This document shows positions 1 through 64,000 of a stretch of 64,000 nucleotides of DNA, one piece after another. Origin of the DNA: Euptelea pleiosperma (taxonomy: Eukaryota; Streptophyta; Magnoliopsida; Ranunculales; Eupteleaceae); the NCBI GenBank assembly GCA_035048495.1, contig CM068543.1, positions 29,315,751 to 29,379,750 of the forward strand. The letters run 5' to 3'. The notes beneath the pieces are model-generated. The model searched no databases. It saw only the letters and a list, made by a program, of their open reading frames with translations, and was not told where the DNA came from. Within the stretch, counting starts at the first letter, position 1. Each line of letters begins with the position of its first letter. The translations under genes and the position numbers were made by a program.

Positions 1-2030
1 CTAGGCACCCTATCTCTCTAGTCGACCGGTCGCCCTATCCCTCCAAAAGAGTAGACTTATAAGTCATGCTTACAGTCAAGGTCAACAGATGGATTTAGGA
101 CAGTTTATGTCCATCCAGAGAAGGCCATCAAGCAAGTCATGAACCCTCTGAATCTTTATGTCAAGGCTCTGATCTTCTCAGCACTCCAAAAGTTCTTCCA
201 AGTGAATTGTTGGATCACCAAATCAAGTCCGTCACTCCATATCTGAAGCAGTCAATCGATCTCTAATGAATAAGGTTACATAAGTGAAACTTAGGGTTTT
301 CCTAGAATTGACAACACAAGGCTTATATCTTTATCACTTATGGATTTGAAAATTGGTTAACATGATGATTCTCATTGATAGAAGATTTATTTTACAATAA
401 GTTCACATGGATATGGCTAACAACAAATGTATATTTGGGATTTCTTTTCACTTGGATATAGATGGTTAAGACTTCTTGGTGGGGTGAGTCAAGTGTAAGT
501 CACACAAGCTTGTTACAGAAAAACATGACTTCCATGCAATTTAAGGCTCTATATGGTGATCAACAAATTTACGGAAGAAGGATCTGAATGTCAAGAAGTG
601 TTGATACAGAAAATGTTTTATGACAATTATATGCAAAAATCATTCTAGAAAACTTCTTCAGGGCAACCATACAGAGACTAAATGTGAGAGAAATTCTATA
701 ATTATTAGCTATACTTTCCCCATTTGTTTTTTGGGTCGTCATGACCTCAAGATGTACGCCTAAAACTCAAGACAAATTGAAGTATCTCCCCATGCTGCCT
801 CATGTTTCACAAGATCAGCCAAGCGGCTTCTATAGACAACATGGACAAAGTATATAATGTATGCTTCCTAGCCCATCTTGTTTTTGTATGTCTATGCCTA
901 TCTTAGATACAGTCAATTCCATTTAAGAACAACACATTGTAGTTATCGAAAAGATTTGTTGTAGATTATGAAAGATGGTATAGAAAAAGTTAAGAAAAAA
1001 AGTGGCATAGTTTGGTTAAAGTTAAAGCTATAAGACCATGGACCGAGCTGGATCCTAGACACCATTTTCTTAGGGTTCTCGTAGAAAATAAAGAAGAAGA
1101 AAATAAGTGACACTTGGTTAAAGTTAAAGCTATAGAAATAAATACCAAGCTGGATCAAAGACACCATTTTCTGTCAGCCAATGAAATTAGAGAGAAACAG
1201 CCTGAATTAGTGAATGGGCTTGCTCAAGAATAAATAGAACAGATGGATACTAGTTAAGAGTATATGGGTTTACAGAGGCAATGTGAGTGAAAGCTACAAT
1301 TATGTTCATGATTTGCATTGTAAGAATTAAACATGTAACAGTCGAGAGTATAATGGGTCGGTATTAAATTTCAAATATGGGTGAAATTCAAGACCTAATT
1401 AGCTATCAACATGTTATCTTGTATAGTTAGGTAAATCTATTACCAGATTCAATGGGCAAATCTCCCAATAACCCAACACCACTATTATCAAACAAATCTG
1501 TTTTGCAACTTCGAATTGAATAGTATAACCAAAAAAGAATTGAAACATCATCCCAGTACTTGAGAGAACTCCTTTTCATGTAAGATTTTGCAGCCGCATC
1601 GAACATAATATCTACAAATTCAATAAAGAAACACAAAGTGATGAAAGCAACAAAATAAAGACAAAACTAAAACCTACCCATTTGTTTAAACTTTAAACCT
1701 GACGGAAAAACAAAAAATCAAGAAGCTTTGCAGATTTGAGATTCTATCAATTAGGGCTTCTACTCTATGCATCCAATGAAGAACCAAGAAAACTCGTTAA
1801 AAAAGGATTTATTCACCTGAATGGAGCAGAATGACCAACTCCTCGATCTTCAGAAATCTGCTTTGGAGACATCATCTTGAGAAATTCTCACTGTGTCGAT
1901 CCCAAGCTTAGCTTTTTAATCCGAAAAATGAGAAAACTATGAGAAGTTCGTAGTGGGAGATTTATGCCATAGAGGGAGATTTGTTGTTTCTGAATTCAGG
2001 ACATTTGTGACATTTTGTCTGTGAGACTTT
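1..2030. other. Unassigned AT-rich intergenic DNA
   Basis: No convincing coding frame, transposon end or RNA gene was found on either strand. The short open frames here lack any recognisable motif. The only structure seen is the tandem pair at 1013-1172. Confidence 0.5.
1013..1172. repeat. Imperfect tandem pair, about 58 bp per unit
   Basis: Two similar segments, 1013-1070 and 1115-1172, each run from TGGTTAAAGTTAAAGCTATA to ACACCATTTTCT with an AGCTGGATC core. The offset is 102 bp. Origin unknown. Confidence 0.6.
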
Positions 2031-2709
2031 GCTTAAGCCGGAGTAAAACTTCGCAGACCGCGCCCCGATGACCGCCCACAATCTGAGCCACGTGGCACAT
2101 TTGCAAAGGACGCTGACGAGTAAAACTTCGCTGACCGCTCACAATATGAGCCACGTGGCACCCCTTTTAGAGGACGCTGACCGTATGGATGTTTGGCCAA
2201 TCCCTAAGTGGAACTACAAATCTAAAATCAACCTGATTAGTGATTTCTAAACGTTGGATTGGAGTCATTTTCATGGGTTGATTTTAACGGACAAATTTAG
2301 TATGCAACCATTTACATACTTAAAAGTATGCAAACATTGTCAGTACTGTTGGATTTCCCTTGAAAAATGTGTTATTTCAATGTTTTCAAAAAAATATATT
2401 TATAAATTAAAAACACGTTTTGCAATGAGCATTCAATGTTGATTTCAATGTTTGCATACTTTTAAGTTGCATACTAGACCGACCCGATTTTAACCGTGGG
2501 AATTTGAGAATATTGACCATTATTTTCGTACAATAATCCAAAGTTTTGAAATCGCTAATCAGGCTGATTTTTGGTTTGTAGGTTCATCTAGGGATTGGCC
2601 AAACATCCATATGGTCAGAGCCCTATACAAGTGTGCCACGTGGTTCATATTTTGGGCAGTCATGGGGGCGGTCATCATGGGCAATCAGCGAAGTCTTACT
2701 CGCTTAAGC
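2031..2709. mobile_element. Foldback MITE, family FB-A, copy 1
   Basis: The left arm (2031-2288) and the right arm (2486-2709) are imperfect reverse complements. Both contain the block GGATGTTTGGCCAATCCCTA followed by an AAAATCA-type segment, and both begin near GCTTAAGC. The left arm carries a tandem doubling of its outer part (units starting about 2041 and 2118). CACGTG boxes lie at 2089, 2152 and 2637. The centre is split by a Mutator-like MITE at 2289-2485. No transposase is encoded. Related arms recur at 11690, 15145, 15960, 25475, 25713, 26831, 27252 and 49985. Confidence 0.75.
2289..2485. mobile_element. Mutator-like MITE copy A with 9-bp TSD
   Basis: A 197-bp element with inverted ends around GGACAAATTTAGTATGCAAC. 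It is flanked by the exact 9-bp direct repeat GATTTTAAC at 2280-2288 and 2486-2494, the size made by Mutator-like elements. It lies inside FB-A copy 1, so it is younger than that copy. A sister copy is at 2874-3079. It has no coding capacity. Confidence 0.8.
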
Positions 2710-2873
2710 TAAGCTTTGTGTAGGCTGGGGATATTATATGAGACCATACAAGTATAGGTGGTTATGGGATGAGTCATCTGGGCTGCAATGATATAATCAA
2801 CGCTGCAGATTTCATCATCAGATGGTTGGCCCTTGCTTTGATTTAGATCTGTCTCGCCACTAGGTGTTTTTCC

Positions 2874-3079
2874 GGACAAATCTAGTATGCAACTGTTTCC
2901 AGACTTAAACTAATGCAAACATTGGTAGTACGGTTGGATGTCCCTTGAAATGTGTTATTGCAATGTTTTCAAAAAATATATTTTATAAATTAAAAACACG
3001 TTTTTCAAGGAGCATTTAATGGTGGATACAATGTTTGCATACTCTTAAGTCTGCAAACAGTTGCATACTAGATTTGTCC
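2874..3079. mobile_element. Mutator-like MITE copy B with 9-bp TSD
   Basis: A 206-bp element whose first and last 35 bp are near-perfect inverted repeats, starting GGACAAATCTAGTATGCAAC. The flanks 2865-2873 (TGTTTTTCC) and 3080-3088 (TATTTTTCC) agree at 8 of 9 bases. The core, AT-rich with TATAAATTAAAAACACG, is shared with copy A. Confidence 0.8.
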
Positions 3080-3180
3080 TATTTTTCCAACCCAAACGGA
3101 AATGGAGACGGGAAGCGGGTAATGGAAGACGGCGCCTAAAAATTACATTTCATGTGACACGGGAAATGGGAAATAATAAT

Positions 3181-4188
3181 GGGGATTTTAGACATACCCA
3201 TTTTATCATTGAAATATGACGTACCCACATTTTGAAAAAGCTGACATACCTTATTTGACCAGAGTGGACTCAAGTTGACTAGCACAATTTCTGCTAAAGG
3301 ATGAAAATGCCCTTGTCTTCAACCTTTGAACAAGGGTTGGGGCCAAAACCCAAACCCCAAATCAAACGGTTGTAAGTGGGCAAAGACGGTGGACACTTCC
3401 ATTTTTGCCTCAAACAAATAAGCCCTTAGATCACACTTTTGGGCATCTTTCAGATTTATTATTCTTAGGCTACAAGATTTAGAAATAAAAGAACTAATTT
3501 TACTGTTAACACATGGCTATTTTTTTTTAAAAGGTAGTTAACACATGGTTATTTCACTTAAACTTTTTGATCCATTCTTGATTTAGTCTTTCCCTCATGC
3601 AAAGTTGGATTAAAATGTTTCTCCCCTTATAAGAAAAAAAGGAAAAAGTTTAAGTGAAATATTTTTTAAATCAATTTTAATAGAATTAGGTTCATAAGTT
3701 ATGACGTTTTTGCCCTTTTTTCAAGAAGAATAATTAAAAATACATGTTGATAGGTTGATGATCGAACTTTCTATAAGAGGATTCATGTTATATACAAATC
3801 ACACACATACAAAGAGACGGGGAAGGTGAACACTGAATTGCCAAGCAAAGGCTAGTATAGTGAGATCTTTTAAATTGTCATCGGAGTGGTGGTCAGCCGG
3901 CTATAAGATTTCAGTGGGTTGGTCACTAGTGATGGGTGAACCCATTGGAATTCTTGGCCGGTCGTCCACTACAGCCATTTGATTTGGGTTTTGGGATTTG
4001 ACCCAAACCCTTGTTCCAATGTTGAAGACAAGGGCATTTTCGTCCTCTAATCAAAACTTTGTTAGTCAACTCGAGTCAACATTGGTCAAATAACATTAGA
4101 CTAGGTCATTAGGGGGTATTCAGCTTTTTTAAAATGTAGGGGTATGTCAAATTTCAAATATAACATGAGGGGTATGTCAAAAATTCCC
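3181..4188. mobile_element. Mutator-like element with about 215-bp inverted repeats
   Basis: The left arm from 3181 (GGGGATTTTAGACATACCC) and the reverse complement of the right arm ending at 4188 (GGGAATTTTTGACATACCC) stay similar for about 215 bp, including the GAAAATGCCCTTGTCTTCAAC-type block. Flanks 3172-3180 (AATAATAAT) and 4189-4197 (AATAATAAA) agree at 8 of 9 bases, which fits a 9-bp Mutator-type TSD. The middle has no convincing transposase, so the element is non-autonomous. Confidence 0.75.
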
Positions 4189-4197
4189 AATAATAAA

Positions 4198-5368
4198 ACA
4201 CACAAGGAAACGATGGAAACGTCTTATATCCATTGATTCGGGATCCATAATTCTCTATACACTAAGATTTATTTCGTTATTGTATCGGTCCATCTTGAGA
4301 ATTTTTCTCTATAAAAAATTAACATATGAGGTAATCTTAACATCCAATCTATATAATATTTGTACATTTTGTTAAACTAAAAATCATATTTCGACGACCA
4401 AAAAAAATAATGTGATAGTTTATTACTTTAGTTTTGTTTGTCAATAATAAGGAATGATGATGTTAAAAGAGTTGATAGAGTTGATTTATCATGTAGACAA
4501 CTCAAAATTTCTAAGTTATAATTTATTTATTTTTAATTCTCATCCTATGTGAACTCATTGGTTCATTATGAGTGAGAGATCATGAAAATGGGTTTCCATA
4601 AATTAAATAAATAAAAATCAGTTTTCGAAGGGGTTTCCTAAGAAATGGGAAATAGAAACAAGTTTCTCAATAGCTCCGGTGCCAACAACTCGGGTCATGG
4701 TCGTATGTTGTATAAAAAATATAAAAAATAAATAAATAAAATCTTTTTCACACTAAAGTCAGGTAAAAAATACTTTGACGTCGTAGGCATTCGGTTCCTT
4801 ATCCTTTTGGTTTTCATTCTCATTCTGAACGGATATAAGTGTACCAAGAATCAGAATCCATTTTATACTTCAGTTCTGGGTCTTGTCAGCTTCTTTCTTA
4901 TTGGGCCTGGTTCTAAAATAACAAACTTAAGAACTAGGAAAATCAGGACTGGTCATTGGGTATTGTTTAGCGGGTACACATTGATATCATCCATCTAAGG
5001 TCAAACAACTTGTATTATAGAGGTTTTTTCCTTAATTTAGTACCGTTATTGAATGTCAGTATGTCTTAATTAAGAGTTGTGATAAGAGCCTAGTTGCACT
5101 AACTTTCCATGCTACATAAGAAATTCCCCTTTTGTTTGAATTTGAAAAAAGGATGGAAAAGTGTTAATATAGATTATGCCCAAGAAATTGATTGGATCCA
5201 CTCTTCTTTAATACTTGTAAGTTTCAATTATTCCTTAAAGGGGGTCTCGAGGAAACTGTCTCATGATTTGATATGGTCCACGAAAGTAGGGTCTTAGATT
5301 TCAGTTTATCCGAGGTATTTGAGTCTTGAATTTGCTCTTTTTGAGAATTAGCACCACTGAAAAGTATT
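4198..5368. other. Unassigned intergenic DNA
   Basis: AT-rich sequence with short open frames lacking recognisable motifs. No transposon end pair was found. Confidence 0.4.
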
Positions 5369-5373
5369 ACAGT

Positions 5374-5517
5374 TGTTGTGAGTCTAATGATCTTTCCATT
5401 GATCAACACATACATATATAGCCCTTGATCGGGACATTACAATATTGATGGTGATATTGTAACAGACATAAGAAGAGCGACGGTCAGCTATCGGTTACAA
5501 CTATTACGTTTACAACA
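5374..5517 (-). repeat. 3' LTR of the copia element
   Basis: It starts TGTTGTGAGTC and ends TTTACAACA, giving TGTTGT/ACAACA inverted ends. It is closely similar to 10982-11125, sharing the ATATATAGCCCTTGATCGGG block. Confidence 0.85.
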
Positions 5518-5531
5518 CTCCCCCTTGGATG
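5518..5531 (-). promoter_or_regulatory. Polypurine tract of the copia element
   Basis: On the minus strand ATCCAAGGGGGAG lies immediately before the 3' LTR. This is the expected place and composition for the plus-strand primer. Confidence 0.7.
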
Positions 5532-5779
5532 TCAGCCGCTTTATGGAAACTGCCTCGTTAAAACCTTATCAAAAAAACCCCGTGAGATAAAATCTGATCG
5601 AAAAAAAAAGAGTACAATGTATGGGCAAACCAAGGTGTAGTGATGGACGCACTTAAAACTGCCTCATTAAAACCTTGCCTAGAAAAACCCTATGGGAAAA
5701 AACCTAGGCGAAGGAAAAATAGTACAGTGCGCAAAGGTCCTTTCAGAATATGATCATCCTCTTTCACTGATGCTCCCCC

Positions 5780-6560
5780 TGATTTAAGCATGTCAACTGA
5801 AAAAGTCTTGGAGCTGATGCATACAGATGCCGAAAATTAGTTTCTTGGATATTGATGTTTGTAGCGCCTTGGTGAACAGATCTGCAAGATTGTCATTTTG
5901 AACGTATCTGCTTGATGTCAATACCGTGGCTCTACTAGAGCTCGCGATTGAGTGTAAAAGAACTTCTGTGGAATATGATTCGTTCTATCATCATTGATAT
6001 ATCTATCTTTAATCCGTGCGATACAAGTACCATTATCTTTATACAACATTGTCGGGAGGTTTGTAATCAAAGGGAAACTATATGTTCCGAATATGGTAGA
6101 CTACATATCTCAACCATATACATTCGCAGCTAGCTTCATGGAATGCAGCTATCTCTGAGTGATTTGAGGATATGATGACCATAGTCTGCTTGATGAATTG
6201 CCATAAGATTGTGATGTTGTCGTAAGTGAATACATATCTCTTTTATTAGGTATTCGCTAAGGCGATAATACTACATGTGTCCGAATTGCTTTAATCCATA
6301 TAGGGATCGTCATAGTTTGATTGCCTACATGCATGCTACGTGGCATCATGTCATTTGTTTCAGGCAGTTTGAGTCCTTCTAGGACCTTCATAAGATATTT
6401 GCCAATATATCATAACCATGTTCATAAGACATATTTCGAGTTCTTTTGAGACTACCGGATTAATTAAGAATTGAATTATAATCGTATCCATCGTATTGGA
6501 ATACATTTTCTTCATAATCGATATCGGGTTTCTGTTAAAAACCTTGTGCTATGAGTCATG
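5780..6560 (-). pseudogene. Copia RNase H region, broken
   Basis: Reading the minus strand from about 6130 downwards gives a copia RNase H C-terminal pattern: a LYKDN segment (the family's LYEDN box), then CIARIKD, then a DRTNHI segment (the family's DRTKHI box). This is followed by a NDNLADLFTKALQTS segment close to the LTR. Copia RNase H ends with an ADLFTKALP-type motif, so the assignment is firm. Stops and frameshifts interrupt it throughout, so it cannot be translated as one frame. Integrase-to-RT linker-like sequence may continue to about 7540 but is too decayed to divide into domains. Confidence 0.75.
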
Positions 6561-9500
6561 CATTATAATTGACGATCTCGCTTTTTCATTATGTTTTTGT
6601 ATAAACATTCACTTGTGTTTTACAAGTTTTACAACATTGAGTGTTGGACTACATGTCTGAATACTTTGTGTGTTGCTAGCGATTTTAATTCCACCTTGAT
6701 CATTTGTAACTTACAAGCTTAATAGTTTCGGGCAATTAGGACCACAGATCCGAATACTTCATGTGTTGTTCACGAATCTAGCTCTATCTAGATTGTTTCT
6801 TTCCACTTTGAACAATCACTTCTATGTCGACATCTTTGACAGTATGTAGTTCAATATCCTCATCATTATTTATGATATCAAAAGCTATTGACAAATACAT
6901 TGTTGACAACTTTTATAATGATTCCACTTTTTTTTGTACATATATAATTCAATGAGATCTTTTCATTTACATGAATATGTGCCTCTTCGAGAGCAATCTG
7001 TTAAGAGATGGTGGATCGAACTGTTATCTTTATTTTCTCTTATTTTATAGGTGTGGCTTCTTCAAGAGTGCTGACTTCTATAGATCATATTTCTTATATT
7101 ATGTAGGTTTTGTCATATTCTATAGGTATGGCCTTTTTAGGAGTATTGGCTTCTACTAGAGTTATATTTCACTTATTCTGTACGTGCGGCCTCTTCAAGA
7201 ACATCGACTTTTGCTGGAGTCATTTGAATTTGTTCATGTGTTCTCAGCATCCTAAGAATCACATCTTTTGCACTATTTGCCTTTTGGAAGTTACATCTTT
7301 TTCATTTTCCAATTCTTAGGAATTTATCTTTTACACCAATGGGTCGACCACATTTCAAGTGTATCGTTGATGATTCATTCGCTGCTATGTTGACGAATTG
7401 TCCTATAGGGACATCAATTCTTATTGATTGTCCTACAAGGACGTTAATCCTTATTAGAGCATTCAAGTATGTTCACGCCATTCTACTTAGGGCTTTCCTC
7501 TCTTCAACGGCGAGAAGACTAATTCAAATAAAGTGTTAATAAAATAAATTGTTAATAATAACTAAGATATACATGTGGACATTAATTTTGAGTATGTCAA
7601 TTTAAGAATTATTTATAATCTCGAAGTGTATTGTTGCATAGTCTGCTAGACTATAAGCCTGACATGTTTCCTAAGTAGTGTACGTGTATGATAGTAGAAC
7701 CATGAGTTAAGTAGCTCGCTTCATGTGAATCAGTTTACTTTACCATTCTCCTTAAGAAAATAATAATTTTGATGGTAAATATCATATATCAAAGAAGGGA
7801 AGAGATACAATAGTCCAATTTCATCAACAATTCAACTATGATGAGCCACGTTAAAAATATAATGTTTTGAGAAATATAGGGTCTCCATCTTATAAGGTAT
7901 AAGACCCATTAGTATTAATTATTCATTCTATAAACCATCTCAATTGTTGGTAATGGCCCATCATCATTCAGAACAAATAATCTAAATCAAGATATCAATC
8001 TCCTCTTGGATGGTCACAAAACAAGGATTCACAAAAAAAAAAATCAAATGATTAATATATAACAATACTTAATGATGTGATTAATGGGCCATGGCAGATC
8101 ACATGGATGCCCATTTGAACCACCAAGATCAATGGGCATACCTTTTCAATTGTCATATGCATCAGATGCATAAACTTTTCTTATAAATAAAATCTTAGAG
8201 AATGAAGTCCTCACTTAAAGAACATCAATATGATTTATCAAATGCAGCATTTTCATAAGCTACAATGGTGGGTATTATTCTTTGATGGGGCCAATCATGA
8301 GCATCACATAAGCTCAATTTTTTAAAAAATTAGGTTTTTATAAGTATACACCATAAACCAACTTATATTCTTAACTATTCAAACTTTCTAATCTCAACAC
8401 TTCATTGTGTGGGTTAAATTCAGTATCACCCCTACTAAAAGTAATCCTAAATAGTGATATTGATAATTCAGCCAAATTCTAAAATCATGCTTAAAATTTC
8501 AATTAACACAAATAGAAGTTCTAAAATTCATAAAACTAAAAAATGACATGACTTATTTTGTTCATCAATTGAACTATGGTGATAGAACCCACATAATAAT
8601 GTCATCATGATTCATAGTGACAGAAAAATTTGGCTTCTTCGATGAGGGATCAGAGTCATCTTCTTTCACTTTTACTTCTCAAGCTTAGAGCTATTTTTGG
8701 GAAAAAGATCTTACTCCAATCTTCCATGAAAATAAGGCAACATCATTGTCATGGTTGTTCATACATGTTACATGAACATAGTGTTAAAAACAAATATGTT
8801 GGTAGAAATTAATCATAATGAGACATAATGAAGGGGCAAGAAGATCATAAATCATCTTCTTTGCGATTTACCAAACAAGAATTTTAAAAGACTTATCGAC
8901 TAAGTCGAGAGAAATTTTTGTGAAGAAGTTGTAAAAGTTGTAAATGGATAAATAGCATCTTTGAAGATGGGTTAAGAACCTTTGTTCGGAAGAATAAATA
9001 AAGAAAAATTTATTGGTGAAAACAACAAAGAAAATCAATTTTTTCTTAAAATCTCTTTACTTATATGAAATTTTATTTTTAAAATTATAAATGTTGAGGT
9101 TTTGATAATATCTAACCAAAATATTTTAGATTATCTTGATAACATGCAATCAGAATTGGCACAAGGACTCAACATATATCAATAAGTGCATCAAAGTGTA
9201 AAATGTACACACAGTCTCGCATGTGCACGCATGCATGGATGTCTGGAATCTAAATGTGCATACATGTGCATAGTGATCAGATCATATAAAAACTCTACGT
9301 GCCCTCTAGAATGTCCAATAGGTGGGTCATTTGATGCATATCTACTAATCTTATAGTTTCCATCCTTGTAATCTACCAACAAATTGATTCGGATTATTCA
9401 CTTGGTGAGCCAATTCTGAGATTGGATATAGTCTAAAACTGAGACTAGACTTATGAACCATGATTGAACTTCTTGATTTATGGATGAAAATGTTAAAAAG

Positions 9501-10968
9501 GTATCAAAAAAGTTGTACAATAGATTCGATCAATAGGCTACATTCTATCATAGACGAGGATAATGTCTTCAACGTCTAGATTAACGAATCAACGGTCCAG
9601 ATTGGTCATCCATTTTTTTTCTTTTATTATTTCTTTTCTTTTCCTTCAACCTATGGCTACCCTGTAGTGGGTTCAACAATGTCCGTTGTTCAGTCCTAAT
9701 AGAGGCGGACCACAACAGTGTGGGTCCCACCAAAGATAACATTTTTGGCCTCCCCTAAAATCTGCTCATGAATTAATCCAAGAAATTTGGATGTGCATTC
9801 TGGATGAGTATTGAAGTTTAACATTTCTTTCCAAATTTTTTTCTCAACTTTAAAGAAATAACTAAAACTGACTGAGAATCCAAGCTTGTTATAAAAAAAA
9901 AAACTTTCTAAATTAAAATAGAAAAGTGTATTTAGTATTTTCTGCCTTTTTAATTCTCATTTTGATACATCTAGGTTCTAAGGTATAAAAAATTGCTGAT
10001 GTAAAATATTTAATTCATAAACATGTGGTAATGCTCTTTGTAAATTTAGACATACATATGAAACAAGTTTCTAACATTAAAGTTTTAACAATATAAAACA
10101 ATAAACATGCTCAGAAAAAAAAATTATGGTGGTGGTGATGTCCACCAACCAAGGCCACATAGCATGCTCATAATCATTGTAAGTGGTCATGATCAATTCA
10201 AAACACCTTTACCAAAAATCCTTCCATATAAAATCGTATACACCCTTCCATGCCCATAAGTTGCCAATAAAAATTAAGTTTACCATAAAGAAAATGATTT
10301 CTAAAAATTAATACTAGCATATCAAATGCCGCATAGGTACGCAACCTTCAATTAAATGGCAGAGAGAGACATTCAATTTTAAAAAAATCCAACTAATAAG
10401 GAAATCAAGTTAAATAAAATTGAAAGAATTTATTACTGTCCTTAAAGATGAATCGGCTTACGACATCTGAATGGAAACAAATTATTACAATCTAATACGG
10501 CCGTTACGAGCGACGATTCTTACCAAAAACAACTTTATTTAATGCTTTCTCACCTATTGCAAGTTTCTATTTCAAAAATAAAGATTAGAAAGCCTACACG
10601 TTGCCAACTTTTTGGTATGGAAGTATTTCAAATCCTTTTCCAAAATAGTGTGTTGAGAATCTTTTGCAAATTAAACTTAAAAAGTTCAGAAATTTGAATT
10701 TAATAGGGTGAAAACGTTGTTTAGGTAAAATATTTTTAAATGTTGAGAGCGTCACACTGAAGGTCACATGTTTGATCCACGATCACTGTCAATTTATAAC
10801 TAATTTCGACATTAACTTTCGATGCTTCTCCGGAATTTTAAGGAATGTAACCCACCAAGTAGAGTAATCAAAATCTTTTCAGAGAGATGTTGATCCACGC
10901 TCACCTCTGACCACGCCTACCGTCGATTCCGAACGGTTGATGGAAGACAATAAAAAATAAAGCAAATT

Positions 10969-10980
10969 CGTGCTGATAAC
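10969..10980 (-). promoter_or_regulatory. Primer-binding site of the copia element
   Basis: The minus-strand sequence GTTATCAGCACG sits directly inside the 5' LTR. A TTATCAGCACGA-type site is common in plant copia elements. The priming tRNA was not determined. Confidence 0.6.
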
Positions 10981-10981
10981 A

Positions 10982-11125
10982 TGTGAATCTGATGAACTTT
11001 CCATTAATCAACACATACATATATAGCCCTTGATCGGGTCGACATTACAATATTGGTGGCGATATTGTAACCAACGCAAGAAGAGCGGCGGTCAGCCATC
11101 GGTTACAACCGTTACATTTACAACA
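10982..11125 (-). repeat. 5' LTR of the copia element
   Basis: Direct-repeat partner of 5374-5517. Its inner edge is uncertain by about 3 bp because TGT of the partner reads ACA here. It is followed by the TSD ACAGT. Confidence 0.85.
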
Positions 11126-11440
11126 ACAGTATATAACATGAATAAACAAGAATAACATTATATATATAATGCACTAAAACAAAGACATGAGCAACATTCT
11201 TCTTTCTCTTCTACATCGTGTTGACATGGCATTCTATACATTCAACGTGCCACATCATCAAGTGAGCCTTTCCTTAGATGCCACATCATCTCATCTATTT
11301 CTCCACATTTCCTTTCTTCATCATGATAGAGTTTTCTTCACATTTATTTTTAATTTTTGAATGATAAATGTATTTATTTATTTATAAATTCTGAAAATTA
11401 AAAAAACTGAATTTTAATGTATTTATCAAAAAAGTTACAA

Positions 11441-12930
11441 GTTTTGAAAATTTATAAAAAAAAGAAAGATAACCAAACGCCCTTTCAAATGGCGTTTAGA
11501 TTTGTGATTACCAAAATACCTTGTATGACCGTGACAAACGCCCTTTGAAAGGGTATCCATAAACTTCAAATGCTCTTTTAAAAGAAGTCAATTAAAAATA
11601 TTAAAATTCAATAAAACGAAGCACTTGGTGTGTCAATTCTTACGTTAAAAATAAACTATAAAAAAAACTCTACTCCAACATATAAATTACAAATCAAAAT
11701 GATTTTAACTATGAGAATTTGACCATTATTTGGGTATAAGGATTTAAAGGTTTGAAATCACTAATCATGTTGATTTTTGGTTTGTACGCAACCCAAAGTA
11801 CAATTTTGGCCAATGACAAACATTGATGATGGACCATATTATGTGCCACGAGTCATTCTTAGAGGCCACGTGTCACTCTTAGACACCCTTAGTTGTTAAG
11901 TTTGGATGCGGCAAAAGTTCGACACAGGAAACATTCGAGTATAATTCGATTCCAAGCTTAAAAAATTCGAACAATAATTCGTTCAAAAATTTTAGGAACG
12001 ACAAAATTTCGTAACCATATTTATTCGTGTTTAATTTGTCTATGATCCAAAATTTTGATGTTAAAAATTAACAACCAAAATAGTAAAATATGTAATACTT
12101 AGAAGATATTAAAGTATAGGACTGTTGACAGGTCCCCACTTACTGGACTAGTTAACAAACGGTTAATATAAGCTTGTATAGGGTTGCATACTGCAAAATT
12201 AAAAATTAAAAGTGAATTGTGAATTGTGAGAGAGATTAGAGTTTTAGGCCTGGTCACTGTGGTGTGGCTATGTGGGCCCAATGAGAGAAGGGAGAAATAG
12301 AAAGAGAAAAAGAGAGTACTAACCTGTTTGGCAACCAACAACAATATAGACTAGAGTTGCAACTTGCAAGTGGAGTCATGCAATGGGGGCTACGGATTGC
12401 ACAAGGAGGGAGGTGTGATAAGGGAGAGAGATCAGAGTAAAAGGGGTAGGATCTGTAGGGACCATTAGGGGTTTTTTTTTTCTTCTTTTAATCCAGTTTT
12501 TCATCATTTTAAAACTTAATTAAATCGACCGAATTAATCGCTAAAAAGTCATATTCGCATTCTATTCGTGAACCCCTATAAAATTGTGAATTATTAATAT
12601 TTGTTCATGTGTTCGTCGGAAAAGTACGAATACACCTACATACCAAAATTCATCTTGATTAGTAATTTATATCCGTTGGATTAAAGTATTTTCATAGTTT
12701 ATTTTTTAATCGTAAAAATCATTTTTTTGAAATTTTTCCAAAAAAAAGTCATTTCAAAGGGTGGCTACAACTTGTGGATGCGTTTTGAAAGGGTGTTTGC
12801 AACTTGTAAACACATTTTGAAATGGCGTTGGCTTGAGAAGGAAAAATGGGTATTTCAAAAAAATTTGTCTTCACAACAACTGATGCCCTTTGACAGGGAG
12901 TTTGGTTATCTTTTTATAAATTTTCAGAAC
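11441..12930. mobile_element. Large foldback element, family FB-B, copy 1 (probable)
   Basis: The left edge (GTTTTGAAAATTTATAAAAA, then GATAACCAAACGCCCTTT) is matched in inverted form by the right edge (AGTTTGGTTATC, then TTTTTATAAATTTTCAGAAC). Further CCCTTT/AAAGGG pieces lie inside, along with an FB-A right-arm fragment (11690-11890) and an FB-A-like left-arm fragment (about 12640-12710). The segment 11890-12640 between them, rich in ATTCG words, may be another insertion. No coding capacity was seen. Confidence 0.45.
11690..11890. mobile_element. FB-A right-arm fragment
   Basis: It has the FB-A order: TTTTAACTATGAGAATTTGACC, a segment like TTGATTTTTGGTTTGTA, a degenerate TTTGGCCAAT block, and a CACGTG box at 11867-11872. 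Confidence 0.5.
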
Positions 12931-14873
12931 TTATTAATTGGTTCTTGTTTCACCATTGGTTCTTCATGTAGAATTAGTTCGGGTTTTACACTATTTTCAG
13001 TCTCCATGTCCCTTTTTGCATCTTCCACGGATTTAGACATGAACCTATGTTGCCACATCATAGCATGAGTTGTAGCCAAAAAGTCACACCATCTAACATT
13101 ATCACCATTTCAAGATTAAACACTTAATTTGATCAAAACAAATAGTTAGGCCAATAGGTTTGATAAAACAAAATTTTTAGAAATGTAAAACATGAGCAAT
13201 TTTTTCATAAAGCATGTAATTTTAAGAAAATAGGATTTTTCTTAAAACTCATATTTTCATCGATTTTTATCAAATAAAAGATGGTAATATATTTTAAATA
13301 CTTAATGCAATACATTCTATCAGTTTCATGAAGTTGGGCCCAAAATATTACCTCGAAATCCCGTTTTGTCATGTTTAGGCCACAAAAAACTAATGGTTTC
13401 AGAAAATTGTGAAGTTCCGGAAAAAAAAATCAATTTTGTAATCTTATTTAAAATGAGGAAATCAAATTCTAATTTTAAAGAGAAAAAATGCATGAATGGA
13501 AAGCATGGAAATAAAACATCTTTAGCTAGTTATCCAGCGAAGATCGTTATTTAGTTCTTCGATGGATTCGAACATCAGTTCTTCCTTGTAATAAATAAAG
13601 TCATCTCTCGCATCTTCTTCAGGAATATCTAATGTCAGTCGAAGTAATGTAAAATGTATACATCATTTCCTCAATTGATCACTATTTCAATATCAAAAAA
13701 ATTACGTCATAGTCATAGGCTAGTGCCCACGATAAGGGTTGAACTCGCAAAGCTCTTCGATCAAAATAGGCTTGGATTGGATTTGCTCTAAAACCACTGT
13801 TGAAATAGGAAAAATCAACTTTCGATTGATAAAAAAATCTCAGAAAATAAGCAAAAAAGTAGAGAAAATAAGAAAAAAGTGTACTAATGAAAATGATGAA
13901 TGTGATCTCCCAATCTGAGACCAAGTACAAGGATGAAAAGCTAAAGCGAATGACATTGACAGGACTCCCCAACCGCCTAGGTTTGCAAGCGTGGACTCCT
14001 CAACAATTGGCTAGCTCCTACGATGATTATTTCCCAGTTGGAGAATAATCAAAGGTGAGAGAATAAGGAGAGCAAACTCTACCCGAATCTTCACTTGTGA
14101 AGAGAAACACAACCCAAAGGAGGAGAAAGCTCTCTATTTTCTACAACTTCTCAAAGAAGACAACAAAAGGCTACTTCTCTACATAAATTATAATTTTGCT
14201 CTTAAAAAATGAATTTTTTGAATAATTCGTGAATTGTTTTATATGTGAATTATTCTGTTAATCCTAAAATTCCAAAATTTTCTTAGCAATTGAAAATTTT
14301 GTTTGTATCATATTTAAAAAAAAAATTAAGATTATAATTCGCGCATAATTTGTGAACTCAGCAACCAGGGTTTTGTCCACCTTAGAACTAAATTTCTATG
14401 GATCAATGTTTTGAAAACTGGATCGGAAAATTCAACTACTGAACTGGATTTAAAGATAGTGACCAAGAATTTTATGACTTTCCTTATATTTTAAATAAAT
14501 TATTTTTCATAGTCCTAGTTCCTAGGTTCAGGTATGGGAAAAGTTCAAGAAGAATTCTGACTTTTCATTCAAAAATCCATTCAATAATTGGGCAAAAAAG
14601 AAGTTTAATAAATTATATTCCCTCTAATTTTTTTGAATAATTCAGAAACTAAACATGAATTATTCGGCTAACATAAAAATTCGTGATATTAACCAAACAA
14701 TTGAAGAGTTTTTGTTTCCTTTGAAAAATAAAATTGGTCAACTCTTTGGTGCCCTTAAGAATCTTAATATCTAGTGCACGATTGGTTACTAAAATCAATG
14801 AAAACGTTTTTAACATTAATGAGGGTACGGATTTTTTTAAAAAGTTACCAACTAAGATTCTTGCATTTTAGAT
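12931..14873. other. Unassigned AT-rich DNA
   Basis: No gene is recognised. A less AT-rich patch at about 13700-14170 looks more structured than its surroundings, but it has no LTR ends or protein motif that I can name. Confidence 0.35.
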
Positions 14874-15711
14874 TTTTTTACGGAAAATTTCATAAACGAA
14901 AATTAATTTAAATATATTTGCAAAAACAAAAACGACTTTCTAACATTTACAAAAAAAAAGTAACTAAACGCCCTTTGAAAGGGCGTCTTTGCCTGACAAA
15001 AATTAAAGCTGAAAAAAAGGCTGACAATTCTGCATTTTCAGCTGACAATTCTGCTGTCAAAACTTAAAGCTAAAAAGGCTGACAAACTCCCTTTTAAAGG
15101 GCGTCTATACCTGACAGAAGCCCTTTGAAAGGGCGTTTTCCCTTAGAGCATAAAACTTCTGTCACAATACGAGCCACATGTCACACTCTTAGTGGATGCT
15201 GACCGTATGGATGTTTGGCCAATCCCTAAGTGGACGTGCAAACCAAAAATCAGCCTAATTAATAATTTACAACCTTTGGATCTTTGCACTCAAATAATGC
15301 TCAAATTCATACGGTAAAAATCAACCCATGAAAATAACTTCAATCCAACGCTTATAAACCACTGATGATGTTTATTTTTGGCGTATAGGTCCACCTAGTG
15401 AGTGGCCAAACATCCATACGGTCAGCATCCACTAAGAGTCTGCCACGTGACTTGTATTGTTACAGAAGTTTTATGCCTCTATGGGAAAATGTTCTTTAAA
15501 AGGGCGTCTGTGAGGTGTAGACCCCCTTTTGCCTTAATTTTTGACAACAGAATCGTCAGCCTCTTTTTCAGCCTTAATTAGTTTTTGTCAAGAAGAGACG
15601 TCCTTTCAAAGGACGTTTAGTTACTTTTTTTTCTAAATGTCAGAAAATCATTTTTGTTTTTGTAAATACATTTAAATTTATTTTTGTTTATGAAATTTTC
15701 TATTTTTTTTA
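14874..15711. mobile_element. Large foldback element, family FB-B, copy 2
   Basis: The outer arms are long imperfect inverted repeats. GGAAAATTTCATAAACGAAA on the left pairs with the reverse of TTTGTTTATGAAATTTTC on the right, and AGTAACTAAACGCCCTTT pairs with the reverse of AAAGGACGTTTAGTTACT. Near-palindromes of the form ACGCCCTTTGAAAGGGCGT occur at about 14966, 15086, 15120, 15491 and 15598. The centre is occupied by a complete FB-A copy. No open frame was seen. Confidence 0.7.
15145..15480. mobile_element. Foldback MITE FB-A copy 2, nested in FB-B copy 2
   Basis: The ends AGAGCATAAAACTTCTGT (left) and ACAGAAGTTTTATGCCTCT (right) are inverted repeats. Inside, both arms carry GGATGTTTGGCCA and its reverse complement. 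This is the most symmetric FB-A copy in the window. A CACGTG box lies at 15444-15449. Confidence 0.8.
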
Positions 15712-15770
15712 TTATAAAAAGTTATTATGGCTCTTCTTTGTCATAAAAGTCACTACCACATGAATTATTG

Positions 15771-15834
15771 ATCGACTATAAAAGGAATAATTCGACACAA
15801 AAGGACCTGTTGATGAACTCTTTTTATAGTCGAT
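15771..15834. repeat. 13-bp perfect hairpin
   Basis: ATCGACTATAAAA (15771-15783) is the exact reverse complement of TTTTATAGTCGAT (15822-15834), with a 38-nt loop. Function unknown. Confidence 0.7.
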
Positions 15835-15959
15835 TGACAGAAACATGTCGATTTTGAGTATCGAAGTGTAGTAACCAGCTGGACGGCTCAACCATTAAGC
15901 GATTGAAACAACTGCCTAAAGTCGTGCATGTCATCTAACCCTCAACTCATGGCAGACTA

Positions 15960-16120
15960 TTAGAGGACTCTGACCGTATGGATGTTTGGCCAATTCCTAA
16001 GTGGACCTACAAACCAAAAATCAGCCTGATTAATGATTTATAGGCGTTGGATCTTTGTACCTCAAATACTGCTCAAATTCCCACAGTTGATATCAACCCA
16101 TGAAAATAAGTGCAATCCCA
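15960..16120. mobile_element. FB-A left-arm fragment
   Basis: It matches the FB-A left arm (GACCGTATGGATGTTTGGCC, then ACCAAAAATCAGCCTGATTA). The right arm is missing, so this is a truncated copy. Confidence 0.65.
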
Positions 16121-16723
16121 TGGAGTGGGGGGTTATTGTGAGAGAAAAATGACTAGTTTTTTTTAATTAATTTTAATTTATATTAATATTTCAAATAAAA
16201 TAAGCTGCAATTAAGGTTTTCGCCTTAGGCCTCAACTTGTATTGATACGGAACTTGTAGTAAACTTTTGTGCACACCGAAGAAAAGCCCGATAAAATATT
16301 CGTGAACTTAGCAACTAGGGTCGACATTTGTCTGGTTTAATGATCGGTCAGTTTTCAGAACACTGCTAGATAATCCTCAAATTCAGTAAGTAGAACGAGT
16401 TAAGCATCAAATCGATCATATTTCAACTAAATTCTTCCTAAAAATCCTAGGTTTCTATCGTAGAGGTTCTTGATATATAGGAGATCTATAATTGAAGACA
16501 CTTTGTATGTGAAGTCCTCAACGTCGCTCTCACTGTGTGTCTTGCAGCAATGCAAAAGTTGTCACCCTATGTCCCTGTCCTGACTCATGATCTCATAGAA
16601 TATCTCTGTGGACTTACCCCTCAAAACACAATATAGCATCGAGGCAGCCAACTTGACATGTCGGTATATGGTGTGACGACTTGTCTGATAGCCTGTCATT
16701 GAGGAACAATAGCATGATGCAAT

Positions 16724-17386
16724 TTTTTTTTTTGAAACCATGGGTATCCGGCCTTCTTAGAGCACCCGACTAGTCCCTCGGGGCATGATAGTCACCCCTT
16801 CCACACGTGTCGGAGATTACCCTACTCTTTCCGGGGGTGGCCCCAAGGAGAGTTGAACTCAGAACCATGGTTTTAAAAATGGCCGTTTAAACAGTTTAAA
16901 CGGCCTTTTAAACAGTAACGCCCCAAGCCCGTTTCCGTTTAAACCGTTTAAACCCGTTTTATCGGTTTTAAAAAAAACGGCCGTTTTTTTGTTTTAACGG
17001 CTGTTAAAATTGTTTAAATGGCCGTTAAAATCCTTTAAACAGCCATGTAATTTTGAAAAATTTTGTGAAAAAAAGGGCCATTAAAACCGTTTAATTCCAT
17101 TAAAATCCGTTTAAATCCGTTAAATTCCATTTTTTTTTTAAATTTTCAAATTTCAAAATTTGAATTTCAGCGCCACTTTTTCCGTTAAAATCGTTAAAAT
17201 CGTTTAATTCCGTTTTTTCCCATTTTTTTTCATTTTTGCCCCTGACCGTTCCAATCCGTTTAAACGGTTTAAACGGTAACGCCCCCAGTCCGTTTAACAG
17301 TTAAAACGGCCTCCTTTAAACCTTGCTCAGAACCTCCTACTTTTTCGAGTGGAGTCCTGGCCACCCCCACTCAACCCTTGGGGTTC
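16724..17386 (-). mobile_element. tRNA-type SINE, split by a hAT-like MITE
   Basis: An exact 13-bp direct repeat AGCATGATGCAAT (16711-16723 and 17387-17399) bounds this segment. On the minus strand it ends in a poly-A run (T-run 16723-16733 on plus). Without the MITE the body is about 195 bp, a usual plant SINE size. A Pol III B-box-like GTTCAACTC occurs on the minus strand near the MITE site. The A box is not clear. Long TSD, A-tail and small size together support a SINE. Confidence 0.75.
16866..17325. mobile_element. hAT-like MITE copy 1 with perfect 8-bp TSD
   Basis: A 460-bp element with ends CATGGTTTTAAA and TTTAAACCTTG, flanked by an exact 8-bp repeat CTCAGAAC (16858-16865 and 17326-17333). 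Eight-bp TSDs are typical of hAT elements. The interior is dominated by AACGG/CCGTT and GTTTAAAC words and is close to a reverse complement of the copy at 34686-35105. It lies inside a SINE. No transposase. Confidence 0.85.
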
Positions 17387-17565
17387 AGCATGATGCAATC
17401 AAATTACCATGAAGGACATTAATATCATATCCCCGTTTGTACTTTACTATATTAACAACTCAATATCAGCCTTTGGATTTTGGAATAGTGACATCATACA
17501 TACACATTTTTATGATATCATTAATCCCATATCTAACGGCTGAAATTGGACACAAAAACATGATT

Positions 17566-17925
17566 AAATTGGTCCTAGTTACTCTTCGGGATGGAGTGGA
17601 AGAAGGGCGGAGACTCTCGAACGAGGAAAAAGATCCAATGACTTCGAAAAGAGTTGAACGGGGAGCCGTATGAGGTAAAAATCTCATGTATGGTTCTGTA
17701 GAGTGACAGTAAGGGTGACTTATCTATCAACTTTTCCACTATCACCCCTAAAAAACCAAACTCTGCCTCACGTAAAGTTGTCGGAGTACGATTAACCTCT
17801 GGATTTGAAATCACTGCTTATATATCTGGTATTGGCCATAATTCACAAGAACGAACATTCCTTTTTTCTGTAGTCTCGGTAAAAGGAAGGGTTAAGGATT
17901 TACGCGGCATGTGAGATATCACATT
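17566..17925 (+). pseudogene. rps12: Plastid-derived rps12 exon with group II intron end (NUPT)
   Basis: 17663-17697 matches a group II intron domain V (GAGCCGTATGAGG, then ATCTCATGTA, then GGTTCTGTAG). From 17738 the frame reads [13 protein letters not shown], then [13 protein letters not shown], then GIGHN: the second exon of chloroplast ribosomal protein S12 next to its intron. After GIGHN a small insertion and a frameshift follow, then GRVKDL and, in another frame, RYHIVRG. It is therefore a decayed nuclear copy of plastid DNA, not a working gene. The intron-like part probably begins near 17566. The right limit is uncertain. Confidence 0.8.
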
Positions 17926-19844
17926 GTTCGAGGAAGACATTGAGGTGGTATTTATCAGAATATCCGTAGTTGGGTGAACGCCGACATATGTTTTCATACC
18001 CCAATATGCGTTAGCCAAAATGCCATGTGGTCGCCCGCGCGGGCCCAAGAAATCATATAATTCGGTATCATGCAAGCTACCGTATCATGCAAGCTACCGA
18101 ATCAACGGTCAAATAAAAAAAAATTGTTTCTATACTATTTTGAACTTTTTTTTTTATCTTACTCACACAAAATATATTGGGGCCACATTAGAGATTCCTG
18201 AATGACTAACAACCTGTTAAAACGTCTAGGGTTTGATATGATGCCTGTACTTGGGTCCTTGAACTTGCCCAGAGTAGTTAAAATTGGTCTTTCAAACTTG
18301 GTCAAAACTAAATTCTTAAGGGACACAATATGTGATTCAAATCTAAATTGGGAATGTGACCTGTCCATTTTGTTAGTGAGGGGTCCATGTCTTTCTCCTT
18401 GTGCATGCATGCATGCACAGTTTGAGAAAAATTGGTCAAAAGGAGGTCAAAGAAAAAAGGAGTACAAAAGCTGCTTTAAAGGTTCATAGGTTCTTATCAT
18501 TTGAGAGGTTGGTGAACCCACATTGCCCATCCTCTTGTGAGCATGGGATGGCCCATTCAAGCTGTCCTCCTCCACATCCCAAATCTATGGATACAATGCA
18601 CCTGCCTTCCCCCTCCCCTTCTAAAAATCATTCTCTATTTAACTTCTCAGTTTCAATCATTCACTATATGAATTGGCTACATCCCTGAGATATATCCATC
18701 CACTGGTAGGACCTGTCTCTAACTGTCCAGTGTCCTGCTCGTCTCCCGTCGTGTCGTCCGCGTCGTAAAATAAAAATGTCTGTTCTTTGTAAAAGCTTGT
18801 TGTCCCTCCAATCGGCAAAGTATACACATCGATCTGGACATTTCATTTGATGAGCTGTCACATTGCGATTAGTACTTAGCGCGTTATATATATGTATATA
18901 TATAGCACGCGTCAAGTGATCCTAATCATCCGACAGACGGGCTTTTCTAGAGGTTGCTGATAATGACTTGATTGTGATTTTATTGGAATTAGCCTACATG
19001 AAGCAATCAATATGGTTAATGGTTCGGCTATCCGATCAATGTATTGGGGGGTGTTTGGTAACAATGAACAACCCGATTACCGACTGCTCTAATGGATCCC
19101 AACGTGACCATTCGGCTCAGCTTTACTGGGTATTGGGGTATCAGTAGTAAATAGAAAACCTGTATACCTGAGTATCCGAATATGATCCAATTAAATTTCA
19201 GGCCCAAATACTTAGAGCTGAACCCAAATATATGCTGGGTAATCGGGTACCCGTTGACAGCATAATAACTATATAAGTAGCTTATGCCATGTTTGGATTA
19301 TTTATGTCAAGAAAAATACACAACCAGACCCTGAAGTTCATGTAAGCTATATGGTCCTATTGCTTAATGGGATATGATTTAAACAATATATACATCAAAT
19401 GATTTGATTTACGGGCCCCTCTACTTGGCGCTCTCTCGATTAATTCAACCGTGCAAGATATCGCTCGGCGCATATTCCTCTTTATCCCCAAATGCCCTAA
19501 GCTATTGCAACCACAAAAACAACAAAATTCGCAAACACACACGCACACGCAGATATTGGAAATTTGATGGTTAATAGAGAGAAAGGGATCGATAAATTGC
19601 TCTCACTGAATTGATCAAATTCGATTCGAAACATTCGGATTAGTAAAAATTGACCATTAATGTGGAGATAATATAAGCCTCAATCATTCATTGGTAAGTT
19701 TGAGTCCCACACATGTGTAGGGTAATAGGAGACAGATTTTATTTGAAGGAGAGAGAATATTCTGTTTTTTTTTTTTTTTTAATTAAGAAGAGAGCATTTT
19801 CATGTGGAGTCCATGGCAATGTGGAGTAAGGTCCAAAAGTAGAG
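17926..19844. other. Unassigned intergenic DNA downstream of the bHLH gene
   Basis: No gene recognised. 17926-18060 is moderately GC-rich and open on the minus strand but not identifiable; it could be more organelle DNA. A TGCATGCATGCATGCA run lies near 18402-18418. The 3' untranslated region of the bHLH gene must lie just left of 19845. Confidence 0.4.
18065..18098. repeat. 17-bp exact tandem duplication
   Basis: GTATCATGCAAGCTACC occurs twice head to tail (18065-18081 and 18082-18098), next to the plastid-like segment. Confidence 0.8.
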
Positions 19845-21504
19845 TCAAAAGGGCCATGTTGAGTGGAAGCAAGTGAGTCCTCCATATCCTTCCTTCACCA
19901 ACCTCTCCATATCCTGGACCTCATATGCATTTGTCCCCTGCAACATAAAACATCCAACATCATTCACTTTCATACTCCTGTACATACATACATGCATACA
20001 TATATATGTACATAGACATAGGTGTGGATCCCCCATCTCTTGATAGGCAACAGAATCCCCTTTTGGTCCATCTATCATATAGTAATTTGATGGTAAGCAC
20101 CTACGCATACATACATACATACATACATACATGTGTAAAGGCAATCTGAATAGGCTATATGTTTTAGTGAGAGTCTCAACCATGTCACTATTACATTCAA
20201 TTGCGCACTTTCCCGCTCGCACCTGAGCGCGACCGCTTCGTGCAGATTAGCCAAGCAAAACAAGCACACAATAATTTGAAGCAAATTTATTAAGACTAAA
20301 GCTCTTTGAACTTTTATAAAGTTCTTGAAGCTCACCTGCATTGTTTGTGTAGCTTCCATGTCCAAGTTGAAATCATAGAAAGAACTGGCTGCTGTAAGCT
20401 TCATAGAAAGAAACTACAAAAAAAATAAAGAAAGTTAGTGATTAATTTTAATAATTTTTCACACATTGAAAACAAATTTTCTTGGTCTCGCCACTCACCT
20501 CGACCTGGTTTTGTAACGATTGAACATAATTGATTATCTCGTCCAACATTACCGCCATTCCCATCGTCTGCAAATCATGATATACCCATTTTAGAAATAA
20601 AGAAAATACTTGAGATATATAAAAAGAAACTAAATTTTCAAACAAAAATTTGTGAATTAAGGACAAATAAAATGAAAAAATAAAATAATTTATGACAAAT
20701 TTCTTACCTTGTAGCATCCTGGAACAATGTCCTGTAGGCATCTTAGTCTCTCATTGATCTTCTCTCTTCTTACCTGATCCATACCAAAATCATAACTGTT
20801 AAATCACATTTTTAAATTTGTTTTATCCATAAACAGTTGGAGAAAATTTAATAATTGAAGAACCCAATTAAAATATTAAAATTTACCCTTTCTGCTAAAC
20901 TGTGACTGTCAGTAGCTTGGCCTCTTCTTGCTCTGACATGAATCACTTCCTTTGGTTTCTCCACTTCTTTCTCATTGTTCCTGCCTTTCTTTCCTCTCCC
21001 TAAGCACTGTAAACATCAAAACCAAACAAACCCACAAGCTCAAGACTCACAAAAACAGAGAGATGATCAAATGCATAAAAAACAAAAACCAAATCATACA
21101 TTTTTTCTCTTAATATTTTTGTCTCCTCCCAACCCAATTTTCGAAACTGGGGTAGAAGAGTTCCCTGAGCTGCTCTCTGATGCCTCCATCACCTTTCGCT
21201 TCTTGCTTCCATGGAGAACATCTTCAGCTTGAGCCACAGACTGAACAACTGGGATCGCATTCGAATCGTCGGTATGGAAAATATGCTGAAGATTATCAGA
21301 AAAGTTAATGGGGAATTCGGGTTGTTGTTGAACCAAGAAATTGTCATTAGAGAAACCCATGAAGCTCTGTTGACTCAAGCTGGGATTCTCCAACACACTT
21401 GGGTTCAGCTCTGCAAGCTGGTTTATTAGTTCCATGTTTGAATAAATCTCTAAGAAAGAGAGAGATGGCTTCAAGCTCTGCAAATCTCCTGCAAACTCAG
21501 CCAT
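19845..21504 (-). CDS. BEE3-like: bHLH transcription factor, BEE/HBI-like, six exons
   Basis: Coding exons on the minus strand: 21504-21100, 21006-20887, 20773-20708, 20567-20499, 20413-20336 and 19937-19845. All introns are GT-AG and in phase 0, giving 276 residues. Residues 1-135 are variable, with a KKRKV basic patch at 101-105. The bHLH domain spans about 162-225. Its basic region keeps the H-E-R triad (H170, E174, R178) expected for E-box/G-box binding. Helix 1 runs KINERLRCLQDIVPGC and helix 2 MLDEIINYVQSLQNQV. The C-terminus has ERLVKEGYGGLTCFHSTWPF. This bHLH sequence and end are typical of the Arabidopsis BEE1/BEE3/HBI1 group, nuclear regulators of brassinosteroid-promoted growth. 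The N-terminus (MAEF, then NMELINQLAELNPSVLEN) supports the chosen start. The exact orthologue is uncertain. Confidence 0.93.
20104..20133. repeat. (CATA)n microsatellite in intron 5 of the bHLH gene
   Basis: About seven CATA units in the 398-bp last intron. A second degenerate CATA tract lies near 19982-20010 in the same intron. Confidence 0.9.
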
Positions 21505-21544
21505 GAAATTTGAATTACAGAGCTTCTTAGAGATCCCAATGGGT

Positions 21545-21580
21545 GTTTAAATAATGGAGGGTATGAGAAAGAAGTTTATA
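21545..21580 (-). promoter_or_regulatory. Candidate TATA elements of the bHLH gene
   Basis: On the minus strand TATAAAC (21574-21580) and TTATTTAAA (about 21545-21553) lie 40-75 bp upstream of the ATG. The true transcription start cannot be seen. Confidence 0.35.
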
Positions 21581-21682
21581 GCTTTGGTTTTAAACTAATT
21601 ATCAGACATACTGCTTGGTGTAACAGTATGTGTGTTTTTCTTTAAAAAAAAATTAAAAAAAAAATGAGAAGCACTTGGTAGG

Positions 21683-21692
21683 GCCACGTGGC
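21683..21692. promoter_or_regulatory. Perfect G-box palindrome GCCACGTGGC
   Basis: A 10-bp palindrome with a CACGTG core about 180 bp upstream of the bHLH start codon. G-boxes are bound by bHLH and bZIP factors, including light and brassinosteroid regulators. Regulation of this gene through it is an inference. Confidence 0.55.
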
Positions 21693-21699
21693 AGTTTGA

Positions 21700-22605
21700 G
21701 CTTCTATGGTTGTGTTCCCTTGGTGGACTCCACATCCTTGAGATATATCCAGTAACATGGGCCCACCAGAAGCTTTTGGACTTAAACTGAAATAAATATA
21801 AAAGTTAGGTAAGGTTGAAAATATATGGAAATATTTATGGCCTTAGAATTTGATGTTAGTGCATTGCATGAGCAGTGTTGGAAATGACACAAATCTTAAG
21901 AAATGTGAACATTAAGGAAGTCGGCTTGTTTCTTTTCTCAATCCTTAGACTAGAATGTAAGTCTTATACAAATTAACTGGTGCACTTCTCTGTTGAATGG
22001 TTAGGATCATTTGATCAGTGTGCGTTTATTGGACCATGATCCATTGATTGGATGGTTTAGATCAATTTGCACATGCATAGTTGAATCTTTGATCGAATCA
22101 TTAAAGAATCGGACCGTGTAGCTTTGTCTTGCACAAATTTTAGCTTGTTTTGGAGTTACACTCAATTTTCTAGCATAAGTCTATATGAAGGGGTGTTTGT
22201 GTTTTGGCAAATTGGGTTCTCAAATGACTAAGATATCTTAGGGTCTGTTTGGAAACCCAAAAAATGAGGCCAGTTCAGGTTCAGTCGATCTAGCCTATGT
22301 ATGGTAACTGTGGGGGTCACTTTTTGAAAAGAAGTTGCAACATTGAACCAGTTCTTCCATCTCTGAATTGGGCTAGGGCCTGGAAACATGAGCTTACCAA
22401 ACAGGGTATTCACCATAGATGGGGTATTCACATCTAAGGTTTCATTTCTCATAAAAAGTGTATACCCTCCATTTAAGCCTTATGGGTTTGGTTTGACATT
22501 TTCATGGTAGGAGTTGTGAACCCATTTACTAGAGATTGTTTAATACCATTGAATGCCTTTCCCCTTTTTCATGCTTTTCATTTCCACACTCAAAAACCCC
22601 ATATA
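21700..22605. other. Unassigned upstream intergenic DNA
   Basis: No gene recognised. 22240-22410 starts GGGTCTGTTTGG and has ACCAAACAGGG near its right side, resembling hAT-MITE ends, but I found no matching TSD. Confidence 0.35.
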
Positions 22606-23118
22606 GTGAAAGTCAATTCAATTGGGAGTACATAGCAGCCATCACCAAGGGTTTGGGGGCATTGAGAAGGCAATCTTCATTGTAATGACCCCATGATTCA
22701 TGTGTTCCTGTTGTATGACACGTGTGTATATGACCTACACACGTGTTTAGGATCGAAAAGATCAGACCATCGCAAAGGGGTCGCCGCCCACTCTCCCTGA
22801 TGATCGCTACGTAAGAGTAAAATTCGCGACGTTGATGTAATATATGTTATGGAAACAGAGTGAAAGTTAATTCAATTGGGAGTACATAGCAGTCCTTAAC
22901 TAAGGGTTTTATGCATTGAGAAGGATATCTTCACTGTAATGAGCCCATGATTCATGCGTTCCTGTTGTATGGCACGTGTGTATCTGAACTATATACACAT
23001 GCTTAGGATGCATAGATCAGACCATTGCAAATGGGTCCATCCCCTCTTCCTGATGATCATGATTGTGACATAAGAGTAAAGTTCACGACGTTGATGTGAT
23101 GTATGTTATGGAAAGAGA
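22606..23118. repeat. Tandem duplication, 254-bp period
   Basis: Units 22606-22859 and 22860 to about 23118 share GTGAAAGT, TTCAATTGGGAGTACATAG, CATGATTCATG, GATCAGACCAT, GACGTTGATGT and ATGTTATGGAAA in the same order. Many substitutions separate them. No coding frame. Confidence 0.8.
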
Positions 23119-23273
23119 ATGTTCACGCCCTAGCTTTCATAGGTCTGTTGAAGAAAAATAGGGATGGGATAATATGGGAAACTTTTGACTCATGCATTGC
23201 TTGATGGAAACCAAGGGTATCAATACATGGGGAGTGGGCCTATAACACTTTTTGGAATGTTTTCTGTCAGATC

Positions 23274-23625
23274 TGTTAGTTCTGTGTAGCCTGATGGTGC
23301 TAGAGTACTGTACATGAAGGCACAACATCACGGCCTAGCTCTGCGCTGAGCAGGCTGGGCTGGGGGGTGGTTGCAGGGGGACAACGTGCCCCTTAAGGGT
23401 GTTTTTGTACTTTTACAGAGATACAGAAACCCTATGTTCATCTTGAGGTTATATATACCTCAATTGATCATAGATGATTATTCATTGTATCGTGAGTGTT
23501 TTCTATTGCCTCAGAGCATAGTGGAATTTGTGTGAGTCTGTGCACATACCTCGATCTTGAGGTTCCTGCATAAATCTCGGTGTCGTGTACTTGCATCTTC
23601 GTGTTTATTGTTCTTTCTTCCAACA
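23274..23625 (+). mobile_element. Solo LTR, copia-like, with 5-bp TSD
   Basis: A 352-bp segment starting TGTTAGTTCTG and ending TTCTTTCTTCCAACA, flanked by an exact AGATC on both sides (23269-23273 and 23626-23630). TATATATA at 23450-23457 is followed by GTGAGTGTTTTCTATTGCC, a layout typical of plant copia LTRs. No internal element region is attached, so it is a recombination remnant. Confidence 0.75.
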
Positions 23626-23984
23626 AGATCATGTAGGTCCCACATCCTCATATATTGATGGATGGCTCGTGATTTGCGTGACACCCTTAGGGTGTGCAAA
23701 TAGGCTTACGCATGCAATCATTTCCCACGCATGTTTGGAACGCGTGCAATTGGTGATTTGTACATTCACACGGACAAATGAATGCTCGCCCTCTTTAGCA
23801 ATTAAAAACCTATCTCGCCCCTTGAGCAATCGTTTACACAACCTCCTTGTGCAAACGATTTACATACGGTACAAAATCTAAAAAAGTACTCATATCAAGC
23901 CCTATCGTTCCCAAAATAACAGAAATAATGGAAAGTGGTGTTGAAATTCAAATTTTGAAATTTTAAAAAAGAGAAAAATAGAAA

Positions 23985-24490
23985 AAAAATAACGGCCATT
24001 TTTTTCATAACATAAAATAACGGCCTGTTATTTAATGACCATTTTAACGGTACATAACATAACTGGGGGGATACCTGTTACATTATATACTGTTAAAACG
24101 CTGAAAAAAATAACGGCCATTATTTTCCGCTATAACAAAAATAACGACCATTATTTTCTAGAAAAAATAAACCGTCTGTTATTTTCCGTTTGGGGAGCAA
24201 TACCCGTTATGTTATATACCATTAAAACGCTGAAAAAAAAATAATGGCCATTATTTTCCATTATAACGAAAGTAATGACCATTATTTTCTTAAAAAAATT
24301 TGAAAAAAGCGTCCGTTATTGTCTTTGGGGGGGGGGGGGACGATACCCGTTACGTTATGTACCGCTAAAATGCTTTTTTCATTATAACAAAAATAACGAT
24401 AATTATTTTGTGAAAAAAATTACTTTATATACCGTTAAAATGCTGGAAAAAAATAACGACCATTATTTAAAAAAATTTGTGAAAAAATAA
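23985..24490. repeat. Degenerate tandem array related to the hAT-like MITEs
   Basis: About four units with a period near 130-145 bp, each with a CCCGTTA/GTTATATAC segment, ACCGTTAAAACGCTG and AATAACGACCATTATTTT. The same words occur in the MITE at 26119-26499. A 13-nt G run lies at 24327-24339. Confidence 0.6.
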
Positions 24491-25065
24491 AGCGTTAATT
24501 ATTGTCCTTTTTTGTTTTTGAAATTCATGTTCAAATATGTGGAGCCCACATGTTTTATGATTTCCTAACCGAGCATGCGCGCGAACCAAATGATGGTAGA
24601 TATGAACAGTGCATAAATTTTGAAATTTGCACATGCAAAGTTAGTACGAACCAAACGCAAGAAAATAATATAGGTGCGCAAACCATTACACACGTAATGG
24701 TTTACATGCATACCAAACAGACCCTTAGTGTTAAGCACTGCGTGAGGTAAAATTCTCATGATAATATAAATTCTAGCTAGTTTTTCTTTTTTGAATAATG
24801 AAATAATAGTATGACTAATCCCAAGTCCCAAAGTTAGTTACCCAAAGTGTAAAAGCACACAAAACATGACACCCAACTTAATTCCCATTTCAGTTATGAT
24901 TTATCTTAGTCCGACTGTGCTGGTCATCCATTGTCCAGCCGCCGCACTAAAAATTGACACGTGGTGGTGTATGGACCGGGCAACCGGTTGTACAACTTTA
25001 GGGGTTCCAATGCCAACCCGGTAAAACAGATGGAGAACTAATGAATTCCAAAATCAATAAAGGTA

Positions 25066-25440
25066 AGAGAAAAAGGAAACTTCCCCTTCCCCTTCCCTTT
25101 CTTCTCCTTCCCCCTTGCTTTTTACCTTTCGCCAAGAAAAACTTCCCAGTGAAACTTAGAGATTGAAGAAAGTTTTTAATTGGTGACTCCAATCCAACGG
25201 TTAAAATCAACTAGGGAAAATGAAAATGACTCCATGATTAAAATCAAACCAGTAACAATTAGAGAAAAAGGAAGCTTCCCCTTCCCCCTTCTTCTCCTTC
25301 TCTTTCCTTGTTTTTTACCTTTGGGTGAGAAAAACTTAGAGATTGAAGAGATTTTTTAACTGGGTGACTCCAATCCAACGATTAAAATCAATCCATGAAA
25401 ATGAAAATGACTCCTTGATTAAAATCAACCCATGAAACTT
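25066..25440. repeat. Tandem duplication, 195-bp period
   Basis: Units start at 25066 and 25261 with AGAGAAAAAGGAA(A/G)CTTCCCC and share CTTAGAGATTGAAGA and GACTCCAATCCAACG. Function unknown. Confidence 0.75.
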
Positions 25441-25474
25441 CTCCTCTTATCAAATTCCCACTGTTAAAATCAAC

Positions 25475-25600
25475 CCATGAAAATGACACCAATCCAATGC
25501 TTAGAAATCACTAATCAAGCAGTTTTTTTTAGGTCCACCTAGAGATTGGTCAAACATCCATACGGTCATTGTCCTCTAAAAATGTGCCACTTAGCTTTAC
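25475..25600. mobile_element. FB-A right-arm fragment
   Basis: It contains AGAAATCACTAATCAAGCAG, AGGTCCACCTAGAGATTGG and CAAACATCCATACGGTCA in FB-A right-arm order. The left arm was not found. Confidence 0.55.
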
Positions 25601-25712
25601 AGTGACTGCCTGCAGGTCCTGCAAGTTTTACTCATCTCTTCATATACGGAGGCGAGAATTTTTTTATGTTTATAACTGCTTGACGTTCTCCTCTCAAAAA
25701 TGTGAGACATTC

Positions 25713-25934
25713 TGACCTCATGTATGTTTGGCCCACCCCTTGGTGGATCTATGTACCAAAAATCAGCTTCATTGGTGATTTCTGGCCATTCGATTTGATC
25801 ATTTTTCATGGGTTATTCTAACTGTTAGATTCGAGAAGTTTTTGAGTTACTCAAACCTATGGCTAGAAATCACCAATCGGGTTGATTTTTGGTGTAGCTA
25901 CACCAAGGGGTGGGCCAAACATCCATGAGGTCAA
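25713..25934. mobile_element. Foldback MITE, FB-A variant
   Basis: GACCTCATGTATGTTTGGCC on the left is the near reverse complement of GGCCAAACATCCATGAGGTC on the right. Both arms have ACCAAAAATCAGC or its complement inside. Confidence 0.7.
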
Positions 25935-26118
25935 TGGGCTAGGAAAGCCTTTAGCATAGTCGAAAATTAGCATTTGCCGGACAAGGAGAGATGTTTATTC
26001 TTGTGGCTATGGCATGTATCACTAATTAAGGAGACGCCTTTTTACATCATTTATAACATTATTTTTAGTTGATTTATTGACGCACACTTACTAAAACTTT
26101 GTTCTAATATCTATTAAC

Positions 26119-26499
26119 CAAGGTTTAAAAATCGGCCGTTATAACGAAAATAACAGCCGTTATAACGGATTCGGACCTACCCCGTTACGTTACATACCGT
26201 TAAAATGCCCAGAAAATAACGGCCGTTATTTTCCGTTATTTTTCTGTTATAACGAAATTAACGACTATTATTTTATGGAAAAATTTGTGGAAAAAAAGGG
26301 CCGTTTTTTTTCATTTTTTCTGCTTTTTAAATTTTGAAATTTCAATGCCCTTTTTTTCTGTTTTTTTCATTTTTTTTCCCTTTTTTTTTCGTTTTTGCTC
26401 CTGAGCTTCTTTTTTTTTTATTATAACGAGCGTTATAACTGAAAAAACGGTAACGCCCCCAGACCGTTATACCGTTATAACAGTCCCTTTTAAACCTTG
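26119..26499. mobile_element. hAT-like MITE copy 2
   Basis: A 381-bp element, ends CAAGGTTTAAAAAT and TTTTAAACCTTG. The 8-bp flanks CTATTAAC (26111-26118) and TTATTAAA (26500-26507) agree at 6 of 8. The interior is rich in CGTTATAACG and ACGGCCGTTA words. Same end sequence as the copies at 16866 and 34686. Confidence 0.75.
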
Positions 26500-26830
26500 T
26501 TATTAAAAACAAAGCTAAAACCATCAAATTGTCCTAATAATTAAAACTGTTGAATTCATTTTCACATATATAAAGGGTTCATGTAAAGGAATAATGCATT
26601 GTCATTCTTATTTCAAATAGGAAACTTTTTCAAATAAGTTTTGCAAGAAAAAAAAAAAGGAGACTTAAACTTAACCGACAGAAAAGAAGAAACCGGTTCT
26701 TCCTATTCCCTTCAAAAACTATTACACGTGTCACACTGACATGCGACATATGGACAGCACTTATCCAGCACAGCTGGACCCCAGGCGCACTCTTTTAAGT
26801 TATCACTCTTGAATTGAAAAAGGGTCATGA

Positions 26831-27205
26831 TGTAACAAGGTATACCTGAAATCTGTTCAAATGCGGAAGCGCAGTTTTGTTACTCACCGCTGCCATCTGG
26901 GCCCACTGATCGCATGGATGTTTAGCACACCTCTTAGCAGACATTAATACCAAAAATCAGATTGTTTGATGATTTTTAGCCATTGGTTTTAGCACTCAAA
27001 ACAATGGTTGAATTCAACGGCTATAAACACGACTTAAAAAGTTCTAAATATAATGGTTAAAATTACCAATGAGGGTGATTTTTGGTGTGTTTATCTACCA
27101 ACGATTGGGATAAACATCCATGCAGTCAGTGGGCCCAGATGACAGGGTTGAATAACAAAAATTGTGCTTTCTCATTTGAAAAAGTTTCAGGCATACCTTG
27201 TTACA
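26831..27205. mobile_element. Foldback MITE, FB-A variant with long arms
   Basis: Left TGTAACAAGGTATACCTGAA pairs with right TTCAGGCATACCTTGTTACA. Further in, CATCTGGGCCCACTGA pairs with TCAGTGGGCCCAGATG. Arms of nearly 190 bp make almost the whole 375 bp a hairpin. No clear TSD. Confidence 0.75.
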
Positions 27206-27251
27206 TTTTTTTTCCTCGAAAAAACTTTGCAAAAGTTTAACACTTTTTCAG

Positions 27252-27395
27252 GCCCACTGACCCATGAACGATTGGCCCACCCCATGGTGGGCATACCAAA
27301 AATCAGCCTGATTGGTGATTTCAACAGTTGGATCCGAGCATTTTTATCATGGGCTTGGAAATCACCAATGGGCCTGTTCATGAAGCCCACCAGAG
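27252..27395. mobile_element. FB-A-like foldback fragment
   Basis: CATGAACGATTGGCCCACC and ACCAAAAATCAGCCTGATTG on the left are partly mirrored by GAAATCACCAATGGGCCTG and TTCATGAAGCCC on the right. Shortened copy. Confidence 0.5.
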
Positions 27396-27639
27396 GAGCA
27401 AACTTTTTTTTTCCATGTTAAAGTTTCGGCACCGGCAGATCTTGGGCTAAAAATTAGGGAATCCACGTAATAAATGCCTTGAGAACACACGGTGGAGAAG
27501 AAATTAACCCAAAAGATTGTAAGAGATTGTGCGTCAGTATCACTATAAAGTAATGAAACGACGGGTCCAAAGTAATGCCACTTAATATTCTTAGAACAGG
27601 TGGGTTTGCTATAGATCATGCAGGAGTCTCTCTGGAGAT

Positions 27640-28943
27640 TTATTGGACAAGAAGTAAATTTTTATCGGAAAGAACTTTAAGCCGCGCTCGCTCACATGAC
27701 CCAAATGCTTGTGCCATGTAGAAACAGATTCTGTCACAGTATTTGCAACAATGGCCTCGCCTACAATGGTATCTCTGATAAGTCGTTACAGGCTCCCCAC
27801 TAATTCTCCCTTCGCCACTACACTCCCTTGACAATTTTCAAACGATCCTTTTCTCTAGAAAATTTATAACCATCTTCATCAAATTTTTCCAATGATAATA
27901 GGCTCTTCCATGGATCTAGAACATGCCGGACACCTGAAATCGTATGGGTAATCCCATCAAACATTGTAATTCGGACATCACCAACTCCCACTATTTTACA
28001 TGTGTTATCATCACCCATGTAAATAGTGCCGTTGTCACGTGACTAATAAGAGTAAAACCAGCCCCTGCACGGTGTCATATTAAAAGAAGTGCCCGAATCC
28101 AAAACCTGTTGATTCATCAAACTCTTATGTTCAATCATCGACAACACTTGCCCATCTTCAAAAAAACTTCCATCCTCTGCTAAATTTCCTTAGAAATTAT
28201 TTGATTCTGATTTTTGTTCTCGCAAATCAGATTTTGAATTTTTCTGATTCGCTTTTTGCAATTTACAATCTTTTCTCAAGTGACCCGATTTTCCATAAGA
28301 CCAACACTTCAGTTTTTTCCGTCCTTTCGACTTGGATCTCGTCTGACCATGTTCCCCAGTATTTCTTTCAGTAGATCTACCTCTTGCCAACATCGCATCA
28401 CCCGAAGATCCTTGACCAAATTTTCTCTAAGATTCTTCGGTAAGCAATGAATACACGACTTCATCCATGGTAAGAGATGTTTCACCACTAAGATTCATAA
28501 CAGAGGCCTTCTCTTCTTCATCGATCTTGACCTCCACAGCTATTAATTTGTTAATCAGAGTTTTAAACTCATTCCAGTGTTCTTGCAACGGAGCCCCTTC
28601 CTTCATCTTTAAATTGTATAATTGCCAGCGAAATTTTTTTGTTAAGTAGAGATTTTCCTTCATACATGCTCTTCAATTTGTCCCACAGCCCTTTTGCGGT
28701 TGTTTGATCAGACACGTTGAATAAAACTGTATCATCCAGTGCAAGAAAAAGATTTGCCAATGCCAATTTATTGCTCTCTGTAAATTCTTCATCCTTCATC
28801 CCTGCAAGCTTCTTCTATATGCCCTCAAGCGCAATTGCACATCTATCTTTAATGAGCATAGCTTGCATCTTTAATTTTCACAACACGAAATTGGAACCGT
28901 TAAATTTGGGAACCTCAAATCTGGTGGAACTCGGTCCAGCCAT
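27640..28943 (-). pseudogene. Copia gag-protease region, broken
   Basis: The reading starts at ATG 28943 (MAGPSSTRFEVPKFNGSNF). The capsid part includes ALANLFLALDDTVLFNV, LWDKLKSMYEGKSL and, after a frameshift near 28620, LYNLKMKEG. A retroviral-type zinc knuckle follows near 28285 (CWSYGKSGHLRKDC, CX2C-type but with Y in place of the second cysteine). The copia protease motif LDSGTS is at about 28085-28105, and a shifted WHKHLGH gag-pre-integrase segment is near 27700. At least four in-frame stops (for example in NFVL*K and EGI*KK) and two frameshifts inactivate it. The altered zinc-knuckle cysteine is a further defect. Confidence 0.8.
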
Positions 28944-29006
28944 CTCAAACACGTGCAACGCAATAAATAAAAGTGGTTATACGTAGACAGCCCCACAACC
29001 GTGGCA

Positions 29007-29017
29007 CTCTAATACCA
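29007..29017 (-). promoter_or_regulatory. Primer-binding site (tRNA-iMet type) of the truncated copia element
   Basis: Minus-strand TGGTATTAGAG lies just inside the 5' LTR. It matches the plant TGGTATCAGAG site except for one C-to-T change. Confidence 0.75.
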
Positions 29018-29019
29018 GA

Positions 29020-29452
29020 TGTTGAGAAAAACGCAGCACACACAATCGAATATCAAGAAGAAAAATAAATAAAACCATGCATGAAAAAGAGACACGGAGA
29101 CACAAATATTTATGTGGTTCGATAGTGTGCCTACATCCACGGGGTAACAACAAGGGAGTCTTCTTCTTCACACTATGGAAATAACCAAAATTACAAGGCG
29201 TACAAGCTGCTTCAACAAAGAGCTTTTCCCACGCCCAAAAACCAAAGCCTGATCTAACAAAAATTATTTCTCACCAAAAAAACCCCACACGTTACAAAAG
29301 AGTTTTTATACCCAAACCAAGAGAGCACTCTAATGTAAGCCATTAGATTTAGTTACAAGTGATTGGATGGTCCAAATCTAAAGTCCTCTTGTATTCACCG
29401 TGTAAGCTTACTTGTGAAATAAGACTTCACCAAAACAAGAAAGTTTCTAACA
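29020..29452 (-). repeat. 5' LTR of the truncated copia element
   Basis: 433 bp, TGTTGAGAAA to AGTTTCTAACA on plus, so TG/CA ends. A minus-strand TATAAAAA box is at 29303-29310. No partner LTR in the window. Confidence 0.75.
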
Positions 29453-29615
29453 GTACTATACACTATAAATCAGTGTGATTGGTGATTTCTACCCGTTGGA
29501 TTTAAGTACTTTTTTCATCATTGGCTTTCCCAAGCATTTATAGGATTAGTGGACCTAAAAGAGTAATTTTAGGGACTTCTGTATCAAAAAGAATTTTGTA
29601 TCATAAAATGGCTCC

Positions 29616-29645
29616 CCCATGCCCATGCCCATGCCCATGCCTATG
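29616..29645. repeat. (CCCATG)n minisatellite
   Basis: Four perfect CCCATG units followed by one imperfect unit. Confidence 0.9.
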
Positions 29646-30529
29646 TCCAAGTAAATAATGGCATGCATTATGAGATCTAATCACGGTTTTTAGTGACCAT
29701 GAAGACTCAAAATCACGAAAATCAAAGGCTGTCAATCAATACATGAGGTGGGGCCATTATACTCTTGTTCAAATCATGTAGGCCCCACATCCGCTCACCG
29801 CAGCTCAATCGACTCCAACACATATTAGCTATTTGGAGTGCAGCAAAAATACGGTACGTGAAATGTTTGAGTACAATTCAGGCTTGTCATTGAAAAAAAC
29901 GTCAAAAAATTCGGTAAAAATAATTTTTAAAATAAAAAGTAAAGTATTCAATTTTTCATGTTCAAAACTGAATAATCAAGGAATAAATCAGAAAATTAAG
30001 TTCGTGAATTATCAAGAATAATTTGATCATGTTCCAGATTGCACGAATTTTTCCAAACATTTGAATAAGACGTTGGTCAGTTCATTTTTTGAATAACCCG
30101 TACAGCTAATTTGAGAATTTACTAACTCCACGCCAGGACTCTAGTGAGCGTTTTGTGTTGGGGTTGATTGATAATTTTAGATGGGGTGAGTCCTCCATAG
30201 CTCAATCGACTCCAAGTCTCTGCTAAGCCAAAAAATAGCTTTTGATGGATAATTTTTAACCGTTGGATTAAACCTTGTTTGGGAATGCTAATGTAGAAGC
30301 ACTACAAAAAAGCACTTTTGTAGAAGTCCTAAAAGCAGCCGCTAAGAAGTGTTTTTTTTTTCTAGAATAGCAATTGGCAAACCATGCTAGAGAAGTGACG
30401 TTCTATGTATAGAAGCTAGTATTTATTTGTCAAAACCAATTATGAGCTTCTAGATTTTGTCAAAATGTCAAGATTACCCTTATATTCAAAACAAGTCAGT
30501 AGTTGATATTCTATATATGTTTTAAACTT

Positions 30530-30822
30530 GTAGGTGGCCCGTGCCCACGAAAATCTCTGACAAAGCGTTTGCCAAAATCGGGTGTGAGTGGCTTAGATCC
30601 ACCATCCATTTTGGGTGATAAGATCTCAGCCATCCTTTCCGGAGCCGATAAGATGGGGGATAAGTGACTTCTTTGTTTTATTATATAGATGTATAGTGGG
30701 TGGCACGTGCCCTCGGCACTACCCTACAAAGCATTTCCCAAAATTGGGTGTGAGTGGTTGAGATCCATAGTCCATTTGGGGGATAAGATCTCGGCCATCC
30801 TTTGTGAAGCTGATAAGAGACA
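30530..30822. repeat. Tandem duplication, 166-bp period
   Basis: Units start at 30530 and 30696 (GT(A/G)GGTGGC). They share GGGTGTGAGTGG, GAGATCCA-type, GGATAAGATCTC and GCCATCCTTT segments. Confidence 0.75.
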
Positions 30823-31322
30823 ATTTCCCTGTTAAATTAATTCAACCGCCTAAATTTTATTTTATGTAAGGGTTGATATGGGCCCTTGGATATATGAAAC
30901 CTATAAGAAGGGGAGACAACTTCCCTTTTTGTTATATAAATTACATCTTATGGATCATAATAATGAAATAACATTAAAAACACAAAAGAATTTAAATCCT
31001 TTGAATCTTCCTCAGAATGTAACCCAATTTCATCCACTTAAGAAGCTTCTTCCACTTGTTCCGCTAGCATATATATCTTTAAGAGACCAAACTCCATTGT
31101 TCTCATGCAAAATCTCTGCAATCTCATCTTCTCCTAAGATTTCTTCATTAGAATGTGTTCCCACTATCAATTCCGCTGTAGCAGACGAAAAAATTTCAAC
31201 TTTCTCATCTCCCTCACTAATTTTTTTTTCTAACTTAGTAATTTCTGATCCAAGACCCTTCGAAACATCATTCGATAGAGCTAATCCTTCAAAATTGACA
31301 CTTCCATCTAAACCAAGCTCAG

Positions 31323-31903
31323 TGTCACGGACCTAGTCTTTGACCCTTACTAAAGACTGTGCGGCACTTGAGTTAGTCGCTCCTTTGCTAGCTCAAGTCA
31401 GCCTTTCTCCAAAGTGACTTAGGACTTGGCCTTGCCTAAGCACTACTCTCACTCAAGAAGCACACAAAGCACACAAGGACAAGAAAGCTTAGAGAATGAG
31501 GAAGTTTATATTGCTCAACTCTGGATTCTAGAATTTCCCTAGGATTTTCAGGATGATTACAAATGAGGGGGCTTGCCCCTTTATATAGGCTTCAAGCCTT
31601 ATTCTAGAATTCTCCATACTATTCTACTAAAGAATCTCTAGATGTTTCTCCTAGGAACTATCTAGAATATTTACATATAATACATGGGTAGAGATTCCCT
31701 AGAACTCTCATGAGTATTCTAGACTCTTCTATCTTCTAAGGCTCTCTACCATACTTTAGGGTCCTCTAGAAACTTCCAGAGCACTCTAGACTCCTTGAGC
31801 CATAATCGGGCTTGGTTATGGGCTTGGAACGGGCCTCGTTGGTGGGCTTGGAACGGGCTTCGTTGGCGGGCTTGGATCGGGCCCAACTAGTTACCCCGTG
31901 ACA
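31323..31903 (-). repeat. 3' LTR of the Gag-protease-chromodomain element
   Basis: 581 bp, TGTCACGGACC to CCCCGTGACA on plus. It differs from 34079-34659 by only a few substitutions by eye (for example GACTGTGCGG versus GACCGTGCGG), so the insertion is fairly recent. Confidence 0.9.
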
Positions 31904-33927
31904 CTCTCCCCCACCTGATTGCGCGACCTCCTCGGCGCGTCATCTCCATAGTATTTTGTAATTTTGTCTTTAAACTGCCATAGAGTATCTGCGTGCTCCC
32001 AAGTAGCCTCTTCATTGGGTAATCCCTTCCATTTCACCAGATACTCGATGTATAATTGGACTCCACGCCTATTCACCCGACGATCAGCGAGTATGTAGTC
32101 CACTTCCTTGCACTCTACCAGTCGTCTTCTCGTGTCTGTCCATTTCTTCCTTTTTGGTTGGCTCATGATAGCCTTCCCAGGTGGTGTCGATGCAGGCGAC
32201 TTGACACCAAGCTTCATCTCAACTGGATGACCCACCTCTTTCCTAGGTGGTAGCGCCTTTGTCTGCTTAGGCGACATCATGTCCTTGGATTTTTCAAGGA
32301 CTTTGCCTTCATTCCTAGGTAGTTCTCTATCTACCCTGTCCTCAAGATCTTCGACCATGCCCTTCTTGGTTCCCATCGATAGTTGCAAGGCCGAGAGCAT
32401 CTTTGTTCCGGTTTTGGTTCCTTTGACCGTAGGAACCATGCAAGGAGCTCATTCCTCGATGATACACACCGAGTTCACGAACGGCATAGGTATTGCCTTG
32501 ACCCTCTTCAGGAACTCCATCCCTAGTACCACTTGATAGTCATCCATAGGAACGACTGATAAATCCACGAGCCCCTTCCATTCCCCTATGCGTAGCTCCA
32601 CCCCACGAGCCATGCCTTGGATAGGTCTGGCTTGTGAATTCACCGCCTTTATCCATCCTTCTTCCTTGGATACTTTCAATCCCAATCGCTTTGCCTCTTC
32701 TCCTGAGACAAAGTTATGTGTCGCCCCGGTGTCCACCATGACCCGTGTAGGCTTCCCGTTGATATGAGCTTCCACGTACATGAGTCCCTTGCTCATAGTC
32801 TTGGAAGACTCAGGTTGCTTCTTCACAGCATTGAGGAGTTGTAAGGATCCCATCCTTGGCTCATCGTCACTGTCTTTACTTTCGCTACCCAACTTGGCAG
32901 CTAAGGCATTCAGTGCCTTCCTCTGTGGGCAGTCCCTTGCCCAATGATCCCCATCACAAAGGAAACAATTAGTCCTCGATTTGGAGTGGTCCTTACCTTC
33001 CATCCTGAACTTGCCATGCTTTGGCTTGGATGACCCCTCCTTGTGATTCGATCTCTCCTTGTGATTTGATCCTTCTTTGTCGCTTGATGTCTCATCTCCC
33101 CCACCTTTGGCATGATTACCCTTGGGCGACTTTGGCTTGGAGGAATCATCCCTCTTGAATTCCAGTAACTGTTCGGCAGCGGCCATGGCACTAGCGAGGT
33201 CTTGTACCCCACGTCATCTTAGCTCCTGTTCCGCCCATAGCTGGAGACCATCCATGAAGTTGAAGAGTAGTTCCTTCTTCGGCATGTCTGGAATCTCCAA
33301 CATTAGGGTTGAGAACTCCTTCACATAGTCTCGAATTGACCCCGTGTGCTTAAGCCGTTTTAGTTTCCTCCTTGCCTGATGTTCGGCATCTTCCGGGTAG
33401 AATTGCCTTTTGATCTCCCTTCTAAAGTCATCCCAAGTGTCGATCGTGCACGTACCTCGTTCCATGTCCGCATGACGCCTTCGCCACCACAGAATAGCCG
33501 TGTCTGTGAGGTACATGGTAACTGTGCGGATCTTAGTCTTCTCGTCGTGTAGAGAGATGGCATCGAAGTACTGTTCCATGCCCCATAAGAAGTTATCCAA
33601 CTCCTTGGCATCCCTTGACCCACCATAGGTCTTGGGCTCCGGTGTCTTGATCCTGGGCATCCCCCGTGCGACCACGCCCTCATTGGCCATGGCCTTCTTC
33701 CATAGGATCCAGTCACCTCTCATTTCTTCAACCTGATCCTTTAGAGTCTCCACCATCCCAATTACTTGGGCTTGGAAGGCATCCCTCTCTTGCTGATGAT
33801 CATGCACTAGTTCGTTGACGGTGGCCAGCATACCCCCCTTGAGTTCCTCAAATCCCGTCTTGAGGTCCTCCATGCCCATGCCTAACTCGTCGAACCTGTC
33901 ACGTGCATCCGCCATGGCAAGCTCCAC
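31891..33927 (-). pseudogene. Gag-protease-chromodomain polyprotein with two in-frame stops
   Basis: One frame runs from 33927 to the stop at 31891, inside the 3' LTR. The capsid region includes ELDNFLWGMEQYFDA, ILWWRRRH and FYPEDAEHQARRKLKRL. A zinc knuckle CFLCDGDHWARDC (CX2CX3HX4C) is near 32930-32967. The aspartic protease VDTGATHNFVS is at about 32715-32740. After a PR-RT linker (VPTVKGTKTGTKMLSALQL) the frame passes straight to a basic linker and a chromodomain (31945-32109), with YLVKWKGLPNEEATWEHAD and the aromatic residues expected for methyl-lysine binding. Stops: TGA at 33214-33216 (CGA by context) and TGA near 32449. The frame is open upstream of 33927 for about 35 codons, so Gag may start earlier. 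Confidence 0.88.
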
Positions 33928-34063
33928 CTTAGCAAGCCTGGCTTCCCAAGCAGCAAAGATATCCTGAGACTTATCCTTTTTCCTTCCCTTGGTGGGTTGG
34001 GGTTGTGCCCATCACATCCCCTTGTCTCTTCAGTGACCATTGACATGGTGCCTTCTTGAGGTT

Positions 34064-34076
34064 GGCTCTAATACCA
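34064..34076 (-). promoter_or_regulatory. tRNA-iMet primer-binding site
   Basis: Minus-strand TGGTATTAGAGCC lies 2 nt inside the 5' LTR. It matches the plant initiator-tRNA site except for one C-to-T change. Confidence 0.8.
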
Positions 34077-34078
34077 CT

Positions 34079-34659
34079 TGTCACGGACCTAGTCTTTGAC
34101 CCTTACTAAAGACCGTGCGGCACTTGAGTTAGTCGCTCCTTTGCTAGCTCAAGTCAGCCTTTCTCCAAAGTGACTTAGGACTTGGCCTTGCCTAAGCACT
34201 ACTCTCACTCAAGAAGCACACAAAGCACACAAGGACAAGAAAGCTTAGAGAATGAGGAAGCTTATATTGCTCAACTCTGGATTCTAGAATTTCCCTAGGA
34301 TTTTCAGGATGATTACAAATGAGGGGGCTTGCCCCTTTATATAGGCTTCAAGCCTTATTCTAGAATTCTCCATACTATTCTACTAAAGAATCTCTAGATG
34401 TTTCCCCTAGGAACTATCTAGAATATTTACATATAATACATGGGTAGAGATTCCCTAGAACTCTCATGAGTATTCTAGACTCTTCTATCTTCTAAGGCTC
34501 TCTACCATACTCTAGGGTCCTCTAGAAACTTCCAGAGCACTCTAGACTCCTTGAGCCATAACCGGGCTTGGTTATGGGCTTGGAACGGGCCTCGTTGGTG
34601 GGCTTGGAACGGGCTTCGTTGGCGGGCTTGGATCGGGCCCAACTAGTTACCCCATGACA
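34079..34659 (-). repeat. 5' LTR of the Gag-protease-chromodomain element
   Basis: 581-bp direct-repeat partner of 31323-31903. It ends CCCCATGACA, against CCCCGTGACA in the partner. Confidence 0.9.
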
Positions 34660-34685
34660 TCAGGCTCACAAACAGAAGAGCCCAA

Positions 34686-35105
34686 CAAGGTTTAAAGAAG
34701 GCCGTTTTAACGGTTAAACGGACTAGGGGAGTTACCGTTTAAACAGTTTAAACGGCCGTTAAAACAGATTGAAACGGCCAGGGGCAAAAATGGAATTAAA
34801 CGGATTTTAACGATTTTAAAGGAAAAAAATAAAAAAAAATGGCGCTGAAATTCAAATTTTGAAATTTGAAAATTAAAAAAAATAGAATTTAACAGAATTT
34901 AATCAGATTTTAATGGAATTAAACGGATTTAACGGCCATTTTTTTCACAAAATTTTTCAGAATTGAACGACCGTTTAAACGATTTTAACGGCCGTTAAAA
35001 CAAAAAGAAGGCCGTTTTATTCAAAACCGATAAAACGTGTTTAAACAGTTTTAACGGAAATGGGCTTGGGGCGTTACCGTTTAAACGGCCGTTTTTAAAA
35101 CCATG
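34686..35105. mobile_element. hAT-like MITE copy 3
   Basis: 420 bp, ends CAAGGTTTAAAG and TTTTAAAACCATG. The 8-bp flanks GAGCCCAA (34678-34685) and GAGCCCAG (35106-35113) agree at 7 of 8. The interior is close to the reverse complement of copy 1. Confidence 0.82.
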
Positions 35106-36157
35106 GAGCCCAGTTCTTCAGTACTCCGTGTTTTTTGCAAAACGCCACTAATGCTCGCTCTTCTTATATCAGTGTCATGCCAAAAGGTCCCTCCCCAAGG
35201 GTGTGATGTAATCCACTCGCAAAATATGCTGGCATGTGATATTCGCTTAAAAGTGCGTATTTTCCACTGTTATCTTCTAAGCGTTATCACACTCTCCTAC
35301 GTAAAACTGCTATAATTATTCACTTTTCTACGTAAGAGTCTATTTCATTGCGTAGAACACACTTTTCTGGACGAAATGGTATATTTGCATGCGTTAAACA
35401 CATTTTTAGAAGTCTAGATATTAAGCCGTTCTGATTAAGTCTCATTACGCGCTTCTTCTGTCGCAGGAAACCCTGATTGGATGATTCTCGAGACTTGTGG
35501 GCCCACATGGATCATGAAAGCCCATTATCAAAGCTTAAAGAGTCCACAGGCTATGTTTAGAAGATATGAGCCTATTACGGGCTGAACAAGAGGATCGAAG
35601 AGCCGGCCCAAGGAACCACGAGAGCGGGAGAGCTGATAACCAAGAGAAGGACCAAAGCATTTAAAGCCACATAAAATGATGGCCTGCTCTACTGGCAAAG
35701 CTCGAGTGAAGAACAATTGAAAACCAGGGTTCATGACCCTCCGCCAATACTTTTCTCTCTATTCTCTATCATTTTCTCTCTCATCTCCCCTAAGTTTCTC
35801 TCTCATTTCTCTTTCATTCATTTGATCCCTAACATCCGACCCTTAGATCCTCTCATCCCACCATTAGATCCCCAGATCGACAGTCTGATCCCCCTCTCCA
35901 TGACATGACTGCTCACATCTCACCATACGATCTAACCTTCCCATCCCTTCGATCACCATCTGATTCCCACATCATGAAATCTTAACCATTAGAATCTCCC
36001 AAACTCCTCCATCAAACCAAGTCTACCCTAGCCATCCAACGGTCCTACACCATTTCTCTTTCCTCTCCTCAATATTTTCTTTCTCTGCCCTAACCCTAAT
36101 GCCTTACTCTAACATAGGATCCCACTCACTCGAGGCCCACAACCTCATTAATACATC

Positions 36158-36575
36158 TGAAAATAGGGTTTTTCCGCGTCGTTGGTTACGGAAACCCTAG
36201 AATCAACACATTTTTTTAGATCCGATTTCTTTTTCTGCAAAAATTAACAATTCTCGCATAATGGGAAGTGTCGGATGTCGATCCCGCACTCGAGGTTAGG
36301 TTAGTGCAAACATGAGCAACAAAATTATGGAATAGCTGCAGAAATCGTAGGGGATAGATGAGAATGATGGAGAAATCAAATTAAAAAATTGTTTTTCGAT
36401 TGAGATAATGACATCCATGCAAGAAATTCTCATCAAAAGCAACTAGATTAAAAAGATTCAAACACATCTTTTGACAAAAACGAACTAGATTTATTGACTT
36501 AAGAGGTCTATTATAATGCTTTGAATTACAAATAAAATAAAATAAACTAAAAAGCAATCTAAAAATGAGAAGAAA

Positions 36576-36615
<40 letters not shown>

Positions 36616-38736
36616 TTAGAGAGAAGAAATTTATGGAAGAAAATAGGCCATTGATGGAGAAAGGAACGACCTTGATGTGATAGGGAACATGTGCACGGCA
36701 TGGCGCGTGGGTGCTGTGATGGGGAACATGCACAACAAGTAGTGGGTCGGCCCTGTAGATGGTAACTCACGGCCAAGAAGCTTGGATAATGCACGTTGCT
36801 GATTTGGGGAGGAGCAAGGAGACACCAACGTTTCAGGGTGCACTGGTTCAGTCAACTCGGTGGAGAAGATGAAGTTCTTAGGCGAACCAAGTTCTTTTCT
36901 CATACATGAGGATAGATGCTTGGCTTGAGGGCGGTTTGTACTGCAACACCAGCAGGTCTTCCACCAAGTGAAGAGAGATCGAGGAGGGCGACTGGAGTGG
37001 GATGGATTGACGGCCTGCTCTCTTGCAGGCCGTGAACTTCTGGTTCTGCACAGGAGCAGCAAGGAGACACCAACGTTCCAGATTCTAAGTGGTCATCAGA
37101 GTTGCTGTCAGGGAGAGAGATGAGAGAGATGGTGTTGAGAGAGATGATAGGGTGAGAGAGAGTGACAGGGAGTGAGAGAGGTTCGCAGGCTGCCGGCGCT
37201 AATGGAGCTCGTCGGAGTTGCAGGTTGCAACTCCGGCGAACTCTTGAAAAAAAAAGAATTTTTTTTTTTTTTTGCAGACCTGCAACTTGGTGTTGCAGGT
37301 CGTGGTGAGGCAGTGGAGAGGAGATGGGAAAGTGGGGAGAAGTGAGGACGTGCAAATTGCCTCCTCCTCCCTTCTTCTTCAAACCTTTTTCTTCTTTTTT
37401 TTTTTTTTTTTTTTTATGGGAGAAGCTCTCAACGGCTTGAGGATGGAAGAGAGACTGGGGAGAGAAGTGGAAAGGGGCGATGGAGGAGCTCTTGGGCAGC
37501 AAGGTGTTCGAGTAGGAGAGGGGTGGCTGGCGTTGCAGGCCGGAGTTGCAGGCTGCAACTCCGGTAGACAACGTGAAGAAGATGACGAAGAAGAAGAAGG
37601 AAAAGAAGAAAAAGAAGGAGAAGAAGAAAGGGAAACGGTGGGCAGAAGATTCGGGGAAGGAGAGGAGAAGAAAAGAGGGGGATTAGGGTTCGAACGAACC
37701 CCTATCCTTCTCCTTTTAAAGCTCCCTATTTCCTTTAATGGAAATAGGGTATTTTTTAAAAATAAAAAATATGAAATTTTTTTTTTTTTTTTTAAGTAAA
37801 AATCTACTTTTCTATGGGGAATCTCCCCAATTAGTAGACCCCCCATTTAATTAAAATTATTTTGAAATTCGCGGGGTCCACTAACTGGTCGGACAGCGGG
37901 TCGATGAAGATGGGCCCGGCTATTGGCCCACATGGATTGATGATGTCCATCGTCTCACAAGATGATGTGACAGACAGTCTAATGGCGATCGGATGGATGG
38001 TGACTTGATTGGGACTCAGATTGGTAGATCGACGGATCTAGAGAGATCCAACGGTCCGATTGAAGATCCAACGGTCAAAAAGCTAAGGGAGATGAGATAG
38101 AGCCGATGGGCAGGACTTCTGGGGTTAGGTCAGTAGATTCGAGGACCGAGAGATGAAGAGAGAGAGAGAATAAGGAGAGATGAGAGAGAAAGTATTAGAA
38201 AATAGAGAGAAAAGCACTGGCGGAGGGTCTGGAACCCTGGTCTTCACTGTGACCATCCTCACGCTTTTCCAGTAGAGTAGATTATCACTCATTGCTGACT
38301 CATGTGGCTTTAAACGCTTTGGTTCGTCTCTTGGTCATTGGCTCTCCTACTCTCTTCGTTCTTTGGGCCGACTTTTCGATCCTCTTGTTCAGCCCGTAAT
38401 AGGCTCATATCTTCTAAACATAGCCTGTGGACTCTTTAAGCTTTGATAATGGGCTTTCATGATCCATGTGGGCCCACAAGTCTCGAGAATCATCCAATCA
38501 GGGTTTCCTGCGATAGAAAAAGCGCGTAATGAGAATTAATCAGAACGACTTAATATCTAGACTTCTAAAAATGTGTTTAATGCATGCAAATATACTATTT
38601 CATCCAGAAAAGTGTGTTCCACGCAACAGAAGAGGCTCTTACGTAGAAAAGTAGATAAATAGAGCATTTTACGTAGGAGAATGCAATAACGCTAAAAGGA
38701 TAATTGCTTAAAATAAGCACTTTTGAGCGAATATCA
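36158..38736 (-). mobile_element. Solo LTR A of the E1/E2 family, reverse orientation, TSD ACATC
   Basis: 2579 bp from TGAAAATAGGG to GCGAATATCA on plus, the reverse of the family LTR. Exact 5-bp TSD ACATC at 36153-36157 and 38737-38741. Hairpins at 37212-37236 and 37540-37564 (arms about CCGGAGTTGCA). No internal region is attached. Several long antisense frames in this CT/GA-rich DNA are low-complexity only. Confidence 0.88.
36578..36612. repeat. (GA)n microsatellite in solo LTR A
   Basis: Uninterrupted GA dinucleotide tract of about 17 units. Confidence 0.95.
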
Positions 38737-40589
38737 ACATCCCGTCTTCTCACACCACTCGATCTCCCATTTCTCCATCTCAACCATTGATCTTCACACC
38801 ACTCATACCATAGTCCATACATTGACCTTTCATCACCCATAAGATCTTTCCATCTTGACCACCCATTTTAGAAGCCTTGGCCCAACGGCCCACAGCCCTC
38901 TCTCATTCCCCAAATCAAAATAAAAAAAAATAAAAGAAAAAACAAAAAAATATTTTATTTAGAAACCGTGAGTTTCCAAAAGGGAAACCCACGGTTTCTC
39001 TATTAGAGGAGATCCTTCTCTTCTTTGGAGGGCCTCTCTCTTTTTCTTTCTTTTTCCTCCTCTTCTCCTCCTTCCCTTCTTCCTTCCTCTTCCAGCAGTT
39101 TCCTCCGGCGAGCTGGTGGAGCGCTGCCATCTTCTTCTTCTTCTTCTTCTTCTTCTTCTCCTTCTTCTCCTCCACACTGCGGGACTGTGTGCCACTTCAG
39201 CCAACGTCTTCACCTCCTCAGGCGACTGTAGCTCTGGTGTGCTCCACCACCGTCCTCCTTCACAACATGCAACGGTAAGCTTTTCCCCTCACTTCTTCTC
39301 CTTTTCTTCTTCTTCCTTTTTCTCTTCTTCTTCTTCTTCTTCTTCCTGCATCTACAGCTGCGAGCAGCACCCCTAGCACCGCCTGCACCATCCACTTCCA
39401 TCACCGTCTTCTTCATTAAAATCACCGCCGGAGTTGCAGGTTGCAACTCCGGCCAACTGTTGCAGCCCTTCAGCATCTCTTCCTCCTCAAGGTTCATCAC
39501 GAACCAGCAATCTCCAAACCCCTCTCCTCCTCTCCTTCTCCTTCTTCCTTCAAACCTTTCTTCTTCTTCTTCTTTTTCTTCTTCGTCATTTTCGCCGGAG
39601 TTGCAGGTCTGCAACTCCAGCCATTGATTCTTCTTCCCTTCTTCTTCTCTTCTGCTTCTCTTCTTCTTAATCACCGTCACCTGCTCCTCTCTTCCTTGCT
39701 CCCACAGTAGCAACTTTGCCTGAAGTGCATCCCCTTGCTGTGCCATGGACTGTGCACCACCACGTCCTCATGCCTGCATCAAATTAGGCCAGCCGTAATC
39801 ATCACTAGAGGTTCTTCCGTCTTCACCTTACCGTCCCTAGCTGTTGCACCAGAACTCATCATCTTCATCTCATAAACGGGTTCCTCAACTTGATCTTTCT
39901 ACCGACATGCAACTCTCTTGCAAAGCTAGTGCACTGCTGTGCACAACCATTAGCCACCACCGTTCACCGCCCTCCAACCCACTGGTCTTCCCTTGAAGGT
40001 TCTCAAGTGCACCAAGCACATGAACCCGATCACGTCCTCTTCTTGTGGCAGCAAAGTTATGCTCATCCATCCGCCATGTTTGTAACTCAATTCCCTCTCA
40101 AACGTGGATGGTTCACCATCGACAACACCGGCCAACCACTTCTTCATTGTCGGATCCATCTCTCCGGTAAGATTGTAAGGTGAGTTTTCTCTCTCTCTCT
40201 CTACGTATCATTCATACCTTTCTCTCTCTAGACTTAGCCTCTCGCTCTCTTACCTACTTTCTCTCTCTCAAAACCTCTTTCTCTCTCTACATCGCTCTCT
40301 TATTAAAATGCTTTCTAGTTTAGTTATTTTGTCAGATTTTTGCTGTAAAAGACAATTTTGATTAAATGAAGTTGATTTGAATAAAATTATGTTCCATTCT
40401 CTGCAAATTTCCCATCATTTTATGTTCATTATTGCGCTACCCCGACTAATCCCGAGTGCGGATCGACATCCGACACGAGCCACTGTGCAAAATTGCCCAT
40501 TTTACAGGTTAAATGTCTCGGATCAATAAAAAATGTGTTGAAGTTAGGGTTTCCGTAACCAACGACGCGGAAAAACTCTACTTTCAACA

Positions 40590-40600
40590 TGACACTGCCA
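40590..40600 (+). promoter_or_regulatory. Decayed primer-binding site of E1
   Basis: TGACACTG here sits where E2 has TGGCGCCG, 3 nt after the LTR end. All three differences are G-to-A or C-to-T changes. Not expected to prime. Confidence 0.5.
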
Positions 40601-40746
40601 TGTTCTTATGGTACTTCAGGTTTCCTTGTATTCAATGGCAGAGCGATTTATTAACTTACCCTTATCGAAAATGTAGTGAAGTGACCAAGATCTGCAAACA
40701 TAGCTTCAGTACCTGTAGAATCCCCAAAATAGTTCAGTTGCCGAGG

Positions 40747-41130
40747 GATTGGCAGAGATAGGAGCGAACGTCTCGATAAGAGGTCGTTCGACTGCCATGA
40801 CTACAAAGGTAGTAGTATTGGGGGAGGCGGGTAGGAAAGGAGATGGGGAAGAATTCAGTAGAGGATCCACTGTAGGTACGTGATTCTCAGATCGAATCAA
40901 GCGCTTGTTCGGACGGTTCCAAACGGGCATACGCGAATGAGGCAACTCATCCAGGACTTTCGACAGAAGTCCGATGAGAAATTTTTCGAAGCGTGGGATA
41001 GATTCCAAGACTACCTGACTAAGTGCCCCCACCATAGCATCGACAAGGGCAATCTTGTCCATGTCTTCTACAAGGGACTTACTGATGAGTCCCGGACCAT
41101 GGTAGAGTCAATGTGCCAAGGAAATTCATG
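40747..41130 (+). pseudogene. Scrambled gag start of E1
   Basis: 40747-40945 is the reverse complement of the gag start of E2 (56942 to about 57135). On the minus strand it still reads MPVWNRPNKRLIRSENHVP. From 40946 the sequence continues forward with the capsid segment QLIQDFRQKSDEKFFEAWD and CPHHSIDKGNLVHVFYKGL. About 330 bp of gag present in E2 (roughly 57130-57457) are missing. The joint shares the short word GCAA with both parents. A 1-bp loss in an A run near 41121-41125 then shifts the frame relative to the long downstream frame. E1 cannot make a normal Gag. Confidence 0.8.
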
Positions 41131-44100
41131 TACCAAACTCCGACCGATGCATACAAATTCTTGGGAGAGTTAGGAGAAAACTCTCAACATTGGACGACTG
41201 ACTCAGAGTTTAGTCGAACCACTTCGGCCCAAAGGACAACCAAGGGACATGATGCTACAGCTGATACTGAGCTTCGATCTGTCATTCAAGAGTTGAGCAA
41301 GTCAGTCTCGGCACTGGCTGTGTCTGTCCAAAAGCCTACTCAACAGTCTACCCCAGTCATGCATGTGGGACACGAGAGCCCTATGGAATCCTGCACCCTC
41401 TGTCTGCAACCCTCCCATACTACTGAGCATTGTCCTTTGAATGAAGGATGGTCTAATCCTCTTCAGGAAGAAGTTTGTGCTTTCAGCACATACAAACCAC
41501 CCACTCAGAACTCGTATAGTCAATCTTATCATCCGGACACGAGAAACCACCCTAACTTCTCTTGGAGGCCTCAGTCTACTCAACCACAAGCTCAACCTCC
41601 ACGTCAACCTCAGGGCATGTATCCCCCTGGGTTCAATCAACCCACTAGGCAATTCAATCAGGGTCTGTACCAGCAGAGTCAGTACCCATCTACTCAGAAC
41701 CAGCAGTTCCAACAGGGTCAATACTCTGGACAATCGAGCACATTTCAGAATCAGCAAAAAAATCCCCAGAACTTTCAGAACCAACCGATTGTCCCAACTA
41801 ATTCTCCAGCATATAACTATAATGCCCCGATGAGCTCGAGTCACGAATTGGTGCCTCAGCTCCCATTAGCTGCCCCCCAACAGTCGATCCCCAAATCCGA
41901 TATCGAAGACCTTCTAGCTCAACTCATTACTCAGCAACAACAATCTATGCAACGCCTAGAGCAACAGCAACAACAATCCATGCTTCGTCTAGAGCAACGC
42001 TTAGGCAACTTGGAAGCTGAGAAAGCTAAAGGCATTTTTCCTAGCCAACCCATCGCTAACCCAAAAGGAAATGCCAAAGGAGCAGTATATGAGATCGGTT
42101 CCCAATCTCAAAGCCAGAATGAGAATTGTCAAGGGGAGGTGCAAGCTGTAACCACCCTACGATCTGGAAAAACTGTGGACATGGGAGTCCAACCACCACC
42201 GGTGCCATCTCCAGCACCCATCACTCGCACCGTGGAAACTAGTCCAAATCCTACCTCTGCTTCTTCTACCTCTGCACCAACATCAGATATCCCTGTGCAG
42301 AAATCTAAGGCTAAAGACAAATCCATTTGTCGAGTAAAGCCTCCCTTCCCGGACAGACTTGTCCAAGATAAGCGGGATCAGCAATTCTCTGAGATCTTAG
42401 ATGTCTTTAAAGACGTCCAGATCAATATCCCATTCCTTTCTGCTATCAAGCAAATCCCTTCCTATGCCAAATTCCTCAAGGACTTGTGCACAGTTAAGCG
42501 GCGTACGCATGTACCCAAAGCTGCCTTCTTGGCCGAAAAAGCTACCGCGTTCATTCAACGCAATAGTGTGATCAAACACAAGGATCCAGGTAGCCCAACT
42601 GTCCAATGTGAAATTGGAGACAACTTTAGCTGCACTGCCTTGCTAGATTTAGGGGCTAGCGTTAACCTCATACCATTCTCGGTATATCAGCAGTTAGGAC
42701 TGAAAGATATGAAGCCTACCAATGTCACCCTGAAATTGGCTGATCAGTCCATCAAGATTCCACGAGGAATCATTGAAGATGTCCTAGTAAAAGTCGCTGA
42801 CTTTTATTATCCTGTGGACTTTATCATTCTTGACACCGAGCCGTGTCAGGATAACCGCATTCCGGTCATCTTAGGCCGTCCATTCCTTGCCACCGCGAAC
42901 GCACACATCGGTTGCCGGGATGGAAACATGTCCATTGCTTTCGGAAACCTCAAAGCTGAGGTCAATATCTTTCGTCTAATGCAACAGGATGCCGATCGCG
43001 AAGTGACCGATGAAATGTGTGCCGTTGAGAGTCTAATCCCGGACTCCACCGAAGATATTCTTAAGCAGTGTCTAGAACACTTTGGAGCTGACTTTGCAAC
43101 AGAGTCAGCTATTTCTGATCTCAATGATCTTTTGGAGACTGCTCCACTGATAGAGATCCCCGCTCCACTCATCAAGTTCGAGCCTCTGATAACCATGGCC
43201 AGAGAACCCATCATTCCTTTACCTACCGAAGTCAAACCTCTTCAATCCGTGTCTTCTGTGACACCTATTTCTACTTCATCTGCTCCAATATTGGAGCTTA
43301 AGCCTCTTCCCACAGATCTTTCCTATGCCTATCTTGGTCCTAAGGAAACTTACCCTGTCATTATTGCTTCCGCTTTGTCTGAGAGTGAACGTAAGAAACT
43401 TCTCGAGCTGCTCAACGAGCACAAATCTGCGATAGGTTGGACTATAGATGATATTCGAGGCATAGACCCCTCGGTGTGCCAACATCACATCTATCTCGAG
43501 GATGAATCCAAAACCTCGCGAGAACACCAGAGGAGGTTGAACCCCGTCTTAAAGGATGTAGTCCGGGATGAGGTCCTTAAACTGTTAGATGCGGGTATCA
43601 TTTATCCCATCTCCGATAGCAAATGGGTGAGTCCTATTCATGTCGTCCCTAAAAAGGCAGGATTCACAGTTGTGGAAAATGAGAACAAGGAAATGGTCAC
43701 CCAGCGCCTGAAGAAAGGGTGGAGAGTCTGCATCGATTACCGACGACTCAACACCAACACTAGGAAGGACCATTTTCCTTTACCCTTCATAGACCAAATG
43801 TTGGAGAGACTAGCAGGTCACTCCTATTACTGCTTCCTCGATGGTTACTCAGGGTATAATCAAATATCCATCGCCCTTGAGGATCACGAGAAGACAACTT
43901 TCACCTGTCCCTTTGGCACTTTTGCCTACAAGCACATGCCCTTTGGCCTCTGCAATGCACCCGCGACCTTTCAAAGGTGTATGATGAGCATATTCTCTGA
44001 CATGGTGGAAAAATTCCTCGAAGTCTTTATTGACGACTTCTCAGTCTTTATGGACGACTTCTCAGTCTTTGGGTCATCCTTTGATGACTGTCTGAACCAT

Positions 44101-45864
44101 CTAGGGCTTGTACTTCAACGCTGTCAGGACAAGCGACTTGTCCTCAATTGGGAGAAATGCCACTTCATGGTGAAGAAGGGCATTGTTCTGGGACATGTCA
44201 TTTCCCATCAGGGCATTGAGGTCGACAAAGCTAAAATCGATATCATCTCGACCTTGCCCATTCCTAAGTCCGTACGTGACATCCGGTCCTTTTTGGGACA
44301 CGGAGGATTCTATAGGCGATTCATCAAGGACTTCTCTCAAATCGCTCGACCTCTGTCCCATCTTCTGGCTAAAGATAGTCCTTTCGACTTTAATGCTGAC
44401 TGTGTCAAGGCATTTGAGCGTCTCAAATCTGAGCTCACTACTGCGCCCATTATCCGTCCCCCGGACTGGACTCTACCTTTCGAGGTAATGTGCGATGCTT
44501 CTGACTTCGCATTAGGCGCCGTTCTAGGGCAGAGAGTTGACAAAAGGTCACACGTGATCTACTATGCGAGCAAAACTCTTAACTCTGCCCAAATAAATTA
44601 CTCCACCACTGAGAAAGAACTCCTGGCGGTAGTCTTTGCCCTTGATAAATTCCGTCAGTACCTCTTAGCCACTAAGGTGGTCGTGTACACTGATCATGCA
44701 GCCCTTCGTTATCTCATGTCGAAAAAGGAAACCAAGCCTCGATTAATTCGATGGATTCTCTTACTGCAGGAATTCGACCTCGAGATTAAGGATAAGAAAG
44801 GAACTGAGAATGTAGTGGCTGATCACTTGTCTAGACTGACTTTAGAGTCATCCTTTGACACCCAGCCCATCCCTGAGACCTTTCCAGATGAACAACTGTT
44901 CGCCATTTCTGTTAATCCTTGGTATGCGGACATTGTCAACTACCTTGTCACCGAAGAAATGCCTTCGCACTGGTCAAAACAGGACAAAAGCCAATTCCTA
45001 GCAAGAGTTAAGTACTACTCTTGGGATGACCCTTATTTGTATAAATACTGTCCTGACCAAATCATTCGTCTCTGTGTCCCTGAGTCGGACCAACTCAATA
45101 TCTTGTCCTCGTGTCACGACCAACCTTGTGGTGGTCATTTCAGTACTAAAAAAACTACAGAAAAAGTCCTGCAATGCGGATTCTACTGGCCTACACTATT
45201 TAAAGATGCCCATATCTACTGCAAAACCTGTCCTAATTGCCAGCATCTAGGCCGCATCTCCCAGAGGAACATGATGCCCCTCACTCCCATCCAGGTCGAT
45301 GAAATATTTGACATTTGGGGCATCGACTTCATGGGCCCCTTTCCCATTTCCTATGGTTTTGAGTACATTCTCCTTGCGGTAGACTATGTATCCAAATGGA
45401 TAGAAGCCATTCCCACCAAGACCAATGACCACAACGTGGTGGTCAAATTCCTAAAAGAGTTCATCTTCGCTCGATTCGGTGCCCCTAAGGCCATCATTAG
45501 TGATGGGGGCACCCATTTCTGCAATAAGATATTCGAGAACTTAATGAAAAAGTATGGGGTAACCCACAAGGTTGCCCTAGCTTATCATCCGCAGACTAGT
45601 GGTCAAGTGGAGGTTTCTAATCGTCAGATCAAGCAGATCTTGGAGAAGACAGTCAATACCACACGTAAAGACTGGTCTACTCGTCTCACTGATGCTTTAT
45701 GGGCATACAGAACCGCCTACAAGACCCCACTCGATATGTCTCCCTATCGTCTGGTCTTTGGGAAACCCTGTCATCTTCCGGTAGAGATTGAACATCGTGC
45801 CCTGTGGGCCATTAAGAAGCTCAACTTCGACCTAGACTCCGCAGGAGAGGAGCGAAAACTTTAA
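41113..45864 (+). CDS. E1 Gag C-terminus and Pol (protease, RT, RNase H, integrase), 1583 codons
   Basis: The first ATG is not the native start; the frame is the 3' part of gag-pol. Residues, counted from 41113: zinc knuckle [14 protein letters not shown] about 94-107; Gln-rich linker 130-310; aspartic protease [13 protein letters not shown] about 509; reverse transcriptase about 780-1010, with [11 protein letters not shown] near 869 and a doubled catalytic box at 971-984; RNase [14 protein letters not shown] near 1127 and [10 protein letters not shown] near 1192; integrase zinc finger (H, H, then CKTCPNC near 1370), catalytic GIDFMGPF about 1401, SDGGTHF about 1460 and [14 protein letters not shown] about 1496. 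It ends at a TAA where the family has a Gln codon, so integrase lacks its last 103 residues. Polyprotein frames of this clade are often this long. E1 is the best-kept copy here. Confidence 0.9.
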
Positions 45865-46176
45865 ATGAATGAGTTAGAAGAACTCAGAAATGATGCCTAC
45901 AACTTGTCCAAGAATTACAAAGCCAAAATGAAGTGGATACATGACAAGAGCATCCTCAGGAAAGAGTTCCATCCAGGACAGAAGGTCCTTCTTTATAATT
46001 CTCGTCTTCATCTCTTCCCTGGTAAACTGAAATCTAGGTGGACTGGTCCTTATACGGTCACCGCAGCCACACCCTTCGGAGCAATCACTATTGAGGATCC
46101 CAAGGATCACTCCTCATTCCAGGTAAATGGCCAGCGTCTAAAGCAGTTCCATGAACTTGAGGTGTCGCTCATTTAG
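45865..46176 (+). pseudogene. Integrase C-terminal part of E1, cut off by one stop
   Basis: It continues in the same frame directly after the TAA at 45862-45864. It reads LRNDAYNLSKNYKAKMKWIHD, then FHPGQKVLLYNSRLHLFPGKL and KSRWTGPYTV: the DNA-binding C-terminal (GPY/F-type) domain of Ty3/gypsy integrase. Joined in frame with the upstream ORF it would complete a normal integrase, so a single CAA-to-TAA change is the likely lesion. Confidence 0.85.
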
Positions 46177-48125
46177 ACTTTTGAGATCGATCTCATCGAT
46201 CCTGCCTATGTCGACTGATGATCCACTCAGTCTCCTGAGCTCCAACTTGGTTGGGGGTACTTGATATACCCCCGTCATGTCTGGCTGAAGACATAAAACT
46301 TAGCGCTTTCGGAAAAGCAATTCCGGTATTCCTAGAGTACATGAGTCTCATGCATTTGTTATTATTGTTATATCTTTGGAAATGCAGGTACATTCATTCT
46401 TCCGATAATACGGTATCACTCACTGTCGAGTTTCTGCTGACTTGGTAACATCCTCCCTGATCCTTTGCATCATCATCACCGATTTTTCATCATTTTATGT
46501 CCCGGTTATGAGCACCGAGGACAGTGCTGTATTTTGGTTGGGGGTGGGTATTTACCAAAACTCATGTCTTCAAAAAAAAAAAAAACTCATTTTTGGGGTG
46601 ATTTCCGATGTTCTCCAAAAGTTTTCTAGAATTTCAAAAATGTGTCAAATACCCTGACTTTGATTAGCTAAAAACCTTCGTTAAGTCAGTATTGAGGATG
46701 TCAATTTTTGTTTAAAGTTAGCGTCGAGTCAAGTCAGGCGTGACTACAGCAGGTTTGAAAACTCAGAAAAAACTCAGATTTGGCACAATTGTACACTATC
46801 AACATCAGAGTCATCCTAAGTTTTGAAACTCTAGAGATCCTGTGAGAATAATTGTGGAGACCTAACCCAGTGAGCTTTCGAGCCTTTAATCATTTCAGAG
46901 AGTTATACAATAATCCTGAGTCAATGGATGACTCACTATTCTTCATGCCCGCAATATTCGTTGAGAGATCTCATTATCTTTTGCTTCGATCATAAAACTC
47001 GGAACGACATCAACATTGGATTACTACGACAGAACCTTCTCTATATCCAGTCAAGACAGTATACATGATAGTGCAAACCCTAGAAAATGATTTAGGCCAT
47101 TTTTTCTGAACCATTCAGCCTTTTTACTCACCTGAATTATACTTCACTAGAAACCCCTTGAACCTTTCTATAAAAGCCTTTTCTTTGCAAACCCATCAAC
47201 CTAAAATCCAGTCCAGCTACGAAACATGACTGGCTACCCTTATTTTGAGATGGACAAAAGAATAACTGATGTGGGTGTACTTTGAAAAAGAAAAGTAAAG
47301 AAGAAGAATCAAAAGGAAAAGAAAGTGGTTCAAGCTGAAAAAAATATGGAAAGAAAGTATGAAAAAGTGCTGAAAAGAAATTGAGCAGTCTCAGAAATAT
47401 CAATAAAAAGAGAAAAATACGAAAAAAGAAAAAAGAACCAGATAATGGTGTTACGCCGCAGGAAAAATTCAAGAAAATGGCAATATCCTCTCAAGATCTT
47501 TGAAATCCTGTATCCCTTTATCTCTCTACACCTGACCTAAGCCTCATTATAACCCGGGAAAGTCCTATTTGATTCTAGGATACCATGATCATAAAATGTG
47601 GAGATTGGAGAAAGAGAAGCTATAGAGTTTGATCTGACGTTCCCGAGTGAAGTGGTATTCCAATCATGAGATCTTCTTCTGTTAAAGATGTCCTTCCTTC
47701 AAATAAAACATATGTGAGATCTTTTGCCTCTTTATATTAAATACATCTCCTCACATATAAATTGAGAGAAAAGAAGAAAACCCTTCTTGTGTGATTCTAT
47801 TCTGAGTGCTAAACATGTGAGATTTGAGGTCGAGGCAGAAAAACTTAGAGGTGATCTGGAAATCTTTACTGTCGGATGATGAGAATGTTGAGCACACACA
47901 CACGCAGAGTCTGACTATTCTGGGTCATGATTATCAGTCTGTAGTCTTGCCAAAACTTTCAAACTCTTCGCTAGCATGTGACTGTTTTTGCATCCATTCA
48001 ATAATTTGACGAACGGTGTTTTCCCTGAGCTAATATGAAAAAGTGTGCAGCATGTGCAGAGCCCTTTTAAGCTCATTTATTTCACACTAATTGCCAAGGA
48101 TTGGCAATATGCTGGTTGGGGGTTG
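46177..48125 (+). other. 3' untranslated region of E1
   Basis: 1.9 kb without a convincing protein. The motif TTGGTTGGGGGT, resembling a polypurine tract, occurs at 46247-46258 and 46534-46545 and, as CTGGTTGGGGGT, at 48112-48123 just before the 3' LTR. A TTGCCAAGGATTGGCAA hairpin lies at about 48091-48107. 47280-47470 is A/G-rich. Confidence 0.65.
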
Positions 48126-49984
48126 TGATATTCGCTCAAAAGTGCTTATTTTAAGCAATTATCCTTTTAGCGTTATTGCATTCTCCTACGTAAAATACTC
48201 TATTTACCTACTTTTCTACATAAGAGTCTCTTCTGTTGCATAGAACACACTTTTCTGGACGAAATGGTATATTTGCATGCATTAAACACATTTTCGGAAG
48301 TCTAAATATTAAGCCATTCTGATAAAGTCTCATTACGCGCTTCTTCTGTCGCAGGAAACCCCGATGGGACGATTCTCGAGACTTGTGGGCCCAAATCGAT
48401 CATGAAAGCCCATTATCAAAGCTTAACAAGCCCACATGCTATGACTAGAAGATATGGGCTGAATAAGAGGACCAAAAAGCCGGCCCAAAGAACGAAGAGA
48501 GTAGGAGAGCCAATGACCAAGAGACGGACCAAAGCATTTAAAGCCACATGAGTCAGCAAAGAATGATGGTCGACTCTACTGGAGAAGCGTGAGGATGGTC
48601 ACAGTGAAGACCAGGGTTCCAGACCCTCCGCCAGTGCTTTTCTCTCTATTTTTTGATACTTTCTCTCTCATCTCACCTTATTCTCTCTCTCTCTTCATCT
48701 CTCGGTCCTCGAATCTACTGACCCAACCCCAGAACTCCTGCCCATCGGCTCTATCTCATCTCCCTTAGCTTTCTGACCGTTGGATCTTCAATCGGACCGT
48801 TGGATCTCTCTAGATCCGTCGATCTACCAATCTGAGTCCCAATCAAGTCACCATTCATCCGATCGCCATCAGACTGTCTGTCACATCATCTTGTGAGACG
48901 ATGGACATCATCAATCCATGAGGGCCAATAGCCGGGCCCATCTTCATCGACCTGCTGTCCGACCAGTTAGTGGACCCCGCGAATTTCAAAATAATTTTAA
49001 TTAAATGGGGGGTCCACTAATTGGGGAGATTCCCCATAGAAAAGTAGGTTTTTACTTTAAAAAAAAAAAATATTTTTTATTTTCAAAAAATACCCTATTT
49101 CCATTAATGGAAATATGGAGCTTTATAAGAGGAGGGAAAAGGGTTCGTTCGAACCCTAATCCCCCTCATTTCTCTTCCATTCTCTCCCCAAACTCTCCTG
49201 CCCCTTCTTCCCCTCGATTTTTGGCGATTTTCCCCTCTTCTTCTTCACCTTCTTCTTCATCTTCTTCGTTATTTTTTCTCGCCGGAGTTGCAGAACTCCG
49301 GCCATCTGCAACTCCGTCCTTATCCCCCTTAGCTCCATCTCCTAGCCTCTTTTCTTTTCTCCTCTCCTCCCTTTCCCTTCGGCTCGGTCGCCTCTCCTTC
49401 TTCGTTTTCTTCTTCACCTTCTTCATCTTATTTACGCCTTACCGGAGTTGCAGCCAGCAACTCCGGTTGCCACCGCCTGCGTGCTGTTGTGAGCATCACC
49501 AGCACCCCGTGCTCACCTCGCCAGCGCCTCCTTCATCACCAACGCCCTACGCCAGTCACCCATCACGCTGCCCACACCGTCTACCTCTCCATCTCTCCTT
49601 CCTCTTCACGTTGCTGGCCATTTTTGGTCCTCTTATTCAGCCCATATTTGGCCCATATCTTCTAGTCATAGCATGTGGGCTTGTTAAGCTTTGATAATGG
49701 GCTTTCATGATCGATTTGGGCCCACAAGTCTCGAGAATCGTCCCATCGGGGTTTCCTGCGACAGAAGAAGCGTGTAATGAGACTTTATCAAAATGGCTTA
49801 ATATTTAGACTTCCGAAAATGTGTTTAATGCATGCAAATATACCATTTCGTCCAGAAAAGTGTGTTCTACGCAACAGAAGAGACTCTTACGTAGAAAAGT
49901 AGGTAAATAGAGTATTTTACGTAGGAGAATGCAATAACGCTAAAAGGATAATTGCTTAAAATAAGCACTTTTGAGCGAATATCA
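48126..49984. repeat. Rearranged 3' LTR of E1 (terminal inverted repeat)
   Basis: It starts as a normal forward LTR at 48126 but switches near 49617 to a reverse copy of the first 365 bp of the same LTR, ending GCGAATATCA at 49984. The terminal block of the normal LTR (GAGTGCGGATCG to CTACTTTCA) is missing. Hairpins at 49282-49301 and 49442-49466. A reverse LTR insertion followed by deletion would explain it. Confidence 0.75.
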
Positions 49985-50139
49985 CCGAGTCAAGTAAAAC
50001 TTTGATGACAGGACCTATCATCGAGGCCAATGACAGGACACAATATGAGCCACGTGGCACATTCTTAGGGGATTCTAACCGTATGGATGTTTTTCAAATC
50101 CCTAGGTGGACCTACAAACTAAAAATTAGCTTGCTTAGT
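49985..50139. mobile_element. FB-A arm fragment, cut by E3
   Basis: GTAAAACTTTGATGACAGGA, a CACGTG box at 50051-50056 and CCGTATGGATGTTTTTCAAA follow FB-A left-arm order. It stops inside the ATTAGCTTGCTTAGT block, where the E3 LTR begins. Confidence 0.65.
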
Positions 50140-50449
50140 TGTGGGTACTGTATTTTCTGGCAAATGATACGATGACGCGTGTACTGGCTATACACGTGCG
50201 ATATTAGAACAGTGACGTGTGGTATTATTCATCGTGCGTGAGTAAATGCGCCGAAGACATCAACAGAGGCCATAGCCATCCCATCACTATCATGCAACTT
50301 CCATTAATGAAAGTGCCACGTATCAAGACGAGATGATCAGAAGATAATATCTCGAGGCAGAGTTAGTAACAGAATGTATTAACACCTCAACCATTAAATA
50401 TGTCGAGAAGCATTCAATCTTGTCCGACATATTAATGATTGATCTTATC

Positions 50450-50870
50450 AACAGGACTGATATACAGCTCACCCCGACAAGGTCCAACGGCCTACATGAT
50501 ACAAGTTGAGATCTTAATGGGATTGCTATTCAACTTATCCCGACAAGGTCGAGCGGCGTATGATTATCTTATCCCGCCAAGTTCATACAACTTCTTAACG
50601 GGATTGATACTCAACGCACCCCGACAATCACAACGATACGTGATGGATCAACATTTAAACTCATCCTAACAGGTTTGGTTATATACTTAACGGGATTATT
50701 GTTCAGTACATCCCGACAAGGTGAGATGGCCTACTAGACGGGATTGACATCCATCTCTTCCTGACGAAGTCATATAGCTTGTTTGACGGGTGTGACATTA
50801 TTCTCATCATGACGAGATCAGAATCTTACTTGCCGGGAATGAATTTCTTTCAATCCTGAGAAGTATTCCA
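50450..50870 (+). repeat. Degenerate direct repeats in the E3 LTR (U3)
   Basis: Words of the type CGGGATTGATATTCA plus CATCCCGACAAGGT recur roughly every 55-70 bp, at least six times, upstream of the TATA box. They may act as an enhancer; that is inferred from position only. Confidence 0.6.
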
Positions 50871-51127
50871 AATGCAGTTATTTTCCTAACCAATAAGAAT
50901 TGGCCATATGACAGTTAGTTAAAACTGTTACAGCTTTGATGTTCCCATATTCGAATATCTGACATGAAGAGTGCCGCCTCAGTGCCACCTCAGCTATCTC
51001 AGATATGACCGAATGAGGGAAGTTAGGATCTAACAAGAAGATTCTATTTCATAATAGAATCTTCTTAGGTCATAACTGATTGATAACCACTAGGCACGTG
51101 GAAGGTGAGTCACGCCAGTTCTAAGGG

Positions 51128-51135
51128 TATAAATA
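51128..51135 (+). promoter_or_regulatory. TATA box of the E3 LTR
   Basis: TATAAATA, followed by ACAAGACCCTCAGG. It lies 293 bp before the LTR end, a normal place for a plant LTR promoter. Confidence 0.65.
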
Positions 51136-51425
51136 CAAGACCCTCAGGACTGAGAAGAGGATCTTGCTCTCCAGATCTAGATAGCCTAAGCTCTGAAACA
51201 TTTTACTATTTTCCTGAACCTTGTTATGATTCATAAGTTGACTTGAGCGTCGGAGTATTGTTAACAGGTACAACCACTTCATATTTGGAGATCATCCTAT
51301 CTTTCGCGGAGGAGAAAGCAACTTTCATCCTGAAGCACCGGAGTCATCCGATCATCACCAAGATACGAATCATCTGACCTCGAAGATTGTGTGGGTTAGA
51401 TCTGATATTTTTCCCCCACATCTTT

Positions 51426-51443
51426 TGGCGCCGTCTATGGGAA
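51426..51443 (+). promoter_or_regulatory. Primer-binding site of E3
   Basis: TGGCGCCGTCTATGGGAA begins 5 nt after the LTR end. A TGGCGCCGTCTGTGGGAA-type site is common in Tat/Retand-like elements. Confidence 0.75.
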
Positions 51444-51486
51444 ATAATTAGAAGTTTTCCATTCTAAGAGAGATTCTATTCAAACA

Positions 51487-52662
51487 ATGGTGAATACAAG
51501 GCATACTGGCCTTAGGAGCGGAAAGGAGAGGAATCCTCCCAGTGATCTCAGAGATAATATCACCGAGGGCAGAAGGGCAAGAGAACTAGATAATCAGCAG
51601 AAAATGATCGCCCAGCTGCGAGAAGAGAATGAAGAGCTGAAATAACGGATGGCAGCTCAACATATGGGTGGCTACATATCTGAGAATGTTGGGCATAGCC
51701 ATCACCAGAAGAGTCATTTTCGGTTGGACAGGTCAAGTTCAGAGGAATCTGTCTTGCGGAATCTAAGGAGCATATGTGGGGATTCCCAAATCCCACCACT
51801 GGAGAAGCGTCACAGAGACGAGTCTTCCTGTCAACGAAGCTCGGATCATATTCAGTCGGAGACCAGGAGGCAGATCGCTGATCTGGTAGCTGAAATGATG
51901 GGAAATAAGAAAATATTGACCGATAAGATGACGGCAATGGCAACAAGGGCTCCCCGAGATTCTCCCTTTACTGAGGAAATACAGGGATATCGTGCTCTCA
52001 AATCTTTTTTATATTCTAAATTCTCGATATTCACGGGGACCACAGATCCAGTGAACCATGTTCTTCGCTTCAGGAAAGCTATGACGATGTGGGAGTTCTA
52101 TGATGAACTCCTTTGTAGGATGTTCCCTTCTACCCTGAGTGATGACGCACTCATTTGGTTTAACCAGATAGCTCCTCGGACCATACCTTATTTTATCGAG
52201 TTGAGCACCCTCTTCATCACTCACTATTCATGCAACAGATTGCATAAGAACGACGTCGACGTATTGTTCAATATACGCTGCGGCTAGAAGGAGACACTAC
52301 GGGATTTCACGAAAAGATTCTGTACTCTTATGACCACAGTGGAAGATTGCGACGATAAACATGCCGTCACAGCCTTTCGAAAGGCATTGCGTACAGGTTC
52401 TAGACTTTATATGTCCTTAACTAAGAATAGGTTGATAAGCATGGAAGCCTTATTTCTTCGGGTTGAAAACTACTCTAAACTTGAAGATGACACACTCCAA
52501 CATGGCCAGGGATTGACCGTATCTATGCACGAAGTGAAGAAAGCAGCTGGACCCAGCAAAACCTCCAAGGGAAAGCAGAAGGTTGCCACTGAGGTGGCAC
52601 AACAGAGATTCTCGAGAAGATATCAGAGAAGTTGGGAAATTTGGACCAGTATCCTCGTCGGG
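51487..52662 (+). pseudogene. E3 gag, two stops, truncated by E2
   Basis: One frame from ATG 51487 (MVNTRHTGLRSGKE) to the E2 insertion. A coiled-coil-like N-terminal segment ends ENEELK, then TAA at 51643-51645. The capsid region follows: FSIFTGTTDPVNHVLRFRKA, DALIWFNQIAPRTI and FTKRFCTLMTTVEDC, the order seen in Tat/Retand Gag. A second stop, TAG, is at 52285-52287. The frame then runs to 52662, where the E2 LTR begins. The zinc knuckle and Pol are missing. Confidence 0.8.
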
Positions 52663-55239
52663 TGATATTCGCTTAAAAGTGCGTATTTTCCACTGTTATC
52701 TTCTAAGCATTTTCACACTCTCCTACGTTAAAATGCTCTATTTATCTACTTTTCTACGTAAGAATCTCTTTTGTTGCGTAGAACGCACTTTTCTGGATGA
52801 AATGGTATATTTGCATGCATTAAATACATTTTCGGAAGTCTAGACATTAAGTCATTCTGATAGAGTCTCATTACGCAATTTTTCTATCGCAGGAAACTCT
52901 GATGGGACAATTCTCGAGACTTACGAGCCCACATCGATCAGGAAAGCCCATTATCAAAGCTTAAAGAGCCCACATGCTATGACTAGAAGATATGGACCAA
53001 ATATGGGCTGAATAAGATGACCAAAAAGCCGACCCAAAGAACGAAGAGAGCAAGAGAGCCAATGACCAAGAGACGGACCAAAGCGTTTAAAGCCACATGA
53101 GTCAGCAAGGAATGATAGTCTACTCTACTGGAGAAGCGTGAGGATGGTCACAGTGAAGACCAGGGTTCCAGACCCTCTACCAATACTTTTATCTCCATTT
53201 TCTGATATTTTCTCTCTCATCTCTCTTTATTCTCTCTCTCTTCATCTCTCGGTCCTCGAATCTACTGACCTAACCCCAGAACTCCTGCCCATCGGCTCTG
53301 TCTCATCTCCCTTAGCTTTCTGACCATTGGATCTTCAATCGGAGCGTTGGATCTTCCACCGGACCATTGGATCTCTCTAGATCTGTCGATCTACCAATCT
53401 GGGTCCCAATCAAGTCACCATCCATCCGATCGCCATCAGATTGTCTGTCACATCATCTTGTGAGACGATGGACATCATCATTCCATGTGGGCCACCATTC
53501 CGGGTCCATCATCATCGACCCGCTGTCCGACCATTTAGTGGACCCCGTGAATTTCAAAATAATTTCAATTAAATGGGGGGTCCACTAAATGGGGAAATTC
53601 CCCAAAGAAAAGTAGTGTTTTACTTAAAAAAAAAAAAATTATTTTTCTTACCCCTATTTCCATTAAAGAAAATAGAATGGAAATAGGGAGCTTTAAAAGG
53701 GGAAGGAGAAGGGTTCATTCGAACCCTAATCCCCCTCTAATCCCTTCAATCATTCCCCAAAAACCCTTCCCCACGTTTTCCCTTCTTCTTTGGCCCATCT
53801 TCTTCCTCCTTTCTTCTTCTTCTTCATCTTCTTCATCTTCTTCATCTTTATCACCGGAGTTGCAGCCTGCAACTCCAGCCAGCAACACTTTCTTCCTTCC
53901 ACGATCTCCTCTTCCACTCTCTTTTCTCCTCTCTCACACATCCCACAACTCCTCTCCCATTTGAAGCCGTTTCAACCATCTCCAATAGATCTCCACAGTG
54001 GCTGTTCTTCCAACAGCCACCACGCATTGCCGCCGGCCAGCAACACCGCCCCTCTTCTTCCACCGCCTGCAACCTGCAACACGTGAACCTCCATTGCTCC
54101 TACCGCTGCCTCCTTCTCCGGCTTGGGCTCCACATCTGCAAGCTCCATCTCCCCTTACGTACAGCAACGCACCCTCCATTGGTGCCGATAGTTTCCAAGG
54201 TTCTAGCCGGAGGTTACACCTGCAACTTCGGTCGGCAACTTGTAATCACTACCTGCGAGCGGGTTGAAACCCTCTCCATCTTGGCGGTTTTGCTTGCACC
54301 CACCGGTCTCCCATGAAAGACCTGCAACTGTCATCGTGAGCTCTCACTCCAAGGCCTGGCTTGACCCGCAGCCAACAAGTCCTTTCACGTCCTCCTCTTC
54401 ACCAGGGTATCACCTCCCTCTTGTTAGAGTTGCCGGTATTGCAACCTGCAACACAAGCCAACCTGCTGCACCTCCTAAGGAACTGCACCATCCGGGCGAC
54501 CTACATGATCCACGGCTTGGCCTTGAGCCCACTTACAGGTCGTCCACATCACCGGCCAGCCTCTATGCTCTCTCCACAGTGCACCATTGTGTCTTCTCTC
54601 CTCACTTGGAAAAACACCATGCACCACCTGTCCGTTGCACAAGGTGAGTGCCATTATCTGTCCATCATTCCAAGGTGCATTGTTTTCCTCTCCGAAGGTA
54701 AAATCTCTCAACATCTCCTCTCTCTAACTGTCCAAAGTTCTTTCTCACTTTATCCCTCTCTCCTTTCTCTCTCCCTAGTTCTCTCTCTCTAGATTTTTAG
54801 GATTTTCTCTCTCTAAAATTCTTTGTTTTTCTCTCTAGTTGTTGCTTTTTAAACTTAGTTTAATTCTATCAATGGTTGTAAGGATTTAATCACTTTGAAT
54901 AAATTTTAGTTTTTCTTTATTATTTAATTGCAATAGTTTACTTTTCATGTTTTACTTTATCTGGGTTCTTTATGTTCTTGATATTTGTAGTAATTTTCTC
55001 TCTCTAAAATCAACCAATCATGTTTTAATCCACCACCATTCTCACCTCTCCATAGTTCTGATAAAAATCCGTCATTTCATGTTCTTTGCTTGCACAAACT
55101 AACCCCGAGTGCGGATCGACATCCGACACGAGCCACTATGCAAAACTACTTATTTTACAGGTTAAAAGTCTCGGATAATTACAAAAAGTGTTGATTTTAG
55201 AGTTTCCGTAACCAACGACGTGGAAAAACCCTACTTTCA
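52663..55239 (+). repeat. 5' LTR of E2
   Basis: 2577 bp, TGATATTCGC to CTACTTTCA. Hairpin with CCGGAGTTGCA-type arms at 53854-53878. CT-rich centre with (CTT)n and CTCTCT runs. The GAGTGCGGATCGACATCCGA block is near 55108. Confidence 0.87.
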
Positions 55240-55241
55240 AA

Positions 55242-55253
55242 TGGCGCCGCTGC
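55242..55253 (+). promoter_or_regulatory. Primer-binding site of E2
   Basis: TGGCGCCGCTGC, 2 nt after the LTR. Its start matches the tRNA-Asp-type site usual in Athila elements. Confidence 0.75.
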
Positions 55254-56951
55254 AGCTCGGGTGTACGGGAGTGCGAAAAAGGACGTAAAGACGGAATTGG
55301 AAAGTTGCTGAAGCGGAAAGCTGCTCAATTTGGACAGCCCGACCTTTTCGGGAAACTTTCTATTTTTTATTTTTAGTGATTTTTAGCAGTTTTTAAATTA
55401 CTATTTTTAATGCCTCAGAAGGCCGAGTGCAAAGTTGTAATAATTTAGGAATTTTACTGCTTTCCATATAACTGCTAGATCTTGTTCTAGGGTTTTTTTA
55501 GAAACCCCAGATTAAGTGAAAAATACCAAAAAAATCAAAAAATCAAAATTCAAAAAAATTAGGATTTTATATTCTGCAGATTTTTAGAAATCACCAATCA
55601 AGGATTTGCGATTTTTGGAAAGATTCCAAAATCTTGAAACTCTGCTTAATTAGGGTTTCCCTTCTTAGAAGTTTCCTCTTTAGAAGAATTTTTATCTTTA
55701 GAAATCTTTCGAATTTGGAAACGTCTGCAAAAGGAAACACCCCAAATCTAGCAGAATTTCAATTTTGGGAAATTTCCCAAAATTGTAAGGGATCTCGCAA
55801 TCAAATCTTTCTTGGAAGATCTCCACAGTTCGAGAAACTTTCCAATCTAGGTATTTTCCAATCTGGGAATTCCTAAATTTTAATCCATCTCGAATTTGGA
55901 ATCTAATTCAAACACTTGCCTAAATCCAATACGTGCTCTGTGAACCCTAAAAAGGCAAGGATCTTCCAAATAGAATCCCAAATACCTAGACCGTGCGATC
56001 TAACTTTTCTGCAGGAACACGATCCAGTATGGGTAAGAAGCGAAAGATCAAAAAGGTGGAGTCGGGCCCAAGCCCATTAGGATACCCCTCCCTAACCCAC
56101 GGAGGCGACCCCGTGGCATGGCCCACGGGAGGTAAGTCCCTATCCTCGCCTTGAGTGCGATACGGTGTTATTGGGTGCATCATTGCCGCTTGTCTATTTG
56201 CTTTCGCATACATATTCTTCGACTTGCGTGGCGTGGCCGTTAATCAATCAACTTTAAGATAGCAGACCCAGCTCCAAAATTGAAACTGGTGGGATTTCAT
56301 CACCCACCTCATCATTCCATCTGATTTGATCCCAAGGCTCTATTTAATTAAAAAGAATCAAGAAGTAGAGCCAATTAGCCCGGTGTTCGAGAAAAAATCC
56401 ACACAAAGCGAACCCGCTTAACATCCAATTGAAATAAGTCCACGAGCACGGGTCCTTGTTGTCTAACACACCCATAAGTCCCTGCTACTCAAGTACACTG
56501 AGCTCGACGTGGCATCTTGGACTATTCGACAATTAGTTGCGTGTGGACTAGGAACACGCATCAACCTTAGCTTAACCCGAGGGAACACTCTTCTTATCTA
56601 CTTGACCAATCCGGTTAGTCTGGGACGTACTTAAGTCAGCCAATGTGCCGCACGTCTGTCTAGGCTTCGGATTGCCTTGTTGTTAACTAGAGTTAGTACT
56701 AAAGGATTTGCTCTGAAGAGTGTAGCCTGGTGAGAACCTCTGAGTGCAAAACAGTTAGTCCGGCGGTTAAAAGATAAACCAGTGGTCCGCCCACTGTCAT
56801 AATCTACTCTAGCCCCAAAACTAACAAAGATAATTCCTAAAATATATCCTGATTGCTTACAATAGGATTATCTGTGCTTGGTGTGCATCATTTAAAATAG
56901 TGTTCCTCTCTGGCAACTTTTTGCCAAGTATAGAGCTTGCCTCATCAACGT
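55254..56951 (+). other. Leader region of E2
   Basis: 1.7 kb between primer site and gag. It contains an exon-like segment: acceptor CTTTTCTGCAG ending at about 56014, ATG at 56029 opening a 40-codon frame that begins MGKKRKIKKVE, and a strong donor GAGGTAAGT at about 56131. The rest has no recognisable protein. The corresponding part of E1 is missing, so conservation cannot be tested here. Confidence 0.5.
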
Positions 56952-57959
56952 ATGCCCGTTTGGAATCGTCCGAACAAATGCTTGGTTCGATCTGAGAATC
57001 ACGTACCTACAGTGGATCCTCTACTGAATTCTTCCCCATCTCTTTCCCCACCCGCCTCCCCCAGTACTACTACCTTAGTAGTCATGGCAGTCGAATGACC
57101 TCTTATCGAGACGTTCACTCCTATCTCTGCTAATTCGCCCACTTGCATTATTCTCCCACCTACTACGGCAGTACAGTTTGAGATTAGGCCGCAGACGATC
57201 CAAATGCTGCCAACCTTTCGTGGTCTCCCAAGAGAAGACTCATATTCCCATATTAGGGAATTCCAACATGTCATCCTACTTTTCAAGAATCAGAACCTCG
57301 ATGATGACAATGTGCGTCTGCGAGTTTTCCCATTCTCGCTAAAAGACCGAGCCTCAGATTGGCTCTACTCCTTAACCGCTGATTCAATCAGCAGTTGGAA
57401 AGAGTTGGTGGGCAAATTCATGTCTAAATTCTACCCCATGACTCAGACTAACCAAATGCAACTCATCCAGGACTTTCGACAGAAGTCCGATGAAAATTTT
57501 TTTGAAGCGTGGGATAGATTCCAAGACTACCTGACTAAGTGTCCCCACCATAGCATCGACAATGGTAATCTTGTCCACGTCTTCTATAAGGGACTTACTG
57601 ATGAGTCCCGGACCATGGTAGAGTCAATGTGCCATGGAAAATTCCTGCACCAAACTCTGACCGATGCATACAAATTCTTGGGAGAGTTAGGAGAAAACTC
57701 TTAACATTGGATGACTGACTCAGAGTTTAGTCGAACCACTTCAGTCCAAAGGACAACCAAGGGACATGATGCTACAGCTGATACTGAGCTTCGATCTGTC
57801 ATTCAAGAGTTGAGCAAGTCAGTCTCAGCACTGGCTGTGTCTATACAAAAGCCTACTCAACAATCTACCCCAGTAATGCATGTGGGACACGAGAGCCCTA
57901 TGGAATCCTGCACCCTCTGTCTGCAACCCTCCCATACTACTGAGCATTGTCTTTTCAAT
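56952..57959 (+). pseudogene. E2 gag, N-terminal and capsid part
   Basis: The frame from ATG 56952 reads MPVWNRPNKCLVRSENHVP, then LPTFRGLPREDSYSHIREFQ, DRASDWLYSLTADSISSW and CPHHSIDNGNLVHVFYKGL: Athila-type Gag. Stops: TGA at 57096-57098 (CGA in E1) and TAA at 57702-57704 (CAA in E1). It ends in the zinc knuckle HTTEHC, where solo LTR B begins; the same frame resumes at 60804. It preserves the ancestral order that E1 has lost. Confidence 0.85.
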
Positions 57960-60803
57960 TGATATTCGCTCAAAAGTGCTTATTTTAAGCAATTATCCTT
58001 TTAGCGTTATTGCATTCTCCTACGTAAAATGCTCTATTTATCTACTTTTCTACGTAATAGTCTTTTCTGTTGCGTAGAACACACTTTTCTGGACGAAATG
58101 GTATATTTGCATGCATTAAACACATTTTCGGAAGTCTAGATATTAAGCCGTTCTGATAAAGTCTCATTACGCGCTTCTTGTGTCGCAGGAAACCCCGATG
58201 GGATGATTCTCGAGACTTGTGGGCCCAAATCGATCATGAACGCCCATTATCAAAGCTTAAAGAGCCCATATGCTATGACTAGAAGATATGGGCCAAATAT
58301 GGGCTGAATAAGAGGACCAAAAAGCCAGCCCAAAGAACGAAGAGAGCAGGAGAGCCAATGACCAAGAGATGGACCAAAGCGTTTAAAGCCACATGAGTTA
58401 GCAAAGAATGATAGTCGACTCTACTGGAGAAGCGTGAGGATGGTCACAGTGAAGACCAGGGTTCCAGACCCTCCGCCAGTGCTTTTCTCTCTATTTTCTG
58501 ATACTTTCTCTCTCATCTCTCCTTATTCTCTCTCTCTCTTCATCTCTCGGTCCTCGAATCTACTGACCTAACCCCAGAACTCCTGCCCATCGGCTCTGTC
58601 TCATCTCCCTTAGCTTTCTGACCGTTGGATCTTCCATCGGACCGTTGGATCTTCCATCGGACCGTTGGATCTTCAATGGGACCGTTGGATCTCTCTAGAT
58701 CCGTCGATCTACCAATCTGGGTCCCAATCAAGTCACCATCCATCCAATCGCCATCAGACTGTCTGTCACATCATCTTGTGAGACGATGGACATCATCAAT
58801 CCATGTGGGCCAGTAGCCGGGCCCATCATCATCGACCCGCTGTCCGACCAGTTAGTGGACCCCGTGAATTTCCAAATAATTTTAATTAAATTTTAAAAAA
58901 TGGGGGGTCCACTAAATGGGGAGATTCCCCAAAGAAAAGTGATGTTTTACTTAAAAATAAATAAATAAATAAATATTTTTCATATTTTTTTATTTTCAAA
59001 AAATACCCTATTTCCATTAATGGAAATAGGGAGCTTTAAGAGGAGAAGGAGAGGGGTTCGTTCGAACCCTAATCCCCTCCAATCTCTTCCTCTCCTTCCC
59101 CCAAAACTCCCCCGACGTTTTCGTCGGCTTCTTCTCCTTCTTTCTTCCTCTTTTCTTCTTTGTCTTCTTCCCCATCCTTCGCCGGAGTTGCAGGTTTGCA
59201 ACTCCGACCGTTCTTCTTCCCTTCTTCTTCTCTTCTTCTTCTTTCTCTTCTGCTTCCTTTCTTCTTCTTCTTCTTCTCTGCTATAGGTTCGACACCATCG
59301 TGGACTGCAATACCGCCTGTTGCAGCACCACCAAGCACCTCCTTCCTTGCTCCGCCTTCCATCACCACCGTTCTCCTTGCTGGTTCGTCCACATCAACAC
59401 CAGACAACAACCTGCAACCACCACTGGAGCACTGTCATCACCGGACTGGCAGGCTTCAATTCCTTCTTCTCTTTTACCAGCGTTCTACTTGCTGGTCAAC
59501 TGAAGTTGCCCCTCCTCTTTGCACATGAACACCGCTCCATTCTTTCAACTGGATTTGCAGGTCCCACTGCAAGCACCACAAGTTAACACCTCGTGCATCG
59601 CTCTACCTACCCCCCACTTCTTCCTCGCCTGCCACGCAACGCTCCCGAAACGCTGCTGCCCACGTACCGCCTCCACCACGACCTGCAACTCTTGAGTTGT
59701 AGGTCCGCCTGCAACCTCCACACCGCCTCCTCTCACGTCGCCGACCCACCACCATCAACTCAATCATAAGTGTCTTCATATAGTGGCTACCATCTCCTCC
59801 TGCATCTCCACATCATCGGACTGAACCAGCACCACGTCCAGCCATTTTCCGCCCAGATTTGCAACATCGCCATCCCCACGGTGATGATCCTCCAAGTACT
59901 ACTTCTGTAGCTTTCAATGACGTCGGGGCACCATTATTTCGGGCAGACCTGCAACTCCGGCAGGTCTGCAAGGAGAAGAACCACCGGATCTCCTTCATGG
60001 TGAGTCAACCTCATCCCCTCCGCAAACACGTCTTCCCCAAGATGCCTGACCACCGCCTGCTCCTCTCCTTGACGCCTGCAACTATGAGGCCAGTCCCTCA
60101 CCCTGTAACGCACCAGCACTCATCTCACCATGCTTCTCATCGATCGGTCATCACCACTTCATATTGCCCACGATACCTCCTCCAACGGACTCCAAACGGC
60201 CCAAGCCTCTAACCGTTACAAGTTCCATTGGAGGAATTTAATCGGCGCCTCATACCTGAGCCAATCCACTCCCATAAAGGGCCGGTCTCTGATCATCATT
60301 TCGTAGGTATTTGAGGTAATTCTCTCACTTTCACTCTCCTCCTTTAGTTTCTCTCTCTAGGATAGACTTCTTTGATCTTTCTCTCTCTACATTATTTTCT
60401 CTCTCTAGTCTTTAGCATATTCTCGTTCTCTCTCTATACCTTCCATTTTCTCTCTCTAAAATGCCTCCTCTCTCATTTTCTCTCTCTACCTATTCTCCTT
60501 ATATTTTTCTCTCTCTAGAATGTTTTTTTTTTTTAGTCTGGCTTTGACTGTTGCTAATTCAAATATTGTAAGGACATTTTGATTAATGAATGATGAAGTT
60601 TGTTTTTATCTATTATTTCTTGTGATGGTCCGTCAGTTTTTGTTCTTATTCGCGCTAATCCGACTAATCTCGAGTGCGGATCGACATCCGACATGAGCCA
60701 CTGTGCAAAAATACTCATTTTACAGGTTAAAAGTCTCGGATAATTAAAAATGTGTTGAGATTAGGGTTTCCGTTACCAACGACACGGAAAAACCCTACTT
60801 TCA
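57960..60803 (+). mobile_element. Solo LTR B of the E1/E2 family, inside E2 gag
   Basis: 2844 bp, TGATATTCGC to CTACTTTCA. Flanks TCAAT (57955-57959) and TGAAT (60804-60808) agree at 4 of 5. E1 shows the uninterrupted site (TTTGAATGAAGG), so TGAAT is the original. Hairpin at 59182-59206. No internal region. Confidence 0.88.
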
Positions 60804-63800
60804 TGAATGAAGGATGGTCAAATCCTCTTCAAGAAGAAGTTTGTGCTTTCAGCACATACAAACCACCCACTCAGAACTCGTATAGTCAATCTTATCATCC
60901 TAACACGAGAAACCACCCTAACTTCTCTTGGAGGCCTCAGTCTACTCAACCGCCAGCTCAACCTCTGCGTCAACCTCAGGGCATGTATCCTCCTGGGTTC
61001 AATCAACCCAATAGGCAATTCAATCAGGGACAATACCAGCAGAGTCAGTACCCATCTACTCAAAACCAGCAGTTCCAACAGGGTCAATACTCTGGACAAT
61101 CGAGCACATTTCAGAATCAGCAAAGAGTTCCCTAGAACTTTCAGAACCAACAGATTGTCCCAACTAATTCTCCAGCCTATAACTATAATGCCCCGATGAG
61201 CTCGAGTCGTGAATTGGTGCCTCAGCTCCCATTAGCTGCCCCCCAATAGTCAGTCCCCAAATCCAGTATTGAAGACCTTCTAGCTCAACTCATTACTTAG
61301 CAACAACAATCTATGCAACGCCTAGAGCAACAACAACAACAATCCATGCTTCGTCTAGAGCAACGCTTAGGCAACCTGGAAGCTGAGAAAGCTAAAGGCA
61401 TCTTCCCTAGCCAACCCATCGCTAACCCAAAAGGAAATGCCAAAGGGGCAGTATATGAGATCGGTTCCCAATCTCAGAGCCAGAATAAGAATTGTCAAGG
61501 GGAAGTGCAAGCTGTAACCACCCTACGATCTGGAAAAATTGTGGACATGGGAGTCCAATCACCGCAGGTGCCATCTCCGGCACCCATCACTCGTACAGAG
61601 GAAACTAGTACCAATCCTACCTCTGCTTCTTCTACCTCTACACCAACATCAGATATCCCTGTGCAGAAATCGAAGGCTAAAGACAAATCCATTTGTCGAG
61701 TAAAGCCTCCCTTCCCGGATAGACTTGTCCAAGATAAGCGGGATCAGCAATTCTCAGAGATCTTAGACGTCTTTAAAGACGTCTAGATCAATATCCCATT
61801 CCTTTCTGCTATCAAGCAAATCCCCTCCTATGCCAAATTCCTCAAGGACTTGTGCACAGTTAAGCGACGTACGCATGTACCCAAAGCTGCCTTCTTGGCC
61901 AAAAAAGCTACCGCGTTCATTCAACGCAACAGTGTGATCAAACACAAGGATCCAAGTAGCCCAACTGTCCAATGTGAAATTGGAGACAGCTTTAGCTGCA
62001 CTGCCTTGCTAGATTTAGGGGCTAGTGTTAACCTCATACCATTCTCGATATATCAGCAGTTAGGACTGAAAGATATGAAGCCTACCAATGTCACCCTGAA
62101 ATTGGCTGATCAGTCCATCAAGATTCTAAGAGGAATCATTGAAGATGTCCTAGTAAAAGTCGCTGACTTTTATTATCCTGTGGACTTTATCATTCTCGAC
62201 ATTGAGCCGTGTCAGGATAACTGCATTCCGGTCATCTTAGGCAGTCCATTCCTTGCCACTGTGAATGCACACATCGGGTGCCGGGACGGAAACATGTCCA
62301 TTGCTTTCGGTAACCTCAAAGCTGAGGTCAACATCTTTCGTTTAATGCAATAGGATGCCGATCGCGATGTGGTCGATGAAATGTGTGCCGTTGAGAGTCT
62401 AATCCCGGACTCCACCGAAGATATTCTTAAACAGTGTCTAGCACACTTTGGGGCTGACTTTGCAACAGAGTCAGCTATTTCTGATCTCAATGATCTTTTG
62501 GAGACTGCTCCACTACTAGAGATCCCCGCTCCACTCATCGACTTTGAGCCTCTGATAACCATGGCCAGAGAACCTATCCTTCCTTTACCTACTGAAATCA
62601 AACCTCTTCAATCCGTGTCTTCTGTGACACCTACTTCAACTCCATCTGCTCCAACATTGGAGCTAAAACCTCTTCCCACAGATCTTTCCTATGCCTATCT
62701 TGATCTTAAGGAAACCTACCCTGTGATTATTGCTTCCACTTTGTCTGTAAGTGAACGTAAGAAACTTCTTGAGTTGCTCAACGAGCACAAATCTGCGATA
62801 AGGTGGACTATAGAGGATATTCGAGGCATAGACCCCTCAGTGTGCCAACATCACATCTATCTCGAGGATGAATCCAAAACCTCTCGTGAACACCAGAGGA
62901 GGTTGAACCCCGTCTTGAAGGAAGTAGTCCGGGATGAGGTCATCAAACTGTTAGATGCGGGTATCATCTACCCCATCTCCGACAGCAAATGGGTGAGTCC
63001 TATTCATGTCGTCCCTAAAAAGGCAGGATTCACAGTTGTGGAAAATGAGAATAAGGAAATGGTCACCCAGCGCCTGAAGAAAGGGTGGAGAGTCTGCATC
63101 GATTACAAATGACTCAACACCAACACTAGGAATGACCATTTTCTGTTACCGTTCATAGACCAGATGTTGGAGAGACTAGTAGGTCACTCTTATTACTGCT
63201 TCCTTAATGGTTACTCTGGGTATAATCAAATACCCATCGCCCCTGAGGATCACGAGAAGACAACTTTCACCTATCCATTTGGCACTTTTGCCTATAAGCG
63301 CATGCCCTTTGGCCTCTGCAATGCACCCGCGACCTTTCAACGGTGTATGATGAGTATATTCTCCGACATGGTGGAAAGATTCCTCGAAGTCTTTATGGAC
63401 GACTTCTCAATTTTTGGGTCATCCTTTGATGACTGTCTGAACCATCTAGGGCTTGTACTTCAATGCTGTCAGACAAACGACTTGTCCTCAATTGGGAGAA
63501 ATGCCACTTCATGGTGAAGAAAGGCATAGTTCTGGGATATGTCATTTCCCATCAGGGCATTGAGGTCGACAAAGCTAAAATCGATATCATCTCGACCTTG
63601 CCCATTCCTAAGTCCGTGCGTGACATCCGGTCCTTTTTGGGACACGGAGGATTCTATAGGCGATTCATTAAGGACTTCTCTCAAATCGCTCGACCTCTGT
63701 CCCATCTTCTGGCTAAAGATAGTCCTGTCGACTTTAATGCTGACTGTGTCAAGGCATTTGAGCGTCTCAAATCTGAGCTCACTACTGCGCCCATTATCCG

Positions 63801-64000
63801 TCCCCCGGACTGGACTCTACCTTTTGAGGTAATGTGCGATGCTTCTGACTACGCCTTAGGAGCCGTTCTAGGGCAGTGAGTTGACAAAAGGTCACACGTG
63901 ATCTACTACGCGAGCAAAACTCTTAACTCTGCCCAAATGAATTACTCCACCACTGAGAAAGAACTCCTGGCCTTAGTCTTCGCCCTTGATAAATTTTGTC
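60804..64000 (+). pseudogene. E2 gag end and pol (protease, RT, RNase H start), broken
   Basis: Resumes with the codons for [14 protein letters not shown]. Order as in E1: Gln-rich linker, protease [13 protein letters not shown] (about 62010-62048), reverse transcriptase with WRVCIDYK near 63090 and a single FMDDFSIFG box near 63390, and the RNase H start CDASDYALGAVLG near 63835. Stops at 61133, 61247, 61298, 61784 and 62351 (all TAG where E1 has CAG), 63110 (TGA, CGA in E1) and 63877 (TGA, AGA in E1). A 1-bp loss near 63467 shifts the frame. Integrase would lie beyond the window. Confidence 0.88.

What the first reader, a model, noticed from the sequence alone, without database searches (positions are those of the whole stretch)
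31323..34659. LTR element that keeps Gag, protease and chromodomain but has lost the whole RT-RNase H-integrase block
The frame passes from the protease-RT linker directly to a chromodomain, which chromoviruses normally carry at the C-terminus of integrase. LTRs, primer site and polypurine tract are intact and the two LTRs are nearly identical, so it probably moved in this form rather than decaying in place. Gag-only plant LTR elements are known; a Gag-protease-chromodomain fusion could direct particles to chromatin without integrase. Whether it is a replicating family is inference.
Basis: partly seen in the sequence, partly recalled or inferred. Interest (0 to 1): 0.75.

Follow-up and report, generated by a model that had tools for sequence, protein, structure and literature searches.

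The report
Jumping gene keeping capsid and chromatin-reader
A plant retrotransposon that lost its copying and inserting enzymes but kept its capsid protein, protease and a chromatin-reading domain has multiplied to dozens of copies, apparently by borrowing the enzymes of an intact relative, and selection seems to have kept the chromatin reader although its usual partner, the integrase, is gone.

Summary
Confirmed and extended. Window 31323-34659 (minus strand) is an LTR element with 581-bp LTRs (99.0% identical), primer site, polypurine tract and 4-bp TSD. It encodes Gag and protease, then a chromodomain; RT, RNase H and integrase core are absent. It is not a local deletion: about 67 of 150 scored matches in the window's genome cross the junction. 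Of 38 copies fetched, 30 have both ends; 29 of these have exact 4-bp TSDs, 26 different. Ten of 33 full copies have an open frame. Gag and protease are under purifying selection; the chromodomain too, with weaker support. An autonomous chromovirus in the same genome has matching LTR ends, PBS, PPT and 87.6% identical Gag-PR; its 2.6-kb RT-integrase block is replaced here by about 80 bp holding an integrase remnant. Derived and autonomous copies share the target consensus AGC-NNNN-GCT. One young copy is a chimera of both, which suggests co-packaging. A second reduced family in this genome has another junction, and proteins of other plants suggest more cases. The window copy is itself decayed. 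What the chromodomain does in this protein is inferred, not shown.

The parts
34079..34659 (-). 5' LTR of the element
   Evidence: 581 bp, 98.97% identical to the other LTR
31323..31903 (-). 3' LTR of the element
   Evidence: the reading frame ends inside it at the stop 31891-31893
34064..34076 (-). primer binding site TGGTATTAGAGCC (tRNA-Met type, name recalled)
   Evidence: the autonomous relatives L047 and L048 have TGGTATCAGAGC at the same place
31904..31916 (-). polypurine tract AGGTGGGGGAGAG
   Evidence: same tract in L047, L048 and the second family L049
33214..34011 (-). Gag part of the frame (stop at 33214-33216; length difference near 33996/33997 against the other full copies)
   Evidence: Retrotrans_gag 6e-19, Ty3_capsid 2e-10
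32452..33213 (-). zinc knuckle region and aspartic protease part (stop at 32449-32451)
   Evidence: gag-asp_proteas 4e-17; the zinc knuckle match itself is weak (E 0.38)
32191..32448 (-). protease-RT linker up to the junction
   Evidence: aligns to autonomous element L047 up to its RT leader; less constrained than Gag and PR
32119..32190 (-). junction zone with a remnant of the integrase stretch after the catalytic core
   Evidence: DNA not aligned to L047 across internal 1889-1968; 14-19 residues match L047 aa about 1373-1392, 0 of 500 shuffles reach the score
31960..32115 (-). chromodomain
   Evidence: PF00385 6e-12; modelled with pLDDT about 90 or more in this stretch, PDB matches listed are chromodomain entries
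31319..31322 (.). target site duplication TCAG (left); preceded by AGC at 31316-31318
34660..34663 (.). target site duplication TCAG (right); followed by GCT at 34664-34666

Best explanation
The element is one copy of a replicating, semi-autonomous chromovirus family. The family arose from an autonomous chromovirus lineage still present in the same genome (L047/L048 type) by loss of RT, RNase H and most of the integrase. Its transcript encodes a single Gag-protease-chromodomain protein. Shown: many independent insertions, a shared junction, selection on the protein, shared ends and target site with the autonomous relative, and recombination with it. Inferred: the RNA is packaged with the autonomous RNA in mixed Gag particles, copied by the partner's RT and inserted by the partner's integrase as a 4-bp staggered cut at AGC-NNNN-GCT. 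Inferred and weaker (my probability about 0.4): the chromodomain, now attached to the Gag-protease product, tethers the incoming particle or pre-integration complex to chromatin.
For: Family: 38 candidates scored for the whole element; about 67 of 150 rows cross the junction (hand count); 29 of 30 copies with both ends have exact 4-bp TSDs, 26 distinct 4-mers; LTR identity 94.87-100% in 29 copies, 11 at 99.8% or more. Selection: 10 of 33 full copies open over 697 codons, all 10 among the 14 with LTR identity 99.2% or more; dN/dS in those 14: Gag 0.15, PR 0.19, chromodomain 0.13 (bootstrap 0.03-0.40), linker 0.72 (0.42-1.44); shared against singleton variants, N/S 0.68 against 3.02 in Gag, p 9e-13; chromodomain in 53 copies 1.44 against 4.0, p 0.026. 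Partner: L047/L048 have an open 1547-aa frame; pieces of L047 match RVT_1, RNase H, H2C2, rve (32.4 bits, just under the 32.6 cut-off), SH3 and Chromo; 13 of 44 rows hold its RT-integrase block in full at 89% identity or more; Gag-PR 87.6% identical; same LTR ends, PBS, PPT and AGC-NNNN-GCT site. Chimera L077: 97-99% L047-like up to about 2.4 kb, A-like (97-99%) at junction and chromodomain, L047-like again in the 3' LTR, LTRs 100% identical.
Against: The chromodomain signal is moderate: with 33 copies the shared/singleton contrast gave p 0.31, in the 14 young copies p 0.36. In the 53-copy set the linker gave the same kind of contrast (1.74 against 4.94, p 0.0008), singletons exceeded the neutral ratio of about 2.4, and against that ratio the shared variants reach only P 0.029 for the chromodomain and 0.048 for the linker, so that set does not separate the two. 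In the second family the chromodomain has lost 7 core residues and shows weak constraint (0.49, bootstrap 0.23-1.06), so the intact domain is dispensable there. No expression, protein or binding data exist here. Partner dependence is inferred, not measured.
Confidence: 0.85

Rival explanations
1. Local deletion: a full chromovirus inserted here and later lost its RT-integrase block in place.
For: The window copy has two stops and a length change in the Gag start region, so it is decaying; alike LTRs alone cannot exclude it.
Against: The same junction occurs in dozens of insertions with different TSDs, 11 of 29 dated ones with LTRs 99.8-100% identical.
Confidence: 0.01
2. The chromodomain is carried along passively: it sits next to the polypurine tract that must be kept in cis, so an internal deletion tends to spare it, and it has no role in the Gag-PR protein.
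For: In the second family the chromodomain core lost 7 residues; in the 53-copy set chromodomain and linker are not clearly different. I raised this from 0.30 to 0.35 after rechecking.
Against: dN/dS 0.13 against 0.72 for the linker in the young copies, upper bootstrap bound 0.40; 0.09 against 0.33 towards the autonomous L047; Gag- or PR-chromodomain proteins with other junctions elsewhere. Cis signals should lower synonymous change as well.
Confidence: 0.35
3. The fusion protein is an interfering Gag: it competes in the partner's particles and holds them on chromatin, which favours its own RNA at the partner's cost.
For: A-type places (57 at 67% amino-acid identity or more, hand count) outnumber autonomous blocks (13 at 89% DNA identity or more), though the two thresholds differ; the chimera suggests shared particles.
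Against: No data on the partner's fitness; copy number ratios can have many causes.
Confidence: 0.15
4. The Gag- or PR-chromodomain proteins found in other plants are gene-model or assembly artefacts, and recurrence outside this genome is not real.
For: Several Escallonia and Vitis records are automatic gene models; spliced models can skip the RT block.
Against: Vitis clusters P0064 and P0076 hold 12 and 19 member sequences, and P0064 ends in a VGESVT stretch like the window element's reading of PPT plus LTR start. The second family in this genome was read from DNA in seven copies.
Confidence: 0.2

Closest known systems
RLG_Sabrina_SA and RLG_WHAM of wheat (semi-autonomous; PMC9744471, abstract and passages)
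   Same: Keeps Gag, and in Sabrina_SA an adjoining protease; lacks the other enzymes; co-evolves with an autonomous partner.
   Different: The passages seen mention no chromodomain on the GAG-Pro product.
RLG_Quinta of einkorn wheat (PMC11302176, abstract and passages)
   Same: Gag-encoding derivative of a chromovirus with conserved LTR ends and PBS, proposed to be mobilised by its autonomous partner.
   Different: [quoted passage not shown] no protease or chromodomain reported in the passages seen.
TR-GAG elements (described in PMC5818461, passages; original definition recalled, not read)
   Same: LTR elements with Gag but without Pol.
   Different: Here protease and chromodomain are retained. 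[quoted passage not shown]
CR deletion derivatives in grasses, such as CR1-Si-R1del (128 copies) and noaCR5-Sb (PMC4079200, passages)
   Same: Derivatives of chromoviruses that multiplied, in families that recombined.
   Different: CRM-type elements; no Gag-PR-chromodomain product in the passages seen.
Galadriel-clade chromoviruses such as Beon1 of beet (PMC3605345, passages)
   Same: Autonomous element of similar size (6038 bp, 631-bp LTRs); 4-bp TSDs are commonest in Galadriel (PMC6911290, passages).
   Different: Beon1 is full length with a 5-bp TSD; clade membership of L047 was not tested with RT references.

Membership tests
LTR retrotransposon | two LTRs, PBS, PPT, TSD | tested here: met
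Chromovirus (Ty3/gypsy with chromodomain on the integrase) | integrase with C-terminal chromodomain in the same element | tested here: not met
   No RT or integrase family in the window element; met by its autonomous relative L047, with rve just under its curated cut-off. The element is a derivative of a chromovirus, not a complete one.
Galadriel clade | RT phylogeny with reference Galadriel elements | not tested
   No labelled references at hand; only the 4-bp TSD and size fit.
TR-GAG | Gag retained, Pol region lacking | tested here: not met
   Protease and chromodomain, both Pol parts, are retained.
Semi-autonomous GAG-Pro element | open Gag-protease frame without RT and integrase, in many copies | tested here: met
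   10 of 33 full copies open; no RT or integrase family in the window copy. The chromodomain is extra.
Non-autonomous partner of an autonomous element | conserved LTR ends, PBS and PPT with an autonomous element in the same genome | tested here: met
Non-autonomous partner of an autonomous element | mobilised in trans | tested here: inconclusive
   Indirect: shared target site and chimera L077.

The most novel reading that the evidence does not exclude
Fusion of Gag-protease to a chromodomain with loss of the polymerase and integrase is a recurrent and adaptive route for chromovirus derivatives. Several plant lineages have independently turned a targeting domain of integrase into a targeting domain of the particle, so that non-autonomous RNA is delivered to chromatin by its own Gag product while the enzymes are borrowed. 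In this lineage the integrase also prefers a palindromic site AGC-NNNN-GCT, used alike by autonomous and derived elements.
Probability: 0.35. Interest if true: 0.8.

Novelty: new variant of a known kind. Interest (0 to 1): 0.64.

Why it matters
Chromodomains of these elements are discussed as parts of integrase that steer insertion. A family in which the domain survives, and seems to be selected, without the integrase makes it possible to ask what the domain does apart from catalysis, and whether Gag products can take part in targeting. The same genome holds the autonomous partner, a chimera and a second reduced family whose chromodomain has degraded, which is a natural comparison set. The sharp palindromic target consensus contrasts with the statement that most plant LTR elements do not recognise particular sequences (PMC6317226, passages).

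Tried and rejected
Protein search with the linker-chromodomain piece alone found nothing; the Gag piece and a PR-linker-chromodomain piece worked. A scan of viral contigs with the Gag piece found no relative. PDB searches of the Gag piece and the linker piece gave nothing usable. I first read the second family (L049, L050) as an independent descent from L051 because of its Gag. That was too simple: it is a mosaic, Gag 91-93% identical in DNA to L051 but PR nearer to the L047/A lineage. The independence of its deletion rests on a different internal remnant, the end of RNase H; an ancestor with both remnants is not excluded. I considered a nuclear localisation signal in the basic junction residues; they evolve near neutrally, so I dropped it. 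A pairing test of left and right half-sites was weak: the consensus is palindromic, but within-site matching (0.789) is little above shuffled pairing (0.749). Rows dropped: 8 of the 38 fetched copies lack one or both ends and are not in the TSD counts; 5 of 38 are not in the coding counts because the internal region is incomplete or internally deleted.

Full report
What is there. The element occupies 31323-34659 on the minus strand. Its LTRs (31323-31903 and 34079-34659) are 581 bp and differ at 6 sites, all transitions. A 4-bp duplication TCAG flanks it, a PBS follows the 5' LTR and a PPT precedes the 3' LTR. Three contiguous stop-to-stop pieces of one frame give Gag, zinc knuckle plus protease, and linker plus chromodomain. 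No RT, RNase H or integrase family is listed for them at E up to 1. The window copy is decayed: two in-frame stops (33214-33216, 32449-32451), and near 33996/33997 a length difference against the 32 other full copies, which have 1, 7, 8 or 10 more bases there (L041 also has a one-base gap). By LTR divergence it inserted about 0.4 million years ago at 1.3e-8 substitutions per site per year, the rate quoted in PMC5818461 (passages).

It is a family. The genome of the window (G000, 613 Mb) gave 55 match rows from 38 scored candidates (297 in the first look); such counts are lower bounds. I fetched 38 places with flanks. Thirty copies have both ends: 29 have an exact 4-bp TSD, none matches over 5 bp, two of the 29 (L024, L046) match over 6 bp, and there are 26 different 4-mers. 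In 29 copies with complete LTR pairs, identity runs from 94.87 to 100%; 11 are at 99.8% or more. Thirty-three copies have the whole internal region without the RT-integrase block. A translated search with the linker-chromodomain piece gave 150 rows; by hand count about 67 run from query residue 60 or earlier to 145 or later and so cross the junction, 57 of them at 67% identity or more (A-type) and about 10 more distant.

The protein is under selection. Ten of 33 full copies have neither stop nor frameshifting indel over 697 codons; all 10 are among the 14 with LTR identity of 99.2% or more, and none of the 14 older dated copies is open. In the 14 young copies dN/dS is 0.15 for Gag, 0.25 for the zinc-knuckle region, 0.19 for protease, 0.13 for the chromodomain core (bootstrap 0.03-0.40) and 0.72 for the linker (0.42-1.44); in all 33 copies 0.17, 0.29, 0.28, 0.18 and 0.57. 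As an internal control, variants found in one copy only have N/S of 3.02 in Gag (neutral expectation 2.45), shared variants 0.68 (p 9e-13); protease 2.21 against 0.92 (p 0.006); linker 4.12 against 1.91 (p 0.03); chromodomain 2.20 against 1.13 (p 0.31). With 20 further pieces (53 copies) the chromodomain gave 4.0 against 1.44 (p 0.026), but the linker gave 4.94 against 1.74 (p 0.0008) and the junction filler 5.33 against 2.17 (p 0.34); against the neutral ratio, shared variants reach P 0.029, 0.048 and 0.44. That set thus shows constraint on the chromodomain but does not separate it from the linker. Towards the autonomous L047, dN/dS is 0.08 (Gag), 0.06 (PR), 0.33 (linker) and 0.09 (chromodomain), which includes the autonomous branch (five open copies). 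Selection on the chromodomain is supported, but less firmly than on Gag.

The autonomous partner. L047 and L048 are full-length chromoviruses with LTRs of 498 and 513 bp (99.8 and 100% identical) and an open frame of 1547 aa. Pieces of L047 match RVT_1, RNase H, H2C2, rve (32.4 bits, just under the curated 32.6), SH3_Tf2-1 and Chromo. The window element aligns to L047 at 80.6% over internal 1-1888 and 78.7% over 1969-2175; between them L047 has 2561 bp and the window element 80 bp. Gag-PR proteins are 87.6% identical. LTR ends, PBS and PPT agree. Thirteen of 44 rows hold the RT-integrase block at full length with 89% identity or more, fewer than the A-type places, though the thresholds differ.

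The junction. In the 24 residues between linker and chromodomain, 14 (in an older, longer version 19) match L047 residues about 1373-1392, between integrase core and SH3-like domain; 0 of 500 shuffles reach the score. Some older copies have a longer version. So the family seems to have lost two stretches and kept a scrap of integrase.

Shared target site. Around the 4-bp TSD the sites read AGC-NNNN-GCT: C at -1 in 30 of 30, G at +1 in 28 of 30, A at -3 in 25, G at -2 in 24, C at +2 in 23, T at +3 in 23, with little signal beyond (binomial P about 2e-20 for C and 9e-19 for G). Eight further elements with both ends (L047, L048, L051, L049, L050, L053, L056, L077) have C at -1 in 8 of 8 and G at +1 in 7 of 8. 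Three second-family copies could be read on the left only: AGC (L052), AGA (L054), ACC (L055). Jedlicka et al. report 4-bp TSDs as commonest in Galadriel, only a weak palindrome preference overall, and the Tos17 palindrome (PMC6911290, passages). Neumann et al. state that most plant LTR elements do not recognise particular sequences (PMC6317226, passages).

Recombination. L077 (C7:33727300-33730900) is 97-99% identical to L047 through the 5' LTR, Gag and protease, then 97-99% identical to an A copy (L014) at junction and chromodomain, then 96-99% L047-like in the 3' LTR; its LTRs are 100% identical, with TSD CTGT. The simplest cause is template switching in a shared particle, which requires both RNAs in it (established knowledge of retroelements).

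Recurrence. A second reduced family (L049, L050, L052-L056) also has a protease-chromodomain junction without RT. Its junction keeps the end of RNase H instead of integrase, its Gag is 91-93% identical in DNA to another autonomous element, L051, and its protease is nearer to L047 and A (74-78% in protein) than to L051 (43%); the last 200 bp do not resolve its place (79-83% to all). Its chromodomain lacks 7 core residues in all seven copies and shows weak constraint (0.49, 0.23-1.06), while Gag-PR has 0.37. Outside this genome, 4 of 120 listed Gag hits (285 in all) carry Gag plus Chromo without protease domains, all from Vitis; in a Gag tree they form a group (98/100) inside a clade (94/99) with Vitis Gag-PR proteins and two unnamed ones, apart from this family. 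In the PR-to-chromodomain search, 6 of 120 listed hits (375 in all) have protease plus Chromo without RVT_1 (P0157, P0158, P0173, P0193, P0198, P0200); none of the 120 has Gag, protease and Chromo by Pfam and no RT. P0193 is a protease-linker-chromodomain protein with another junction. Some of these may be gene-model artefacts.

Structure. The window piece of 185 aa modelled with 9 sequences has mean pLDDT 60.1; 52 residues reach 90, in the blocks that hold the chromodomain. One PDB match has E under 0.001 (7vrf, a chromodomain with H3K9me3); the other 49 listed are also chromodomain entries or proteins with chromodomains. Seed-plant chromovirus chromodomains lack the aromatic cage according to PMC6317226 (passages), so the ligand is unknown.

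Print status. Ten library searches and passages of eight papers showed Gag-only and GAG-Pro derivatives but no Gag-PR-chromodomain family; the library holds open-licence papers only, so this is not proof of absence.

Noticed in passing
L054, L055, L056: Three copies of the second family share a further deletion of about 525 bp inside Gag, which leaves protease and chromodomain with little capsid: perhaps a still more reduced subfamily.
   Followed up: partly
L049, L050 against L051: The second family is a mosaic: Gag from one autonomous lineage, protease from another.
   Followed up: yes
window 31904-31918 and L047, L048, L049, L050, L051: The three autonomous elements read have TAG just before the PPT where A copies and the second family mostly have CAG and read on into the LTR.
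   Followed up: partly
window 41089-45864 and 57099-63112: Long Athila/Tat-like frames (name recalled), one of 1591 aa open, the other broken into several frames.
   Followed up: no
window 34700-35100: Repeated TTTAAACGGCCGTT-type motifs just beside the element; nature unknown.
   Followed up: no
P0157, P0158, P0173, P0200 (Escallonia rubra): Proteins with protease, integrase zinc-binding domain and chromodomain but no RT by Pfam; two were read.
   Followed up: partly
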